DNA of 61,763 nt from Pseudomonadota bacterium. GTDB taxonomy: Bacteria; Pseudomonadota; Gammaproteobacteria; Burkholderiales; Methylophilaceae. Under the pieces are notes generated by a model that was not told where the DNA came from, did not search any database, and worked only from the letters and a program-made list of their open reading frames with translations. The translations under genes were made by a program, and so were the position numbers. Of this stretch, positions 1 to 61,763 are shown one piece after another (position 1 is the stretch's first letter; each line of letters opens with the position of its first letter). The stretch spans positions 1 to 61,763 of the forward strand of contig JAKQTN010000065.1 in NCBI GenBank assembly GCA_029563075.1, in the 5' to 3' direction.

Positions 1-140
1 CGCCTGATTACACTTAATATCGCCACGTCGATCACTCCTATTCTCCTGCTCAGGTTGTGAGCAGAATAGTATCGCTACGTGGGTCAAATTTAGATGCATA
101 TTTCTATGCTAGATGGGTCAATATTCGATGCAATTTAACA
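1..140. mobile_element. End of an IS21-family-like insertion sequence
   Basis: Two similar ~20-bp direct repeats lie at 80-98 and 114-133. Both begin TGGGTCAA and end GATGCA, and the stretch closes with CA at 140. Multiple short terminal repeats containing GGGTCA and a CA terminus are typical of IS21-family ends. No transposase sequence is recognisable in the 60-80 bases before them, so the call rests on the repeats alone. The rest of the element would lie left of the window. It could instead be an unrelated tandem repeat. Confidence 0.45.
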
Positions 141-153
141 ATTATAGTTTTGA

Positions 154-192
154 ATGCTCTGGAAGCCGCTCCCCGCTTGCCTTGCAGGGCAT
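154..192. repeat. 39-bp dyad repeat, copy A
   Basis: The segment begins ATGCTCTG and ends CAGGGCAT, which are near-complementary ends. A second segment of identical length lies at 759-797 and matches at 28 of 39 positions by eye. The two copies flank the SWIB gene. They may be copies of a small dispersed intergenic repeat or paired regulatory sites. Confidence 0.5.
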
Positions 193-233
193 CTGTTTTA
201 ACAATGAATGCGCGCGCATGTGAGAGAAAACAA

Positions 234-263
234 AAAAGCCCAGTGATTTCTCACTGGGCTTTT
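234..263 (-). terminator. Rho-independent terminator of the SWIB gene
   Basis: A perfect 13-bp stem, AAAAGCCCAGTGA against TCACTGGGCTTTT with a 4-base loop, is followed on the minus strand by a T-rich run. It lies just downstream of the SWIB gene stop. Its A/T ends mean it could work in both directions. Confidence 0.85.
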
Positions 264-299
264 AATCTAGTAAAAGATTACTTATCGCTTAAAGCTAGA

Positions 300-626
300 T
301 TAAGCGATGTTTGCGCCAACAATGGCAGCCATTTGCATCATATCCACGGTTTCGCCAACTTTAATATTTGTAAGGTCAGTCAATTTACCTGATTTGCTGG
401 TTGATTTTGTATTTTTGAAAATTGGGTGCAATTTAGCATCGCAAACAATGTATTTGCCTGCGTTTTCAGCTTTGCCGTTAACCGTTTTGGTCTGTAATTT
501 GTTGGCTTTAATGTAATCCCATAGTTTTTTAGTGATTTCAGTACGCGGTAGCGCGGCTGCGCCAACTAAGGCTGCTAACTCACTTTTCATTTTAACCGGG
601 GTGCTTAAACCTTTTGCTTCTGCCAT
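300..626 (-). CDS. SWIB/MDM2 domain protein
   Basis: This is a 108-residue basic protein consisting almost entirely of a SWIB/MDM2 domain, roughly residues 25-105. The core pattern is a conserved Leu-Trp-Asp-Tyr-Ile-Lys helix followed by a Gly-Lys-Tyr-Ile-Val-Cys-Asp strand and a Leu-x-x-Ile-Phe turn. SWIB domains are best known in eukaryotic chromatin remodellers but also occur as small stand-alone proteins, or fused to topoisomerase I, in some bacteria, where their role is unknown. The ATG is preceded by AAGGAT. The Lys-rich sequence and lack of a signal peptide suggest a cytoplasmic nucleic-acid-associated protein (inference). The gene stands alone with its own terminator. Confidence 0.88.
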   Translation of the reverse strand: MAEAKGLSTPVKMKSELAALVGAAALPRTEITKKLWDYIKANKLQTKTVNGKAENAGKYIVCDAKLHPIFKNTKSTSKSGKLTDLTNIKVGETVDMMQMAAIVGANIA

Positions 627-758
627 TTTACTATCCTTATTTTGTTGTTTAGGGTGTTGATAAAACTTTGCTATTGCTCAAGTATGGCACAAATAAACAG
701 AATAATAGGCGGCAAACCACGTTTTTTGTATTTTTAAGCATATTCAATATGTTTTTGT

Positions 759-797
759 ATGCTCTGCAACCCGCATGGATATTGCCTCTCAGGGCAT
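759..797. repeat. 39-bp dyad repeat, copy B
   Basis: This is the second copy of the 154-192 repeat. It has the same length, the same 8-bp ends (ATGCTCTG and CAGGGCAT) and a shared inner TTGCCT. It lies upstream of the SWIB gene. The rest of 627-817 holds no gene that I can support. Confidence 0.5.
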
Positions 798-817
798 TGC
801 TTTTTAGTGCGCCTGAC

Positions 818-852
818 AAAGAAAAAGGCGCTTTAAGCGCCCTTTTTCTTTA
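818..852 (-). terminator. Terminator of the PepSY gene
   Basis: A long stem forms between AAAGAAAAAGGCGCT and AGCGCCCTTTTTCTTT around a TTA loop, with T-rich flanks in both directions. It lies about 50 bp beyond the stop codon of the minus-strand PepSY gene. Confidence 0.8.
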
Positions 853-901
853 CCGATTTGTGATTTTTTAACTACAGATTTTTAACTGCACGCGCTAAAA
901 A

Positions 902-1429
902 TCACTCTTTACCGATCTGATACTCTTCGTAGCTCACTTCTACAATCTTGCCGGTTGTCGCATCTACCTCAACTTTAATTTCTTCTTTGTCGGCTTCGGT
1001 AATATCAAACTCATAAGATGCTTTGCCGTCTTCTTCTAGCTCGTATTCTGTCTCTGCCAGTGTGCCGGGGTGTGCGGCCAGCGCTGTGGCTTTAGCATCG
1101 GCTTCTGATACTTTAGCCAGTGCTTTGAATCTGGCATCATCGGCTTTTACTTCTTCTTCTATCTCAGTCACTTTGCCTGATTTGGCATCACATTCAACAT
1201 CCCACGCTTTGCCATCTGCAGATTCAATATCGAACTCGTAGACACCGCGCTTTTTCTCAGACTTGAACTCAACTTTGACAATATTGCCTTCGTGCTTAGT
1301 GAGTGCGGCTTTAACGCATTTGCCCAAGCTATCGTAAGCTTTAGGCTTGATTGTGTCATGCCCGGCCACAGCGGTATTTGCAAAAAATGCTGCTGCTATT
1401 AAAGTGGCGCCCAGTGTTAAACGAAACAT
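902..1429 (-). CDS. Exported PepSY-domain protein
   Basis: The protein has 175 residues. An N-terminal signal peptide (hydrophobic stretch ending near Ala-Val-Ala-Gly) is followed by two PepSY-like repeats. Each repeat has a Tyr-Glu-Phe-Asp-Ile strand and then a Val-Asp/Cys-Asp-Ala-x-x-Gly-Lys-Val/Ile hairpin. It is strongly acidic and probably periplasmic. PepSY domains are often linked to inhibition of secreted peptidases or to redox and sensing roles; no specific function is assigned here. I chose the ATG at 1429 because a strong GGAGG lies just upstream. An in-frame TTG four codons earlier would overlap that ribosome site. It is monocistronic with its own terminator. Confidence 0.82.
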
Positions 1430-1598
1430 ATTTACCTCCAAATTATTAATGTTAATGTAAAAACTAAAAAGTACATGCCAGGTTTTACTAACTTCTACTT
1501 TATTTTACGGTGCCCATTTTATCAAAAATAGATAGGTGTTTGATTTTTTTACAAATTTATTACATTTTTGGTTACATTCAACCAGTATTACTGCAAAA

Positions 1599-1630
1599 CA
1601 AAAGCCCAGCAATTACTCACTGGGCTTTTG
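1599..1630 (-). terminator. Terminator of pqqA
   Basis: An 11-bp stem, CAAAAGCCCAG against CTGGGCTTTTG, has a 10-base loop and a T-rich 3' side on the minus strand. It lies 25 bp past the pqqA stop codon. Its arms resemble those of the SWIB terminator at 234-263. Confidence 0.8.
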
Positions 1631-1654
1631 TGGCTTTTAAAACTTTGTTCGGTA

Positions 1655-1726
1655 TTACTTGTTCATTACGTACATTGTTACTTCAAAGCCAAAACGCATT
1701 TCAGTAGCAGCTGGTTTAGTCCACAT
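1655..1726 (-). CDS. pqqA: PQQ precursor peptide PqqA
   Basis: This 23-residue open frame encodes the pyrroloquinoline quinone precursor peptide. It starts Met-Trp-Thr-Lys-Pro and carries the diagnostic EVTMY segment, with Glu15 and Tyr19 at the positions that PqqE cross-links to build PQQ. A strong AAAGGAG lies 6-7 bases before the ATG, and a terminator follows at 1599-1630, so it is a complete monocistronic gene. No pqqB, C, D or E gene lies anywhere in the window, so the maturation machinery must be elsewhere. PQQ is the cofactor of periplasmic methanol dehydrogenases, which fits a methylotroph. Some methylotrophs are known to carry several dispersed pqqA copies; this may be one of them (inference). 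Confidence 0.95.
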   Translation of the reverse strand: MWTKPAATEMRFGFEVTMYVMNK

Positions 1727-1750
1727 AATATTCTCCTTTGGGTTCAAACT

Positions 1751-1764
1751 CATCAACATTGATG
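1751..1764. promoter_or_regulatory. Dyad in the pqqA leader
   Basis: A perfect inverted repeat, CATCAA-CA-TTGATG, lies 25-38 bases upstream of the pqqA start codon. The position fits an operator or a short hairpin in the 5' leader. There is no direct evidence of function. Confidence 0.3.
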
Positions 1765-1965
1765 TGCTTGTATCATTCATACTATACGCGGTGGTTTGAT
1801 TTATACCCTATGCGCTTGGCGTAATAGTGCCTAGTGAATTTACCTAAAGATTGCCAAGGGGATTAACTATGCCTGGCCAAATTTTACCGTGAACGTCAAC
1901 ACTAAAAGCCTGTCTACGTTATGTGTTGTGAAGTAAACTTTTTTAATCAAGCTTAAGGATATTAA

Positions 1966-2298
1966 ATGAAGATTGTACAGATTGTAGCAATGACGGCATT
2001 GGCTTTGGGACTTTCTCAAATGGCGTATGCTGACCATCATGGCACCGATGGAATGCATTGCAAGCATAAAGGCATGATGCAGGATGCGGATGCGAATAAA
2101 GACGGCGCAGTGAGCCGTGATGAGTTTATGAGCGCGCACCAGGCGCGTGCAGATAAAATGTTTGCCAAGCTGGATGCCAATAAAGATGGCAAGATTGAGC
2201 AGGCGGAACGCGATGCCATGAGAGCAAAAATGAAAGACAGTTGCAAAATGGGCGACCACAAAATGCACGATATGAATCCGGATAGCACTAAAAAATAA
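1966..2298 (+). CDS. Exported EF-hand protein
   Basis: This is a 110-residue protein with a signal peptide ending near Ala-Tyr-Ala-Asp, so it is probably periplasmic. Two EF-hand loops follow: DADANKDGAVSRDEF near residue 42 and DANKDGKIEQAE near residue 69. Both have the Asp-x-Asn-x-Asp-Gly calcium pattern. The flanks are rich in His, Met and Cys, for example the HHGTDGMHCKHKGMM region right after the signal peptide and the C-terminal Met/His tail, which suggests binding of a second kind of metal. AAGGAT precedes the ATG and a terminator follows. It is divergent from pqqA. The role is probably calcium or metal buffering (inference). Confidence 0.82.
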   Translation: MKIVQIVAMTALALGLSQMAYADHHGTDGMHCKHKGMMQDADANKDGAVSRDEFMSAHQARADKMFAKLDANKDGKIEQAERDAMRAKMKDSCKMGDHKMHDMNPDSTKK

Positions 2299-2314
2299 TT
2301 CCAGAAGCAGCATT

Positions 2315-2345
2315 AAAAGCCACGCCATCAGGTGTGGCTTTTTTA
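2315..2345 (+). terminator. Terminator of the EF-hand gene
   Basis: The stem AAAAGCCACGCC against GGTGTGGCTTTT, with a 4-base loop, is followed by TTTTATTTT, 17 bp past the EF-hand gene stop. Confidence 0.85.
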
Positions 2346-2399
2346 TTTTCTAACGCGGATAATCATCTGTAATTCATTAACCACTTTGAGAATAAAAAA

Positions 2400-3092
2400 A
2401 TGAACACCTATCAAGTGCTGATTACGGGGGCCAACCGCGGAATTGGCCTGGAGTTTGCCAGGCAGTATGCTGCCGCGGGCTGGAATGTGCTGGCATGCTG
2501 CCGCGAGCCGCAACACCCAAGCGCGTTGCAGGCACTGGCAAGCGCGCATACAAACATACGGATTTTTCCCCTTGATATAGGCGACTTTACGCAGATTGAC
2601 GCGCTGGCCTTGCGGCTGAAAGATGAGGCGATCGATGTGCTGATTAACAATGCAGGCATTTATCCGCACAGCACATTTGGCGACACCAATTATGACGACT
2701 GGGCAAAAGCGTTCAGGATTAACGCAATGGCTGCGCTGAAAATGGCCGAGGCATTTGTGCAGCACATTACCAAAAGCCGGCTTAAAAAAATCGCCGCGCT
2801 CACCAGCAAAATGGGCAGCATCGACGACAACACCAGCGGCGAGAGCTACATTTACCGCAGCAGTAAAACCGCTTTGAATATGGTGATGAAAAGCCTTTCG
2901 ATTGATCTGAAACCTTATGGCATTAGCGTGGTGACGCTGCACCCGGGCTGGGTGCAAACCAGCATGGGCGGCCCAAATGCTTTAATTAACACGCAAACCA
3001 GCGTAACCGGCATGCGTGAGCTGATTGAAGATTTGAGTTTGAACAATACTGGCAGATTTGTTGCTTATGACGGCCAGGAGGTTGCGTGGTGA
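2400..3092 (+). CDS. Short-chain dehydrogenase/reductase
   Basis: This is a 230-residue classical SDR with a Rossmann fold. It has the nucleotide-binding TGANRGIG at 9-16, NNAG at 83-86, a catalytic Ser near 136-140, and Tyr152/Lys156 in YRSSK. The proline-glycine after the active site (HPGWVQT) is also typical. Overall it resembles the CsgA/C-factor-like subgroup of NAD(P)-dependent carbonyl reductases; the substrate cannot be told from sequence. Its stop codon directly abuts the stop of the convergent acyltransferase gene, with no room for an intergenic terminator. Confidence 0.88.
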   Translation: MNTYQVLITGANRGIGLEFARQYAAAGWNVLACCREPQHPSALQALASAHTNIRIFPLDIGDFTQIDALALRLKDEAIDVLINNAGIYPHSTFGDTNYDDWAKAFRINAMAALKMAEAFVQHITKSRLKKIAALTSKMGSIDDNTSGESYIYRSSKTALNMVMKSLSIDLKPYGISVVTLHPGWVQTSMGGPNALINTQTSVTGMRELIEDLSLNNTGRFVAYDGQEVAW

Positions 3093-4229
3093 TTATGCCG
3101 CTTTAAAAGGCGCGCGTTCTTCCAGCTCGTTGGTATAGGTAGCAATGCCTTTTGCCTCGCGCGCCAAAAATTGTTTGATTGCCGCTTCGAAATCCGGATG
3201 TGCGAGTTTGTGGTACGAGCAGGTAGGCCGCGGCTCGAACCCGCGCGCGAGTTTGTGCTCGCCCTGCGCCCCGCCTTCAAAGTATTCTATCTTTTCCTCA
3301 ATGCAGAACTGCTGCGCCTGGTAATAACACAGCTCGAAATGCAGGCCAGAAACAAATTGAACCGAACCCCAGTAGCGGCCGTAAAGCGTGGTTTGGCTGT
3401 AAATATTGAAGGTGCTGGCGATGGGCTGGCCATGGATTTCAGCCACAATCAGCAATATGTGCTGCGGCATGGTTGTGCCGATTTCGCTAAAAAATTCGCG
3501 CGTGAGATACGGTGTGGAATGATGCTCAGCGTAGGTGTTGCAATAGCAGCGATAGAGAAAATCCCAATCGCTTTCGGTGATTTCATGGCCTTTGATGAAT
3601 CTGCATTCAACGCCTGCCTGCTGAATTTTTTTGCGCTCCTGATGGATTTTTTTGCGCTTGTCGTGGCTTAAAGTGGTCAGAAAATCTTCAAAATCAACGT
3701 AGTTTCTATTGTGCCACCTGAACTGCACGCCCGCCCGCCCCAGCCAGCCGGCAGCCTCGAACTGCGTAACAGAGGCTACATCTGGAAAAAGCACATGCGC
3801 ACTGGAAAGTTGGTGCTGATGCATGACGCTTTCTAAAGCTTCAACCATCAAACCTCTCACCTCATTGTCTTGAGTCAATAAACGCGCACTGGTGATAGGC
3901 GAAAATGGAATAGCTGACAGAAATTTCGGGTAATATTTCAAACCGCTGCGTTCGTAGGCGTCTGCCCACGCCCAATCGAATACGTACTCGCCATACGAAT
4001 GGCTTTTTAGGTATAGCGGCATTGCGCCAATTAACTGGCCGCCCCGCTTCACCACCAAATGGCGCGGATTCCAGCCCGTGCCTTTGCCTACGCAGCCTGT
4101 GTTTTCCAGCGCGCTTAAAAAGGCGTGGCTTAGCAAGGGCGTGCCGTCGGTCAGCGCGTTCCAATCTGCGGCGGGTATTTCATTGATGCTGGTGAAGAGT
4201 GCTGCTGAAATGTCTTGCGACTGTGTCAT
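3093..4229 (-). CDS. FemAB-like N-acyltransferase (DUF482)
   Basis: This 378-residue protein matches the DUF482/COG3146 predicted N-acyltransferases, which have two GNAT-type lobes like the FemAB family. Recognisable stretches are the SHAFLSALE motif near residue 35, the KRKKIHQERKK basic helix near 190, FNIYSQTTLYGRYWG and the C-terminal EGGAQGEHKLARGFEP. There is no signal peptide, so it is cytoplasmic. The family is annotated as involved in peptidoglycan-like biosynthesis, but substrates are not established. Transcription converges on the SDR gene. Confidence 0.85.
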   Translation of the reverse strand: MTQSQDISAALFTSINEIPAADWNALTDGTPLLSHAFLSALENTGCVGKGTGWNPRHLVVKRGGQLIGAMPLYLKSHSYGEYVFDWAWADAYERSGLKYYPKFLSAIPFSPITSARLLTQDNEVRGLMVEALESVMHQHQLSSAHVLFPDVASVTQFEAAGWLGRAGVQFRWHNRNYVDFEDFLTTLSHDKRKKIHQERKKIQQAGVECRFIKGHEITESDWDFLYRCYCNTYAEHHSTPYLTREFFSEIGTTMPQHILLIVAEIHGQPIASTFNIYSQTTLYGRYWGSVQFVSGLHFELCYYQAQQFCIEEKIEYFEGGAQGEHKLARGFEPRPTCSYHKLAHPDFEAAIKQFLAREAKGIATYTNELEERAPFKAA

Positions 4230-4272
4230 AAAAACACTGTGAACTGAAAAGCGCTAAATATCAAGTGCGCTC

Positions 4273-4292
4273 AAAAAATCAGGCTTGCCTGA
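4273..4292 (-). terminator. Terminator of the second EF-hand gene
   Basis: Read on the minus strand, TCAGGC-AA-GCCTGA is followed immediately by six T residues. It lies about 35 bp beyond the stop codon of the 4326-4889 gene. Confidence 0.75.
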
Positions 4293-4325
4293 ATATTGTT
4301 TTACGGGATGAAGATACTGCTGAGA

Positions 4326-4889
4326 CTAACTGGGAGGTTTGCGGCCGCCAACGGCTTGCTTGTTGACTTTGGCATTACTTTTATTTTTGATAGCAGTCTC
4401 GGCTTCCTGAATCTTTTGCGCTTCTATTTTAGCCTCTGCCGCCTTCTGACGTTCGATTTGTTTAGCTTGCGCCAGCTCCAGTTCATCCAGCGTAATGACT
4501 TCGTTTTCATCGACATCGACATAGCTGAAATGCCGGGCCACTTGCGGCAAACATTGCGTGGCTTCTTCACGGTCCAACGAGTCGTCATTATCTTTGTTGC
4601 AATAATTGAATCGCGCCTGTACGCTCTCCTTCATCGCTTTACGCTTTTGCTCGATCTGATTATGTTCGGGATCGGAATATCTGGCATAATCCGTCAGCGC
4701 TTTACGCAAACGCGCACGGTCTTCCGGACTAAAGTTATATTCCAGCGTTTGTTCTAAAGCACCTGGATCATTTTCTTCTTCTGCAATCATTGCATTCTTG
4801 CCACCAGAGAACGCTGGCAATGCCATTGTCATACTCATTAAAATCAGTATTGAAGATGCAAATGAAAAAGTATGCGCTTTTAAAACCAT
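4326..4889 (-). CDS. Exported EF-hand protein, second type
   Basis: The protein has 187 residues with an N-terminal hydrophobic signal segment (about residues 5-28). Two EF-hand-like loops follow: NKDNDDSLDREEA near residue 98 and DVDENEVITLDELE near 125. The second departs from the consensus because the usual Gly is Glu. A charged helical tail rich in Lys/Glu/Ala (about 140-175) looks like a coiled coil. It is not closely similar to the smaller EF-hand protein at 1966-2298. It is probably a periplasmic calcium-binding protein of unknown role. Confidence 0.72.
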   Translation of the reverse strand: MVLKAHTFSFASSILILMSMTMALPAFSGGKNAMIAEEENDPGALEQTLEYNFSPEDRARLRKALTDYARYSDPEHNQIEQKRKAMKESVQARFNYCNKDNDDSLDREEATQCLPQVARHFSYVDVDENEVITLDELELAQAKQIERQKAAEAKIEAQKIQEAETAIKNKSNAKVNKQAVGGRKPPS

Positions 4890-5135
4890 TTGTTTTTTAC
4901 AGATGTCTCTTTGTTAATTTCAACATAAAACTATTTCTAGAAATGGTGACTATGAATCAAGGTTGTAAATGCAGTGTTTCACTCAACCAGATAATTGTAA
5001 CCAATTGTAACGGGGACTTATTTACACCTTTGAGCTGTCTACGGCCATAAAAGTTTTTACAATTCTAGCTTTATTAAAGCTTAAAACTTATACTAAACTT
5101 ATTGCAACAATTATTCAAACGTGTGAGATCAAAAC

Positions 5136-5861
5136 ATGGCTGAAACGGCTAAGAAAATATTAATGGTGGATGATGATGCGCGTATACGCGAGCTGTTGCA
5201 GCGTTATCTCACCGAGCAGGGATTTTCCATTAAAACAGTGGCGGACGCCAAAGAAATGGATATCGTCCTGAGCACTGAAAGCTTTGATTTACTGGTGCTT
5301 GATTTAATGCTGCCCGGTGAAGACGGCTTAAGTATTTGCCGCCGCCTGCGTGGCAACAACGTCACTACGCCGATCATCATGCTGACCGCGCGGGGCGACG
5401 AAGTGGATAGAATTATCGGCCTGGAAATGGGAGCGGATGATTATCTGCCAAAACCGTTTAATCCGCGCGAACTGTTAGCCCGTATCAACGCGGTCATGCG
5501 TCGGCATGAGCATAGTCCAGAATCTGAAGGCACCGGCAAATCTGAGGTATTCAGCTTTGGCGATTTTGTTTTCGACGCCTCTACCCGCAGCCTCAGCCGC
5601 AACGGTGTGCCGATTACCATTACCAGCGGCGAGTTTGCCCTGCTGAAAGTGTTTACCGAGCACCCGCGCCAACCGCTTTCGCGCGATCGGCTCATGCAGC
5701 TTGCACGCGGCCGCGAGCTGGATGTGTTCGACCGCAGCATCGACGTACAAGTGTCGCGTCTGCGCCGTATTGTCGAGCCGGATCCTTCGCATCCCCGCTA
5801 TCTGCAAACCATGTGGGGCTTTGGCTATGTGTTTATTCCCGATGGCGAAACAACGCATTAA
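5136..5861 (+). CDS. ompR: Response regulator OmpR
   Basis: This 241-residue response regulator has a receiver domain (acidic pocket Asp12-14, phospho-acceptor Asp56, Thr84, Lys106) and a C-terminal winged-helix DNA-binding domain (about 135-235). The DNA-binding part has the OmpR-specific RELDVFDRSIDVQVSRLRR stretch and the terminal YLQTMWGFGYVF. It regulates transcription, classically in response to osmolarity or acid via EnvZ. The sensor gene follows 22 bp downstream, consistent with an ompR-envZ operon. The 246-bp upstream gap has no other gene and should hold the promoter. Confidence 0.94.
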   Translation: MAETAKKILMVDDDARIRELLQRYLTEQGFSIKTVADAKEMDIVLSTESFDLLVLDLMLPGEDGLSICRRLRGNNVTTPIIMLTARGDEVDRIIGLEMGADDYLPKPFNPRELLARINAVMRRHEHSPESEGTGKSEVFSFGDFVFDASTRSLSRNGVPITITSGEFALLKVFTEHPRQPLSRDRLMQLARGRELDVFDRSIDVQVSRLRRIVEPDPSHPRYLQTMWGFGYVFIPDGETTH

Positions 5862-5883
5862 AGCCACCATATAAGCAATAGCT

Positions 5884-7194
5884 TTGAAATTCTTACCCCG
5901 CACTCTGCTATCACGTTTGATGCTGCTGATCGCCATGCTACTGGCGATCAGCATTTACGCGTCGCTTAAAATTTTTGATTACTTTGACCGTGAGCCGCGT
6001 GCCACCACGGCCGCGCTGCAGGCCATCACTATCGTTAATTACACCCGCGCCTCACTCATCGCCGCACACGAAAATCGCCGCCTGGCCTTGCTTTCAGAGC
6101 TCTCCGGCCGCGAAGGTGTGCGCGTATACGCAGCAGATTTTTTAGAAGAGATTGAACCACTTCCCAACGATCCCTTTATTAACCTGATCGCACAAAAAAT
6201 CCGCGAACGCCTGGGTGAGGAAACCATTATCACCGTCAACCACTATGGCATCGCCGGCTTATGGATTAGTTTTAATGTAGATCAGGACGACTTCTGGGTG
6301 GTTATCCCAAAAATTCAGGTGGACAGGCCGTTTCCGTGGCATTGGCTGGGATGGGGCGCAGTGGTAGGCTTGCTGTCTTTACTGGGCGCTTATTTAATTG
6401 CCTCGCGCATCAATCGCCCGCTTAATTTATTGGCGCATGCGGCAGACAGGCTGCGCCATGGCCAACCGGCACCACGCCTGCCGGAAGACAGCGTAGACGA
6501 GCTGCGCGAAGTGAGCCGCACGTTTAACGAGATGGCGGAATCGCTGGTGCGGCTTGATAACGAACGAACCTTGCTGCTCGCCGGGGTCTCGCATGACATC
6601 CGCACTCCGCTGGCAAGGCTGCGTCTGGCCGTAGAGCTGTTGCCGGAAGAAAGTTGCAGCAACTTGAAAGCTGGCATGATTGAAGATATTGCTGACATGG
6701 ACAATATCATCCATCAGTTTCTGGATTTTGTGCGTGGCGTGGAAGGCGAACCGACCAAAATGATGGATATCAACGTGCTGCTGCAATCGCTCGCCGAACG
6801 TCAGGCACGTGCAGGCCGCAATCTGAAGCTGAAACTCTCGTCAACCTACTTTATCCCGCTGCGCCCGCTTGCCATGCAGCGTCTGCTGGATAATCTGGTA
6901 GGCAATGCCTACGCCTATTCCAAAGGTGAAGTGACGGTTGAAAGTAAAATTACTGCAGACAATATCATTATCAGCGTGCTGGATAACGGCCCCGGTATTC
7001 CGCCGGAGCATGCCGAACGCCTGCTGCGTCCGTTTGAGCGCCTGGATAATGCACGCAACAAAAACGAAGGCGGCAGCGGCTTAGGCCTAGCGATTTGCAA
7101 CCGCATTGCCAAATTGCATCGCGGCAGCCTGCAGCTTATCAACCGCCCGGAAGGCGGTCTGGAAGCCAGATTGACTCTGCCGATCCAGCACTAA
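5884..7194 (+). CDS. envZ: Sensor histidine kinase EnvZ
   Basis: This is a 436-residue inner-membrane kinase. TM1 is near residues 10-28, followed by a periplasmic domain to about 150, TM2 near 155-178, HAMP, and the H-box SHDIRTPLARLRL with phospho-acceptor His237. The ATPase domain has an N-box (NLVGNAYAYS), DNGPGIP and GGSGLGLAI. It phosphorylates OmpR. The start is a TTG at 5884, chosen because it keeps the basic residues before TM1. The next ATG, 12 codons later, would remove them. No clear Shine-Dalgarno is visible, so translation is probably coupled to ompR. The 3' end nearly abuts the convergent cysG. Confidence 0.92.
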   Translation: MKFLPRTLLSRLMLLIAMLLAISIYASLKIFDYFDREPRATTAALQAITIVNYTRASLIAAHENRRLALLSELSGREGVRVYAADFLEEIEPLPNDPFINLIAQKIRERLGEETIITVNHYGIAGLWISFNVDQDDFWVVIPKIQVDRPFPWHWLGWGAVVGLLSLLGAYLIASRINRPLNLLAHAADRLRHGQPAPRLPEDSVDELREVSRTFNEMAESLVRLDNERTLLLAGVSHDIRTPLARLRLAVELLPEESCSNLKAGMIEDIADMDNIIHQFLDFVRGVEGEPTKMMDINVLLQSLAERQARAGRNLKLKLSSTYFIPLRPLAMQRLLDNLVGNAYAYSKGEVTVESKITADNIIISVLDNGPGIPPEHAERLLRPFERLDNARNKNEGGSGLGLAICNRIAKLHRGSLQLINRPEGGLEARLTLPIQH

Positions 7195-7195
7195 A

Positions 7196-8584
7196 TCAGC
7201 CCACTGGCTCAAACCAGTTCAATTTCTCGCGCAGTTTCACTACTTCGCCAATAATCGTCAGGCAAGGCGGTTTCATTTCGGCAGCGGCTACTTTTTCAGC
7301 CAGATCGGATAACGTCGCCGTGACCACTTTTTGCCTTGGGGTTGTTCCCTGCTGCACCACCGCAACCGGCATGCTGGCTGAAACGCCATGCTCTATCAGC
7401 TTTTCACATATTTGCGCCAAGCCGACCAGGCCCATATAAACCACCACGGTCTGGTTAGGACGTGCCATGGCTTGCCAATCCAGATCCAATGTACCATCTT
7501 TGAGATGCCCGGTAATAAACAGGCAGGCCTGGGCGTAATCGCGATGCGTAAGCGGAATGCCCGCATAGCTGGAAACCCCGTTGGCGGCGGTAATCCCTGG
7601 CACCACTTGAAACGGCACGCCATGCTGCATGAGCGTTTCAATCTCCTCACCGCCACGCCCGAATATAAACGGATCGCCGCCTTTCAGGCGCAGCACCCGC
7701 TTGCCTTCAAGTGCAAGTCTGGCAAGCAGTTCATTGATTTCCTCCTGCGGCATGGTATGCTGGTCGCGCGCCTTGCCGACATAAATCAGTTCCGCGTCGC
7801 GTCGCACCAGCTCCATCACTTCATGACTCACCAATTTATCATATACACACACATCGCATTGCTGCATGAGGCGTAACGCTCTGAATGTGAGCAGATCAGG
7901 GTCGCCGGGGCCGCCGCCCACCAGAAACACCTCGCCTTTTTTGCTGGAAGAATCCGCATCGTTGATTAAATGTTGCAATAATTCGCGTGCTGCCTGCTCC
8001 TGCCCGGATAACACGCGTTCCACCATGGAACCTTGCAGCACGCCCTCCCAGAAGCGGCGCCTGGCTTGCGTAGTAGCAAATTTAGCTTTGACCTGGTCTC
8101 TGAATTCACCGGCAATGGCAGCGATACGGCCGTAGCTTGCCGGCAGCATGGTCTCGATTTTGGTACGGATGTAGCGCGCCAGCACGGGCGCATTGCCTTC
8201 GCTGGATACTGCAATTACCACTGGGCTGCGGTCGATAATCGAGCCCATGGTAAACGTGCACAATTCGGGTGCATCCACTACATTTACAGGAATATTGCGT
8301 GCTTTTGCCGCAACCGAGACAGCCTCATTTACCGCATGGTCATCTGTCGCCGCAACTACCAGACATGCGTCTGCCAGCTGATTCTGTTCATAGTTGGTTT
8401 GCACATATTTTATTTTTTTTGCATCAACCAGGGCCTGCAAATCATGACAAATTTCAGGCGAGAAAAGCGTAACTGCTGCATCTGCCTTCAGAAGCATCGT
8501 CACTTTTCGCGTTGCAACATCGCCGCCGCCAATCACGACACAATGGCGGTTTTTGATGTTATAAAAAATAGGGAGCGCTTGCAT
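7196..8584 (-). CDS. cysG: Siroheme synthase CysG
   Basis: This is a 462-residue trifunctional enzyme. The N-terminal half is the precorrin-2 dehydrogenase/ferrochelatase, with the NAD-binding VVIGGGDVATRK near residue 16. The C-terminal half, from about 216, is uroporphyrinogen-III C-methyltransferase, with VGGGPGDPDLLT, GDPFIFGRGGEE and the PYAGIPLTHRD-type motif. It makes siroheme for sulfite and nitrite reductases. Length and order match E. coli CysG. It is divergent from miaB with a 60-bp gap that must hold both promoters. Confidence 0.96.
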   Translation of the reverse strand: MQALPIFYNIKNRHCVVIGGGDVATRKVTMLLKADAAVTLFSPEICHDLQALVDAKKIKYVQTNYEQNQLADACLVVAATDDHAVNEAVSVAAKARNIPVNVVDAPELCTFTMGSIIDRSPVVIAVSSEGNAPVLARYIRTKIETMLPASYGRIAAIAGEFRDQVKAKFATTQARRRFWEGVLQGSMVERVLSGQEQAARELLQHLINDADSSSKKGEVFLVGGGPGDPDLLTFRALRLMQQCDVCVYDKLVSHEVMELVRRDAELIYVGKARDQHTMPQEEINELLARLALEGKRVLRLKGGDPFIFGRGGEEIETLMQHGVPFQVVPGITAANGVSSYAGIPLTHRDYAQACLFITGHLKDGTLDLDWQAMARPNQTVVVYMGLVGLAQICEKLIEHGVSASMPVAVVQQGTTPRQKVVTATLSDLAEKVAAAEMKPPCLTIIGEVVKLREKLNWFEPVG

Positions 8585-8647
8585 AAATGGCCTGGATGAA
8601 TATTCGAGGCTATTTTACCCTCCACTCAGCAACTTTGCGTGAATCAA

Positions 8648-10045
8648 ATGGCCAAATACGCTAAAATCATGCTTTGTAAATCAGCACCCCAACCTTTGAC
8701 AATCATTAAAAAAAATTTAGCTTTACCCAAAAAAGTATTCATCAAAACCTTCGGCTGCCAGATGAATGAATATGACTCGTCGCGCATGGCGGATATGCTT
8801 GCTTCAAGCGAAGGTATGGTTGAAACGCAGACGCCGGAAGATGCCGACGTCATTCTGCTCAACACCTGCTCGGTGCGCGAAAAGGCCGAAGACAAAGTAT
8901 TCAGCCATCTTGGACGTTTTATTCGGCTGAAAGAAAAAAATCCTGATTTAATCATCGGTGTGGGTGGTTGCGTGGCCTCTCAAGAAGGTGACAACATCAT
9001 CAAACGCGCGCCCTATGTAGATGTGGTATTTGGCCCACAAACCCTGCACCGCCTGCCTGACATGATTAAAAGCCGCCAAAGCAGCGGCCAATCACAGGTA
9101 GACATTACGTTCCCGGAAATCGAAAAGTTCGACCATTTACCCCCGCCACGCATCGAAGGTGCGAGTGCGTTTCTGAGTATTATGGAAGGCTGCAGCAAAT
9201 ATTGCAGTTTTTGCGTGGTGCCCTACACGCGCGGCGAAGAGGTTTCGCGCCCGTTTGCAGACATATTAACCGAAGCTGTACAACTGGCAGAGCAAGGCGT
9301 CAAAGAAATCACCCTGCTAGGGCAAAATGTAAATGCCTACAGAACAGAATACGATGGCGTGGAAGCTGATTTGGCGATGCTGATCGAAACCATTGCCGAA
9401 ATCCCGCAAATCGGGCGCATCCGTTTTACCACCAGTCACCCCAATGAAATGAACCAACGGCTGATTGATTGTTTTGCCAATGTGCCCAAACTGGCAGCAC
9501 AGCTACACTTGCCGGTGCAAGCGGGTTCTGACCGCATTTTGATGGCGATGAAGCGCAACTACACTACACTGCAATATAAATCGATTATCCGCAAACTGAA
9601 AACTGCTAACCCCGATTTAACCTTTACTTCCGACTTTATTGTCGGCTTCCCAGGCGAAGCCGAAGCCGACTTTGAAGCCACCGTCAAACTGATGACCGAT
9701 GTCGGTTTTGATGCCAGCTTCAGCTTTTTATATAGCCCGCGCCCAGGCACGCCCGCTGCTTTCATTCAAGACAACACGCCAGAAACGGTTAAGTTAGCCC
9801 GTTTAGCCAAGCTGCAGGCAATTAACGAAGCACAGGCCAAAGCCGTCTCGGAAGCTATGCTAGGCACAGTGCAACGCGTATTGATTGAAGGCATCTCCTG
9901 GAAAAACAGCAGCCTTCTCGCAGGCAAAACCGATAATAACCGTGTGGTGGATATTGCTGGCGAAGCCGATTTGATTCATCAGTTTGTGAATGTAAAAATT
10001 ACCGATGTATCCAACCCACGCCGTTTGCAAGGTGAAATAATTTAA
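8648..10045 (+). CDS. miaB: tRNA methylthiotransferase MiaB
   Basis: This radical-SAM enzyme adds the 2-methylthio group to i6A37 of tRNAs. Counting from an in-frame GTG at 8639, Cys40, Cys77 and Cys111 bind one [4Fe-4S] cluster, and Cys185/189/192 (CSKYCSFC) bind the radical-SAM cluster. A C-terminal TRAM domain follows from about 395. Family members usually start just before [13 protein letters not shown]. Here the frame stays open about 30 residues further up, with ATGs at 8648 and 8669 and no convincing ribosome site, so the start is uncertain. phoH follows after one base. Confidence 0.95.
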
Positions 10046-10046
10046 T

Positions 10047-10997
10047 ATGGAAATTACACTTACGCCAGAAGACAACACCCGCCTCGCTAATCTTTGCGGC
10101 GTGCTGGATGAGAATATCAAACAGATTGAAACCGCACTCGAAGTCAACATCAATCGCCGCGGCAGCACGTTCAACATCAGCGGCAAGCAGGACAACATGC
10201 GGCTTGCGGCACAATTGATTGAAAACTTCTATATTCGCGCTAAAAAACCGCTTGAGCTAGAAGAAGTGCAGCTAGGCCTGGTGGAAATAGACAAACTCAA
10301 ACCGGAAGATGTTGCTGCTTCTGCCATGCCGGTGCTGATGACGCGCCGCGGCGATCTGCATGGCCGCACTCCGCGCCAGGTAGAATATCTGCAGCAGATT
10401 CAGGATCATGACATCACGTTTGGTATTGGCCCCGCGGGCACAGGTAAAACCTACTTGGCAGTGGCCTGCGCGGTGGATGCCATGACCCGCGACCGGGTCA
10501 AACGAATAGTTCTGGTGCGTCCGGCAGTTGAAGCGGGCGAACGCCTGGGCTTTTTACCGGGCGATTTAACCCAGAAAGTGGATCCATACCTGCGCCCGCT
10601 TTACGACGCGCTGTACGATTTGGCTGGTTACGACACCGTCAACAAGATGTTTGAGCGCAACGTGATTGAGGTTGCGCCGCTCGCCTATATGCGCGGCCGC
10701 ACGCTTAACCAGAGTTTTATTATTCTGGATGAGGCGCAGAACACTACGCCAGAGCAAATGAAAATGTTCCTGACTAGAATAGGGTTTGGCACTAAGGCCG
10801 TCATTACGGGTGACGTGACGCAGATTGACCTGCAACGCCACCAGAAAAGCGGTTTGGTGGAAGCTCAGAAAATCCTTAAAAACATCAAAGGCATCGCCAT
10901 GACGCATTTTTTATCCGCCGACGTGGTACGCCACCCGTTGGTGCAAAAGATTGTGAATGCCTATGAAGAATACGAATCAAAGCTTGAAGACAAATGA
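10047..10997 (+). CDS. ybeZ: PhoH-like ATPase YbeZ
   Basis: This is a 316-residue PhoH family ATPase. An N-terminal KH-like region (about 1-70) is followed by Walker A GPAGTGKT at 128-135 and Walker B FIILDEAQN near 228, then ITGDVTQIDL (sensor-like). In most proteobacteria it sits between miaB and ybeY and is thought to act with YbeY in RNA and ribosome metabolism. Here it follows miaB with one base between, but ybeY is about 5 kb further on. Confidence 0.94.
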   Translation: MEITLTPEDNTRLANLCGVLDENIKQIETALEVNINRRGSTFNISGKQDNMRLAAQLIENFYIRAKKPLELEEVQLGLVEIDKLKPEDVAASAMPVLMTRRGDLHGRTPRQVEYLQQIQDHDITFGIGPAGTGKTYLAVACAVDAMTRDRVKRIVLVRPAVEAGERLGFLPGDLTQKVDPYLRPLYDALYDLAGYDTVNKMFERNVIEVAPLAYMRGRTLNQSFIILDEAQNTTPEQMKMFLTRIGFGTKAVITGDVTQIDLQRHQKSGLVEAQKILKNIKGIAMTHFLSADVVRHPLVQKIVNAYEEYESKLEDK

Positions 10998-11219
10998 CGT
11001 TTTAATGCTAAAGCTCAATACATTTAGCTTATTTGCAGAATAGGCTAGCAAATTAAAGCTAGGGGTTTCAAACTGAGTCAGTATTCCTCAATTTGACAAA
11101 CTAAGTAATTTTTATGCTTTTTCTACGCCTACTAAACTATAGATACCAAAGTTAATATGTATAAGCTCTGAGTATTGTTAGCAAAAAAATAATTTATTTA
11201 AACTTCTTGGAAATAGATC

Positions 11220-12290
11220 ATGGCACTCGTATCACTGCGTCAATTGCTGGACCATGCTGCAGAACATGATTACGGTCTTGCTGCATTTAATGTCAACAAC
11301 ATGGAACAGGTGCACGCCATCATGCAGGCAGCCGATGTGGCGGACAGCCCGGTGATACTGCAAGCCTCGGCTGGTGCACGCAAATATGCCGGGGAAGCCT
11401 TTTTGCGCCATTTGGTATTGGCCGCCATTGAGTCTTATCCGCACATTCCCGTGGTCATGCATCAGGATCACGGCCCATCACCTGCCGTTTGCATTCAGGC
11501 CATGCGCTCCGGCTTCTCAAGCGTGATGATGGATGGCTCGCTGCTGGAAGACGCTAAAACGCCTTCCAGCAATCAGTACAATGTCGAAGTCACCAGAAAA
11601 GTGGTGGAAATCGCACATGCCATCGGTGTATCAGTAGAAGGTGAACTGGGCGTACTGGGCTCTTTGGAATCCGGACTGGCGGGCGAAGAAGACGGCTCTG
11701 GCGCAAGCGGCGTATTAACGCATTCGCAGCTACTCACCGACCCTGAAGAGGCGGCTGATTTTGTGCTGCAAACTGGTGTAGATGCATTGGCAATCGCTAT
11801 TGGTACTTCACACGGTGCCTATAAATTCACGCATCCGCCCACCGGCAGAACACTGGCCATCAGCCGCATCAAAGAAATTCACGACCGTATCCCTAATACC
11901 CATCTGGTCATGCACGGCTCATCTTCAGTGCCGCAGGAATGGCTGCATATCATCAATGAGTATGGTGGCGATATGGGCGAAACCTATGGGGTGCCGGTGG
12001 AAGAAATCATCGAAGGCATTAGGCACGGCGTGCGCAAAGTCAATATTGATACCGACCTGCGCATGGCTTCGGCGGGCGCTATCCGCAGATATTTCGCACA
12101 AAACAGCAAAGAGTTTGATCCGCGCAAATTCCTCAATGCCGCCACCGTGGCCATGCGCGATATTTGCAAAGCACGCTATGAGGCGTTTGGTTCGGCCGGA
12201 CAGGCTGGCAAGATCAAGCCCATCCCCTGTGAGCGCATGGCCGAGCGCTACAAGGCTGGTGAACTGCAGGCCGTTGTCAAAGCACTATAA
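11220..12290 (+). CDS. fba: Class II fructose-1,6-bisphosphate aldolase
   Basis: This 356-residue zinc-dependent aldolase splits or forms fructose-1,6-bisphosphate (and in related enzymes sedoheptulose bisphosphate). The metal site starts with HQDHG (Asp83, His84), followed by the EGELG motif, the GTSHG phosphate loop, the VMHGSSS strand and the [11 protein letters not shown] signature. It resembles the Calvin-cycle-type (CbbA) branch. A 222-bp intergenic region precedes it, containing a TTGACA at 11093 but no well-spaced -10 that I can defend. tpiA follows 37 bp on, so the two are probably co-transcribed and serve sugar-phosphate rearrangement in formaldehyde assimilation (inference). Confidence 0.95.
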
Positions 12291-12327
12291 CACCGTGAAT
12301 AACCAATAGAATAAAAGGAACAACAAT

Positions 12328-13095
12328 ATGCGGCGTAAACTGGTGGTAGGCAACTGGAAAATGCATGGTAACATCAAGAGTAACCAGCTATTGCTTACCG
12401 ACATTATTAACGGGCTGCGCGACTATAAGAATGCCGATTATGTCGTGTGCGTACCGAACCCCTACCTGTTTCAGGCAAGGGAGCTGCTTCAACACACCAA
12501 TATTGCCTGGGGCGGGCAGAATGTGAACCAGCATGAGCAAGGCGCTTTTACCGGCGCGGTTGCGCCGCACATGCTGACCGATCTCGGCTGCACTTATGTG
12601 CTGCTTGGCCACTCCGAGCGCCGCAACCTGTTTCACGAAACCAATCTGACAGCAGCCGCCAGGTTCGACGCGGCCATCAAGGCGAATTTGACCCCGGTAT
12701 TATGTGTGGGCGAAACCCTGGCAGAACACGAGGCTGGCCTGACCGAGGTGATTGTCGCCAGCCAGATGGATGCGGTAATGGCAACCCTTGGCGACAAGGA
12801 GTTTGCAAAAGCCATGCAGCTGAATATGGTGTTTGCCTATGAGCCGGTCTGGGCGATTGGCACGGGTAAAACCGCCTCGCCCGCACATGCCCAGGCTGTG
12901 CATGAATTTATCCGGCACCGCATCGACCGGCGCAATAGCGATGCCGCAGCGCATGTGCGCATCATTTATGGCGGCAGTGTGAATTCCAAAAATGCCAAGG
13001 AATTATTTGCCATGCCGGATGTAGATGGCGGACTGGTAGGCGGTGCGTCGCTCAACGCGGAAGAATTTGTGGCGATTTGCCGACTGGCGAATTAG
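12328..13095 (+). CDS. tpiA: Triosephosphate isomerase
   Basis: This is a 255-residue TIM barrel that interconverts dihydroxyacetone phosphate and glyceraldehyde 3-phosphate. The catalytic set is intact: Lys11 in GNWKM, His95 in GHSERR, Glu172 in YEPVWAIGTG, plus the phosphate loop YGGSV. A good AAAGGAA site precedes the ATG. Directly downstream of fba, it acts on the aldolase products. Its stop is 6 bp from the stop of the convergent fbp. Confidence 0.95.
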   Translation: MRRKLVVGNWKMHGNIKSNQLLLTDIINGLRDYKNADYVVCVPNPYLFQARELLQHTNIAWGGQNVNQHEQGAFTGAVAPHMLTDLGCTYVLLGHSERRNLFHETNLTAAARFDAAIKANLTPVLCVGETLAEHEAGLTEVIVASQMDAVMATLGDKEFAKAMQLNMVFAYEPVWAIGTGKTASPAHAQAVHEFIRHRIDRRNSDAAAHVRIIYGGSVNSKNAKELFAMPDVDGGLVGGASLNAEEFVAICRLAN

Positions 13096-13101
13096 CCCAG
13101 A

Positions 13102-14091
13102 TCAACTTTGATGATAGGTAATCAATCTTTCAATTTCGCTTTTGCAACCCATCATGACTGGCACCCGCTGATGCAGACCAGTGGGGATAACGTCCAATAT
13201 TCGCTCTAGCCCTGTAGTTGCCGCGCCGCCGGCCTGCTCCACAACAAAACTCATTGGGTTAGCCTCGTATATCAATCTAAGTTTGCCGTTCACTGACTTG
13301 GCATCAGTGGGGTACATAAACACGCCGCCACGTACCAATATGCGGTGCACCTCAGCCACCATAGAGGCGACCCAGCGCATGTTAAAGTTTTTTTTGCGGT
13401 CGCCCTCTTCGCCCTGCAGGCATTCGTCAATATAGCGCTGCACAGGCTTCTGCCAAAAACGATAATTGGACATATTGATCGCGAATTCCTGCGTATCGGC
13501 AGCAATCTGCATATCAGGATGGGTAAGATAAAACTCGCCCGAGTCAGCATCCAGCGTAAAACCGTTTACGCCATTGCCAACGGTAAACACCAACATGGTC
13601 GATGTGCCATACAAGGCATAACCGGCGCAGATTTGAGCCGAGCCAGGTTGCAGAAAGTCTGCCAGAGCTGGAGTTTTATTTGTACTCTTAAGTATAGAAA
13701 ATATGGTACCTACCGAGATGTTCACATTCACATTGGAGGAACCGTCAAGCGGATCGAACAACAGCAGGTACTGACCATTGATGTGATGTTTTTCTGCAAT
13801 TTCAACGGCATCATCCAACTCTTCCGATACCATGCCAGCCACATAACCGCTTTGCTGAGTACATTCAATAAAAATATCATTGCTAATCACATCCAGCGCT
13901 TTTTGCACCTCACCTTGAACATTCTCAGTTGCCAAGCTGCCCATATTGCCCATCAATGCGCCGTGATCTATCGCCCCAGCTATTTTTTTACTGGCCTCTG
14001 CAACATCGCCGAGCATCTTGATAAGCGCAATGCGATCTTCACCTTGAAGGTGCTGCATTAAAAATGCAGCCAAAGTAATGTTTTCCACCAT
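13102..14091 (-). CDS. fbp: Class I fructose-1,6-bisphosphatase
   Basis: The 329-residue class I FBPase hydrolyses fructose-1,6-bisphosphate to fructose-6-phosphate. The metal and substrate site DPLDGSSN is at 113-120, and GGVFMYPTD and LIYEANPMSFVVEQAGG are present near the C-terminus. It converges on fba-tpiA, so the three genes form one small gluconeogenic/RuMP-cycle module despite opposite strands. The 211-bp gap between it and ppk2 has no other gene and should hold two divergent promoters. Confidence 0.95.
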   Translation of the reverse strand: MVENITLAAFLMQHLQGEDRIALIKMLGDVAEASKKIAGAIDHGALMGNMGSLATENVQGEVQKALDVISNDIFIECTQQSGYVAGMVSEELDDAVEIAEKHHINGQYLLLFDPLDGSSNVNVNISVGTIFSILKSTNKTPALADFLQPGSAQICAGYALYGTSTMLVFTVGNGVNGFTLDADSGEFYLTHPDMQIAADTQEFAINMSNYRFWQKPVQRYIDECLQGEEGDRKKNFNMRWVASMVAEVHRILVRGGVFMYPTDAKSVNGKLRLIYEANPMSFVVEQAGGAATTGLERILDVIPTGLHQRVPVMMGCKSEIERLITYHQS

Positions 14092-14302
14092 AACTTAAGT
14101 CCCTCATAAAAGACTTTAGTCTATCCCATAATGGCATTGTTTAATATAAATCGATTTGCATACCCGCTATGCTTAAACTTATAAATCCAGGATGATGGCT
14201 TGCGTTAAATCAAAACATTCCAATTTTGCAACTCCAGCCAATTGACATATGGACGGTTAAGGATAAAGATGTTCATTTGCTTATAGATTAAGAGGTGCAG
14301 AC

Positions 14303-15439
14303 ATGGCAACAGAAAAAAAAACGACCGTTACCCCTATCACACGCCGCGTATCTGAAGGCGACATCCCGCCAGACAACAGCACACTAGGTATCGAAGAGTT
14401 TTCAGTCAGCGAAAAAATCTCGGCAGCGCGTGAATCAAGATCTACTGCCGTACAGGATATTATTAATCGCATAGCAACCGGCAAAGATGCTGCAACTTTG
14501 CCAGAGGCACTGCGTGCGATCCTGGATGGCGCATCCCCGGATGATGCGGCGGCACTGAGCAAGGCCATCGCCAATATACCCAGCTTCGAAAGCTTAAAGA
14601 AACGCGCGCACTCCGATGAGGAACTTGCCGCAGATTGGCGCGATGGCGGTTACCCTTATAAAAACCTGTTATCCAGAAAATCTTACGAAAAACAAAAATA
14701 CCATCTTCAAGTCGAGTTATTGAAGTTACAAGCCTGGGTCAAAGAAACCGGCCAGCGCGTGGTCATCTTGTTCGAGGGGCGGGATGCGGCGGGTAAAGGA
14801 GGCACCATCAGGCGCTTCATGGAGCATCTCAATCCTCGTGGCGCGCGTGTGGTGGCTTTGGAAAAACCCAGCGACGTCGAGCGCGGTCAGTGGTATTTCC
14901 AGCGCTATATTTCCCAACTACCTACCGCAGGTGAGATCACCTTGTTCGACCGCTCCTGGTATAACCGTGCCGGGGTAGAACGCGTGATGGGATTCTGCAA
15001 CAATGACGAATATCTGGAATTCATGCGCCAGGCGCCTGAGTTTGAGCGCAACCTTACCCGTAGCGGCATTCACGTGATCAAGTTCTGGTTCTCAGTCAGC
15101 CGCGAGGAGCAGCGCCGCAGGTTCAAGGAACGCAAAATGCACCCACTCAAACAATGGAAGCTGAGCCCGATTGACCTCGCCTCGCTGGACAGGTGGGACG
15201 ATTATACAAAAGCCAAAGAAGCCATGTTTTTCCATACAGATACCGCTGACTCACCCTGGACGGTGGTTAAGTCGGACTGTAAGAAGCGCGCCCGCCTTAA
15301 CGCCATGCGCTATGTGCTGCACAAACTGCCCTACACCAACAAGGACCTATCGGCAATCGGCCCGCTTGATCCACTTCTGGTTGGCCGTGCGCATATTGTG
15401 TATGAACGCGGTGAACACGACAACCAGCCCGTGCTTTAA
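14303..15439 (+). CDS. ppk2: Polyphosphate kinase 2
   Basis: This 378-residue PPK2-family enzyme transfers phosphate between polyphosphate and nucleoside phosphates. After a non-conserved, Ala-rich N-terminal 110 residues comes the P-loop kinase domain: Walker A GRDAAGKG at 159-166, FDRSWYNRAGVERVMGF near 215, the lid RRRFKERKMHPLKQWKLSP, and the C-terminal AIGPLDPLLVGR. Direction (polyphosphate-driven NDP/GDP phosphorylation or synthesis) cannot be decided from sequence. The neighbour downstream is a PsiE-like gene, another phosphate-linked family. Confidence 0.92.
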   Translation: MATEKKTTVTPITRRVSEGDIPPDNSTLGIEEFSVSEKISAARESRSTAVQDIINRIATGKDAATLPEALRAILDGASPDDAAALSKAIANIPSFESLKKRAHSDEELAADWRDGGYPYKNLLSRKSYEKQKYHLQVELLKLQAWVKETGQRVVILFEGRDAAGKGGTIRRFMEHLNPRGARVVALEKPSDVERGQWYFQRYISQLPTAGEITLFDRSWYNRAGVERVMGFCNNDEYLEFMRQAPEFERNLTRSGIHVIKFWFSVSREEQRRRFKERKMHPLKQWKLSPIDLASLDRWDDYTKAKEAMFFHTDTADSPWTVVKSDCKKRARLNAMRYVLHKLPYTNKDLSAIGPLDPLLVGRAHIVYERGEHDNQPVL

Positions 15440-15498
15440 ATGGCGTAGCGTTCTACAGTGTATAATTTATATCCCTGCTATACGACTTAAGGATAAAA

Positions 15499-15915
15499 AT
15501 GATACCCAATAAATTCAGCCGGGCGATACAACGAGGCCTTAGTATAGTCGGGCAGGCTGTGCTTATTGTCATAGCCGTCGCTACTATCTTTGCCGTGTTT
15601 CAGGCAATCATGCATATATGGCAAGCACGTACGATTACTGTTGGCGATCTACTGTTGCTGTTTTTGTATCTTGAAGTCATGTCCATGCTCAATCATTATC
15701 TTGGCACGGGCAATCTGCCGGTCAGATATCCGCTATATATCGGCATTATCGCCTTAGCGCGCTTTCTGGTGCTGGACATCCATGAGCTGGATGCTTGGCG
15801 TATGTTTGCTCTTTCCAGCTCAATACTCTTAATTGCTTTGGCAATTCTGGTAGTGCGCTACGGGCATGTACGCTTTCCCTATACTGACGACGTAGATACT
15901 CATTCAAAACAATAG
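15499..15915 (+). CDS. psiE: PsiE-family membrane protein
   Basis: This is a 138-residue integral membrane protein with four predicted transmembrane segments (about residues 15-40, 48-66, 76-92, 103-122). It matches the phosphate-starvation-inducible PsiE family, with the characteristic LLLFLYLEVMSML and an acidic pair before the last helix. AAGGAT lies just before the ATG. The biochemical role of PsiE is unknown. It sits 60 bp after ppk2 and 17 bp before ybeY. Confidence 0.8.
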   Translation: MIPNKFSRAIQRGLSIVGQAVLIVIAVATIFAVFQAIMHIWQARTITVGDLLLLFLYLEVMSMLNHYLGTGNLPVRYPLYIGIIALARFLVLDIHELDAWRMFALSSSILLIALAILVVRYGHVRFPYTDDVDTHSKQ

Positions 15916-15932
15916 GTTACAGCTCTTCGGCC

Positions 15933-16370
15933 ATGCCCAACCTGAACCTGACCATACAATTTGCTTCAAGTCACTCAAATCTGCCTACACGTTGGCAATT
16001 TCGCAAATGGGCGAAAGCTGCGCTTCGTGTAGATACTGAAGTCACGATTCGTATTGTGGATAAGGATGAGGCTCGAGTGCTCAACCACACCTACCGCGGC
16101 AAAGATTATGCAACCAATGTACTGACTTTCCCCTTTACTGAAATACCGCATTTAATAGGCGACATTATTATCTGCGCACCAGTGGTGGAAACTGAAGCCA
16201 AAGCACAAAGTAAACCGCTTGAGGCGCATTATGCCCATTTAACAGTGCACGGCATCTTACATTTGCATGGGTACGACCACGAAACAGGAGCGCAGGCTGA
16301 ACTGATGGAAAGTCTGGAAATTTCTATTTTGGCAAAATTAGGGTATGCTAACCCTTATCTTATTACATAG
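15933..16370 (+). CDS. ybeY: Endoribonuclease/rRNA maturation factor YbeY
   Basis: This is a 145-residue UPF0054 metalloprotein. The zinc motif HGILHLHGYDHE (HGxxHLxGYDH) lies near residue 109, and the NVLTFPF strand is upstream. YbeY matures the 3' end of 16S rRNA and takes part in ribosome quality control. It is followed 11 bp later by corC, the usual partner order. Here it is separated from miaB-phoH by the sugar-phosphate and polyphosphate genes. Confidence 0.95.
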   Translation: MPNLNLTIQFASSHSNLPTRWQFRKWAKAALRVDTEVTIRIVDKDEARVLNHTYRGKDYATNVLTFPFTEIPHLIGDIIICAPVVETEAKAQSKPLEAHYAHLTVHGILHLHGYDHETGAQAELMESLEISILAKLGYANPYLIT

Positions 16371-16381
16371 GGCGCCACGCA

Positions 16382-17242
16382 ATGGCCTCCGAACCGGAAA
16401 AACCGAACAATAAAACCAGTTTATTAGAACGCTTAAGCAATTTTTTGCTGCGCGAACCTGAAGACCGTGAGCAGCTTGTGGCGCTTTTGCATGGCGCTTA
16501 TGAAAACCATCTGATGGATGCTGATTCGCTCGCTATGATAGAAGGCGTACTGCAAGTGAGCGAGATGCAAGTGCGTGATGTGATGATTCCGCGCTCGCAA
16601 ATGGACGTAATCGATATCACCGACCCGCCTGAAACCTTTATTCCGCATGTGATCGAGACCGCACACTCGCGCTTTCCGGTAATTGAGGACGACAAAAACG
16701 ATGTGATTGGAATTTTGCTGGCCAAAGACTTGCTGCGTTACTACGCAGGCGAGGATTTCAACATACGCGATATGCTTCGCCCTGCGGTATTCATCCCCGA
16801 AGCCAAGCGCTTGAATGTGCTGCTGAAAGAATTCCGTAGCAACCGTAACCACATTGCCATCGTAGTCGATGAATATGGCGGCGTGGCGGGCATGGTGACG
16901 ATTGAGGATGTGCTTGAGCAAATCGTCGGCGATATTGAAGATGAATACGATTACGACGAAGACGAAGACAATATTCTAAAAGACGCCAAAGGCCACTTCC
17001 GGGTGAAAGCGCTGACAGAAATTTCCGATTTTAACGAAGCACTAGGCACACACTTCAGTGACGAAGAGTTCTCGACCATTGGCGGCCTGGTGGTCAATAA
17101 GTTCGGCCATCTGCCCAAACGCGGAGATACAATAATAATAGACAACTTGAGTATCAGTGTGCTTCGCGCGGATAGCAGGCGCTTACATTCCATTCTGGTT
17201 GAAGTGATTCCCGAGGAACCTTTTCCGATTGAATCAACCTGA
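16382..17242 (+). CDS. corC: CorC/YbeX CBS-domain protein
   Basis: The 286-residue cytoplasmic protein has two CBS domains (about 65-190), with MIPRSQMDVID and the VDEYGGVAGMVTIEDVLEQIVGDIEDE signature region, and then a CorC/HlyC C-terminal domain (about 205-282). The family was linked to magnesium/cobalt efflux and, as YbeX, to ribosome function. Its place after ybeY supports the YbeX reading. Confidence 0.93.
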   Translation: MASEPEKPNNKTSLLERLSNFLLREPEDREQLVALLHGAYENHLMDADSLAMIEGVLQVSEMQVRDVMIPRSQMDVIDITDPPETFIPHVIETAHSRFPVIEDDKNDVIGILLAKDLLRYYAGEDFNIRDMLRPAVFIPEAKRLNVLLKEFRSNRNHIAIVVDEYGGVAGMVTIEDVLEQIVGDIEDEYDYDEDEDNILKDAKGHFRVKALTEISDFNEALGTHFSDEEFSTIGGLVVNKFGHLPKRGDTIIIDNLSISVLRADSRRLHSILVEVIPEEPFPIEST

Positions 17243-17319
17243 CCATAACTGCAACCTGCGAAATATTGAACTAAATTGATTATCAAATCTCTTATCTGGC
17301 ATACTTTGAGGAGATTCAA

Positions 17320-17739
17320 ATGAAAATCTGGTCATTAGCAGTTTTACTCACAGCAAATACCATGTTGGCAAGTATTGCCTACGCAGAGGAAGCGCAGACA
17401 ATGCCGTTGATTAATGAAATCCCTGCCGAAGAAAAAGCTTTTGTCGATATCATCAACAAGTTCGACAAAACAAAAATCGTTGAACTGCTTGGGGAACCCG
17501 CCAAAGCAGACGATGTAAGAATCAAAGGTTCTGACAAAGTGGTCGCTTCAATCTGGTATTACCACAACATTAATACCGATGCCAATGGCGCTTATTATCC
17601 AACTACCGAACTCGATTTTATTGACGATAAAGTGGTCATGGTCGTTTTCATGAATCATGACGGCTCAGAAAGTGCGGAAAGAGATCCAGCATATGAGCTT
17701 CCTCAAACCGAGCAAAATCAAGTGAAACCAGACCTGTAA
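17320..17739 (+). CDS. Exported protein of unknown function
   Basis: The protein has 139 residues with a clear signal peptide (cleavage near Ala-Tyr-Ala-Glu at 20-23). The mature part has a short helix followed by strands, IVELLGEPAKADD then IWYYHNI and ELDFIDDKVVMVVF. This arrangement loosely recalls BamE/SmpA-like folds, but I do not recognise a family. There is a GAGGAG ribosome site 7 bp before the ATG and a strong terminator downstream. It is probably periplasmic; no function is assigned. Confidence 0.72.
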   Translation: MKIWSLAVLLTANTMLASIAYAEEAQTMPLINEIPAEEKAFVDIINKFDKTKIVELLGEPAKADDVRIKGSDKVVASIWYYHNINTDANGAYYPTTELDFIDDKVVMVVFMNHDGSESAERDPAYELPQTEQNQVKPDL

Positions 17740-17752
17740 TCACGTTAGCAAT

Positions 17753-17779
17753 AAAAAAGGCGCCTAAGGCGCCTTTTTT
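17753..17779. terminator. Bidirectional terminator
   Basis: AAAAAAGGCGCC-TAA-GGCGCCTTTTTT forms a near-perfect stem with A and T tails. It lies between the convergent 17320-17739 gene and mscL and can serve both. Confidence 0.88.
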
Positions 17780-17797
17780 ATTGCATGTATCTCTAAA

Positions 17798-18211
17798 TTA
17801 TTTTTTTAGCGAATCACGAATTTCACGCAACAGAACAACATCTTCTGGAGTTGGCGCTGGTGCTGGAGGCGGTTCTGCTTTTTTCATTCGGTTCATCATT
17901 TTAACCAATTGAAAAATAACAAAAGCCAGGATAATAAAATTGATTGCAATCGTAATAAAGTTGCCGTATGCCAATACTGAGCCAGCTTTTTTGGCTTCTG
18001 CTAACGCCAAGCCTGCAGGTTGTCCACTTAAGGCCACATACATGTTTGAGAAATCAACATTGCCGATAATTTTACCAACGACAGGCATGATGATATCACC
18101 CACCAATGAATCTACTATTTTGCCAAACGCGCCTCCGATAATCACACCGACAGCTAAATCCATCACATTGCCTTTAAGGGCAAATTCCTTAAATTCCGAC
18201 ATCATGCTCAT
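17798..18211 (-). CDS. mscL: Large-conductance mechanosensitive channel MscL
   Basis: The 137-residue inner-membrane channel opens on hypo-osmotic shock. The N-terminal amphipathic [21 protein letters not shown]1 ([13 protein letters not shown]), TM2 ([20 protein letters not shown]) and the cytoplasmic helix are all present. A Pro/Ala linker ([12 protein letters not shown]) precedes the helix. I chose the ATG at 18211 because GAGGAG lies 7 bases upstream. The frame is open further up but that part is not MscL-like. Confidence 0.95.
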
Positions 18212-18380
18212 TCTTATTCTCCTCAAATTATTTTGTTGGAAATACGATACCGCATATGAAATATAGAACTTTACGTTGCTGGGTGTCAACAACTAATCCA
18301 AACCCCACTGCTGCATTTTTTGCAGAAAGGCGGTACAAGAACGTACAATCGCGCTTAATGAATTGTTGATGTACCACACT

Positions 18381-19886
18381 ATGCTAAAAATAATTAGTAA
18401 CACACTGCCGTTTTTAATTGCATTGATTCTGGGCGCTACAACCGTTTTAGGTTTCGCGCCGTTTTATATCTTCCCCGCGGCCATACTTTCACTCGCCGGG
18501 CTATGTTATTTATGGATTAAAGCAGGGAACCCAAAAGCCGCATTCAAGCTGGGTTTTGCGTTTGGCTTAGGGCTTTATATCGTAGGTATTTACTGGATTT
18601 ACATCAGCCTGCACGATTTTGGCGGCATGCCTTGGTGGTTCGCAGGTTTTTCCACGTTCTGCCTGTGCGCGTTTATGGCATTATTTCCGGCTTTGGTGGG
18701 CTGGCTGAGCAAATGGTTTGGCTCGCCTTTAATCAGCATCCCCGTTTTTTGGGGTCTGAGTGATTGGATCCGTAGCTGGATATTTACAGGATTCCCCTGG
18801 CTGACAATGGGTTACAGCCAAGTGCCGCATAGCCCACTGGCTGGCTTTATGCCGATTATTGGGGTGTACGGCGTTTCAGTCATTACTGTATTTATAGCCG
18901 CATTAATCGCTTATTGGCTAGCAAATCGGCAGAAAAGCCTAGTTTGGAAACGCAATGCCATTGCTGCATTTGTACTAATCATTGTTGCTGGCGGCGTATT
19001 GAAAGCCATGGAATGGACAAGGCCTGACGGCAAGCCAATCAGCGTGGCATTGTTGCAGGGCAATATCGCACAAAATGAAAAATGGTCGCCAGAAACCGCT
19101 CAAGGCACTATTAACCAATATATTACAATGTCGAAAGCCAGCAAAGCCGAACTCATTATATTGCCGGAGACTGCACTACCAGTGATCTCCAGCCAATTAG
19201 ACCCTGACATAGTAGATACGCTGAGCACCCATGCCAAACAAAACAACGGGGATTTGCTGGTGGGCATGGTGGAATACAACGACAAAACTGGCGAATATTT
19301 TAATAGCGCGCTGAGTTTTGGCAGCGCGCCTACACAAACTTATTCTAAAAATCATTTGGTGCCATTTGGTGAATTTATTCCACTAAAGCAGGTGTTTGGC
19401 TGGGTCTATCGCGATTGGCTCCATATGCCGCTCAGCGATTTGTCGCGCGGCGGAAAGTATCAAAAACCGATGCAACTGGCCAACCAGAAAGTAGCCGTCA
19501 ACATCTGTTACGAAGATGTATTTGGCGAGGAAATCATCCGCCAGCTGCCTGAAGCGACGCTACTCGTGAACATCAGCAACGACGCCTGGTATGGCACTTC
19601 CTATGCGGCAGATCAGCACATGCAATTTTCACAGGCACGCGCACTGGAAACAGGCCGCATGATGCTGCGCGCCACTAATACCGGCGCCACCGCCAGTATA
19701 GACCCGTATGGCTACATCTTGGCCCACGCGCCGCATTTCACAAAAGCCACGCTGAATATCCAGGCGCAAGGCTACACGGGCAGCACACCTTACATTCGCT
19801 GGGGCAACTGGCTGTTTTTGCTGTTTTGCTTATCTGGATTAGGATTTTTGCTATATAAAACTTATTACTTAGCAAAAAACCGTTGA
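18381..19886 (+). CDS. lnt: Apolipoprotein N-acyltransferase
   Basis: This is an inner-membrane enzyme of about 501 residues that N-acylates lipoproteins. Several transmembrane helices fill the first ~215 residues, followed by a nitrilase-like domain with a Glu in LPETALP, a Lys in KNHLVPFGEFIP, and the catalytic Cys in NICYEDVFGEE. The C-terminal helix is near residue 485. The start is uncertain: ATGs at 18369 and 18381 are both in frame. It is the expected last member of the ybeY-corC-lnt set, but here a small exported protein and mscL lie between corC and lnt. Its last 22 bp overlap the convergent czcA. Confidence 0.93.
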   Translation: MLKIISNTLPFLIALILGATTVLGFAPFYIFPAAILSLAGLCYLWIKAGNPKAAFKLGFAFGLGLYIVGIYWIYISLHDFGGMPWWFAGFSTFCLCAFMALFPALVGWLSKWFGSPLISIPVFWGLSDWIRSWIFTGFPWLTMGYSQVPHSPLAGFMPIIGVYGVSVITVFIAALIAYWLANRQKSLVWKRNAIAAFVLIIVAGGVLKAMEWTRPDGKPISVALLQGNIAQNEKWSPETAQGTINQYITMSKASKAELIILPETALPVISSQLDPDIVDTLSTHAKQNNGDLLVGMVEYNDKTGEYFNSALSFGSAPTQTYSKNHLVPFGEFIPLKQVFGWVYRDWLHMPLSDLSRGGKYQKPMQLANQKVAVNICYEDVFGEEIIRQLPEATLLVNISNDAWYGTSYAADQHMQFSQARALETGRMMLRATNTGATASIDPYGYILAHAPHFTKATLNIQAQGYTGSTPYIRWGNWLFLLFCLSGLGFLLYKTYYLAKNR

Positions 19887-22800
19887 TACAAAATCGGCAA
19901 TATAATCAGTGTCAGCAAGGTGCTGGTTACCAAGCCACCAATGACTACAATCGCTAGCGGGCGTTGGATTTCAGAACCTGGGCCTGTGGCAAATAGCAAG
20001 GGAATCAAACCAAATGCGGTAATGCTTGCAGTCATCAATACTGGGCGCAACCGCCGTTTTGCACCTTCAAACGCGATTAAGGCTTTATCCACGCCTTCGT
20101 ATTCAAGCTGATTAAAATAACTCATCATCACTACCCCATTGAGCACCGCAATTCCAAGCAGCGCAATAAATCCAACAGAGGCTGGCACAGAAAGATACTC
20201 GCCCGAAATCCACAAAGCAAACACACCGCCTATCATTGCAAATGGAATATTGGACAAAATAAGTACTGCTTCTTTCATGGAGCCAAAAGTAAGAAATAAC
20301 AACAAAAATACCAAGCCGATTGAAATCGGCACCACAATGCCCAGACGTGCGGCTGCGCGTTGCTGGTTCTCAAACTGCCCGCCCCATTTCAGCCAGTAAC
20401 CTTCCGGCATGCTCACTTGCGCTGTCACTTTTTGCCTGGCTTCTTCTACGAAGCCCACCAGATCACGTCCTTCCACATTGGCGGTAACAACCACCATGCG
20501 GATGCCGCGTTCACGGTCGATTTTCACCGGACCTTCAATGCGCTCTAATTTGGCGACTGAAGTCAATGGCACATTTGTGCCGTTCGGCAAAGTAAGCAGT
20601 AAACTACCAAACTCCGCTGGCGATAGCCTCACATCTTGACTGCCGCGCAACAGCACAGGGGTTCTGCGCGCACCTTCCTGAACAACGCCTAGTACCTTGC
20701 CTTCCAATTGCGCCTGCAGAATCTGGTTGATGTCGCTCACACTAAAGCCCAGCCTGCCAGCCGCCAGTCTATCCACCTTGATTTGTAAGTATTGAATGCC
20801 GCTATTTTGCGGAGTATAGACGTCTTGGCTACCCTTAATCGACTCTAGTACTTTGATGATTTTCTGCGCCTTTTCATCCAGCATGGCCAAATCGCTTCCA
20901 AAGATCTTAATTGCCAAATCGCCGCGCACACCCAGTATCATCTCGTTCACACGCATATCAATCGGCTGGGTAAAGCTGTAATCCACACCAGGAATGTTGT
21001 CCATCACTTTGCGCAGCGCTACTAACAATTCGTCTTTGCTTTGCATACGCCATTTTTCGTGCGGTTTTAGCACTAAAAACGTATCGGTCTGGTTGAGCCC
21101 CATCGGGTCTAAACCCAACTCGTCCGAACCCGCGCGCGCATAAATCCCCTCTATTTCAGGCACCTGCTTCATCAATTCACGCTGAATAGCCAAATCAGTC
21201 GTTGCACTTTGCTGCAGGGTAATAGATGGTAATTTTTCTACCCCGATAATAATATCGCCTTCATCCATCACCGGCATAAAGGTTTTACCAATTTGGGTGT
21301 AGGCCAGACCCGTCAACACCAATAACACCAATGCCGCAACAATCATTTTTTTACTGTTACGCATGGCTTTTTGTAGTGCGGGCGCGTAAATGGCACCAAG
21401 TTTACGCACCAACCAAGGCTCCTCTTCATGCCGATCATTAATCAAAAAAGAAGCTAGGACTGGGATGACTGTAAGCGACAGTGCCAGCGAACCGGCTAAT
21501 GCGAAAATAATTGTCATTGCAACGGGTGAAAATAATTTGCCTTCCAGGCCTTCCAGCGTGAGCAAAGGTAAAAACACCGTGATAATAATGACAATGCCTG
21601 CCGAAACAGGCAAACTCACCTCGCGCATAGCTGCTAAAATAATACTGAGTTTGGATGACACATGCTTTTTAGGCGCATGTGCCATGTGCGAGACAATATT
21701 CTCCACTACCACCACGGCAGAATCTACCAGCATACCAATGGCAATGGCCAGCCCGCCTAAACTCATAAGGTTGGCCGACATGCCAAAGTGCTTCATGAGT
21801 AAAAATGTACTCAATACCGATAAAGGCAAAATACAAGCAATGGTGAGGGCGGCGCGCAGGTTTCCCAAAAACAGCACCAACAGAATAATCACCAGCACCA
21901 CTGCTTCCATCAAGGCTTTATTAACAGTATTAACAGCGCGTTCAACCAAATTACCACGGTCGTAAAACACATAGGTGGTCACGCCTTTGGGCAAGGTAGG
22001 CGCAATTTCTGCCAACTTTGCACGCACCCCTTCCACCACATCGCGCGCATTTGCACCACGCAAACCCAGCACCAAGCCTTCCACTGCCTCACCTTTGCCG
22101 TTACTGGTGACTGCGCCGTAACGCGTCAGTTCGCCGATGCGCACCTCGGCAATGTCGGCGATACGCACAGGCACACCGTTATCGCTGCGAATCACAGTGT
22201 CTTTCACATCGTCTATTGTTTTGAAGGCCCCTTCTGAACGCACCAATAAAGACTCTTCACCATCACTTAAGCGCCCGGCGCCATCGTTACGGTTATTTTC
22301 ACTAATAGCTTCTTGCAGCGAATTAAGCGATACCCCACGCGCATACATGCGTGCATTGTCTGGCACGATTTCAAACGTGCGTACCAAGCCACCCAGTGCA
22401 TTGACATCGGCCACGCCTGGCACAGTTCTAAGCTGTGGGCGGATGACCCAATCAAGCAGACTGCGTTTTTCTTGCAAACTCAGACTGTCAGATTCCACAG
22501 TAAACATAAACATTTCGCCCAGCGGCGTGGTCATGGGGGCAATGCCTCCAGAAATATCAGCTGGCAAGTTCGCCCAAACACTACTCAACCGCTCCGATAC
22601 CTGCTGGCGCGCCCAATAAATATCAGTGCCATCTTCAAAATCCACCGTAATATCGGTGAGCGCATATTTCGCCACTGCCCGCAACCCCACCTGTTTAGGA
22701 ATACCCAGCATTTCCACCTCAATCGGCGCGGTGATGCGTGATTCCACCTCTTCTGGCGTCATACCGGGCGATTTAATAATGATTTTGACTTGCGTAGATG

Positions 22801-22927
22801 ACACATCGGGGAACGCATCAATCGGCAATGAATGGTAGGCAAAATAGCCCAGAATGCACAAAATAAGTGCCGCTAACGACACCATGATGCGCTGTTTTAA
22901 TGAAAATTCGATGAGTTTATCTAGCAT
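19865..22927 (-). CDS. czcA: Heavy-metal efflux RND pump (CzcA/CusA family)
   Basis: The 1020-residue inner-membrane pump is of the heavy-metal-efflux RND class. It has twelve transmembrane helices in two halves, DVSSTQVKI near residue 38, the DFEDGTDIYWARQQVSERL signature near 97, and the charged MLVDSAVVVVENI segment in TM4. It exports metal cations across both membranes together with the adaptor and outer-membrane genes upstream. The metal cannot be settled from sequence. It is the last gene of a four-gene minus-strand operon. Confidence 0.93.
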   Translation of the reverse strand: MLDKLIEFSLKQRIMVSLAALILCILGYFAYHSLPIDAFPDVSSTQVKIIIKSPGMTPEEVESRITAPIEVEMLGIPKQVGLRAVAKYALTDITVDFEDGTDIYWARQQVSERLSSVWANLPADISGGIAPMTTPLGEMFMFTVESDSLSLQEKRSLLDWVIRPQLRTVPGVADVNALGGLVRTFEIVPDNARMYARGVSLNSLQEAISENNRNDGAGRLSDGEESLLVRSEGAFKTIDDVKDTVIRSDNGVPVRIADIAEVRIGELTRYGAVTSNGKGEAVEGLVLGLRGANARDVVEGVRAKLAEIAPTLPKGVTTYVFYDRGNLVERAVNTVNKALMEAVVLVIILLVLFLGNLRAALTIACILPLSVLSTFLLMKHFGMSANLMSLGGLAIAIGMLVDSAVVVVENIVSHMAHAPKKHVSSKLSIILAAMREVSLPVSAGIVIIITVFLPLLTLEGLEGKLFSPVAMTIIFALAGSLALSLTVIPVLASFLINDRHEEEPWLVRKLGAIYAPALQKAMRNSKKMIVAALVLLVLTGLAYTQIGKTFMPVMDEGDIIIGVEKLPSITLQQSATTDLAIQRELMKQVPEIEGIYARAGSDELGLDPMGLNQTDTFLVLKPHEKWRMQSKDELLVALRKVMDNIPGVDYSFTQPIDMRVNEMILGVRGDLAIKIFGSDLAMLDEKAQKIIKVLESIKGSQDVYTPQNSGIQYLQIKVDRLAAGRLGFSVSDINQILQAQLEGKVLGVVQEGARRTPVLLRGSQDVRLSPAEFGSLLLTLPNGTNVPLTSVAKLERIEGPVKIDRERGIRMVVVTANVEGRDLVGFVEEARQKVTAQVSMPEGYWLKWGGQFENQQRAAARLGIVVPISIGLVFLLLFLTFGSMKEAVLILSNIPFAMIGGVFALWISGEYLSVPASVGFIALLGIAVLNGVVMMSYFNQLEYEGVDKALIAFEGAKRRLRPVLMTASITAFGLIPLLFATGPGSEIQRPLAIVVIGGLVTSTLLTLIILPILYQRFFAK

Positions 22928-22964
22928 TTGGGCACCTCTAAAAATTCTTTATGATTGATGCACA

Positions 22965-24050
22965 TCATTCGCCCCCACCCATACCTAGCCAAACACCTTT
23001 AAGTGCCGCCAAACCTGTTACCGCAATTTTTTCTTGCCCTTTAAAATCACCTTGCACCAGCGTATTGCCGCCTTGCTCGGAGAGAATCATCACCGGCACA
23101 GTTTCAAAGCCTTTGACTGTTTGCTTAAACACCACGGTTTGCTTGCCACTTCGGACGATTGCAGCGCTTGGCAAAGCAAAGCTTTGTGCTTGCGCCTGTA
23201 TTTGAATTTCTGCCTCAACAAACTGCCCCAAAGCCAGATTTTCTGCGCCTTGTTGTACTTCAGCACGCACTTGCATGGTCTGGCTCGCTTTATTGACGCT
23301 GCGCATAACAGTAATCACCTTGCCGCTGGCATGCATTTTTGGCACATTCACTAACATACCCTTTTTAAGCTGCATCGCAGCATCAATAGGCACGTTAATC
23401 TCCAACCACAATGGGTCCAACTTGGCAATTTTATATAAAGGCATTGCGCTATCTACACGCTGCCCAACACTTACCATTTGCTCAATTATTTGTCCGTTAA
23501 TAGGTGAAACAATTGCCATACCGCTTTGCAAGCCTTTTGCACTATTGAGGCGATTAATTGCCTCGTCATTCATGCCAGCCAAGCGCAATGCCTGTTTTTT
23601 CTCAGCTAAAGATGCACTCAATTCTTCATGCGCGCTTTGTGTTTCAAGATAACGTCTCTGCGAAATAATGCCATCTTTCAGCAATTCACTATCTCTGGCT
23701 AATGCGCTAGCCGCCAGCTTCTTTTTAGTTTGCACTTGCAGATATTCTCCCTGCAATCCCACCAAATCCGGACTGCTTAAATGGGCAATCACCTGGCCTT
23801 TTTTCACCTCCTGCCCTGTCGCCACATGCATTACATCAATCAACCCTTGCTGTGGCGCGCTGATAATGCGCACTTGCGTGGTTGGAATGACCACTTCGGC
23901 CGTGTATTTGCTCGATAGCGCAGCAGCTTTGGAATTAAGGGCGGCCAGCTTGATTTGCATGCCCTGCAGCTGCGATTTACTTAAAATGATGTCATCTGCA
24001 GATGCTATTTGATATGACAACAACAAAACTGCAATTAATAGTTTATTCAT
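22965..24050 (-). CDS. czcB: Periplasmic adaptor of the metal efflux pump (CzcB-like)
   Basis: The 361-residue membrane-fusion protein has an N-terminal signal peptide (about 1-18), a lipoyl-like half (PQQGLIDVMHVATGQEVKKGQVIAHL), a coiled-coil hairpin (about 105-165), and beta-barrel and membrane-proximal parts to the end. It joins the RND pump to the outer-membrane channel. The czcA start lies 37 bp downstream. Between it and czcC is a 141-bp gap filled by a palindromic repeat (24069-24194). Confidence 0.9.
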   Translation of the reverse strand: MNKLLIAVLLLSYQIASADDIILSKSQLQGMQIKLAALNSKAAALSSKYTAEVVIPTTQVRIISAPQQGLIDVMHVATGQEVKKGQVIAHLSSPDLVGLQGEYLQVQTKKKLAASALARDSELLKDGIISQRRYLETQSAHEELSASLAEKKQALRLAGMNDEAINRLNSAKGLQSGMAIVSPINGQIIEQMVSVGQRVDSAMPLYKIAKLDPLWLEINVPIDAAMQLKKGMLVNVPKMHASGKVITVMRSVNKASQTMQVRAEVQQGAENLALGQFVEAEIQIQAQAQSFALPSAAIVRSGKQTVVFKQTVKGFETVPVMILSEQGGNTLVQGDFKGQEKIAVTGLAALKGVWLGMGGGE

Positions 24051-24068
24051 ATTAACCTCTATAAATTC

Positions 24069-24194
24069 TAAAACTCAGAAATTTGGTATGCAGCGCAAGG
24101 CGCACGGAACGCAGAACCCAAGATAGTACGTAGTTGTACAGCGGGGGAGCGAGTACCGAGCAACGCAGCGATGCGTCCAAAGAGTGAGTTTTCA
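24069..24194. repeat. Palindromic 126-bp interspersed element
   Basis: The ends are imperfect inverted repeats: TAAAACTCAGAAATTTGG on the left and, on the other strand, TGAAAACTCACTCTTTGG on the right. They extend inward through a CGCAGCG-like segment. The centre has GTAC-GTAGTT-GTAC. The element fills the czcB-czcC gap and its right end supplies the TGA stop codon of czcC. It looks like a dispersed hairpin repeat (REP- or MITE-like); no coding sequence is seen. Confidence 0.65.
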
Positions 24195-25460
24195 TGGAAG
24201 AACCCCTACGGCCTGGTTATATCTCGCTATATCCCACTTCACCTGCAATTGGCGATTGGTATAGCTGCGTTCAGTTTCAAATGTTTGGGATTGAATACGT
24301 AGCAAGCTAGTTAAATCCAGTTCGCCCAGGGTATAAGCTTTTTGGGCTAATTCAGCACTTTTTTTAGCGATTTCCAGTTGTTGCGAAGCGATTTCAAGCT
24401 CTTTTTTACTTACGGATAAATTATGTTCAGCCTCGTGCATGGCCGCCTCTAGCGCAAAGCGCAAAGTTTCACGCTGACTTAACGCCTCACCTACCGCAAG
24501 CTCTGAAGCCGCTTGTAATGGCGCACTACGCACTGCGCTATCGAGCGGGATACGCACTCGCACGCCTACGCTTTGGTTATATTGATTATCAAATGCGCCT
24601 TGCGAGCTGCGCGCATTCAAAATCACCTGCATATTTTCGCGCTTTTCTACTTGCGTGAGGTCGCGCTCGCCATGCGCCAAAGTCACTTTAGATTCAGCCG
24701 CCAACCACAAAGGTGACTGCTCAAAACTATCCAGATCAGACTGCTTTTCTTCAAAACTTTCGGGGATTTCATTTAAGCCAGTCAGTATGGTGTAGCGAAA
24801 ACGCGCGTGCATCAGCTCGGCTTCGGCTCTTATAAGATTTTTTTGTGCCAGCAAAGTATCTTGCTGTACTAACATCAAGTCAGTTTTTGCTAACTCCCCC
24901 GCATTGAATGCTTTGCTTATATTAGCTTCCAAACGTTTTGCTTGCGTCATTTTTTGGCTATAAAGCGAAACCTCATTGCGGTTCCTCGCAATATCCCACA
25001 TTGCATCGCGCAATAAACCAGCGGCGTGCAAACTTAAACTTTCACGGTCTGCGCTTAAATTCTGCGCACTTAATTCAGCCACTTTTTCACGCGCGCCACG
25101 TTGCTTGGGTAACCACACAGGCAACTCAAGCTCAGCTTGCCAATCACGCTCGTTACGCCCACTGCCGATAGTATCATTCTGATGGTAAAGCGAAATCGCC
25201 GGCGCATGCGGCAGCATACTGTTCGCCATCGTTTCTTTAGCCTGCACATTAAAGGTTTTAGATTGCAAACTGAGTAACTGCGGCTGCCGCGCAACGGTTT
25301 TTTCCAGCACTTCGTGCAGGCTAAGATGCGGGTTTACTACCAGCACATCTACATGCACATCTGCCTCATGCTTGTCCTGCTCGTGTGTTACGGCATAGAT
25401 AGCTTGAGAATTCAATAGCATGCAAGCCGACAAAGCCACATACATAAAGGGGGTATTCAT
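24192..25460 (-). CDS. czcC: Outer-membrane efflux channel (CzcC/TolC family)
   Basis: The 422-residue outer-membrane factor has a signal peptide (about 1-23), then two TolC-type repeats rich in long helices. The second repeat carries AQKAYTLGELDLTSLLRIQ near residue 385. A short His/Asp-rich segment follows the signal peptide (HEQDKHEADVHVDV), which may bind metal. It is the second gene of the efflux operon. The last codon and TGA lie at the edge of the palindromic element at 24069-24194. Confidence 0.9.
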   Translation of the reverse strand: MNTPFMYVALSACMLLNSQAIYAVTHEQDKHEADVHVDVLVVNPHLSLHEVLEKTVARQPQLLSLQSKTFNVQAKETMANSMLPHAPAISLYHQNDTIGSGRNERDWQAELELPVWLPKQRGAREKVAELSAQNLSADRESLSLHAAGLLRDAMWDIARNRNEVSLYSQKMTQAKRLEANISKAFNAGELAKTDLMLVQQDTLLAQKNLIRAEAELMHARFRYTILTGLNEIPESFEEKQSDLDSFEQSPLWLAAESKVTLAHGERDLTQVEKRENMQVILNARSSQGAFDNQYNQSVGVRVRIPLDSAVRSAPLQAASELAVGEALSQRETLRFALEAAMHEAEHNLSVSKKELEIASQQLEIAKKSAELAQKAYTLGELDLTSLLRIQSQTFETERSYTNRQLQVKWDIARYNQAVGVLP

Positions 25461-25520
25461 ATTGCACTCCTAAAAATGAAACAAAAAACCTGGGACTAAT
25501 GCCCAAGTCAATTGAAAATT

Positions 25521-25907
25521 TTAGTAGTGTGGCGGTGCGCGTGGGTTTAAGCGCGTGCGCTCAAACCGAGGGGGAAGTTTGAATAATCGAGAATAAGGTA
25601 ACGCATGCCTTTGCTTAACTATAAGCGGCATCCACAACACCACTAACATCAGTGCTATGAGCAACTTAAAGCCACTATCTTGCGAAATAGCTTCACCTAA
25701 GCCAATCACGTACCCATGATAAGCAGCATCTTGAAGTGTGGGGAAAATATCTGGATGACCATGACCTGGATCATGCATGTGCATTGTTTGACTGCCATGT
25801 GCTGAGCTGCTGCCGACATGGGCGTGCATAAACGGCGAAATGGCTTGCAACAATACAAACCATAGCACCAATATTTTCAACAACCTTTTATGTTGGCCCA
25901 GTAACAT
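25521..25907 (-). CDS. His-rich membrane protein leading the efflux operon
   Basis: The protein has 128 residues. A hydrophobic N-terminal segment (about 10-26) is followed by a His/Met-rich loop with HAH, HMHDPGHGHPD and further His to residue 65. A second transmembrane segment (about 82-98) and a basic, Pro-rich tail come next. It lies 60 bp upstream of czcC on the same strand and is probably co-transcribed. Small His-rich proteins such as CzcI occupy a similar place in known metal-efflux operons, but I do not recognise sequence homology. It is likely a periplasm-facing metal sensor or chaperone (inference). The 158-bp gap to glyQ must contain divergent promoters. Confidence 0.62.
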   Translation of the reverse strand: MLLGQHKRLLKILVLWFVLLQAISPFMHAHVGSSSAHGSQTMHMHDPGHGHPDIFPTLQDAAYHGYVIGLGEAISQDSGFKLLIALMLVVLWMPLIVKQRHALPYSRLFKLPPRFERTRLNPRAPPHY

Positions 25908-26065
25908 ATGCTCAATTTAACAAAAAACCTTTAACAAAACAAATACTATTAAATTCAACCTCGTATTCAGGTAAAATTCAGGGACTTACAAGCAAGCCTG
26001 GTTTGTTGCAACTTACCGTCGGACATGGCTTACAAAAAATAGTTTTTTAATTTAGAAATATAATA

Positions 26066-27004
26066 ATGCTTACTTTTCAACAAATTATTCTTAATCTACA
26101 GGCTTATTGGGATAAACAAGGCTGCGCTTTGCTGCAGCCTTACGACATGGAAGTAGGTGCCGGCACTTCGCACACCGCCACTTTTTTGCGCTCACTTGGG
26201 CCAGAACCATGGAAAGCGGCCTACGTGCAGCCTAGCCGCCGCCCGAAAGATGGCCGCTACGGCGAAAACCCGAATCGGTTGCAGCATTATTACCAGTATC
26301 AAGTCGTGCTTAAACCAGCACCAGCGAAAATTCTGGATTTGTATTTAGGCTCATTGGAAGCACTTGGTTTCGACCTAAAAAAAAATGACATCCGTTTTGT
26401 AGAAGATGACTGGGAAAATCCGACGCTAGGTGCTTGGGGCCTGGGCTGGGAAGTCTGGCTTAACGGTATGGAAGTGACGCAATTCACCTATTTCCAGCAA
26501 GTCGGTGGCATTGATTGCAAACCGATTACCGGTGAAATCACCTATGGTTTGGAACGCCTTGCCATGTACCTGCAAGGTGTGGATAGCGTTTACGATTTAC
26601 AATATTCCGAAAATGTGAAATATGGCGATGTGTTCCACCAAAACGAGGTTGAGCAATCCACTTATAATTTTGAACATTCCGATGTGGATTTTCTATTTAC
26701 CGCATTTAGCGCGCACGAAAAACAAGCCAAACACCTCATGGAAAATCAGCTCGCTCTGCCTGCCTACGAACAAGTGCTTAAAGCAGCGCATACATTTAAC
26801 TTGCTGGATGCGCGCGGTGCAATCTCGGTGACAGAACGTGCTGCCTACATTGGCCGCATCCGCAATCTGGCACGTGCAGTTGCCGCGAGCTACCTGGATA
26901 GCCGGGCCAGACTTGGCTTCCCACTCGCCGCAAAAGAACGTGCGATTGAAGTGCTGGAGAAACTGACAAAAGAAAAATTAGAAAAAGAAAAGAAAGCAGC
27001 GTAA
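26066..27004 (+). CDS. glyQ: Glycyl-tRNA synthetase alpha subunit
   Basis: This 312-residue catalytic subunit of the alpha2beta2 glycyl-tRNA synthetase has the conserved starting motif [20 protein letters not shown]. It also has the class II aaRS motifs [19 protein letters not shown] and [19 protein letters not shown]. The Lys/Glu-rich C-terminal helix is usual. It overlaps glyS by one base (TAATG), so translation is coupled. Confidence 0.97.
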
Positions 27005-29274
27005 TGGTAAGCCAAAATTTACTCATCGAACTATTGGTAGAAGAACTGCCCCCAAAAGCCTTAAAAAAACTGGGTGAAGCATTTAGCCACACCCTGTTTG
27101 AATCGTTAAAAACGCAGGGCTTAACAGATGATAGTTCTGCTGTTACAACATTTGCCACACCGCGCCGTTTATCCGCGCACATCACACAAGTTGCTGCAAA
27201 AGCCGCGGATAAACAGATAGCGCAGAAACTCATGCCAGCCAGCGTGGGCCTGGACGCCAACGGTAAAGCAACACCTGCCCTTGTAAAAAGACTACAAGCA
27301 TTAGGTGTGGACGAATCTGCTGTTGCTAAACTAAGAAAAGAGAACGATGGCAAAGCGGAAATTCTGTTTCTAGACGCTATGTCTCAAGGAGTAGCCATAG
27401 AAAATGGTTTGCCAATAGCAATTTCTGATGCAATTTTCAAGTTGCCAATACCTAAACTCATGACATATCAGCTAGAAGATGGTTGGACAACAACGCATTT
27501 TGTTAGACCTATACATGGACTTGTAGCACTCCATGGAGACTCAATTGTTGAAATGGGAAATGCATTTCAACAAAGAGGTTTAAAAGCTGGCAGAACAACG
27601 ATAGGCCACCGCTTTGAGGCTGCAAAACCAACGATTACTATCAAAAATGCTGATAGCTACGCCGAGCAACTCAAAACCGAAGGCACAGTGATTGCCAGTT
27701 ATGAAGAGCGTAGTTTGGATATTATTAAACAATTGCGTGAGCAAGCTAAACTATTAAAAACTCGCCTAGAAGTTGAACCTGCAAACCTTTTTGATAATGA
27801 AGCAGAAGAAATACTTAAAGATAATCCATTAATTCAAGAAGTCACAGCGTTGGTTGAGCGCCCGAATGTATTACTTGGCCAGTTTGAAAAAGAATTTTTA
27901 GAAGTGCCGCAAGAGTGTTTGATTTTGACCATGAAGGCGAACCAGAAATACTTTCCGCTTCTGGATGCGAATGGCAAGCTTACCAACAAGTTTTTGATTG
28001 TCTCCAACATCAACCCGGCAGACCCCAGTGCAGTGATTGGCGGTAACGAGCGCGTGGTGCGCCCTCGCCTGGCGGATGCGAAATTCTTCTTCGACCAGGA
28101 CCGCAAGAAAACGCTGGAAAGCCGTCTGGACGGGCTTGATAAAGTGGTTTACCACAACAAGCTTGGCAGCCAAGGCGAGCGTAATGCGCGCGTAGTGAAA
28201 ATTGCCGCCGAAATCGCCAGACAACTCAGCGACACTAATTTACAGAGCAAAGTGGAATTTGCCGCCAAGCTTTCCAAAGCCGATTTGCTCACCGATATGG
28301 TGGGCGAGTTCCCAGAATTACAAGGAATCATGGGGCGCTATTACGCACAGCATGAAGGCTGGGATGATGATGTGGCGTTCGCGATTGAAGACCACTACCG
28401 CCCGCGCTTTGCCGGCGATGAGTTACCGCGCAGTCAGGTTGGTGTCGTAGTTGCGCTGGCCGACAAGCTGGAAACTTTAGTTGGATTATTCGGTATAGGT
28501 GAAAAACCCACTGGTGACAAAGACCCATTTGCACTGAGAAGGCAAGCTTTAGGCATAGTCAGATTAATAATCGAAAATAACTTACCTATTTCTTTAAAGA
28601 AATTTCTACCTGAAATTAACTCTATCTTTTCTGGAGACCAGAAAATTAAAAAGTTAATTGAAGCTTCACTTCTTGAGGAAATGAAAAAATCTTTAGGAAA
28701 AGAAAATGCCAATAATCTAGTTTTTGCTGGCACCTCAATACAGTTCTTTACTGATGAACATACACAACAATTACTTAGTTTTATAATTGACCGTTTGGCT
28801 GTAAATCTGCGCGACCAGGGATCTAGCGCTCAAGAAGTCGATGCGGTGCTGTCCTTAGCGCCAAGCTTACTGAGCGAGGTACCGAAACGCCTTGAAGCGG
28901 TGAAGTCCTTTGCCAATCTGCCAGAGGCACCTGCCCTTGCCGCTGCCAATAAGCGCGTCACCAATATCCTCAAGAAAGTCGAGGGTGAAGTGAAAGCAGA
29001 AGTGAACGCCAACTTGCTTCAGGAAGCTGCCGAGAAAGCCTTGAACGACGCGTTGGGCAAGGTGAAGCCGCAAGCGGACAAGCTGTTTGAAAGCGGTGAC
29101 TATACTACCTCGTTGCAGGCATTGGCGGCATTGAAAGCGCCCGTGGATGACTTCTTTGACCATGTGATGGTGAATGCAGACGATCCGGCACTGAAAGCGA
29201 ATCGCCTTGGCCTGCTGGCGACCTTGCACCAGACCATGAACCGCGTGGCAGATTTATCCAAATTGGCGAGCTAA
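27004..29274 (+). CDS. glyS: Glycyl-tRNA synthetase beta subunit
   Basis: The 756-residue beta subunit is needed for tRNA recognition. Recognisable segments are LLIELLVEELPPKALK at the N-terminus, FVRPIHGLVALHG, the HD-type GRYYAQHEGWDDDVAFAIEDHYRPRFAGDELP, DPFALRRQALGIVR and the C-terminal anticodon-binding domain ending in RLGLLATLHQTMNRVADLSKL. Two internal stretches (about 27300-27850 and 28490-28800) are visibly more AT-rich, with clustered AGA, AGG, ATA and GGA codons, while the flanks favour CGC and GGC. The gene therefore looks mosaic. Confidence 0.97.
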   Translation: MVSQNLLIELLVEELPPKALKKLGEAFSHTLFESLKTQGLTDDSSAVTTFATPRRLSAHITQVAAKAADKQIAQKLMPASVGLDANGKATPALVKRLQALGVDESAVAKLRKENDGKAEILFLDAMSQGVAIENGLPIAISDAIFKLPIPKLMTYQLEDGWTTTHFVRPIHGLVALHGDSIVEMGNAFQQRGLKAGRTTIGHRFEAAKPTITIKNADSYAEQLKTEGTVIASYEERSLDIIKQLREQAKLLKTRLEVEPANLFDNEAEEILKDNPLIQEVTALVERPNVLLGQFEKEFLEVPQECLILTMKANQKYFPLLDANGKLTNKFLIVSNINPADPSAVIGGNERVVRPRLADAKFFFDQDRKKTLESRLDGLDKVVYHNKLGSQGERNARVVKIAAEIARQLSDTNLQSKVEFAAKLSKADLLTDMVGEFPELQGIMGRYYAQHEGWDDDVAFAIEDHYRPRFAGDELPRSQVGVVVALADKLETLVGLFGIGEKPTGDKDPFALRRQALGIVRLIIENNLPISLKKFLPEINSIFSGDQKIKKLIEASLLEEMKKSLGKENANNLVFAGTSIQFFTDEHTQQLLSFIIDRLAVNLRDQGSSAQEVDAVLSLAPSLLSEVPKRLEAVKSFANLPEAPALAAANKRVTNILKKVEGEVKAEVNANLLQEAAEKALNDALGKVKPQADKLFESGDYTTSLQALAALKAPVDDFFDHVMVNADDPALKANRLGLLATLHQTMNRVADLSKLAS

Positions 29275-29275
29275 C

Positions 29276-29818
29276 GTGAAACTTGTCATCCTTGATAGAG
29301 ACGGCGTCATCAATCAGGATTCCGTCAACTGCATCAAAAATCCGAATGAGTGGATTCCTATCCCCGGCAGTCTGGAGTCGATTGCCTTGCTCAACCAGTC
29401 GGGCTTTCGCGTGGCGATTGCCACCAACCAGTCCGGCATCGCACGCGGATTGTTTGACATGGCAACTCTTAACGCCATTCACGACAAAATGTGCCGTGCC
29501 TTGGCGCATGTGGGCGGGCGCATAGACGCGTTGTTTTATTGCCCGCACTCTGCTGACGACCATTGCACTTGTCGCAAACCAAAAACCGGCATGATAGAAG
29601 ACATCAGTCGCAGGTTTTCTGTAGATTTGCGAGACGTATACGCCGTGGGCGACGCACCGCGCGACATCCAGGCTTTTGCCAATGCCGGCTGCAAGCCCAT
29701 GCTGGTGCTGACCGGCAAAGGAGAAGAAACCTTGCTGCAAGGAAACCTGCCGGAAGGCACTTTAGTTTTTGCCGATTTGAACGAAGCGGTGCAACACATC
29801 ATTTCGGAGCATGTTTGA
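29276..29818 (+). CDS. gmhB: Heptose bisphosphate phosphatase GmhB
   Basis: The 180-residue HAD-family phosphatase removes the 7-phosphate of D-glycero-manno-heptose 1,7-bisphosphate in ADP-heptose synthesis for lipopolysaccharide core. The catalytic motif is ILDRDGVIN (Asp7 and Asp9), and TNQSGIARG and the zinc-binding loop CPHSADDHCTCRKP follow. The start is GTG at 29276, two bases after the glyS stop. The end overlaps the next gene (TGATG). The placement between glyS and a plsC-type gene is common in betaproteobacteria. Confidence 0.95.
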   Translation: MKLVILDRDGVINQDSVNCIKNPNEWIPIPGSLESIALLNQSGFRVAIATNQSGIARGLFDMATLNAIHDKMCRALAHVGGRIDALFYCPHSADDHCTCRKPKTGMIEDISRRFSVDLRDVYAVGDAPRDIQAFANAGCKPMLVLTGKGEETLLQGNLPEGTLVFADLNEAVQHIISEHV

Positions 29819-30531
29819 TGTTACTGTTGATTAGATGGCTGCGCTCATTATTGTTTTTTCTGGGCATGCTCATCATTACACCGATCTTTGCCTTGCTGGT
29901 CATCTTAATGTTCCCTCTCAGCAACATTACCCGCTCGCGCATGGCCAGCTACTGGGCGCATTGTGCCTTATTCTGGCTCAAGCTTACTTGCAATCTTGGC
30001 TTTGAAGTGCGTGGCCGGGAAAATATCCCCAATCATCCGTCTATCATCTTGTGCAAACATCAATCCGCATGGGAGACCATCGCGCTGCAAGTGATTTTTC
30101 CACCGCAAATCTGGGTATTAAAACGTGAACTTTTATTCATTCCTTTTCTGGGTTGGGCATGGATTGCGCTTTCTACCATCCCGATTGACCGTAGCGCAGG
30201 TCGCGAAGCGCTCAAAAAATTGGTGATGCATGGTAAAGATAGGTTGGCCAAAGGATTATGGGTGGTCATATTCCCTGAAGGCACGCGCATCGCCCCTGGC
30301 AAGCGCGGCAAATACCATATCGGCGGCGCCTGGCTGGCCGCGCACACGCAGACAACGGTTGTACCTGTCGCGCATAATGCAGGATTATTTTGGCGCAAAA
30401 ACGCATTCATCAAACGGCCTGGCACGATTACAGTCAGCATCGGCTTGCCGATTGAAACAGCCGGCTTAAAAGCAGATGCGCTTAATCAGCAAGTAGAAGA
30501 TTGGATTGAGGCGGAGATGTTGAAGCTGTGA
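29818..30531 (+). CDS. plsC: 1-acylglycerol-3-phosphate acyltransferase
   Basis: The 237-residue inner-membrane acyltransferase acts in phospholipid synthesis, making phosphatidic acid. Hydrophobic segments cover residues 1-45. The catalytic box reads KHQSAWE, that is HX4E rather than the usual HX4D. I believe this variant is common in this branch. FPEGTRIAPGKRGKY provides the substrate site. I chose the ATG at 29818, overlapping the gmhB stop by one base. The frame is open further upstream but only as a shadow of gmhB. Confidence 0.92.
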   Translation: MLLLIRWLRSLLFFLGMLIITPIFALLVILMFPLSNITRSRMASYWAHCALFWLKLTCNLGFEVRGRENIPNHPSIILCKHQSAWETIALQVIFPPQIWVLKRELLFIPFLGWAWIALSTIPIDRSAGREALKKLVMHGKDRLAKGLWVVIFPEGTRIAPGKRGKYHIGGAWLAAHTQTTVVPVAHNAGLFWRKNAFIKRPGTITVSIGLPIETAGLKADALNQQVEDWIEAEMLKL

Positions 30532-31238
30532 TGCAACAAAGCTTAACGCTAAGCAATGGCGAAACGATTTCATACCTGCTCGAACGCCGTCCGCGCCGCA
30601 CCATAGGCTTAAAGATCACCGCGGATGGCCTGGTGGTGCACGCGCCAAAGCGCATTTTCGAGTTTCAGCTCAATCAGATTCTGCAGGAAAAGTCGAACTG
30701 GATTTTGAATAAACTGCAAGCTCGCGAGACGAACCAGGTCGAAAAAATCCAATGGGCAGATGGCGAACATTTACTGTACTTAGGCAATGATATTCAGTTG
30801 TGCGTGACACAAAGCAGTAGCAATAAAGCACTGACTTTTGACCAAAACGCCTTAACTATGGCATGCCTGCAGCCTAATAACCATGCGCTTGTCAGCCGCA
30901 AGGTCATCCAGTGGTATAAAAAGCAAGCTACCTCCGATTTTAGCCGCAGGTTAGAAATTTTGGCTGCAAAACTGGGCGTCGCTACACCACCGCTCACGCT
31001 TTCCAATGCACAATCGCGCTGGGGTAGCTGCAACAGCCGCGGTAAAGTGCGTTTGAGCTGGCGCCTACTGCAAGCACCGCCGCACATCGTCAATTACGTG
31101 ATCTGCCACGAACTTGCGCACTTAAAACAGATGAACCATTCTGCCAAATTCTATGCGGTACTCGAAAGTTTGTTCCCCAATTACAAGGCGGCAGAAAAAG
31201 AACTGAAAGCCTTATCGCCGCACCTGCATCGCATGTAG
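30531..31238 (+). CDS. YgjP-like (DUF45) zinc metallopeptidase
   Basis: The 235-residue protein has the zinc motif HELAHLKQMNHSAKFY (HExxH plus a downstream His) near residue 197 and the preceding SRWGSCNSRGKVRLSWRLLQAP block typical of the M48-like YgjP/DUF45 family. It is cytoplasmic and its substrate is unknown. The ATG at 30531 overlaps the plsC stop (TGATG). It probably ends the glyQ-glyS-gmhB-plsC operon. Confidence 0.87.
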   Translation: MQQSLTLSNGETISYLLERRPRRTIGLKITADGLVVHAPKRIFEFQLNQILQEKSNWILNKLQARETNQVEKIQWADGEHLLYLGNDIQLCVTQSSSNKALTFDQNALTMACLQPNNHALVSRKVIQWYKKQATSDFSRRLEILAAKLGVATPPLTLSNAQSRWGSCNSRGKVRLSWRLLQAPPHIVNYVICHELAHLKQMNHSAKFYAVLESLFPNYKAAEKELKALSPHLHRM

Positions 31239-31320
31239 CCTTTCCCTTATTTTGCACCCGCCTTAAATTTTATGCTAAGTTAGCGTTGCAGTTATCTGTG
31301 GCTTAATTCATAAGGGGAAA

Positions 31321-31659
31321 ATGATGTCTTTTACAGATTCAATCAAGCTTTGCTTTGCAAAATATGCAGATTTTAATGGCCGCGCCGGACTGCCTGAGTT
31401 CTGGTGGTTTGCGCTATTCTGCTTTGGTGGTGCCTTGTTGTTAGAAGTAGCTGGCAGCTATATTTCCTGGGCATTTTCAATCGCAACATTATTGCCCTCA
31501 CTCGCAGTGGGTGCCCGCCGTCTGCATGACATCAACAAAAGCGGCTGGCTACAATTGATATGGATTATCCCAATTTTGGGTTGGATTTATATGATTTATC
31601 TGCTTGTTCAAAAGGGAGATGCAGGCGATAACCAATACGGCGCACCGCCCGCTAATTAA
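31321..31659 (+). CDS. DUF805 membrane protein
   Basis: The 112-residue protein has about three hydrophobic segments. It carries the DUF805 signatures: FNGRAGLPEFWWFALF near residue 18, VGARRLHDINKSGWLQLI near 58, and the C-terminal KGDAGDNQYG. The function of the family is unknown. AAGGGG lies just upstream of the double ATG and a terminator follows. Confidence 0.85.
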   Translation: MMSFTDSIKLCFAKYADFNGRAGLPEFWWFALFCFGGALLLEVAGSYISWAFSIATLLPSLAVGARRLHDINKSGWLQLIWIIPILGWIYMIYLLVQKGDAGDNQYGAPPAN

Positions 31660-31672
31660 AACTTAAATTGAG

Positions 31673-31697
31673 AAAGGGAGCGAATGCTCCCTTTTTT
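31673..31697. terminator. Terminator between DUF805 and SCO1 genes
   Basis: The stem AAAGGGAGC-GAAT-GCTCCCTTT is followed by TTTATT. It lies between two convergent genes and ends at the SCO1 stop codon. Confidence 0.85.
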
Positions 31698-31698
31698 A

Positions 31699-32274
31699 TT
31701 ACATCAATTTTTTAATATCACTCGCCATGTCGGCCGGTTTTTGCCCGTACTGCATGTATAGCCTGATTTTTCCTTCTTTATCGAACACATAGGTGCCTGC
31801 ACTATGGTCGATAGTATAGTCATTTTGACCCTTGCCTTGTATTTTTGAATAGTAAATTTTGAAGTTGCCCAATGTTTCGGCAGTCTCTTGCAAGCTGCCG
31901 CGCAAGCCGATAAAGCGTTTGTCAAAATGAGGCACAAACTGCGCCAGCACTTCTTGCGTATCGCGCTGCGGGTCTACCGTCACAAACAAAACCTGCACCT
32001 GGTCTGCCATGTCGCCCAGCAGTTTCATGGTCTGCTTCATATCGCTCAGGGTGGTTGGGCACACGTCCGGGCAATGCGTATAACCAAAGAACAAAGTCAC
32101 CACTTTGCCCTTAAAATCGCTCATGGTACGCAGCTTCCCTGTATGATCGGTCAACTTCAGCGGTTGCGGGAAATCCGCGCCGGTAATATCGGTGCCTACA
32201 AATGGTGTTGGTGGCTCTGCGAGCCCGCATGCAGAAACCAGCAGAAAGAATATGAAAACGAGCAGTTTTTTCAT
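31699..32274 (-). CDS. SCO1/SenC copper chaperone lipoprotein
   Basis: The 191-residue thioredoxin-fold protein helps assemble the CuA centre of cytochrome oxidase. A lipoprotein signal with lipobox LVSAC puts lipidated Cys16 at the membrane, facing the periplasm. The copper site Cys68/Cys72 in CPDVCP, with His157 as third ligand, is intact. No oxidase genes are nearby. Confidence 0.92.
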   Translation of the reverse strand: MKKLLVFIFFLLVSACGLAEPPTPFVGTDITGADFPQPLKLTDHTGKLRTMSDFKGKVVTLFFGYTHCPDVCPTTLSDMKQTMKLLGDMADQVQVLFVTVDPQRDTQEVLAQFVPHFDKRFIGLRGSLQETAETLGNFKIYYSKIQGKGQNDYTIDHSAGTYVFDKEGKIRLYMQYGQKPADMASDIKKLM

Positions 32275-32378
32275 GGCAAAGCACCCTAATTAATCAGCAT
32301 TTGATTCTAACATAAGCAATAAATTCACAGCTTGGTTTACAATATCGCTTTTACAAAATTTCGTTAAAAGGCAGCAAC

Positions 32379-33311
32379 ATGGCAATTCCTAGCTCTATGG
32401 CAGATCGCGACGGCGTTATTTGGTACGACGGCAAGATGGTGAACTGGCGCGACGCCACCACCCACGTACTCACCCACACCTTGCATTACGGCATGGGCGT
32501 GTTTGAAGGCGTGCGCGCATATAAAACCGACAAAGGCACGGCGATTTTCCGTCTGCAAGACCATACTGACCGCCTGTTCCGCAGTGCGCATATCTTGGGC
32601 ATGAAAATGCCGTTCGATAAAGCCACTATCAGTGAGGCGCAACGCGCCGCGGTGCGTGAGAACAAACTGGAATCCGCCTATATCCGCCCGATGGCGTTTT
32701 ATGGCGCAGAAGCGATGGGCATCGCCGCCAAAACACTTTCAACACATGTGATTTGCGCAGCATGGAGCTGGGGCGCCTACATGGGTGAGGAAGCCATTAC
32801 CAAAGGCATCCGCGTAAAAACATCATCCTTCGCGCGCCATCATGTGAACATCACCATGTGCAAGGCCAAAGCCAACGGCAACTACATGAACTCTATCCTC
32901 GCGCATCAGGAAGCTGCACACGACGGCTACCAGGAAGCCCTGCTGCTGGATGTGGACGGATTTGTGGCCGAGGGCTCCGGCGAAAACATCTTTATCGTCC
33001 GCAACGGCAAGCTCTATACACCAGATTTAACCAGTGCGCTGGAAGGTATTACGCGCGATACCATCGTCCAGTTAGCGGGTGAATTGGGTATTCCTGTCAT
33101 CGAAAAGCGCATCACGCGTGATGAAGTCTATGGCGCGGATGAAGCCTTCTTTACCGGCACAGCGGCTGAAGTGACGCCGATTCGCGAGCTGGATAACCGC
33201 GCCATCGGCACGGGCAGCCGCGGCGAGATGACCGAAAAACTGCAGAGTTTGTATTTTGATGTCGTTAAGGGTAAATCGGCTAAACACGCAGATTGGCTGA
33301 CGCTAGTTTAA
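32379..33311 (+). CDS. ilvE: Branched-chain amino acid aminotransferase
   Basis: The 310-residue PLP fold-type IV transaminase performs the last step of valine, leucine and isoleucine synthesis. It starts MADRDGVIWYDGKMVNWRDA-like and carries the LHYGMGVFEGVRAY block, the CKAKANGNYMNSILA stretch around the PLP lysine, and the EGSGENIF and TGTAAEVTPIRELD signatures. It is followed 20 bp on by a zinc-finger gene, a frequent pairing in betaproteobacteria. Confidence 0.95.
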   Translation: MAIPSSMADRDGVIWYDGKMVNWRDATTHVLTHTLHYGMGVFEGVRAYKTDKGTAIFRLQDHTDRLFRSAHILGMKMPFDKATISEAQRAAVRENKLESAYIRPMAFYGAEAMGIAAKTLSTHVICAAWSWGAYMGEEAITKGIRVKTSSFARHHVNITMCKAKANGNYMNSILAHQEAAHDGYQEALLLDVDGFVAEGSGENIFIVRNGKLYTPDLTSALEGITRDTIVQLAGELGIPVIEKRITRDEVYGADEAFFTGTAAEVTPIRELDNRAIGTGSRGEMTEKLQSLYFDVVKGKSAKHADWLTLV

Positions 33312-33331
33312 TTTCTAAGGCTTACAACTCA

Positions 33332-33520
33332 ATGACAGACATAAAAGAAACCGAAATTACCGCAAAAGACCTGCCGCTGCACTGCCCCACCGATGCAGTC
33401 GCGGCATGGTCATCGCATCCACGCGTGTTTTTGGATATTGCGGCAACAGGGCAAGTTGCTTGTCCTTACTGCGGGGCGAAGTATAGGCTTAAAGCGGGCG
33501 AGCACGTTCCGCACCACTAA
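33332..33520 (+). CDS. Zinc-finger (CHCC-type) domain protein
   Basis: This is a 62-residue protein with one zinc finger: LHCP near residue 18, HPRVFLDI, and CPYCGAKYRL near 47, giving the CHCC ligand order. The family includes mitochondrial complex I subunit NDUFS6 and small bacterial proteins. I chose the ATG at 33332, since an earlier in-frame start inside ilvE is not family-like. Confidence 0.85.
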   Translation: MTDIKETEITAKDLPLHCPTDAVAAWSSHPRVFLDIAATGQVACPYCGAKYRLKAGEHVPHH

Positions 33521-33538
33521 CTCTAACCTTCAAATTTC

Positions 33539-34903
33539 GTGGATTCAAATCAGTCGCAACGTGACACTTTATCCCTGCTTAAAGCTGGCAAACTGCAAGG
33601 CAGCAAGCTGCTTAAACTTTCTTGCGGGTTAAATCACTTTCCAACAGAAATTTTTGATTTAGCTGACACACTAGAGATTCTGGATCTCTCTGGCAATGCG
33701 CTTTCATCACTGCCGGATGACCTGAACCGATTACACAAACTCCGCATTTTATTCTGCTCTTCCAACCAGTTTACTCGTGTACCAGAAGTGCTGGGTAAAT
33801 GCCAGAACTTAAGCATGATCGGCTTTAAAGCCAATCAAATCGAACACATTCCTGAAAGCGCAATCCCAACCCAGACCTTGCGCTGGCTTATTCTGACAGA
33901 CAATGCAATCAAAACGCTTCCTGCATCAATAGGCAATTGCAAGGACATGCAAAAACTCATGCTGGCGGGTAACCAGCTTAACAGACTGCCAGAATCATTG
34001 GCAAACTGTAAAAATCTGGAATTGCTTAGAATCTCTGCCAACCAGCTGGAATCACTTCCAGACTGGCTATTCAGCTTACCTAAACTTAGCTGGCTCGCGT
34101 ATGCCGGCAACCCGTTTTGCAATCAGATCGAAAACAGTCTGCTCGCAAAACATAATATCCCCCAAATTGACTGGCACGCGCTGCATTTGCAACAACTGTT
34201 GGGCGAAGGCGCTTCTGGCCTGATCTATCAAGCTTTGTGGAAAGCTAAAAATGCTTCAGGAGATTCTGAAAGCAAAGCGGTTGCGGTAAAAATGTTCAAA
34301 GCCAACATCACCAGTGATGGCTTACCTCGCTGCGAAGTGCATGCTACCGTACTGGCAGGCCAACATCCTAATTTATTGGGCTTTGAAGGCGTTATTGGCA
34401 AACACCCAGACGGCATGACCGGCCTGGTGATGCCGTTGATGCACGCCGATTTGACCGTGCTGGCTAACCCACCCAGCTTTGAAACGTGCAGCCGAGATGT
34501 GTATTCACCCAATACACAGCTTACGCTAGACACTGTATTGCATATTGCTCATAACATAGCGTCTGCGGTTGCACACTTGCATAAACAAGGCATCACGCAT
34601 GGTGATTTATATGCACATAACATCCTCAGCAATGGCCAGGGCAAATGCATTTTAAGTGACTTTGGAGGAGCTTCATTTTTGCCGGAAGACAAAATCCAGC
34701 ATTCACAGCTACTGCAACGTCTCGAGACGCGCGCATTTGCCTGCCTACTGGAGGAGTTGTTAGATCATTGCGCTATAAAAAACCACACCACAGAAGGGTT
34801 GTGGAAGCTGCAGGCAGAATGCGCTCAGCATGAGATTGGCAAACGACCGCTATTCAGCGAAATCATGCAACAATTAAACTTGTTTCGCAAAAAGTACGCT
34901 TGA
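33539..34903 (+). CDS. Leucine-rich-repeat protein kinase
   Basis: The 454-residue protein has two parts. Residues 27-192 form seven or eight leucine-rich repeats of the LxxLPxxL type. Residues 215-450 form a eukaryotic-like protein kinase domain: glycine loop GEGASG at 222-227, Lys251 in VAVKMF, a likely helix-C Glu266, catalytic loop HGDLYAHN at 354-361, and metal-binding DFG at 374-376. In the loop, HGD replaces the usual HRD, and the Lys two residues after Asp is absent (DLY), so activity should be tested. There is no membrane segment. The start is GTG at 33539. Similar LRR-kinase fusions exist in other proteobacteria, but targets are unknown. Confidence 0.88.
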   Translation: MDSNQSQRDTLSLLKAGKLQGSKLLKLSCGLNHFPTEIFDLADTLEILDLSGNALSSLPDDLNRLHKLRILFCSSNQFTRVPEVLGKCQNLSMIGFKANQIEHIPESAIPTQTLRWLILTDNAIKTLPASIGNCKDMQKLMLAGNQLNRLPESLANCKNLELLRISANQLESLPDWLFSLPKLSWLAYAGNPFCNQIENSLLAKHNIPQIDWHALHLQQLLGEGASGLIYQALWKAKNASGDSESKAVAVKMFKANITSDGLPRCEVHATVLAGQHPNLLGFEGVIGKHPDGMTGLVMPLMHADLTVLANPPSFETCSRDVYSPNTQLTLDTVLHIAHNIASAVAHLHKQGITHGDLYAHNILSNGQGKCILSDFGGASFLPEDKIQHSQLLQRLETRAFACLLEELLDHCAIKNHTTEGLWKLQAECAQHEIGKRPLFSEIMQQLNLFRKKYA

Positions 34904-34920
34904 GGGCAGGCGCCATTCAG

Positions 34921-36564
34921 ATGAGCCTCACCAGCAGCACAAAGTCGAATCAGTTCACCGAAATTACCATCGAATCGGCAACGACATATCACGACCCGTT
35001 TAATGAAATTACTTTAGATGCTGTATTTACCGAGCCTACAGGTAAGTTACGCCGTATTCCCGCATTCTGGGCTGGCAGCAATGCCTGGCGCATTCGTTAT
35101 TCCTCTGCAACTCTGGGCGTTCATCACTTTGTGACCGAATGCTGCGACCAACAGAATGAAAGCTTGCATGGCATAAATGGGCAAATAAGCATCACTGCCT
35201 ACTGCGGAGATAACCCATTACTAAGCCACGGGCCCATCCAGGTGGCGGATGATAAACGGCACTTTGCACATGCGGATGGCACGCCTTTTTTTTGGCTAGG
35301 CGATACCTGGTGGATGGGGCTGACGAAACGCCTGGTTTGGCCTGAGCAATTTAAGCAACTCACAAATGACCGCAAAACCAAGGGGTTTAATGTAGTACAG
35401 ATTGTCGCCGGGTTATATCCAGACATGCCTGCTTTTGACGAACGCGGCGCCAATGAGGAGGGCTTCCCATGGGAGCAAGACTACACAAGCATCAGGCCGC
35501 AATTTTTTGATGCTGCAGATCGCCGCATCATGTATTTGGTAGAACAAGGCATCATGCCATGCATCCTTGGTGGATGGGGATTCCATTTGCCCTGGCTTGG
35601 CACCGAAAAAATGAAGCAACATTGGCGCTATTTGGTCGCCCGTTGGGGCGCACTCCCGGTTGTGTGGGCAACAGCGGGCGAGCAAACCATGCCGTGGTAC
35701 CTATCTAGCAACAAACAGCAAGAACAAGAGCAGCTAAAACAGCAATGGACAGAAGTGATCCGCTATATCAAGCAAATTGACGGCTTTCAGCGCCTGATTA
35801 CGACTCACCCGCAACTCAGCGCGCGCGAATCTGTGACTGATCCATATTTGCTGGATTTTGAAATGCAGCAAACTGGACATCACCAGGCAACTGAGCATCA
35901 CGCAAAACGAGCAGCCGAAGGCTGGCAAGCTCAGCCTGTCATGCCTGTTATTTGCGCAGAATCCCGCTACGAAGCACTTGGCATCACGCCCCCTGTCATC
36001 GCCCGCGATGCCAGGCAGACTTTTTGGGCACACCTGTTAAACAGCGGCTGCGCAGGTCACACTTACGGTGCAAACGGCGTGTGGCAAGTAAACCAGCCAG
36101 GCCAGCCATTCGGAAAATCTCCAGGAGGAAACGATTGGGGCAATCTGCCCTGGAATGAGGCCATGCATCTCCGCGGATCAAACCAGATGGCAGCTGCAAA
36201 ACGATTTTTACTGACTTTGCCTTGGTACAATTTACATGGAATTTGCAAACCTAAGAGCAGACTTGCTACTACTCGGTTTGCTAATATACTTAGCTCAGTG
36301 ATGCCTAAGAAATCAGCCGTTGCAGCTGCTGCTTCGCCTGATGGTACAATTGCGCTATATTATTTACTCTACAAAAAGCCAATAGTAATCAATATGCAAA
36401 GATTCTCGGCTGAAGTACATGCAAGCTGGATTGACCCAGCGAGTGGGTTAAAAAAATCCATTTCAAATAAGACGTTTATCAATAAGGGCAAGCTTGAGTT
36501 CACCCCTCCAGGCAAAAATAGTGATGACGATACTGATTGGATTTTACTGCTGAAAACCGGTTGA
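34921..36564 (+). CDS. DUF4038/apiosidase-like glycosidase-family protein
   Basis: The protein has about 547 residues. The N-terminal ~95 look like a DUF5060-type beta-sandwich (TYHDPFNEITLDAVF). Then comes a DUF4038-type TIM barrel with the family opening HADGTPFFWLGDTWW near residue 117, GFNVVQIVAGLYPDMPAF, and a likely acidic pair in ATAGEQTMPW and ICAESRYEA. A C-terminal beta domain ends the protein. DUF4038 proteins are putative glycoside hydrolases (apiosidase-like). There is no signal peptide, so it would act in the cytoplasm, which is odd for a polysaccharide-degrading enzyme. The start is uncertain; ATG 34921 is 17 bp past the kinase stop. The last ~330 bp are more AT-rich. Confidence 0.78.
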   Translation: MSLTSSTKSNQFTEITIESATTYHDPFNEITLDAVFTEPTGKLRRIPAFWAGSNAWRIRYSSATLGVHHFVTECCDQQNESLHGINGQISITAYCGDNPLLSHGPIQVADDKRHFAHADGTPFFWLGDTWWMGLTKRLVWPEQFKQLTNDRKTKGFNVVQIVAGLYPDMPAFDERGANEEGFPWEQDYTSIRPQFFDAADRRIMYLVEQGIMPCILGGWGFHLPWLGTEKMKQHWRYLVARWGALPVVWATAGEQTMPWYLSSNKQQEQEQLKQQWTEVIRYIKQIDGFQRLITTHPQLSARESVTDPYLLDFEMQQTGHHQATEHHAKRAAEGWQAQPVMPVICAESRYEALGITPPVIARDARQTFWAHLLNSGCAGHTYGANGVWQVNQPGQPFGKSPGGNDWGNLPWNEAMHLRGSNQMAAAKRFLLTLPWYNLHGICKPKSRLATTRFANILSSVMPKKSAVAAAASPDGTIALYYLLYKKPIVINMQRFSAEVHASWIDPASGLKKSISNKTFINKGKLEFTPPGKNSDDDTDWILLLKTG

Positions 36565-36773
36565 ATAAGTAACTTAAAGCTGGAAAGCACGTAAAGAATC
36601 AATAAAACCCCAAAGACAGCTTAAGGTTTTTTAAGCTTGATCTCAAGCTCTCAATTTAGAACACCGCTCATTTTATTTATATTAATTAATTATATTTTTA
36701 TTCTTTTATATTATTTTTAGTTAAATAAGAGAATGTGTATATTGTTTGCCTCTATCCTTGCAGAAGCAATCTT

Positions 36774-37745
36774 ATGAAATTTCGCGACCCCGATTTAACC
36801 AACAATCCCATCAATGTCGAACATAGGGAGCTTGGCATTCCGCCTATTGAGCAGGCTGCTTTACACCCCGGAAAACATCCGATTTTAACGATGGCAATGT
36901 GGCTTGCTGTCTTTCTGCTCATTGCGGCAACAGGCTACCTGATCTCAAGCTTTCTCACAAAAAATGGGATTGCCGACGGGGAGCAAATCATTACAGAGAC
37001 ACTTCAATCCAAGGTGTTTTGGAGCGCGGTTGCTGTCGGCCTGATTGCGCAAATTATTGACGGCGCTTTGGGAATGGCATATGGCATAACCTCTACCAGC
37101 TTTCTATTAGCCACAGGCGTTAGTCCCGCCGTAGCCAGTGCCAGTGTGCATATTGCCGAGGTGTTTACAACAGGCGTTTCAGGAGTTTCTCATGTAAAAC
37201 TAGGCAATGTGAATAAGTCGCTGTTTTTAAGATTACTGATTCCAGGTATTCTTGGTGCTGTTTTAGGTGCATTTTTATTATCCAGTATCGATGGAAAAAT
37301 ACTAAAGCCCTACATTTCCATCTACTTGCTAATTATGGGCATTTATATCATCAGCAAGGTTTTTCGTAGAATAAATTCCGCAAAACATGAACCTAGACAT
37401 GTTGCTAAATTAGCTTTATTTGGAGGTTTTGTTGACTCCGTAGGAGGCGGTGGCTGGGGGCCGGTAGTTACCACCACATTAGTGGGTTCTGGGCACAATC
37501 CCAGAACCACGATAGGCACTGTGAATTTTGCTGAATTTTTTCTAACTTTTGCCAGCGCCATCGCTTTTTCTGTGCTGGTTGACGAGGGCCCTTGGCCAAT
37601 TGTTGCGGGATTGGTATTGGGTGGTTTATTTGCTGCGCCATTTGCCGCTTTTGTATGCAAAAGATTACATGCGCGTACGTTGTTGATGCTTGTTGGAACG
37701 TTAATATCAATAGTTAGTATATTAAATTTGTATAAATCATTTTAA
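36774..37745 (+). CDS. TauE/SafE (TSUP) family anion exporter
   Basis: The protein has 323 residues. A ~45-residue cytoplasmic N-terminus (DPDLTNNPINVEHRELGIPP) is followed by a first transmembrane segment near 50-70. The TSUP core has about eight helices and the repeated motifs GALGMAYGITSTSFLLATG and GGFVDSVGGGGWGPVVTT. The family exports sulfite or organosulfur anions; the substrate here is unknown. I chose the ATG at 36774. The very AT-rich 36565-36773 gap holds no gene I can support. Confidence 0.86.
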   Translation: MKFRDPDLTNNPINVEHRELGIPPIEQAALHPGKHPILTMAMWLAVFLLIAATGYLISSFLTKNGIADGEQIITETLQSKVFWSAVAVGLIAQIIDGALGMAYGITSTSFLLATGVSPAVASASVHIAEVFTTGVSGVSHVKLGNVNKSLFLRLLIPGILGAVLGAFLLSSIDGKILKPYISIYLLIMGIYIISKVFRRINSAKHEPRHVAKLALFGGFVDSVGGGGWGPVVTTTLVGSGHNPRTTIGTVNFAEFFLTFASAIAFSVLVDEGPWPIVAGLVLGGLFAAPFAAFVCKRLHARTLLMLVGTLISIVSILNLYKSF

Positions 37746-37772
37746 GCCTGGCGATATCCATCGCCCCGCCTA

Positions 37773-37853
37773 TACAGAGCGTATTAACGGAGAGCAAAAC
37801 GCCGAAGGAGCGGTTTTCCATACTTCGCATTAGTTTACTTAATACGCCCTACA
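37773..37853. repeat. REP-like palindromic intergenic element
   Basis: The outer arms TACAGAGCGTATTAA and, on the other strand, TGTAGGGCGTATTAA form an imperfect 15-bp inverted repeat around about 50 bp. The interior has AAAACGCC and GCGGTTTT half-arms. The ends resemble the widespread proteobacterial GCGTA...ATACGCCCTACA intergenic repeats. The right end contains the TAG stop codon of murI. A further small hairpin, GGCGAT-ATCC-ATCGCC, lies at 37750-37765. Confidence 0.65.
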
Positions 37854-38649
37854 ATATCTCCACTTCCGCGCTTTCACCCCACAACGCTTCAATCACCTGC
37901 TCAGCGTTGTCCGCTTCGCTATTGGTCCAAAACTGTATGTTTGCAGGTTGATTGCTAGCTGATAGCAAATTTTTTTCTTCCAGCTGGCGTTTTAACTGCT
38001 TTGCCACCGCCGCACCTGTATCAATCAAGCTAATGTTTTCGCCGACAATTTCACGAATCGCATCTTTTACAAACGGGTAATGCGTGCAGCCGAGCACAAT
38101 AGTATCTGCGCCCTCGGCCAATAGTGGCAAGGTGTACTGGCGAATGAGCGCTTTGGTTTCAGGCGCATCCAGCTCGCCGCGCTCGATGCATTCCACCAAG
38201 CCAACGCAGCCTTGCGTGACGACCTTGACATTACGGCCGTAACTTTCCAGCAGCGCAGCAAATTGCGCGCTTTTAAGCGTGCCGACAGTCGCCAGCACGC
38301 CAATGACGCCGTTTTTGCTAGCTTCTGCCGCTGGCTTAACCGCAGGTTCCATACCAATAATGGGCAGCGTGTATTTCTCACGCATGGCATCGATGGCCGC
38401 CGCAGTAGCTGTATTGCAAGCCACTATCAGGGCTTTTACATTTTGCGCAATTAAAAAATCGGCAACCGCAAAACAGCGCGCTGTAATTTCTGCTGGTGTT
38501 TTGTTGCCGTATGGGGCGTATTTGCTATCTGCCACGTAAAGCAGGTTTTCATGCGGCAATAAAGCATGAATATGTTTCAGCACTGAAATGCCGCCTACGC
38601 CGGAATCCATGACGCCGATAGGTTGGCTTGATAATGGTAGAGTTGGCAT
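37849..38649 (-). CDS. murI: Glutamate racemase
   Basis: The 266-residue cofactor-independent racemase supplies D-glutamate for peptidoglycan. The two catalytic cysteines are present: Cys78 in VACNTATA and the second in LGCTHYPFV near residue 190. The N-terminal GVMDSGVGGISVLKHI also matches. The last codon and stop (TTG TAG) lie in the palindromic repeat at 37773-37853. It is divergent from the adenosyltransferase gene across only 49 bp. Confidence 0.94.
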   Translation of the reverse strand: MPTLPLSSQPIGVMDSGVGGISVLKHIHALLPHENLLYVADSKYAPYGNKTPAEITARCFAVADFLIAQNVKALIVACNTATAAAIDAMREKYTLPIIGMEPAVKPAAEASKNGVIGVLATVGTLKSAQFAALLESYGRNVKVVTQGCVGLVECIERGELDAPETKALIRQYTLPLLAEGADTIVLGCTHYPFVKDAIREIVGENISLIDTGAAVAKQLKRQLEEKNLLSASNQPANIQFWTNSEADNAEQVIEALWGESAEVEIL

Positions 38650-38698
38650 CGAAACAGGTTTGAATGATTTATAATGAGCGAATTATATAGGATTTTGA

Positions 38699-39256
38699 AT
38701 GGCAAACAGACTGAGCAAAATTTACACGCGCACCGGCGATACCGGCACTACCGGTTTGGGCGATGGCACACGCGTGGCTAAAGATAGCCTGCGCATCGCG
38801 GCGATGGGCGATGTAGATGAGCTGAACTCGATTATCGGTTTGATACTTACCGAGTCAATGTCTACAAAAATTCACGATTGCTTAACGCGCATTCAGCACG
38901 ATTTATTCGATATAGGCGGCGAGATTTGCATGCCGGGCCACGCCATGATTAAGGCCGAGCGCGTAACGGCTTTAGAAACACAATTAGACGCGTGGAACGA
39001 TACGCTCTCGCCATTGAAAGAGTTTATTCTGCCGGGTGGCAGCCGCGCTGCGGCTTATTGCCATTTGGCCAGAACTGTGTGCAGGCGTGCCGAACGGCAG
39101 ATGACCACGCTCAACAACCAAGAAAAAATGACTGAAGTTTCTTTACAGTACATCAACCGGCTTTCTGATTTATTATTTGTACTGTGCCGTATTCTCAACA
39201 AAGAGGCGGGGTTGCCCGACGTATTGTGGCAAAATACGCATAAAGCCAATAATTAA
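38699..39256 (+). CDS. Cob(I)alamin adenosyltransferase (PduO type)
   Basis: The 185-residue PduO-type ATP:cob(I)alamin adenosyltransferase makes adenosylcobalamin. Signatures are the N-terminal ATP loop KIYTRTGDTGTTGLGDG, GDVDELNS, LPGGSRAAAYCHLARTVCRRAER and the terminal LSDLLFVLCRILN. No cobalamin riboswitch fits in the 49-bp upstream gap. It is followed six bases later by pcnB. Confidence 0.92.
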   Translation: MANRLSKIYTRTGDTGTTGLGDGTRVAKDSLRIAAMGDVDELNSIIGLILTESMSTKIHDCLTRIQHDLFDIGGEICMPGHAMIKAERVTALETQLDAWNDTLSPLKEFILPGGSRAAAYCHLARTVCRRAERQMTTLNNQEKMTEVSLQYINRLSDLLFVLCRILNKEAGLPDVLWQNTHKANN

Positions 39257-39262
39257 AAACGT

Positions 39263-40645
39263 ATGATAAAAAGATTCCTGCAAAAAGTTTTTAACAAAAA
39301 GTCCAAAGCTGAAATAGTGATTAACCGGGCCGATAGCGCCCAAGTCGACACCGCAAAACGCATCCCGGCAAAAATCCACAAAATCAATAAAAGCCTGATC
39401 AGCCAGGCTGCGCTTAAAACCTGCGAAGGCTTGCAGAAAGCGGGCTTTGAGGCGTTGATTGTCGGCGGCGCGGTGCGAGATTTGCTGATGAACGTTAAGC
39501 CAAAAGATTTTGACATCGCCACCAATGCCACCCCGGAGGAAGTCAATCGCATCTTCCGTCGCTCGCGCATTATCGGCAGGCGCTTCCGCTTGGTGCATGT
39601 ATTATGGGGCAATGAAACGATTGAGGTTTCAACCTTTCGCGGCCACCACCAGGCCGAAGGTGATGGGCAAACCGCTGACAGCGGCCGCATTCTGCGTGAC
39701 AATATTTTTGGCAGCCTGGAAGAAGATGCTGTGCGGCGCGACTTTACCGCCAACGCCTTGTATTACAACCCCGCGCGCGAAGAAGTGCTGGATTTTCACA
39801 ATGGCGTGGCGGATATCAAAGCCAACCTGCTGCGCATGATTGGCGACCCTGTGACGCGCTACCAGGAAGACCCGGTGCGCATGCTGCGCGCGGTAAGACT
39901 ATCTGCCAAGTTAGGCTTGAAGCTTGAAGCCAAAACACAGGCGCCTATCCAAAAACTGGCCGACTTGCTGCAGGACGTTCCGCCCAGCCGCCTGTTTGAT
40001 GAGATGCTGAAATTGTTTTTATCCGGCCATGCGGTAGAAAGCATCAACGCGCTGCGCGAACAGCATTTGCACCATGGCCTGTTGCCCTTGCTGGACGTGG
40101 TGCTGGAGCAGCCGCTCGGCGAACGCTTCGTGATGCTGGCGCTAAAAAATACCGATGATCGCATTCTTGCTGGCAAGTCGTCCAACCCCAGCTTTTTATT
40201 CGCCACCCTGCTTTGGCACGAAGTGTTAAAAGCATGGGAGCAATATAAATCGCAAGGGCACAATTTCATCCCTGCCCTGCACATGGCAATGAACGAGGTG
40301 ATTGCGACCCAGGCCGAAAAACTGGCGATTCATAACCGTTTTACCGCCACCATGAAAGAAATTTGGGGCATGCAGCCGCGTTTCGAACAGCGTGCCGGTA
40401 AACGGCCATTTGGCTTGCTTACGCATCCACGCTACCGTGCCGGCTACGACTTTTTATTGCTGCGCTGTGAATCAGGCGAACTGCCGATGGAATTGGGAGA
40501 ATGGTGGACGCAGTTTGCAGACGCTACAAGTGAAGCGCGCACCGCCATGCTGCTGCCGGACACCATGCCTAAAAAGCGGCGGCGCAAACGTAAAAAACAT
40601 GCCACTCATGTAGAACCTGCAGCGGATGTCCAGGACACCAACTAA
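39263..40645 (+). CDS. pcnB: Poly(A) polymerase PcnB
   Basis: The 460-residue class II nucleotidyltransferase adds 3' poly(A) tails to RNA and promotes decay. The nucleotidyltransferase core is ALIVGGAVRDLLMNVKPKDFDIATNATPEEV-like, with the Gly-Gly and Asp-x-Asp residues, followed by RRFRLVHV, RDFTANALYY and VRMLRAVRLSAKLG. The tail is very basic (KKRRRKRKK), typical of PcnB and separating it from CCA-adding enzyme. The last 20 bp overlap folK. Confidence 0.93.
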   Translation: MIKRFLQKVFNKKSKAEIVINRADSAQVDTAKRIPAKIHKINKSLISQAALKTCEGLQKAGFEALIVGGAVRDLLMNVKPKDFDIATNATPEEVNRIFRRSRIIGRRFRLVHVLWGNETIEVSTFRGHHQAEGDGQTADSGRILRDNIFGSLEEDAVRRDFTANALYYNPAREEVLDFHNGVADIKANLLRMIGDPVTRYQEDPVRMLRAVRLSAKLGLKLEAKTQAPIQKLADLLQDVPPSRLFDEMLKLFLSGHAVESINALREQHLHHGLLPLLDVVLEQPLGERFVMLALKNTDDRILAGKSSNPSFLFATLLWHEVLKAWEQYKSQGHNFIPALHMAMNEVIATQAEKLAIHNRFTATMKEIWGMQPRFEQRAGKRPFGLLTHPRYRAGYDFLLLRCESGELPMELGEWWTQFADATSEARTAMLLPDTMPKKRRRKRKKHATHVEPAADVQDTN

Positions 40646-41129
40646 CCGCGCTTTTGTTGCGCTTGGCAGCAATTTGAATGCCCCTGCAAGCCAAGTAAAA
40701 CGGGCATTCCAGGCCATTGGAAATTTACCTGAGACCAGGTTGATAAAGCAATCCAGCCTGTATCAAAGCGCCCCGGTAGGCTATGCGAACCAGCCGGATT
40801 TTATTAACGCAGTGGCTGAAATCAGTACGCAGCTTCCGCCAGATGATCTGCTTGATGCGTTGTTGAACATTGAGCATGCAGCCGGCCGCGAGCGTCCGTT
40901 TGCGAATGCACCACGTGTGCTGGACTGCGATTTGCTGCTGTACGGCGACCTGGTGACACATACTGAAAAACTCACATTGCCACACCCACGCATGCATGAA
41001 CGCGGCTTTGTACTGCTGCCACTGGCAGAAATAGCACCTGATTTAGTCATCCCAAACCATGGGAGTGTTGTAAAATTAGCGCTGGCACATCAAAACCAGA
41101 GCACAAAGAAACTGAATGAGCATATTTAG
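40626..41129 (+). CDS. folK: HPPK (folate biosynthesis kinase) FolK
   Basis: The 167-residue 6-hydroxymethyl-dihydropterin pyrophosphokinase has ALGSNLNAP at the N-terminus, YQSAPVGYANQPDFINAV, the catalytic loop ERPFANAPRVLDCDLLLYG, and HPRMHERGFVLLPLAEIAP. The ATG at 40626 lies inside pcnB, so translation is coupled. The end overlaps the deoxynucleoside kinase gene by 14 bp. Confidence 0.95.
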   Translation: MSRTPTNRAFVALGSNLNAPASQVKRAFQAIGNLPETRLIKQSSLYQSAPVGYANQPDFINAVAEISTQLPPDDLLDALLNIEHAAGRERPFANAPRVLDCDLLLYGDLVTHTEKLTLPHPRMHERGFVLLPLAEIAPDLVIPNHGSVVKLALAHQNQSTKKLNEHI

Positions 41130-41763
41130 CAAATTTCCATACATCGTCATCGAGGGTCCCATCGGCAGCGGAAAAACCACGCTAGCCAGAATGCTGGCCG
41201 ATAAATTCTCGGTGCAGTTATTAAGCGAAAAAGCGGAAGCCAACCCGTTTTTGCCGCGTTTTTACCAAGATGCACAGCGTTACGCGCTGCCAACACAATT
41301 ATTCTTTCTGTTTCAACGTTCACGCCAGATTAGCGATTTAAATCAACGTGATATGTTTGCAAAACCCACTGTGGCGGATTTTTTCCTGGAAAAAGATCCG
41401 CTGTTTGCACGGCTAAACCTGGATGACGAGGAATACGCGCTGTATCACCAGATTTATACACACTTGCAACTCAAAGCCAGCAAGCCGGATTTGGTGATTT
41501 ACCTGCAAACGCCTGTGGATGAACTCGCTGACCGCATCGAAGAACGCAATGTGAGCTACGAGCAGGAAATTCCGCGCGAGTACATCGAACGGCTTTCTGA
41601 CGCTTACAGCGAATTTTTTCATACTTACGACGCGTCACCTCTGCTTATCGTCAACAACGAAAAACTGAATATCATCAAAGACGAAAACGCCTTGAATCTG
41701 CTGATCGACAGGATCGGGCAAATCAAAAGCAGCCGCGAATATTTCAACCCGAACTTTGAATAA
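41116..41763 (+). CDS. Deoxynucleoside kinase
   Basis: The 215-residue P-loop kinase of the deoxynucleoside kinase family has Walker A GPIGSGKT at 14-21, DFFLEKDPLFARLNLDDEE in the substrate region, and the ERNVSYEQEIPREYIERL lid-like segment. It phosphorylates deoxynucleosides for salvage; base specificity is not clear. In many betaproteobacteria it lies between folK and panB, as here. Confidence 0.9.
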   Translation: MSIFSKFPYIVIEGPIGSGKTTLARMLADKFSVQLLSEKAEANPFLPRFYQDAQRYALPTQLFFLFQRSRQISDLNQRDMFAKPTVADFFLEKDPLFARLNLDDEEYALYHQIYTHLQLKASKPDLVIYLQTPVDELADRIEERNVSYEQEIPREYIERLSDAYSEFFHTYDASPLLIVNNEKLNIIKDENALNLLIDRIGQIKSSREYFNPNFE

Positions 41764-41775
41764 CTAACGCTGCCA

Positions 41776-42585
41776 ATGCTGCAAAAACTACAAAACCTGG
41801 TGAGATCCGGCGAAAAAATCGCTATGCTCACCTGCTACGACGCCACTTTTGCCAAGCTGATGGAACGTGCCGGCGTTGATATTCTATTGGTAGGCGATTC
41901 ACTTGGCATGGTGCTGCAAGGCTCGGAGAATACATTGAATGTCAGCATGCACCACATGACCTATCACACTAAAAGCGTTGCTGCAGGCGCACCAAACACT
42001 GTGATTATGGCCGATATGCCGCTTGGCAGCTATGAGCATGACAATGAAGCCGCCTACAAAAACGCGCAGTGGCTCATTAAAAGTGGCGCGCATATCGTAA
42101 AGTTTGAAGGCGGCGGCAACAGGGTCGATACCGCGCGCTACCTCGTCGAGCATGGTATCCCTGTTTGCGCACATCTGGGTTTTACCCCTCAATCAGTCAA
42201 TCAACTGGGTGGCTACAAAATTCAGGGCAAAACCGATGAAAGTGCCGCGCAGATTATGCAGGACGCTATCGCGATGAGTAATGCAGGCGTGAGCTTTGTG
42301 CTGCTGGAAATGGTGCCTGCTACGCTTGCAAAGAAGATCACAGAAACCATCAAAACACCCACCATCGGCATCGGTGCCGGCGTGGATTGCTGCGGGCAAG
42401 TGCTGGTGTTGCAGGATCTGCTCGGCATTTATTCCGGCCCGGCAGATAAAGACCTTAGCGAGTTTAAATCGCCGCGATTTGTACGCAATTTTCTGAAAGA
42501 TACCAACAGTATCCAGGATGCTGTGGCGGCCTATGTAAAAGCGGTTAAAGACAAAACCTTCCCGGCCTCAGAGCACAGTTATTAA
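41776..42585 (+). CDS. panB: Ketopantoate hydroxymethyltransferase
   Basis: The 269-residue TIM-barrel enzyme transfers a hydroxymethyl group from methylene-tetrahydrofolate to ketoisovalerate, the first step to pantothenate. Metal and substrate motifs are DILLVGDSLGMVLQG, MADMPLGSYE, KFEGG and GIGAG. It overlaps panC by one base, showing an operon. It uses the folate carrier made via folK upstream. Confidence 0.96.
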   Translation: MLQKLQNLVRSGEKIAMLTCYDATFAKLMERAGVDILLVGDSLGMVLQGSENTLNVSMHHMTYHTKSVAAGAPNTVIMADMPLGSYEHDNEAAYKNAQWLIKSGAHIVKFEGGGNRVDTARYLVEHGIPVCAHLGFTPQSVNQLGGYKIQGKTDESAAQIMQDAIAMSNAGVSFVLLEMVPATLAKKITETIKTPTIGIGAGVDCCGQVLVLQDLLGIYSGPADKDLSEFKSPRFVRNFLKDTNSIQDAVAAYVKAVKDKTFPASEHSY

Positions 42586-43430
42586 TGCAGACAATTCATA
42601 CCGTTGCAGCGCTTCGCGCCGCGCTTAAAAATCAGGCCAGTATTGCATTTGTACCCACCATGGGCAACCTGCATGCTGGCCATATTCACCTAGTAGAAAT
42701 CGCCAGGCAGCATGCAGAATGTGTGGTGGTAAGCATTTTTGTGAATCCCTTACAGTTTGGCCCGAATGAGGATTTAGCAAGTTACCCGCGCACGTTAAAA
42801 GCCGATCGTGAAAAACTGGAAACTGCTGGCACAGATATTGTGTTTGCGCCAAACACGGGTGAGATGTACCCTGAAACCCAGACCATGACCATCACCCCGC
42901 CGCCCATTGCCAGCGAACTGTGTGGAGCAAGCCGGCCCGGTCATTTTGCTGGCGTTGCCACAATCGTCATGAAATTATTCAACATAGTATTTTTTAATGG
43001 TTCAGCCAGACAGGTGGCGGTATTTGGCAAAAAAGATTTTCAGCAACTTTTTATAATTAAAGAACTGGTCAAGCAATTTAATTTGCCGATTGAAATTATA
43101 GCTGGTGAAACCGTGCGCGAAGCAGACGGCCTGGCGATGAGTTCACGCAACGGCTATTTAAGCGCTCAGGAGCGTGCCTCTGCAACCCAGTTAAATAGCG
43201 CCTTGCAGAGCATCGTTGATGCGATTAAAAGCGGCAACAAATCTTTCCCCGCGTTAGAAACCACGGCTATCCAGCAACTATGTGAGGCAGGCTGGCAAGT
43301 GGATTACATCGCTGTGCGCAGTGCTAAAACCTTGCTTATCCCCAAAGAAAACGAGCGCGACCTGGTTGTACTAGCTGCTGCAAAAATCGGCACCACGCGC
43401 CTGATTGACAACTTAACCATCACCATTTAA
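42585..43430 (+). CDS. panC: Pantothenate synthetase
   Basis: The 281-residue enzyme condenses pantoate and beta-alanine with ATP. Motifs are [10 protein letters not shown] (His30/His33), [28 protein letters not shown] and the KMSKS-like MSSRNGYL. The start overlaps the panB stop. Its beta-alanine substrate is made by panD, two genes downstream. Confidence 0.96.
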
Positions 43431-43450
43431 AAATATTTCTGGAGATTTTT

Positions 43451-43795
43451 TTGAACGACACACTCCCGCCCTGCCCGCAATGCAATTCCCCATACACCTA
43501 TCAGGACGGTGATCTGTTGATGTGTCCTGAGTGCGCGCATGAATGGTTGCCCAACGCAGCAAGCGACAATACTGAAGAAGCCCGCATCATCAAAGATGCT
43601 AACGGCAATGTACTGCAAGATGGCGATAGCGTAACAGTGATTAAGGATTTGAAGGTCAAAGGTTCGTCGCTGGTGGTGAAAGTCGGCACCAAGGTCAAGA
43701 ATATCCGTCTGGTCGAAGGCGATCACGATATCGACTGCAAAATTGATGGCATAGGCGCGATGAAATTAAAATCTGAATTCGTTAAAAAAGCTTGA
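43451..43795 (+). CDS. yjdM: YjdM/PhnA zinc-ribbon protein
   Basis: The 114-residue protein has an N-terminal zinc ribbon, [21 protein letters not shown], and a C-terminal SH3-like PhnA domain ([33 protein letters not shown]). Despite the old name, it is not shown to act in phosphonate use. The start is TTG at 43451, supported by GGAG 7 bases upstream. It separates panC from panD. Confidence 0.9.
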
Positions 43796-43821
43796 GTTTT
43801 GTGCAAACCATCAACCAGCTT

Positions 43822-43850
43822 TTGCGCTAACCATTTGAAAAGACTATAAT
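43822..43850 (+). promoter_or_regulatory. Putative sigma-70 promoter of panD
   Basis: TTGCGC and a perfect TATAAT are 17 bp apart, 39 bp before the panD start codon. The position suggests panD-rsfS-rlmH can be transcribed independently of panBC. Confidence 0.6.
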
Positions 43851-43888
43851 ACGCTTCCTTTTTCCCACTGACTTTGCGAAAGGTTCAA

Positions 43889-44269
43889 ATGCAAAGAACC
43901 ATGCTCAAATCCAAGTTGCACCGCGTGCATGTCACACACAGTGAGCTGCATTATGAAGGCAGTTGCGCGATTGATGAAACATTATTGGAAGCCGCCAATA
44001 TTCGCGAATACGAGCAGATTGATATTTACAACGTCACCAACGGCGAGCGTTTCAGCACTTACGCGATAAGTGCTGAACGCGACTCTGGCATCATTTCGGT
44101 CAACGGCGCCGCTGCGCACAAGGCAAATCCCGAAGACATCATCATCATCGCAAGTTATGCGGTCTACAATGAGATTGAACTCGTTAAATTCAACCCGCAA
44201 CTCGTGTATGTGGATGCGCGAAACCGCATACAATCTCAACGCAACGCAATCCCAGCACAGGCCGCATAA
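43889..44269 (+). CDS. panD: Aspartate 1-decarboxylase proenzyme
   Basis: The 126-residue proenzyme makes beta-alanine from aspartate. It self-cleaves between Gly24 and Ser25 in HYEGSCAID to form the pyruvoyl group. [17 protein letters not shown] and [19 protein letters not shown] complete the family pattern. I chose the ATG at 43889, which follows GAAAGG. The gene abuts rsfS with no gap. Confidence 0.95.
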
Positions 44270-44653
44270 ATGACATCTGATATAAAACAAAACGCAACAT
44301 TTGACTTGGAAATAATGAAACAGGCAGTAATTGACGCGATTGAAGATATTAAAGGTTTTGATATCAGCGTGATGGATGTGCGCAAACTCACCAGCCTCAC
44401 CAATTACATGATTGTTGCTTCGGCGACTTCCAGCCGCCAAGCCAAAGCCATTGCCGACAATGTACGCGAGAAGCTTAAAGAAAAGGGTTACCACATTCGC
44501 GGTACGGAAGGCGAAAAAGACGGTGAATGGGTGCTGGTGGATTTGGACGACATTGTCGTGCACATCATGGTGCCCACTACGCGCGCTTATTATAATCTTG
44601 AGCAATTATGGGGTGAGGCGGAAAGCCGCCGTAGCCATATCAAGGCCGAATAA
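44270..44653 (+). CDS. rsfS: Ribosome silencing factor RsfS
   Basis: This is a 127-residue RsfS/YbeB protein that binds uL14 and blocks subunit joining when nutrients are low. The domain includes IKGFDISVMDVRKLTSLTNYMIVASATSSRQAKAI-like sequence and GEWVLVDLDDIVVHIM. The usual upstream partner nadD is absent here; panD takes that place. Confidence 0.95.
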   Translation: MTSDIKQNATFDLEIMKQAVIDAIEDIKGFDISVMDVRKLTSLTNYMIVASATSSRQAKAIADNVREKLKEKGYHIRGTEGEKDGEWVLVDLDDIVVHIMVPTTRAYYNLEQLWGEAESRRSHIKAE

Positions 44654-44686
44654 ACAAGGTTTTGAAATAATCTGAAAGAGTAATAC

Positions 44687-45154
44687 TTGAAGCTGCGTAT
44701 TATCTCTGTCGGCCACAAAATGCCAAGCTGGGTTGAAGCGGCTTGTGCGGAATACACCAAGCGCATGCCGCGCGAACTTACACTGGAAATCATCGAGATC
44801 AAGCCGGACAAGCGTGCCGATGGCAAAAATAGCGCAGTGGTGCAGGAAGCCGAAGCCAAGCGCATTCTGGATGCGGTCGGCAAAGATTTTTTGATTGCCT
44901 GCGACGAGCGCGGACAGGAAGTGACCACCCTGCAACTCGCTGAAAAAATGCAGCACTTGCAAACGCTTGGCCGTGATACCAGCATTGTGATTGGCGGTGC
45001 GGACGGCTTGCACCCTGAACTAAAAAAACAAGCGGATTGGCTATGGGGCTTATCCAAACTCACCCTGCCGCATGCGTTTGTGCGTGTATTGCTATGCGAG
45101 CAACTTTACCGGGCACATACGGTCATTCAAGGCCACCCTTATCACCGCGAATAA
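44687..45154 (+). CDS. rlmH: 23S rRNA pseudouridine1915 methyltransferase RlmH
   Basis: The 155-residue SPOUT methyltransferase modifies m3-pseudouridine 1915. It has the conserved IVIGGADGLHPEL knot region, KLTLPHAFVRVLLCEQLYRA and the C-terminal HPYHRE. The start is TTG at 44687, preceded by GAAAGAG. It follows rsfS in the common order. Confidence 0.95.
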   Translation: MKLRIISVGHKMPSWVEAACAEYTKRMPRELTLEIIEIKPDKRADGKNSAVVQEAEAKRILDAVGKDFLIACDERGQEVTTLQLAEKMQHLQTLGRDTSIVIGGADGLHPELKKQADWLWGLSKLTLPHAFVRVLLCEQLYRAHTVIQGHPYHRE

Positions 45155-45157
45155 CCC

Positions 45158-46579
45158 ATGAACAACGCCCTTGTTTGGTTTCGCCGCGATTTGCGCGATT
45201 TTGATCATGCTGCGCTATATCAGGCCCTTAAAAGCTCGCAAGCGGTTTATTGCGTTTTTATTTTTGATACAGAAATTTTAGACAGACTCACCAGCAAAGC
45301 AGACCGCCGCGTTGAGTTTATCTGGGAATGTGTGCGTGAACTCAAAGCTGCGCTACAAGCCAAAGGCGGCGATTTAATCGTTATGCACGGCAGCGCACGC
45401 AAACTCGTTCCAGAGCTGGCCCTGCAGCTCAATATCCACGGGGTGTTTGCAAACCGGGATTATGAGCCAGAGGCGATTGAGCGCGATGCCGACGTTGCCG
45501 TACAGCTTGCCAAAATTGGCATCAAGTTTCACGACTTTAAGGACCAGGCCATTTTTGAAAAAAACGAGGTTTTGTCTTTAAGCGGCAAGCCCTACAGCGT
45601 GTTTACTCCGTATAAAAATGCGCACCTTAAAAAACTCGACGATTTCTACCTGAAACCTTACCAGGTCGATAGCCACATGCATAACCTGGCAAAAATAGCG
45701 CCCAGCGAGCTTATCAGCCTGGAAGCCATGGGATTTGCACGTACCAATTTAAAAGCGCTGCGCCTGCCGACTGGCATGAGCGGTGGCAAAATGCTATTTG
45801 AAGACTTTGAAAACCGCATGCATCGATACAAAGAAGCGCGCGATTTCCCTGCGGTGAAAGGTGTTTCGTATTTGTCAGCGCATTTGCGCTTTGGCACAGT
45901 ATCAATCCGCCATTTGGCGAGGCAAGCCAGAGACCGCGCCAATACTGGTTCGCAGGCATGGCTAAATGAGCTGGTCTGGCGCGATTTTTACTTTCAGATG
46001 CTGTATCACAACCCGCAGATTGCTACCGGAAAAGCTTATAAGCCAGCATTTGAAAATTTACCTTTCCCTAATAATCCAGCACTTTTCAACGCCTGGTGCG
46101 AAGGCAAAACCGGCTATCCATTAGTAGATGCCGCCATGCGACAGCTCAATCAAACCGGCTTTATGCACAACCGCCTACGCATGATCACGGCCAGTTTTCT
46201 GGTGAAAGATCTGCTCGTGGATTGGCGCTGGGGCGAGCGCTATTTTGCCGAACATTTAATCGATTACGACCTAAGCGCCAATAACGGCGGCTGGCAATGG
46301 GCCGCCAGCACAGGCTGTGATGCTCAACCGTGGTTTCGCATCTTTAACCCCATCACCCAAAGCGAAAGGTTCGATCCGCAAGGCCAATTTATCCGCAAAT
46401 ATGTGCCGGAATTGGTCAGTTGCGATGACAAGGAAATTCACGCGCCGTGGCAAATTCCACGGCTTCGTCAACAATCCATCAAAATTGTCATTGGCGAAGA
46501 TTATCCGGCACCCATCGTTAACCATGCCACACAGCGAGCATTGGCGCTAGATTTATATAAAAACTGCAGTACGTACTAA
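45158..46579 (+). CDS. phrB: Deoxyribodipyrimidine photolyase
   Basis: The 473-residue class I CPD photolyase splits UV-induced pyrimidine dimers using blue light. The N-terminal antenna domain (NALVWFRRDLRDFDH) is followed by the FAD-binding helical domain with WLNELVWRDFYFQML, MRQLNQTGFMHNRLRMI, DWRWGERYFAEHLIDYDLS and NNGGWQWAASTGCDAQPWF. It starts three bases after rlmH. Confidence 0.95.
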   Translation: MNNALVWFRRDLRDFDHAALYQALKSSQAVYCVFIFDTEILDRLTSKADRRVEFIWECVRELKAALQAKGGDLIVMHGSARKLVPELALQLNIHGVFANRDYEPEAIERDADVAVQLAKIGIKFHDFKDQAIFEKNEVLSLSGKPYSVFTPYKNAHLKKLDDFYLKPYQVDSHMHNLAKIAPSELISLEAMGFARTNLKALRLPTGMSGGKMLFEDFENRMHRYKEARDFPAVKGVSYLSAHLRFGTVSIRHLARQARDRANTGSQAWLNELVWRDFYFQMLYHNPQIATGKAYKPAFENLPFPNNPALFNAWCEGKTGYPLVDAAMRQLNQTGFMHNRLRMITASFLVKDLLVDWRWGERYFAEHLIDYDLSANNGGWQWAASTGCDAQPWFRIFNPITQSERFDPQGQFIRKYVPELVSCDDKEIHAPWQIPRLRQQSIKIVIGEDYPAPIVNHATQRALALDLYKNCSTY

Positions 46580-46797
46580 GCCAATTAATCCGCACCCGGC
46601 ACAAGGCATAGTTATTGCTAGGAATATTGAGAGCGATCAATTCTATTGTTGTTTTTCAGCAACAGGCTGTTGGCGGCATCTGGAGAGTTTTTTAAACACT
46701 GGACAATACTGGTGAGTGTCGTAGATAATAGCTTCGATAGAATTGCTTGAATTTTAATTACAACAGAACAACACATATAATTTAAGTGACCAACACA

Positions 46798-47550
46798 ATG
46801 CAATCAACATTAAGAACATTTCTACTCAGTTGCGTCCTGGCGCTATTAGTGTCGGGCTGTGCCACGCAAGCCAATAAAGACCCGCTAGAGGGAATAAATC
46901 GCGGCATCTATAAATTTAACGACGTGACCGACAGAGCGCTGTTCAAACCTGTAGCAAAAGCTTATAAAACCGTTGCGCCTACGCCGGTACGCAAAGGCTT
47001 TAATAACTTTTTCAACAATTTAGGCTCAATCACCACGGTTTTAAACGATTTACTGCAGCTTAAATTCGCAAACGCCTTCACCGATGCCGGCCGTTTCATC
47101 ATCAACAGCACTTTTGGCTTGGCAGGGTTCATCGACGTAGCAAGCATGGACAACATCCCCAACCATAAAGAGGACTTTGGCCAGACTTTAGGGCACTGGG
47201 GCGTGGGTAACGGCGCGTATCTTGTGCTGCCGTTTTTAGGCGCGAGCACAGTACGTGATACGACAGGCTTGATATTCGACACTGTAACCTCAGACCCGAT
47301 TACTTATACACACAATATTGGGCAAGTCAGGTTGCATAATCAGTTACGTGCTGCGCAATTCATAGACAGGCGCACCGAGTTGCTCGATGCGAAAGATTTT
47401 ATAGACAACGCCTCGCTTGACCCATATGCGTTCTATCGTGACGCCTATTTGCAGCGCCGTGAAAGCCTGGTGGCTGACGGCGTGGTTGAATCAAAAGTCG
47501 ACGATGGTTTTGAGCCAGCCGATGAAGATATGCCAGCTGAAGTCAAATAA
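46798..47550 (+). CDS. mlaA: Outer-membrane lipid asymmetry lipoprotein MlaA (VacJ)
   Basis: The 250-residue lipoprotein removes misplaced phospholipids from the outer leaflet. The lipobox LLVSGC sets lipidated Cys21. DPLEGINRGIYKFNDVTDRALFKPVAKAY-like sequence and GHWGVGNGAYLVLPFLGASTVRD are family hallmarks. I prefer ATG 46798 over the in-frame GTG at 46786, because a perfect TATAAT at 46776-46781 would place transcription start after the GTG. The other mla genes are not in the window. Confidence 0.93.
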   Translation: MQSTLRTFLLSCVLALLVSGCATQANKDPLEGINRGIYKFNDVTDRALFKPVAKAYKTVAPTPVRKGFNNFFNNLGSITTVLNDLLQLKFANAFTDAGRFIINSTFGLAGFIDVASMDNIPNHKEDFGQTLGHWGVGNGAYLVLPFLGASTVRDTTGLIFDTVTSDPITYTHNIGQVRLHNQLRAAQFIDRRTELLDAKDFIDNASLDPYAFYRDAYLQRRESLVADGVVESKVDDGFEPADEDMPAEVK

Positions 47551-47574
47551 ATAATCCTTAACCTGCCCAATAAT

Positions 47575-47609
47575 AAGCCCCGCTCATTCAAACTGGCGGG
47601 GCTTTTTAT
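47575..47609 (+). terminator. Terminator of mlaA
   Basis: A 9-bp stem, AAGCCCCGC against GCGGGGCTT, with a 12-base loop is followed by TTTTATTT. Confidence 0.85.
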
Positions 47610-47632
47610 TTGCTGCACGGCCGGTAAGGCAA

Positions 47633-48970
47633 TCACCCTGCTGCGACGGTCATATTTTCGATTAAAATTGAGCCCGTTTGTTTAGAGCTTTGTTTGTTGA
47701 TGTCGCTGCCGATTGCTATGATCTGCCGCAACATATCCTTCATGTTGCCTGCGATGGTGATTTCTTCTACCGGATACGCTATCAAACCATTCTCCACCCA
47801 AAACCCCGCCGCACCGCGAGAGTAATCGCCCGTAACCATATTCAGGCCGTGTCCCAGCACCTCTGTCACCAATAAGCCCGTGCCCATCAGTTTTAACAAC
47901 TCCGAAAAGCTATGGTTGGTATGCTGCACAATCAAGTTATGGCTGCCGCCCGCGTTGCCGGTAGTTTGCATGCCCAACTTGCGTGCAGAATAGCTGGATA
48001 GCATATAGCCCTGCAACACGCCATTCTCAACCAGACTGCGTGACTTTGTTGCAACGCCCTCATTATCAAACGGGCTACTGGCAATGCCTTTTTTAAGGTG
48101 TGGCAACTCTTCAATATTCAACAACGGCGATGCGATTTGTTTGCCTAGGCTATCCAGCAAAAAAGAAGATTTTCGATACAAACTGCCGCCTGAAATTGCG
48201 CCAACTAGTGACGAAATCAGTCCCGATGCAAGCGGCGCCTCGAACAAAACCGGCACTTGGCAGGTAGTAATGGCTATCGCCCCCAAACGACGTACCGTGC
48301 GCTCACCCGCCAGTTTACCCACGTGCTCGGCAGATTCCATATCAGGCAAATGACGCGCCGTGGTATACCAGTAATCGCGTTGCATATTTTCACCTTCCTC
48401 CGCTATCACTGAGCAGCTTATACTGTGACGCGAACTGGGATAACCGCCCACAAAACCATGGGTGTTTGCATAGGCAAAAATACTCTCGCTGCTAGAAACG
48501 CCTGCACCTTCGGAGTTGGTAATACGTTTTTTATCGACTGCAAACGCCGCCGCTTCACACTGCCTGGCAATAGCAATCGCCTCGTCCACGCTGATATTCC
48601 ATGGATGATGCAAATCCAGGTCCAGTATTTCTGTGGCCATCAAATTGGCATCGGCCAGACCGCAAAACTCGTCTTTAGCCGTATATTTCGCAATATTACA
48701 AGCCGCTTCCACCGTCTCTTTTAACGCTTGCGGGCTTAAATCAGAACTGCTGGCATAGCCTTTCTGATGATCAAAATACACGGTGACGGAAACGCCTTTA
48801 TCGCGGTTATATTCAATATTTTCCGGCTCCCCCATGCGTACCGAAACATTCTGCCCCGTACCGAAACTCACCTCGGTTTCGGCGCTGGTGGCGCCAGCCC
48901 GTCTGGCATGTTTCAGCACATCCTGGCTAATTTGTTTTAAGGTGTCTAAATCCATCAAGCTGTTAGTCAT
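47633..48970 (-). CDS. pmbA: TldD/PmbA-family metalloprotease PmbA
   Basis: The 445-residue PmbA (TldE) subunit forms the TldD/TldE protease, which matures modified peptides such as microcin B17. It includes SVRMGEPENIEYNRDKGVSVTVYFD-like sequence, GNAGGSHNLIV and GLLVTEVLGHGLNMVTGDYSRGAAGFWVENG-like C-terminal blocks. It lacks the HExxH of TldD, as expected. It is divergent from the darP gene over 74 bp, a common betaproteobacterial arrangement. Confidence 0.94.
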   Translation of the reverse strand: MTNSLMDLDTLKQISQDVLKHARRAGATSAETEVSFGTGQNVSVRMGEPENIEYNRDKGVSVTVYFDHQKGYASSSDLSPQALKETVEAACNIAKYTAKDEFCGLADANLMATEILDLDLHHPWNISVDEAIAIARQCEAAAFAVDKKRITNSEGAGVSSSESIFAYANTHGFVGGYPSSRHSISCSVIAEEGENMQRDYWYTTARHLPDMESAEHVGKLAGERTVRRLGAIAITTCQVPVLFEAPLASGLISSLVGAISGGSLYRKSSFLLDSLGKQIASPLLNIEELPHLKKGIASSPFDNEGVATKSRSLVENGVLQGYMLSSYSARKLGMQTTGNAGGSHNLIVQHTNHSFSELLKLMGTGLLVTEVLGHGLNMVTGDYSRGAAGFWVENGLIAYPVEEITIAGNMKDMLRQIIAIGSDINKQSSKQTGSILIENMTVAAG

Positions 48971-49044
48971 TAAATTTAAGCGATCATACTAAAAATGCTA
49001 TCATACCGTAGCTAACAATAAAGCCCCAGAAACCTATAGACATC

Positions 49045-49557
49045 GTGATTGAAAAAAAAAACATAGTAGAGCCCATCAGCAAAACCAAACTCAAGGCAGA
49101 GGCAGATGCACAGCAAGCGATTGGCAAAAAGCTGGTCGATTTACCTAAAGACCGGCTGATGAAACTTAACCTGCCAGAAGCCCTGTATGAAGCGGTGCTT
49201 GAGGCCAAGCGCATCACTGCCAACGGCGCGATTCGGCGCCAAATGCAATATCTAGGCAGGCTGATGCGCGATATTGACAGCACCGCCATTGTAGATCAGC
49301 TTCAGCGCTGGGAAGGCAAGCACAACGAAGAAAACGCGCGTTTTCATACGCTGGAGCGCTGGCGCACACGCCTGCTTTCTGACAACAATGCAGTGTCGGA
49401 ATTCTTGCTTGCTTTTCCACATGCCGATAGCCAACAATTGCGTACGCTGATTCGCAATGCGCAACGTGAAGAAGCGGCGCAAAAACCACCTAAGAGCAGC
49501 CGTGAATTATTCAAGCTTATTCGAGAAATATCGGAACATAACCATCAGGAATCTTAA
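49045..49557 (+). CDS. darP: Ribosome-associated protein DarP/YjgA (DUF615)
   Basis: The 170-residue DUF615 protein is involved in 50S assembly. Characteristic parts are the KKLVDLPKDRLMKLNLPEAL stretch, RRQMQYLGRLMRDID and the C-terminal SRELFKLIREI. The start is GTG at 49045; no ATG is available and the ribosome site is weak. nhaD follows after 34 bp. Confidence 0.92.
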   Translation: MIEKKNIVEPISKTKLKAEADAQQAIGKKLVDLPKDRLMKLNLPEALYEAVLEAKRITANGAIRRQMQYLGRLMRDIDSTAIVDQLQRWEGKHNEENARFHTLERWRTRLLSDNNAVSEFLLAFPHADSQQLRTLIRNAQREEAAQKPPKSSRELFKLIREISEHNHQES

Positions 49558-49591
49558 ACCTGCCACCCAAGTAAAAAAACAAAATTTAAGC

Positions 49592-51007
49592 ATGTCAAAA
49601 ATTTTCATTTTCGTTACTTCATTACTTGTTCCTGCGATCAGCCTTGCTTCCGAAGCTTCAAAGCCACTGGACCTTACTAATCACTGGGTAGGGATTGCCG
49701 CCTTAATGCTATTCTTTGTCGCTTACCTGGTTGTGATGGCCGAAGAGTTCATCCACCTGCGCAAATCCAAGCCCGTGGTACTCACAGCGGGCATCATCTG
49801 GGCGTTGATAGCATGGTATTACCAATCGCATAACATCCCCCATGTAGTAGAAGCGGCGTTTAGGCACAACCTGTTGGACTATGCCGAACTGTTGCTATTT
49901 TTGATTGTAGCCATGACCTACATCAACGCAATGGCCGAGCGCCAGGTGTTCGAGGCCCTGCGCACATGGCTGATACGCAAAGACCTGAGCTACCGCGCTT
50001 TGTTCTGGGTGACAGGCTTGTTGGCGTTTTTAATTTCCCCCGTAGCGGACAATCTGACCACAGCACTACTCATGGGCGCAGTAGTTTTGGCTGTGGGCGG
50101 CAGCAATAAAAAGTTTGTATTACTGTCATGCATTAATCTGGTCATTGCGGCGAATGCTGGCGGCGCGTTTAGCCCGTTCGGCGACATTACGACGTTGATG
50201 GTGTGGCAGAAAAATATTCATGCCAGCAACGGCATTGTGGATTTTTGGGTGTTCTTTAGCCTATTCATCCCCGCAGCAGTAAATTGGCTGGTGCCCGCCA
50301 GTATCATGCATTTTGCGGTCCCTGACGAAAAGCCCAAAGGCAACAGCATTCAACTACCGATGCGGCGCGGCGCGCTGACAATTGTCGGCCTGTTTTTTAT
50401 CACAATTGCTATGGCAGTGATGGCACATAGCCTGCTTGGCCTGCCACCGGTGCTGGGCATGATGACCGGGCTGGGATTTTTACAGCTATATTCATACATT
50501 TTGAAAATTCAAGGTGAAAAAACGCATTACGCAAACACCCCGCAGGGCGACATGAGCAACCCGATTCCATACGATATCTATAACAAAGTCGCACGCGCTG
50601 AATGGGATACCTTGTTCTTCTTTTACGGCGTCATTATCTGCGTTGGCGGACTGGGCTTTCTGGGCTACCTCGCGCTGCTTTCTCAGGCGATTTATGGCGG
50701 CCTGGGTGCTACCAATGCCAACATTGTGATCGGTCTTATTTCTGCTGTGGTGGACAACATTCCCGTCATGTTCGCCGTGCTTAGCATGATGCCTGACATG
50801 TCGGTAGGTCAATGGATGCTTGTAACCTTAACCGCGGGGGTAGGCGGCTCATTGCTGTCAATCGGTTCCGCCGCTGGCGTGGCACTTATGGGACAAGCCC
50901 ACGGCAGCTATACTTTTTTTGGGCACCTCAAGTGGCTGCCAGTGATTGCGCTTGGCTACGCCGCAAGTATCGCAGCGCACATGTATTTTAACAGCCGCTT
51001 GTTCTAA
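49592..51007 (+). CDS. nhaD: NhaD-type sodium/proton antiporter
   Basis: The 471-residue membrane protein has about 12-13 hydrophobic segments and an N-terminal signal-like helix. It belongs to the NhaD branch of the ion-transporter superfamily. Conserved stretches are FLISPVADNLTTALLMGAVV, ANAGGAFSPFGDITTLMVW and VVDNIPVMFAVLSM, which contain the charged residues of the ion path. It exports Na+ or Li+ in exchange for H+. The last 4 bp overlap the convergent PDZ gene. I chose the ATG at 49592, since the open frame upstream lies in darP. Confidence 0.92.
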   Translation: MSKIFIFVTSLLVPAISLASEASKPLDLTNHWVGIAALMLFFVAYLVVMAEEFIHLRKSKPVVLTAGIIWALIAWYYQSHNIPHVVEAAFRHNLLDYAELLLFLIVAMTYINAMAERQVFEALRTWLIRKDLSYRALFWVTGLLAFLISPVADNLTTALLMGAVVLAVGGSNKKFVLLSCINLVIAANAGGAFSPFGDITTLMVWQKNIHASNGIVDFWVFFSLFIPAAVNWLVPASIMHFAVPDEKPKGNSIQLPMRRGALTIVGLFFITIAMAVMAHSLLGLPPVLGMMTGLGFLQLYSYILKIQGEKTHYANTPQGDMSNPIPYDIYNKVARAEWDTLFFFYGVIICVGGLGFLGYLALLSQAIYGGLGATNANIVIGLISAVVDNIPVMFAVLSMMPDMSVGQWMLVTLTAGVGGSLLSIGSAAGVALMGQAHGSYTFFGHLKWLPVIALGYAASIAAHMYFNSRLF

Positions 51008-51738
51008 CGGCGATTAACAGTGGCTTGCGTGGTTTTACTTTCACCTTCGCGCTGATATTGAATTGCAACATTTTGTCCTTGAAATTTGTTTACCACGGTG
51101 GAAAATTCTTCAGGTTTACCCAGTGCGATATCGTTTATTTTGAGCAACATGTCTCCACGCATTAAACCGGCTTTAGCTGCTGGAGATCCTCTAACCACTG
51201 CCAGCACTGTTAAGCCCTTTTCAGCAGCCGATGATTCTTCTGCCCCACCCGCATTTTTTAGTTTGATGACATGCACGCCAAGTAATGGCTCAGGCAATTT
51301 AGCCCAGTAACTAGCAAAATATTTATATTGCGTCGGTTCCTCTGTTAAATTCTCAGCATCAATTTCGCCACCGCCTTTTTTGGCGGCTTCTTTAATCATT
51401 TGGATTTTTGAAGCTGAAGTTTTGGCTGACCCATATTTTTTATAGATCAATACGGTATCGGCCTTGATGGACTTGGCATGCTGCAACGCCAGCTCTGGGG
51501 CTACATCGAAACCCTCAAACCCGGAAGTGCCCATCATGTCGTAGCCGTTTTCGAGCATGCTGATGTTATCGTCATCCTTATGATTGCTCACATAAATTTT
51601 GGTATCCGGGTTTGCCTGCAGTGAAGCTAAATTACTTGTATTTTGAGCTTTGTAATTTTTCTCATATAAGTTTTCGGCCGCAATTACGCCTGTGTGCAAA
51701 CCAACCAGAAAAACCAGACCTAATAATTTTTTCAGCAT
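51004..51738 (-). CDS. Exported PDZ-domain protein
   Basis: The 244-residue protein has a signal peptide (about 1-20). The middle domain of unknown type (about 30-150) has a Lys-Lys-Tyr-Gly-Ser segment and KYFASYWAKLP. A C-terminal PDZ domain (about 165-243) has the GSPAAKAGLMRGDMLLKIND signature. There is no protease domain. It is probably periplasmic and peptide-binding; its function is unknown. Confidence 0.78.
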   Translation of the reverse strand: MLKKLLGLVFLVGLHTGVIAAENLYEKNYKAQNTSNLASLQANPDTKIYVSNHKDDDNISMLENGYDMMGTSGFEGFDVAPELALQHAKSIKADTVLIYKKYGSAKTSASKIQMIKEAAKKGGGEIDAENLTEEPTQYKYFASYWAKLPEPLLGVHVIKLKNAGGAEESSAAEKGLTVLAVVRGSPAAKAGLMRGDMLLKINDIALGKPEEFSTVVNKFQGQNVAIQYQREGESKTTQATVNRR

Positions 51739-51811
51739 GCTTAAAACCCTTTAATTTTGGCGTGTTATGATTTAACACATTACTAGACACATCATATACA
51801 AAACAATTCAC

Positions 51812-52399
51812 ATGACAATTAAAATAGGCCTGGTTTCAATCAGCGACCGCGCATCCACCGGCGTATACGAGGACAAAGGCATTCCCAGCCTGCAGGAATG
51901 GCTTGGCCGTACGCTGATGACACCGTTTACGCTGGAATCACGCCTGATTGCCGATGAACAGGACGAGATTGAAGCAACGCTTAAAGATTTGGTAGACTAT
52001 CAAAACTGCCATTTAATTTTGACGACGGGCGGCACCGGCCCGGCTCCACGCGACGTGACGCCAGAGGCCACGCTTGCAGTGGGTGAAAAAGAGATGCCCG
52101 GCTTTGGGGAGCAAATGCGGCAGATCAGCCTGAATTTTGTGCCCACAGCCATTTTGTCACGCCAGGTTGCTGTGATTCGCAAACAGTGTTTGATCATCAA
52201 CCTGCCAGGCCAGCCCAAATCCATCGCGCAAACGCTGGAAGGCTTGAAAGATGAGGCTGGCAAACAAATTGTTCACGGCATCTTCGCGGCCGTGCCATAT
52301 TGTTTAGATATTATCGGTGCGCCTTACATTGAAACCAATGAGCAGATCGTCAAATCTTTCAGACCTAAATCTGCTGTTAGACCAGCCTCAAGTCAGTGA
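51812..52399 (+). CDS. mog: Molybdopterin adenylyltransferase Mog
   Basis: The 195-residue enzyme adenylates molybdopterin before metal insertion. GLVSISDRASTGVYEDKGIP and the nucleotide motif LTTGGTGPAPRDVTPEA are diagnostic, with LPGQPKSIAQTL after. A VanZ-like gene starts 19 bp after its stop. Confidence 0.95.
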   Translation: MTIKIGLVSISDRASTGVYEDKGIPSLQEWLGRTLMTPFTLESRLIADEQDEIEATLKDLVDYQNCHLILTTGGTGPAPRDVTPEATLAVGEKEMPGFGEQMRQISLNFVPTAILSRQVAVIRKQCLIINLPGQPKSIAQTLEGLKDEAGKQIVHGIFAAVPYCLDIIGAPYIETNEQIVKSFRPKSAVRPASSQ

Positions 52400-52418
52400 A
52401 CTAGCAAATCAAGTCAAT

Positions 52419-52799
52419 ATGAAACAACTTCCTCAAAAAACACTGCACATGATGCCACTTGTTTTTTGGGCTTTATTCGCTATCGTCACGGTGTTGATGC
52501 TGGTAGAACTTGCCCCCAAACAAGGTGGCTGGCCATATTGGGATAAAGTGCAGCATGCGCTAGTATTTGCAGCGCTCGCCTCTGTGGGCTATCTGGCTTT
52601 CCCGCAAAAAAAGCGTTGGGTTAGTCTGGGGTTGGTGTGCTACGGCGCCTTGATCGAGTGGCTGCAGAGCGTGCTTACAATGACACGCATGGCGAGTGCC
52701 AGTGACTGGCTAGCTGATGTCGCTGGCATCTTATTGGCAATACAAATCAGTTTGGCCTTGGCTTATTTAGCAAACAAGCTTCAGGCTGAAATACAATAA
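52419..52799 (+). CDS. VanZ-like membrane protein
   Basis: The 126-residue VanZ-family protein has four transmembrane segments. WDKVQHALVFAALASVGYLAF is the typical K/H-containing helix start, and the later EWLQSVLTMTRMASASDWLADVAG carries the conserved E and D residues. The function of stand-alone members is unknown. The ATG at 52419 is used; the frame upstream overlaps mog and is not VanZ-like. Confidence 0.85.
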   Translation: MKQLPQKTLHMMPLVFWALFAIVTVLMLVELAPKQGGWPYWDKVQHALVFAALASVGYLAFPQKKRWVSLGLVCYGALIEWLQSVLTMTRMASASDWLADVAGILLAIQISLALAYLANKLQAEIQ

Positions 52800-52802
52800 A
52801 CC

Positions 52803-53756
52803 ATGGCCTCAGAATTTGATTTAATCCAGCAGTATTTTACCAAGCCTTCGCACCATACCAACTTAAGCGTGGGCGACGATGCAGCGCTTATTAGCGTATC
52901 TCAAGGCATGGAACTTGCCATTGCTACCGACATGCTAGTGGCAGGTACGCATTTTTTTCATGATGCCGCGCCCTATGACATCGGCTGGAAGGCGCTTGCA
53001 GTCAATGTTTCAGACATGGCGGCGATGGGTGCGCAGCCGAAGTGGGCGACGCTGGCACTGGCTTTGCCAGAAGTAAATGAAGCTTGGTTAAGCGAATTTT
53101 CACGCGGTTTTTTTACCTGTGCCGAGCAATTTAATGTGGATTTGATCGGCGGTGATACTACGCGCGGGCCTCTAAATATCAGCGTCACCATCTTGGGTGA
53201 AGTGCCTAAAAACCAGGCACTTAAGCGTGACGGCGCACAGGCTGAAGATGACATCTGGGTGAGCGGAAACATTGGCAGTGCCGCAGCTGGCCTGGCGCAT
53301 TTGCAGGGCAAAATAAAGCTTGAAAACGATGCCCTGGAAGCCAGCATCCATGCGCTTCACAGGCCGATGCCGCGCATTAGTTTAGGTTTGGCTTTACGCG
53401 GTAGTGCGAACAGCGCGATTGATATTTCTGATGGACTGGCAGCGGATTTGGGACACATTCTAAAAGCCTCAAATGTGGGCGCGGACATTTTTATTAAACA
53501 CATCCCGCATTCACCTGCCCTGTCGGCCAATAATGACGCGAGGTTTCAGGCATGTATTTTAGGTGGTGGGGATGATTACGAACTCTGTTTTACAGCGCCG
53601 CGAGCTGCAAGAGAAAAAATCGAGACATTAAGTGGAACACTGAATCTGCCACTCGCCCGTATCGGCAACACCTGTACTGCACTTGGCTTGCGCGTGTATG
53701 ATGCGGAAAATAAACTGGTTCAGCTTCAAGCCAAAGGCTATGACCACTTTGCCTGA
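52803..53756 (+). CDS. thiL: Thiamine-monophosphate kinase
   Basis: The 317-residue PurM-fold kinase makes thiamine diphosphate from thiamine monophosphate. It includes SVGDDAALI, ATDMLVAGTHFF, WKALAVNVSDMAAMGA, GGDTTRGPLNISVT and DISDGLAADL. The end overlaps pgpA by 17 bp, the usual thiL-pgpA coupling. Confidence 0.95.
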   Translation: MASEFDLIQQYFTKPSHHTNLSVGDDAALISVSQGMELAIATDMLVAGTHFFHDAAPYDIGWKALAVNVSDMAAMGAQPKWATLALALPEVNEAWLSEFSRGFFTCAEQFNVDLIGGDTTRGPLNISVTILGEVPKNQALKRDGAQAEDDIWVSGNIGSAAAGLAHLQGKIKLENDALEASIHALHRPMPRISLGLALRGSANSAIDISDGLAADLGHILKASNVGADIFIKHIPHSPALSANNDARFQACILGGGDDYELCFTAPRAAREKIETLSGTLNLPLARIGNTCTALGLRVYDAENKLVQLQAKGYDHFA

Positions 53757-54228
53757 CTTCAAATTTTTGCTTTCACACCCCGCACATTTCTTCGCGCTGG
53801 GCTTTGGCAGTGGCCTGGCAAAAAAAGCGCCCGGTACTTTTGGCACACTGGTCGCATTTCCATTGTTCTGGCTGATTTCCGGTTCATTCACGACGCAACT
53901 CGTTACCATTTTCGTGCTGTTTTTATTTGGCATTTATTGCTGTAGCAAAACCGGGAAAGCGCTGGGCGTGACTGACCATGGCAGTATGGTGTGGGATGAA
54001 ATCGTGGCGATGATGCTTGTGCTTGCATTTGTGCCGCGCGACTGGGTGTTATGGCCAGCCGCATTTTTACTGTTTCGCCTGTTTGACATCTGGAAACCAT
54101 TCCCCATCCGCCAGCTTGACGCCAGACTTAAAAATGGTTTCGGCGTGATGTTCGACGATTTTCTGGCAGCAGTGTATGCCATCATTTGCCTATTACCTTT
54201 GGCGACATGGATCATCTCTCAACGTTAG
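53740..54228 (+). CDS. pgpA: Phosphatidylglycerophosphatase A
   Basis: The 162-residue inner-membrane phosphatase makes phosphatidylglycerol. GFGSGLAKKAPGTFGTL at the start, DHGSMVWDEIVAMM and FLLFRLFDIWKPFPIRQLD are diagnostic. I chose the ATG at 53740 within thiL. The end overlaps pncC by 22 bp. Confidence 0.94.
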   Translation: MTTLPDFKFLLSHPAHFFALGFGSGLAKKAPGTFGTLVAFPLFWLISGSFTTQLVTIFVLFLFGIYCCSKTGKALGVTDHGSMVWDEIVAMMLVLAFVPRDWVLWPAAFLLFRLFDIWKPFPIRQLDARLKNGFGVMFDDFLAAVYAIICLLPLATWIISQR

Positions 54229-54701
54229 CCGCCGAGCTAGGCGCAGCGCTTAAAGCGCGTGGCTTCATGCTCGCCTTGGCGGAATCATGCACTGGCGGCA
54301 TGGCCGCGCAAGCAGTTACCAGTGTAGCGGGCAGCTCAGCATGGTTTGACCGTGGTTTTATCACCTACAGCAATGCTGCCAAAATTGAAATGTTGGGGGT
54401 ATGCGCACAAACCCTGGAAAGATTTGGCGCGGTGAGCGAACAGACCGCGCGTGAAATGGCTGAAGGCGCGCTCAAGCACAGTCACGCACATATCGCCGGC
54501 AGCATTACCGGAATTGCCGGGCCTGATGGCGGTAGTGCAGAAAAGCCCATTGGCACGGTGTGCTTTGCATGGGCCGGTGATAACCTACCGCTTATCGCGA
54601 CGACCAAACACTTTCAAGGCAACCGCCACACAATACGCCAGCAAGCCGCCGCCGCTTTGATGACGGAGCTTATTGAGAGACTAACTCAAGCACATCAGTG
54701 A
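54207..54701 (+). CDS. pncC: Nicotinamide-nucleotide amidase PncC (CinA C-domain)
   Basis: The 164-residue NMN amidase recycles NMN to NaMN. It has LAESCTGGMAAQAVTSVAGSS with the catalytic Ser, VSEQTAREMAEGAL and GIAGPDGGSAEKPIGTVCFAW. It lacks the CinA N-terminal domain. The ATG at 54207 lies within pgpA. It often neighbours recA, as here. Confidence 0.93.
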   Translation: MDHLSTLAAELGAALKARGFMLALAESCTGGMAAQAVTSVAGSSAWFDRGFITYSNAAKIEMLGVCAQTLERFGAVSEQTAREMAEGALKHSHAHIAGSITGIAGPDGGSAEKPIGTVCFAWAGDNLPLIATTKHFQGNRHTIRQQAAAALMTELIERLTQAHQ

Positions 54702-55048
54702 TGGCCACGATTATGCCCGCCATGGTGACCTCTGCCATGGTGACCTCTACCGTGGTGACCTGCATGATGGCCCCAGCCGTGATGGCCTGCGCGATGACCC
54801 CATCCATGCTGATAATAGCTTGGTGCACTGTAATAATGGTATCTCACCACCGGTGCCGGTTCATAGTAATACACACTGGGCGCGCCATAATACACTGTTG
54901 CTGGCGCAGGGTAATACACCACTGGCGGCGGGGCATACCCGTAACCACCGATATTGATGCCCAGACTAAAAGAATCGCGTGCATTGGCTGTTGAAATAGT
55001 TGCAGCGCCAATTGTTAACACTACAAACACAGAACGTAAAATTTTCAT
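54695..55048 (-). CDS. Exported Tyr/Pro- and His/Gly-rich repeat protein
   Basis: The 117-residue protein has a signal peptide ending near Ala-Asn-Ala-Arg. The middle third is rich in Tyr, Pro and Val (repeats like YYPAPATVYYGAP and VYYYEPAP). The last third consists of Gly-His-His repeats (GHHGRGHHGRGHHGG and similar), matched by short tandem repeats in the DNA at 54700-54790. It would bind transition metals and may be an envelope protein; I do not recognise a family. GAGGAGATT precedes the ATG. Its end overlaps pncC by 7 bp. Confidence 0.75.
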   Translation of the reverse strand: MKILRSVFVVLTIGAATISTANARDSFSLGINIGGYGYAPPPVVYYPAPATVYYGAPSVYYYEPAPVVRYHYYSAPSYYQHGWGHRAGHHGWGHHAGHHGRGHHGRGHHGGHNRGHH

Positions 55049-55213
55049 AATCTCCTCCGTTCCAAAATTGTTCTCCCTAGCTACCGGAACGCATCAGTTT
55101 ACGAATGGTTGACTTAAAAATCATATTCTTCAAGCTACACAATGCTTACGTTAAGCAGCAAATTATGGAATAATTAGCAGTTAATTTAAGTAATTCAAAA
55201 TAAAGGCAAAAAC

Positions 55214-56242
55214 ATGGATGACAACAAAAGCAAAGCACTCGCCGCAGCCCTCTCACAGATTGAAAAACAGTTTGGCAAGGGTTCCATTATGCGCATGGGT
55301 GACAGCGATATTGGCGAGGACATCCAATCGGTTTCTACAGGCTCGCTAGGGCTGGATATCGCGCTTGGTATTGGCGGTTTGCCGCGTGGCCGCGTGGTTG
55401 AAATCTATGGCCCTGAATCTTCAGGCAAAACCACTTTAACGCTTTCTGTGATCGCGCAAATGCAAAAGATGGGTGGCGTGGCTGCCTTTATTGATGCTGA
55501 GCATGCGCTGGATCCGCAATACGCCGCGAAATTGGGCGTTAACGTGCCAGAGCTACTGATTTCACAACCCGATACCGGTGAGCAGGCGCTTGAGATCGCT
55601 GATATGCTGGTACGTAGCGGCTCAGTTGACATTGTAGTGATTGACTCCGTTGCAGCCCTAACGCCGCGCGCCGAGATTGAAGGCGAAATGGGCGATTCGC
55701 ACATGGGTTTGCAGGCGCGCCTGATGAGTCAGGCTTTACGTAAACTTACTGGCAACATCAAACGCACCAATACCTTGGTGATTTTCATCAACCAGATCCG
55801 CATGAAAATCGGCGTGATGTTCGGCAACCCGGAAACCACCACCGGCGGCAACGCGCTTAAGTTCTATGCCTCCGTGCGTCTGGACATTCGTCGTACCGGT
55901 GCGATCAAAAAAGGGGACGAAGTCATTGGCAGTGAAACCCGCGTAAAAGTGATTAAAAACAAAGTCGCGCCGCCATTCAAACAAGCAGAATTCGATATTC
56001 TGTACGGGGAAGGCATCTCGCGTGAAGGTGAAATTATCGAGCTTGGCGTGAATGCCAAACTGATTGAAAAGGCAGGCGCATGGTACAGCTATAACGGCGA
56101 AAAAATTGGCCAAGGCAAAGACAACGCGCGTGAGTATCTTAAAGAACATCCGGAAGTTGCCAATGAAATTGACGCGAAAATTCGCGCCAATATGAAAGCT
56201 TTGAGCGAGACCATGACCGCCGTCCGTGGTGAGGACGACTAA
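55214..56242 (+). CDS. recA: Recombinase RecA
   Basis: The 342-residue recombinase has Walker A GPESSGKT at 66-73, Walker B VIDSVAAL near 143, the L1/L2 loops ([20 protein letters not shown] and [18 protein letters not shown]) and an acidic C-terminal end. It carries out homologous recombination and DNA-damage signalling. The 165-bp upstream region shows no CTG...CAG dyad that would suggest a LexA site. The stop TAA is followed in the same frame by recX. Confidence 0.98.
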
Positions 56243-56695
56243 ATAGAATACCAGACCAAAAGCCTGCGCCAGCGCGCGCTGGAGTATCTTGGCAAGCGCG
56301 AATACTCTTACGCTGAACTAGGTCAAAAACTCAAAGCCTTTGCTGAAGAGTCTGATGATGTTCAAGCCTTACTGGACGATTTTAAAAAGCGCGGCTGGCT
56401 TTCAGATGCAAGATTTGCCGAACAGATCGTGCATGCGCGTTCACACAAATTCGGCAGTGCCAAAATTGCACATGAATTGCGCGAAAAAGGTGTGGCAGAC
56501 GAGCTGATTGCAGAAGCTGTTAGCCAGGTAAAAGAAAACGAATTAGCGCATGCGCGCGAAGTTTGGCGCAAAAAATATGATGCGACACCTAAAAGCCGAG
56601 ACGAATGGACAAGACAAGCCAGATTTTTACAAAGCCGTGGTTTTGGTTTTGATATTATAAAAAAAGTATTGAACACAAAAAAAGATGACAATTAA
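56243..56695 (+). CDS. recX: RecA regulator RecX, without a standard start codon
   Basis: The open frame directly after the recA TAA, in recA's own frame, encodes about 150 residues of full-length Rec[52 protein letters not shown] and the C-terminal [20 protein letters not shown]. RecX modulates RecA filaments. No ATG, GTG or TTG occurs in frame until GTG 56429, which would remove 62 conserved residues. The first codon after recA is ATA (56243-56245), with GAGG 8 bases before it, so ATA is the most likely start. A CTG at 56264 or stop-codon read-through are alternatives. It overlaps alaS by 11 bp. Confidence 0.85.
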
Positions 56696-59348
56696 ATTAA
56701 GCAGCAACACTTTCCAATCAGGAAAAACACCTAGCAGCAACGAGATCCGCCAGGCGTTTCTGAATTTTTTCGCATCCAAAGGCCATGAGGTGGTCGCATC
56801 CAGCTCACTGGTGCCGCACGGCGACCCTACCCTGCTGTTCACCAATGCTGGCATGAACCAATTCAAGGATGTGTTTCTGGGTTTTGACAAGCGCCCATAC
56901 ACCCGCGCCGCGACCAGCCAGAAATGCGTACGTGCCGGCGGCAAGCATAATGACCTTGAAAACGTCGGCTACACCGCACGCCATCACACTTTCTTTGAAA
57001 TGCTGGGCAACTTCAGTTTTGGCGATTATTTCAAACAGGATGCCATAGCCTATGCCTGGGAGCTATTGACTGAAGTTTTTAAGCTGCCCAAAGACAAGCT
57101 TACCGTCACAGTGTATGCCGAAGATGATGAAGCCTATGATATCTGGACAAAAACGATTGGCGTACCTGCTGAACGCGTAATTCGCATCAGCGACAACAAA
57201 GGCGCACGCTATGCATCCGACAACTTCTGGATGATGGGTGATACTGGTCCCTGTGGCCCATGCACTGAAATTTTTTACGACCATGGCGAGCATATCCCTG
57301 GCGGCCCGCCGGGCAGCCCGGATGAAGACGGTGACCGCTTTATCGAAATATGGAACAACGTGTTCATGCAGTTTAACCGCGATGAAGCAGGCATAATGCA
57401 CCCATTGCCTAAGCCAAGTGTGGATACCGGCATGGGTCTGGAGCGAATCGCCGCCGTACTGCAACACGTACATGCCAACTACGAAATTGATATATTCCAA
57501 ACTCTGATTAAAGCCGCTGCGCGTGAAACCAACTCCAGCGACCTGAACATCCCCAGCCTGAAAGTGCTGGCAGACCACATCCGTGCCTGCTCCTTCCTGA
57601 TTGCCGACGGTGTGATTCCCGGAAACGAAGGCCGCGGCTATGTGCTGCGCCGCATCATTCGCCGCGCCATTCGCCATGGGTACAAGCTGGGCGCGCGCAA
57701 AGCATTTTTCCACAACATGGTGGCCGATTTAGTGCACGAAATGGGCAGCGCTTACCCGGAGCTAAAAACTGAACAAGCACGTATTACCAATATACTCAAA
57801 GCAGAAGAAGACCGATTCTTTGAAACTATTGAAAATGGCATGGCGATTTTAGAAACAGAACTTACCAATACGAAAGATATTTTTAATGGCGAAACTGCTT
57901 TTAAGCTGCACGACACCTATGGTTTTCCTCTGGATTTAACCGCGGACATCTGCCGTGAGAGAAATGTAAAAGTAGATACTGCAGCTTTTGATAGCGCCAT
58001 GGCGCGCCAAAAAGACCAGGCTCGTTCTGCGGGTAAATTCAAAATGGCTGCGAACCTTGAGTATGACGGTATCGCCACTACTTTTTATGGCTATGACAAC
58101 CTTGAAACTGTGGGTCAAATCACTGCGCTGTACAAAGATGGCTCGGCAGTCAAACAATTAAATGAAGGTGACCAAGGTATCATTGTGCTCAACAACACAC
58201 CGTTCTATGCTGAATCTGGCGGCCAAGTTGGCGACAACGGCATCATTAAAGGTGAAAACGGTATTTTTGCAGTAGAAGATACCCAGAAAATACAAGCTGC
58301 AGTGTTTGGTCATCATGGCGTACTCAAAACCGGCACATTAGACTTGGGCGACCATATTACTGCCCGCGTCAATACGCAAGCGCGTGCCAGCACCATGCGC
58401 AACCACTCAGCCACACATTTAATGCACAAAGCCCTGCGCGAAGTGCTGGGTGAGCATGTGCAGCAAAAAGGCAGCTTGGTAGATAGCGACAAAACACGCT
58501 TTGACTTTGTGCATAACGAACCGATGACCGAGCATCAAATTCGCCAAGTAGAAAGAATCGTCAATACTGAAATTCTTGCCAATGTAGCCACACAAGCACG
58601 CGTGATGGATATTGAATCTGCACAAAAAACCGGTGCGATGATGCTGTTTGGCGAAAAATATGGTGACGAAGTTCGCGTGCTGGATATAGGCAGCTCGCGT
58701 GAACTCTGTGGCGGAACGCATGTAGCAAGAACAGGTGATATTGGACTGTTCAAAATTATCGGTGAAAGCGGCGTAGCTGCTGGCGTGCGCCGGGTAGAGG
58801 CGTGTACAGGTGACCGTGCATTGCATTATATAGAAGTAATGGAAGATGATCGAAGGGCAAGTGCAGCGATGCTGAATGTCCCATTGCGCCAAGGTGGTGC
58901 TATACCAATGACTATTCTTCATCTACAGCAAGACAAAAAATCACTTGAAAAAGAACTGGCGCGCTTAAAGTCGAAGCTCGCATCCAGCCAAGGTGATGAT
59001 TTAACAGCGCAAGCGGTTGAGATTGCAGGTGTTAAAGTGCTGGCAGCCATGCTGGAAGGCGCGGATGCCAATGCCTTGCGTGAAACCATGGATAAACTCA
59101 AGGACAAGCTCAAAACGGCCGCGATTGTGCTGGCAAGCGTGAATGACGGTAAAGTAAGCTTGGCCGCAGGCGTTACCGCAGATTTAATCGCAAAGCTGAA
59201 AGCGGGCGATTTAGTCAACCATGTCGCGAGCCAGGTCGGCGGCAAGGGTGGCGGCAAACCGGATATGGCGATGGCAGGCGGCACCGACGCCAGCCAATTG
59301 CCAAAAGCGCTTGCCAGTGTTGAAAATTGGGTAAGCGATAAACTTTAA
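56685..59348 (+). CDS. alaS: Alanyl-tRNA synthetase
   Basis: The 887-residue class II synthetase has the N-terminal [25 protein letters not shown], the tRNA-recognition block, and the editing domain with HSATH and CGGTH zinc motifs (near residues 570 and 670). A coiled-coil/C-Ala domain ends in [15 protein letters not shown]. The start lies in the 3' end of recX, so translation is coupled. The N-terminus has about ten extra residues before the family core. Confidence 0.97.
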
Positions 59349-59371
59349 TTAAATAAATTCAAGAGCTAAAA

Positions 59372-60604
59372 ATGGCATTAATTGTACAAAAATACGGCGG
59401 AACTTCTGTAGCGAACCCTGAAAGGATTCGTAATGTCGCCAAACGCGTGGCGCGTTATAGGGCGATGGGACATCAGATTGTGGTGGTGGTTTCGGCCATG
59501 TCGGGCGAAACCAATCGTCTAATCTCCCTTGCCAAAGAAATCATGCCAGAGCCAGACCCGCGCGAACTGGATGTGATGGTTTCTACCGGCGAGCAAGTTA
59601 CCATAGGCATGACTGCACTTGCCTTGATGGAGCTTGGCATCAAAGCAAAAAGTTACACTGGCGCACAAGTCAAAATCCTCACCAACGATGCTTTTGGCAA
59701 AGCGCGCATCCTGAATATTGACGACCACAACATCAAGAACGACCTGAATGATGGTTTCGTGGTTGTAGTAGCAGGCTTTCAGGGGGCGGATGGAAACGGC
59801 AACATCACCACGCTTGGCCGTGGCGGTTCTGATACGACCGGCGTTGCACTCGCTGCAGCATTGAAAGCGGACGAATGCCAAATCTACACGGATGTAGACG
59901 GCGTTTACACGACTGACCCGCGCATCGTTCCGGAAGCGCGCCGCTTAGACAAAATCACTTTTGAAGAAATGCTGGAACTCGCCTCGCAAGGCAGCAAAGT
60001 ATTGCAAATCCGCTCGGTAGAATTCGCAGGAAAATATAAAGTTAAGTTACGTGTGCTCTCCAGTTTTGAAGATGAAGGCGACGGCACGCTGATCACATTT
60101 GAAGAAAATGAAGGAACCAACATGGAAGAACCAATTATCTCTGGCATCGCATTTAACCGCGATGAAGCAAAAATCACCGTACTGGGCGTACCTGACAAGC
60201 CTGGCATTGCCTACCAGATTTTAGGCCCTATCGCAGAGGCCAACATTGATGTGGACATGATCATCCAGAACACCGGCGCAGATGGCACCACCGACTTCAC
60301 CTTCACCGTACATAAAAACGAGATGAACAAAGCCCTGGGTATTTTGCGCGATAAAGTACAAGGCCACATCAATGCGCGCGAAATCAGCGGGGATGACAAA
60401 ATCGCAAAAGTGGCTGTGGTCGGCGTCGGCATGCGCTCGCACGTAGGCATTGCCAGCCAAATGTTCCGCACGCTGGCTGAGGAAGGTATCAATATTCAAA
60501 TGATTTCCACCAGTGAAATCAAAATTGCCGTGGTGATTGAAGAAAAATATATGGAACTTGCGGTGCGCGTACTACACAAAGCATTTGAATTAGAAGGGGA
60601 ATAA
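59372..60604 (+). CDS. lysC: Aspartate kinase
   Basis: The 410-residue aspartokinase begins the lysine, threonine and methionine pathway. KYGGTS at 7-12, [26 protein letters not shown] and [14 protein letters not shown] form the kinase domain. Two ACT domains (about 265-405) give feedback control, probably by lysine with threonine. recX-alaS-lysC order is common in betaproteobacteria. No lysine riboswitch is seen in the 23-bp gap. Confidence 0.96.
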
Positions 60605-60616
60605 GCCAATTTCTAA

Positions 60617-60645
60617 TTGATTTATAGGGGCGTTTCGCGTAGTAT
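60617..60645 (+). promoter_or_regulatory. Putative promoter of tRNA-Ser
   Basis: TTGATT and TAGTAT are separated by exactly 17 bp, 22 bp upstream of the tRNA-Ser gene. Confidence 0.6.
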
Positions 60646-60667
60646 CACGCCCTCAAAAGTAGTAAAC

Positions 60668-60761
60668 GGAGAGCTGGCCGAGTGGTCGAAGGCACTTCCC
60701 TGCTAAGGAAGCATACGGGCTTAAATCTGTATCGAGGGTTCGAATCCCTCGCTCTCCGCCA
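60668..60761 (+). tRNA. tRNA-Ser (anticodon GCU)
   Basis: The acceptor arms GGAGAGC and GCTCTCC pair perfectly, the discriminator is G, and CCA is encoded. The anticodon loop CTGCTAA gives GCU (60702-60704), reading AGC/AGU. A long variable arm, as expected for serine tRNA, lies between the anticodon and T stems (TACGGGCTTAAATCTGTA). Confidence 0.96.
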
Positions 60762-60769
60762 GTTTTATC

Positions 60770-60798
60770 TTTAAGAAACACGCAGTATCGCGTATAAT
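60770..60798 (+). promoter_or_regulatory. Putative promoter of tRNA-Arg
   Basis: A perfect TATAAT at 60793-60798 has a weak -35 (TTTAAG) 17 bp upstream. It lies 30 bp before tRNA-Arg. Confidence 0.5.
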
Positions 60799-60828
60799 GC
60801 GTGGCTTAGATTGTGAAAAAAATCAAAT

Positions 60829-60905
60829 GCGCCCGTAGCTCAGCTGGATAGAGTACTTGGCTACGAACCAAGGGGTCAGGAGTTCGAATCTCTTCGGGCG
60901 CACCA
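60829..60905 (+). tRNA. tRNA-Arg (anticodon ACG)
   Basis: The 77-nt gene has a 7-bp acceptor stem GCGCCCG/CGGGCGC, discriminator A and encoded CCA. The anticodon loop CTACGAA between CTTGG and CCAAG gives ACG (60863-60865). The T-loop TTCGAATC is standard. An accessory region starts right after it. Confidence 0.97.
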
Positions 60906-60913
60906 TATAAAAC

Positions 60914-60945
60914 AAAGGGTTAGCAATTAGCTAACCCTTTTTGTT
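60914..60945. terminator. Terminator after tRNA-Arg
   Basis: AAAGGGTTAGC and GCTAACCCTTT form a stem around a 5-base loop, followed by TTGTTTT. T-rich sequence on the other strand means it could also end the minus-strand proteasome-like gene. Confidence 0.82.
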
Positions 60946-60951
60946 TTCATT

Positions 60952-60973
60952 TTGTGCTACCCTTGTGCTACTT
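60952..60973. repeat. TTGTGCTAC direct repeat
   Basis: The 9-mer TTGTGCTAC occurs twice with an 11-bp period (60952 and 60963), just beyond tRNA-Arg. Such paired short repeats next to a tRNA 3' end recall integrase arm sites of integrative elements. No integrase gene is seen in the window. Confidence 0.35.
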
Positions 60974-60991
60974 TTATTCATATTACAAACA

Positions 60992-61612
60992 TTAACTATT
61001 GCTCCAACTTATTTCTTGCAACTCACGTAATCCATTTTCACTAACCAGAACAACTTCAACCTCATCTACCGTGTCAGAAACAGAATTTTCAATCAAGCCA
61101 TGATTTGCGATAGCTCTCGCAACATCACTCTTTAGATTTTCCACTTCTTTATCTACCCAATCACCTTCAATTTTCAATTTTTTCAAGTCATTTGTATTTC
61201 CTCTCGCTATAATATTCTCCGAAATTTTTCTTATCCCTTGTTGACCCTTTATTATTTCGATTTCATAGACAGATACAGCACCATTTTCCGGCCCTGCAAG
61301 TAAAATTGACATCCTAGGCAAAGGATTAAAAGAACTAAACCTCTCCAACAAAATATTACACATTTCTTTGACTGTATCACCTGCAATGATTGTTTTCATG
61401 ATTGCTGGAACATTGTCCTCTGCTCGATTACTTATCGGACCATTTCCGTAAGTCATTGCCACATATATATTATTAAACTTAAATAGTTTTTGATCCTTAC
61501 CTGCCCTGAAATTAGTTTGATTTCCAGATACATCAATATCAGCTATTAATACACGAGTATCTGCTGCCATCACCACTCCATCTTTACACCTGATTGATAT
61601 GAGTTGTGTCAT
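60992..61612 (-). CDS. Orphan proteasome-family (Ntn-hydrolase) peptidase
   Basis: The 206-residue protein aligns by eye with 20S proteasome beta subunits and HslV. With Met removed, Thr1 starts TQLISIRCKDGVVMAADTR, placing Asp17 and Arg19 exactly where proteasomes have them. The Lys33 equivalent is Lys41 in DQKLFKF, after an eight-residue insertion. SILLAGPENGAVSVYEI and VEVVLVSENGLREL match later strands; the Asp166 position is unclear. There is no propeptide. I chose ATG 61612 because it exposes Thr; ATG 61618 and upstream GTG 61633 are also in frame, but 61633 lies in the IS end. Bacterial relatives include HslV, Anbu and the betaproteobacterial homologue BPH; I cannot tell which is nearest. 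No ATPase partner is in the window, and the DNA is visibly AT-rich. Confidence 0.82.
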   Translation of the reverse strand: MTQLISIRCKDGVVMAADTRVLIADIDVSGNQTNFRAGKDQKLFKFNNIYVAMTYGNGPISNRAEDNVPAIMKTIIAGDTVKEMCNILLERFSSFNPLPRMSILLAGPENGAVSVYEIEIIKGQQGIRKISENIIARGNTNDLKKLKIEGDWVDKEVENLKSDVARAIANHGLIENSVSDTVDEVEVVLVSENGLRELQEISWSNS

Positions 61613-61622
61613 TAACATAGCT

Positions 61623-61763
61623 TGAATCGCCACTAGTTTTGTAGACGCTAGTCAGCCATAGTTTTAAATTGATTTTCGTAGTCTATCGGAGATAACAAGT
61701 TATTGGAATTGTGACGTCGTTTTGAGTTGTAGAACAACTCTATGTAGTCAAATATATCCTGTC
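61623..61763 (-). mobile_element. Terminal part of an IS3-family insertion sequence
   Basis: The boundary is set at TGAATCGCC (61623), followed by a likely terminal inverted repeat up to about 61650 (TGAATCGCCACTAGTTTTG...). This resembles ends of IS3-subgroup elements. Inside is the 3' end of the transposase frame. The other end and any target duplication are beyond the window. The element lies about 11 bp from the start codon of the proteasome-like gene. Confidence 0.75.
61648..61763 (-). CDS. IS3-family transposase, C-terminal fragment
   Basis: The last ~38 residues of an IS3-type OrfB transposase are visible, cut by the window edge. The motif DYIELFYNSKRRHNSNNLLS followed by Pro-Ile-Asp-Tyr-Glu matches the family C-terminus (YI..FYN..R.H..L...SP..YE). 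It ends Lys-Thr-Met-Ala-Asp-stop inside the terminal inverted repeat. Confidence 0.88.
   Translation of the reverse strand, partial: QDIFDYIELFYNSKRRHNSNNLLSPIDYENQFKTMAD

Follow-up and report, generated by a model that had tools for sequence, protein, structure and literature searches.

The bacterial proteasome-like proteins are no longer limited to HslV, Anbu, BPH and PrcB, the members listed in an earlier note on this DNA. That list is out of date, since Fuchs, Alva and Lupas (2021) described 22 further proteasome-like families from bacteria and archaea, which are divergent and many of which are rare or narrowly spread (PMC8665760). Some of these families occur in phages or were carried by horizontal gene transfer, co-occurring AAA+ interactors were not identified for them, and propeptides are confined to proteasome beta and HslV (PMC8665760). 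The same study describes connectase, a monomeric relative that acts as a ligase, carries an insertion between strands S3 and S4 and is devoid of the helices H1-H2 (PMC8665760). For BPH, Lys-37 is described as the catalytic lysine and the genes have hsp33, argG or pyruvate dehydrogenase genes as neighbours (PMC5777263), and Anbu is reported to have no propeptide and to lose its start Met (PMC5666114). Other literature searching yielded nothing nearer than the Fuchs families, BPH and Anbu.

Here we analyse a gene for a protein of this kind at the right end of a window of 61,763 nucleotides, which is the entire contig C7 (1-61763) and ends inside an insertion sequence (IS). The observation is real, correctly placed and worth noticing; the kind of protein is already known. 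Features of the region are listed in Table 1.

Table 1. Features at the right end of the window, with positions counted from its first nucleotide.
Feature	Position	Strand	Evidence
tRNA-Ser(gct), host backbone	60668..60761	+	tRNA call
tRNA-Arg(acg)	60829..60905	+	tRNA call; integrase/recombinase genes on 3' side in several same-genus genomes
Gap between tRNA-Arg and gene: short, AT-rich, with a stem resembling a terminator by eye and, on the minus strand, a doubled GTAGCACAA motif	60906..60991	.	sequence
Proteasome-like (N-terminal-threonine) protein gene, 206 aa	60992..61612, stop codon included	-	ORF, sequence, profiles, model
Alternative in-frame ATG, giving Met-Leu-Met-Thr...	61616..61618	-	sequence
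Third in-frame start, GTG, within the IS	61631-61633	-	sequence
IS right end: transposase gene end and terminal repeat, stopped by contig end	61623..61763	-	repeats, transposase domains

Sequence features of the gene product

The reading frame is unbroken across 206 codons of the minus strand, from the Met-Thr start codon at 61610-61612 to the stop at 60992-60994, and its GC content by codon position (0.461/0.340/0.272) is coding-like. The location of the ORF and the residues pointed out in the earlier note were confirmed in the sequence and alignment: Thr directly follows Met and, with this Thr counted as residue 1, Asp17 and Arg19 are in register and a K-L-F-K-F motif is present. The first Lys of this motif is residue 41, eight residues later than Lys33 of archaeal proteasome beta in the alignment, where Thr1, Asp17 and Lys41 stand opposite Thr1, Asp or Glu17, and Lys33. 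The predicted catalytic residues are in register with those of the proteasome-like (Ntn, PF00227 type) family; Ser129 and Asp166 of the proteasome have no counterpart in a by-eye alignment.

Search for relatives

The protein search returned the gene itself only, among 187 genomes of the family, 399 of the order and 398 of the phylum (its own genome is part of each sample and the samples overlap). No match was obtained by tblastn at E 1 in 50,697 phage and 72,556 plasmid records, IMG/VR viral contigs and E. coli genomes held no relative, and the protein had neither a PHROGs family nor a match in the PADLOC defence library. A short-word scan of genome contigs, which requires shared short words and can miss distant relatives, gave 172 pattern matches, two of them encoding relatives, both archaeal proteasome beta genes. 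The best sequence matches are from Pacearchaeota (27% identity) and Archaeoglobus (25%); they were chosen via shared 8-residue words and their closeness is possibly overstated. Profile A1, built from three rows, had matches in 133 of 349 genomes, the own genome included, and all 29 of the other matching loci examined carry an HslV-type ORF. Because short-word scans miss distant relatives, these searches show rarity at close range and not absence, and with no near relative found an argument from conservation is not possible.

Family placement

A combined profile of 14 HslV, 12 Anbu and 8 sequences of a BPH set (three of these eight being really HslV) scored the protein at 13.7 bits versus at most 5.3 bits for shuffled versions (0 of 1000 reached the score), with an alignment that covers residues 2-48 only. 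Scores in general libraries were low: 13.5 bits for the PF00227-type model in Pfam, below its curated cut-off of 22.4 and slightly behind the unrelated LPD14 model at 13.9 bits. The best PDB match of the protein by phmmer was an unrelated chain, and HslV, Anbu and BPH were absent among the best 50 rows of each PDB list, which does not count against them.

Archaeal-type proteasome beta supplied the best sequence matches found, its NCBIfam model TIGR03634 gave 15.6 bits, and the order of strands and helices in a low-confidence model is similar. However, the product is far under the equivalog cut-off of 224 of that model, its Lys is at 41 in place of 33, a propeptide is not visible and no alpha subunit was detected. 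A profile of the archaeal pair gave the protein 23.9 bits (0 of 200 shuffles), a biased figure given that the pair was picked via shared 8-residue words, and the two archaeal beta sequences themselves scored 22-23 bits on the HslV profile, above the 206-aa protein.

HslV shares Thr1 and, as far as the low-confidence models show, the general fold with the product, but its profile gave 8.8-9.2 bits versus 268-324 bits for held-out HslV members, with 0 of 200 and 1 of 200 shuffles reaching the protein's score in two runs, and the genome shows no HslU over cut-off. Similarities to Anbu are the Met-Thr start and the sequence Asp17-Thr-Arg19; on the other hand Anbu frames have about 250 aa and more versus 206 aa here, no Anbu operon genes lie on the visible side, and the Anbu profile (4.0 and 2.8 bits versus 271-417 for held-out members) does not separate the protein from shuffles, of which 3 of 200 reach 4.0. 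BPH is alike in its Met-Thr start, the lack of a visible propeptide here and of a known ATPase partner, and a displaced catalytic Lys (Lys-37), a precedent for the shifted lysine. It differs in score, with 7.1 bits on a profile of four clean BPH members (0 of 200 shuffles) versus 145-308 bits in leave-one-out tests of these members, and none of the published BPH neighbours (hsp33, argG, pyruvate dehydrogenase genes) adjoins the gene. The BPH and HslV tests were repeated with these four members, omitting two duplicates as well as L102, which is a BPH judging from its sequence. None of the three profiles gave a full-length match. With scores far below held-out members of all three families, the suggestion of the earlier note that the protein lies outside HslV, Anbu and BPH is supported.

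Two side observations concern BPH itself. The ORF at 1036 of L117 (G231:C3) encodes a BPH-like protein that is divergent and differs in its S3-S4 segment but still scores 145 bits on a profile of three other BPH members. In L118, L120 and L121 an Hsp33-like gene, recognised by eye, comes next after the BPH gene in the same orientation, in agreement with one of the published contexts (PMC5777263).

Structure models

Confidence was low for both predicted structures (pLDDT 44.4 and 41.9), and a model with the two archaeal rows added was no better. The strand and helix order of the low-confidence model is similar to that of archaeal proteasome beta, with helices predicted at 62-73 and 81-92. Foldseek gave no match at E 0.001 or better. 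Residues 138-206 were barely covered. In a viral structure library the top match was a phage protein named proteasome beta, most other rows being unrelated or unnamed. A match to the proteasome fold, as the earlier note had claimed, is supported at the level of these low-confidence models. The low confidence, together with scores under the curated cut-offs and unrelated families near or ahead, is also what would be expected if the resemblance were due to chance or convergence and the protein were not proteasome-like, a reading that we consider very improbable.

The product might instead be a proteasome-like protein ligase or another Ntn enzyme of the connectase type and not a protease. The S3-S4 segment is about eight residues longer here, and connectase likewise has its insertion between S3 and S4 (PMC8665760). 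But two helices are modelled at the place of H1-H2, which connectase does not have, and eight residues are probably too few for the two-helix insertion of connectase, so we regard this as improbable.

A far stronger candidate is membership in one of the 22 families of Fuchs et al., for example as a divergent member of WPH, GPH, PHD or the phage-linked AAH-type. By description, on which our comparison is based, these families resemble the product in being divergent and proteasome-like with no AAA+ partner identified, and they are free of propeptides and partly borne by phages or horizontal gene transfer (PMC8665760), which would agree with the phage protein at the top of the viral structure matches. 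Against this stand the lack of a PHROGs family and of any tblastn match at E 1 in the phage and plasmid records, and for one family, PPH, the size and modelled helices of the product. We put the chance of such a membership only a little short of even, and the mechanism proposed below would still hold. PPH proteins, which are linked to phages, have about 140 aa and lack H2, whereas the product has 206 aa and both H1 and H2 in its model (low confidence), so it does not fit this family. The earlier note had offered a new self-compartmentalising protease or a non-canonical family member. With 22 further proteasome-like families already described, the first of these is reduced to one more proteasome-like homolog that is unassigned to a family.

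Partner genes and the interrupted upstream side

In the genome no PF00227 match was found at E 0.001, and at a looser limit there was a single one (E 0.082), presumably the 206-aa gene itself. Since no other PF00227 protein was found, no proteasome alpha subunit is detected in the genome. HslU was likewise not found over cut-off, the best TIGR00390 piece having 97.7 bits versus a cut-off of 362.45, and HslUV was not detected in the genome.

The 141 bases of the IS (61623 to the window end) recur at 100% identity on contigs C50 and C44 of the same genome. The C44 copy has both of its ends, and its transposase frame carries rve and HTH_21 domains; from these domains and the layout we take the IS to be IS3-like. 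In the window the IS end is separated from the Met-Thr ATG by 10 nt and from the upstream in-frame ATG by 4 nt. Because the IS end and the contig end are directly upstream, the native promoter, ribosome-binding site and start of the gene are out of view. Two claims of the earlier note are therefore not established, namely that the protein has no propeptide, since an IS interrupts the native 5' end 10 nt upstream of the ATG that precedes Thr, and that there is no adjacent partner, as the contig ends in the IS upstream of the start.

The IS could also have decapitated the gene by removing its promoter, ribosome-binding site and possibly N-terminal codons, in which case the remnant would be unexpressed and its Met-Thr start accidental. 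The closeness of the IS end to both ATG codons is in line with this, as is the absence of a clear ribosome-binding site by eye ahead of either of them. Yet the 206-codon frame is intact, Thr after Met is Thr1 by the register of archaeal beta, and the Anbu and BPH frames compared here begin with Met-Thr as well. IS ends can moreover supply promoters. We consider a remnant unlikely.

A search of the genome contigs located right ends of the IS on C7 (the window), C44 and C50; the only contigs on which it located left ends were C44 and C78. The lost upstream side of the gene should therefore be on one of the latter two, unless a contig is missing. No AAA+ protease ATPase was recognised by eye near the junction on C44 and C78, in stretches of 6.6 kb and 12 kb. 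The C44 stretch by eye carries an ABC-F-like protein, a regulator-like gene and a transporter-like gene, and the C78 stretch an outer-membrane-like gene (PF13557 by Pfam), moaA and nitrate reductase genes. No contig pairing shows an exact direct repeat right at the IS ends. A candidate 5-base direct repeat, GCTAT, displaced from the IS ends by one base on each side, would point to C78, but we place no weight on it. The outer-membrane-like gene has matches in four other genomes (60 searched, own included), with different neighbours and signal-peptide-like starts by eye; these did not settle which contig pairs with the gene.

On C44 (L015) at 4649-5330 a recombinase-like C-terminal piece, recognised by eye, is broken by the two-ended IS copy and the contig stops at the IS right end; Pfam gave just a weak unrelated match for this piece. 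On C78 (L013) the outer-membrane-like gene at 76-894 has its start removed by the same IS. On C50 (L014) the first 910 positions contain the right end of the IS together with small ORFs of high AT content and a serine-recombinase-domain fragment (PF07508) just downstream of a glmS-like gene. The region downstream of glmS is a known type of insertion site.

The tRNA-Arg site

The gene has a GC content of 0.358 versus 0.485 for window positions 1-60600. The lysC-tRNA region was matched at least partly in 15 of 15 genomes of the genus (own included), in G171 by tRNA-like pieces alone. For comparison of the 3' side of tRNA-Arg we used eight loci from other genomes that extend at least 0.9 kb past the tRNA match. 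The frame adjoining tRNA-Arg encodes a tyrosine integrase in L017 and L019 and a serine recombinase in L022; other genes follow tRNA-Arg in L018, L020, L021, L027 and L030, the last of which matches part of the tRNA only. Searching the genome at a tolerance of up to 3 mismatches revealed no second copy of the tRNA end, and no island borders were seen. Because of the recombinase genes at tRNA-Arg in relatives and the low GC of the gene, an origin from an island is likely. The horizontal acquisition suspected earlier is supported by foreign base composition and position at a tRNA-Arg hotspot, with the lack of visible island borders as the point against it.

In another genome (G165:C16, about 129135-150640) about 20 kb separate tRNA-Ser from tRNA-Arg, and an extra copy of the tRNA-Arg 3' region follows about 1.1 kb on; this looks like inserted elements.

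Possible function

Our preferred reading, to which we give a probability of roughly 60%, is that the gene encodes a lone proteasome-like Thr hydrolase which, with Met1 removed, would form a homo-oligomer and cut unfolded chains or peptides; the steps beyond sequence and fold are inferred. The gene would be a stand-alone member of the proteasome-like Ntn hydrolases, brought to the tRNA-Arg site on a mobile element and probably still expressed behind the IS. Methionine aminopeptidase would take off Met1 and expose Thr1, which may form the catalytic centre together with Asp17 and Lys41, the latter replacing Lys33 and presumably displaced by the S3-S4 segment that is eight residues longer. This centre would become active once the subunits assemble, probably into a homo-oligomeric ring or split ring, which may cleave unfolded proteins or peptides with no dedicated ATPase, as the authors propose for BPH (PMC8665760).

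A more specific version, which we put forward tentatively as a possibility somewhat below the family membership discussed above, is that the protein represents a subfamily outside the published set. It would be ATPase-free cargo of a tRNA-Arg integrative element in a genome with no HslUV or other detectable proteasome-type protease, and Lys41 on the extended S3-S4 segment may reshape the substrate site.

Proteasome-like homologs with no partners are largely uncharacterised, and for this one, located at a hotspot of mobile elements, no near relative turned up in the collections searched. The gene adds to the picture of how proteasome-like enzymes spread, although by itself it opens no new kind of system, and its product, being small and tractable, would lend itself to the question of whether a single subunit is able to assemble and cut.

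Elsewhere in the window, at 33539-34903, leucine-rich-like repeats are followed by a kinase-like domain in one protein (by eye), encoded among housekeeping genes.
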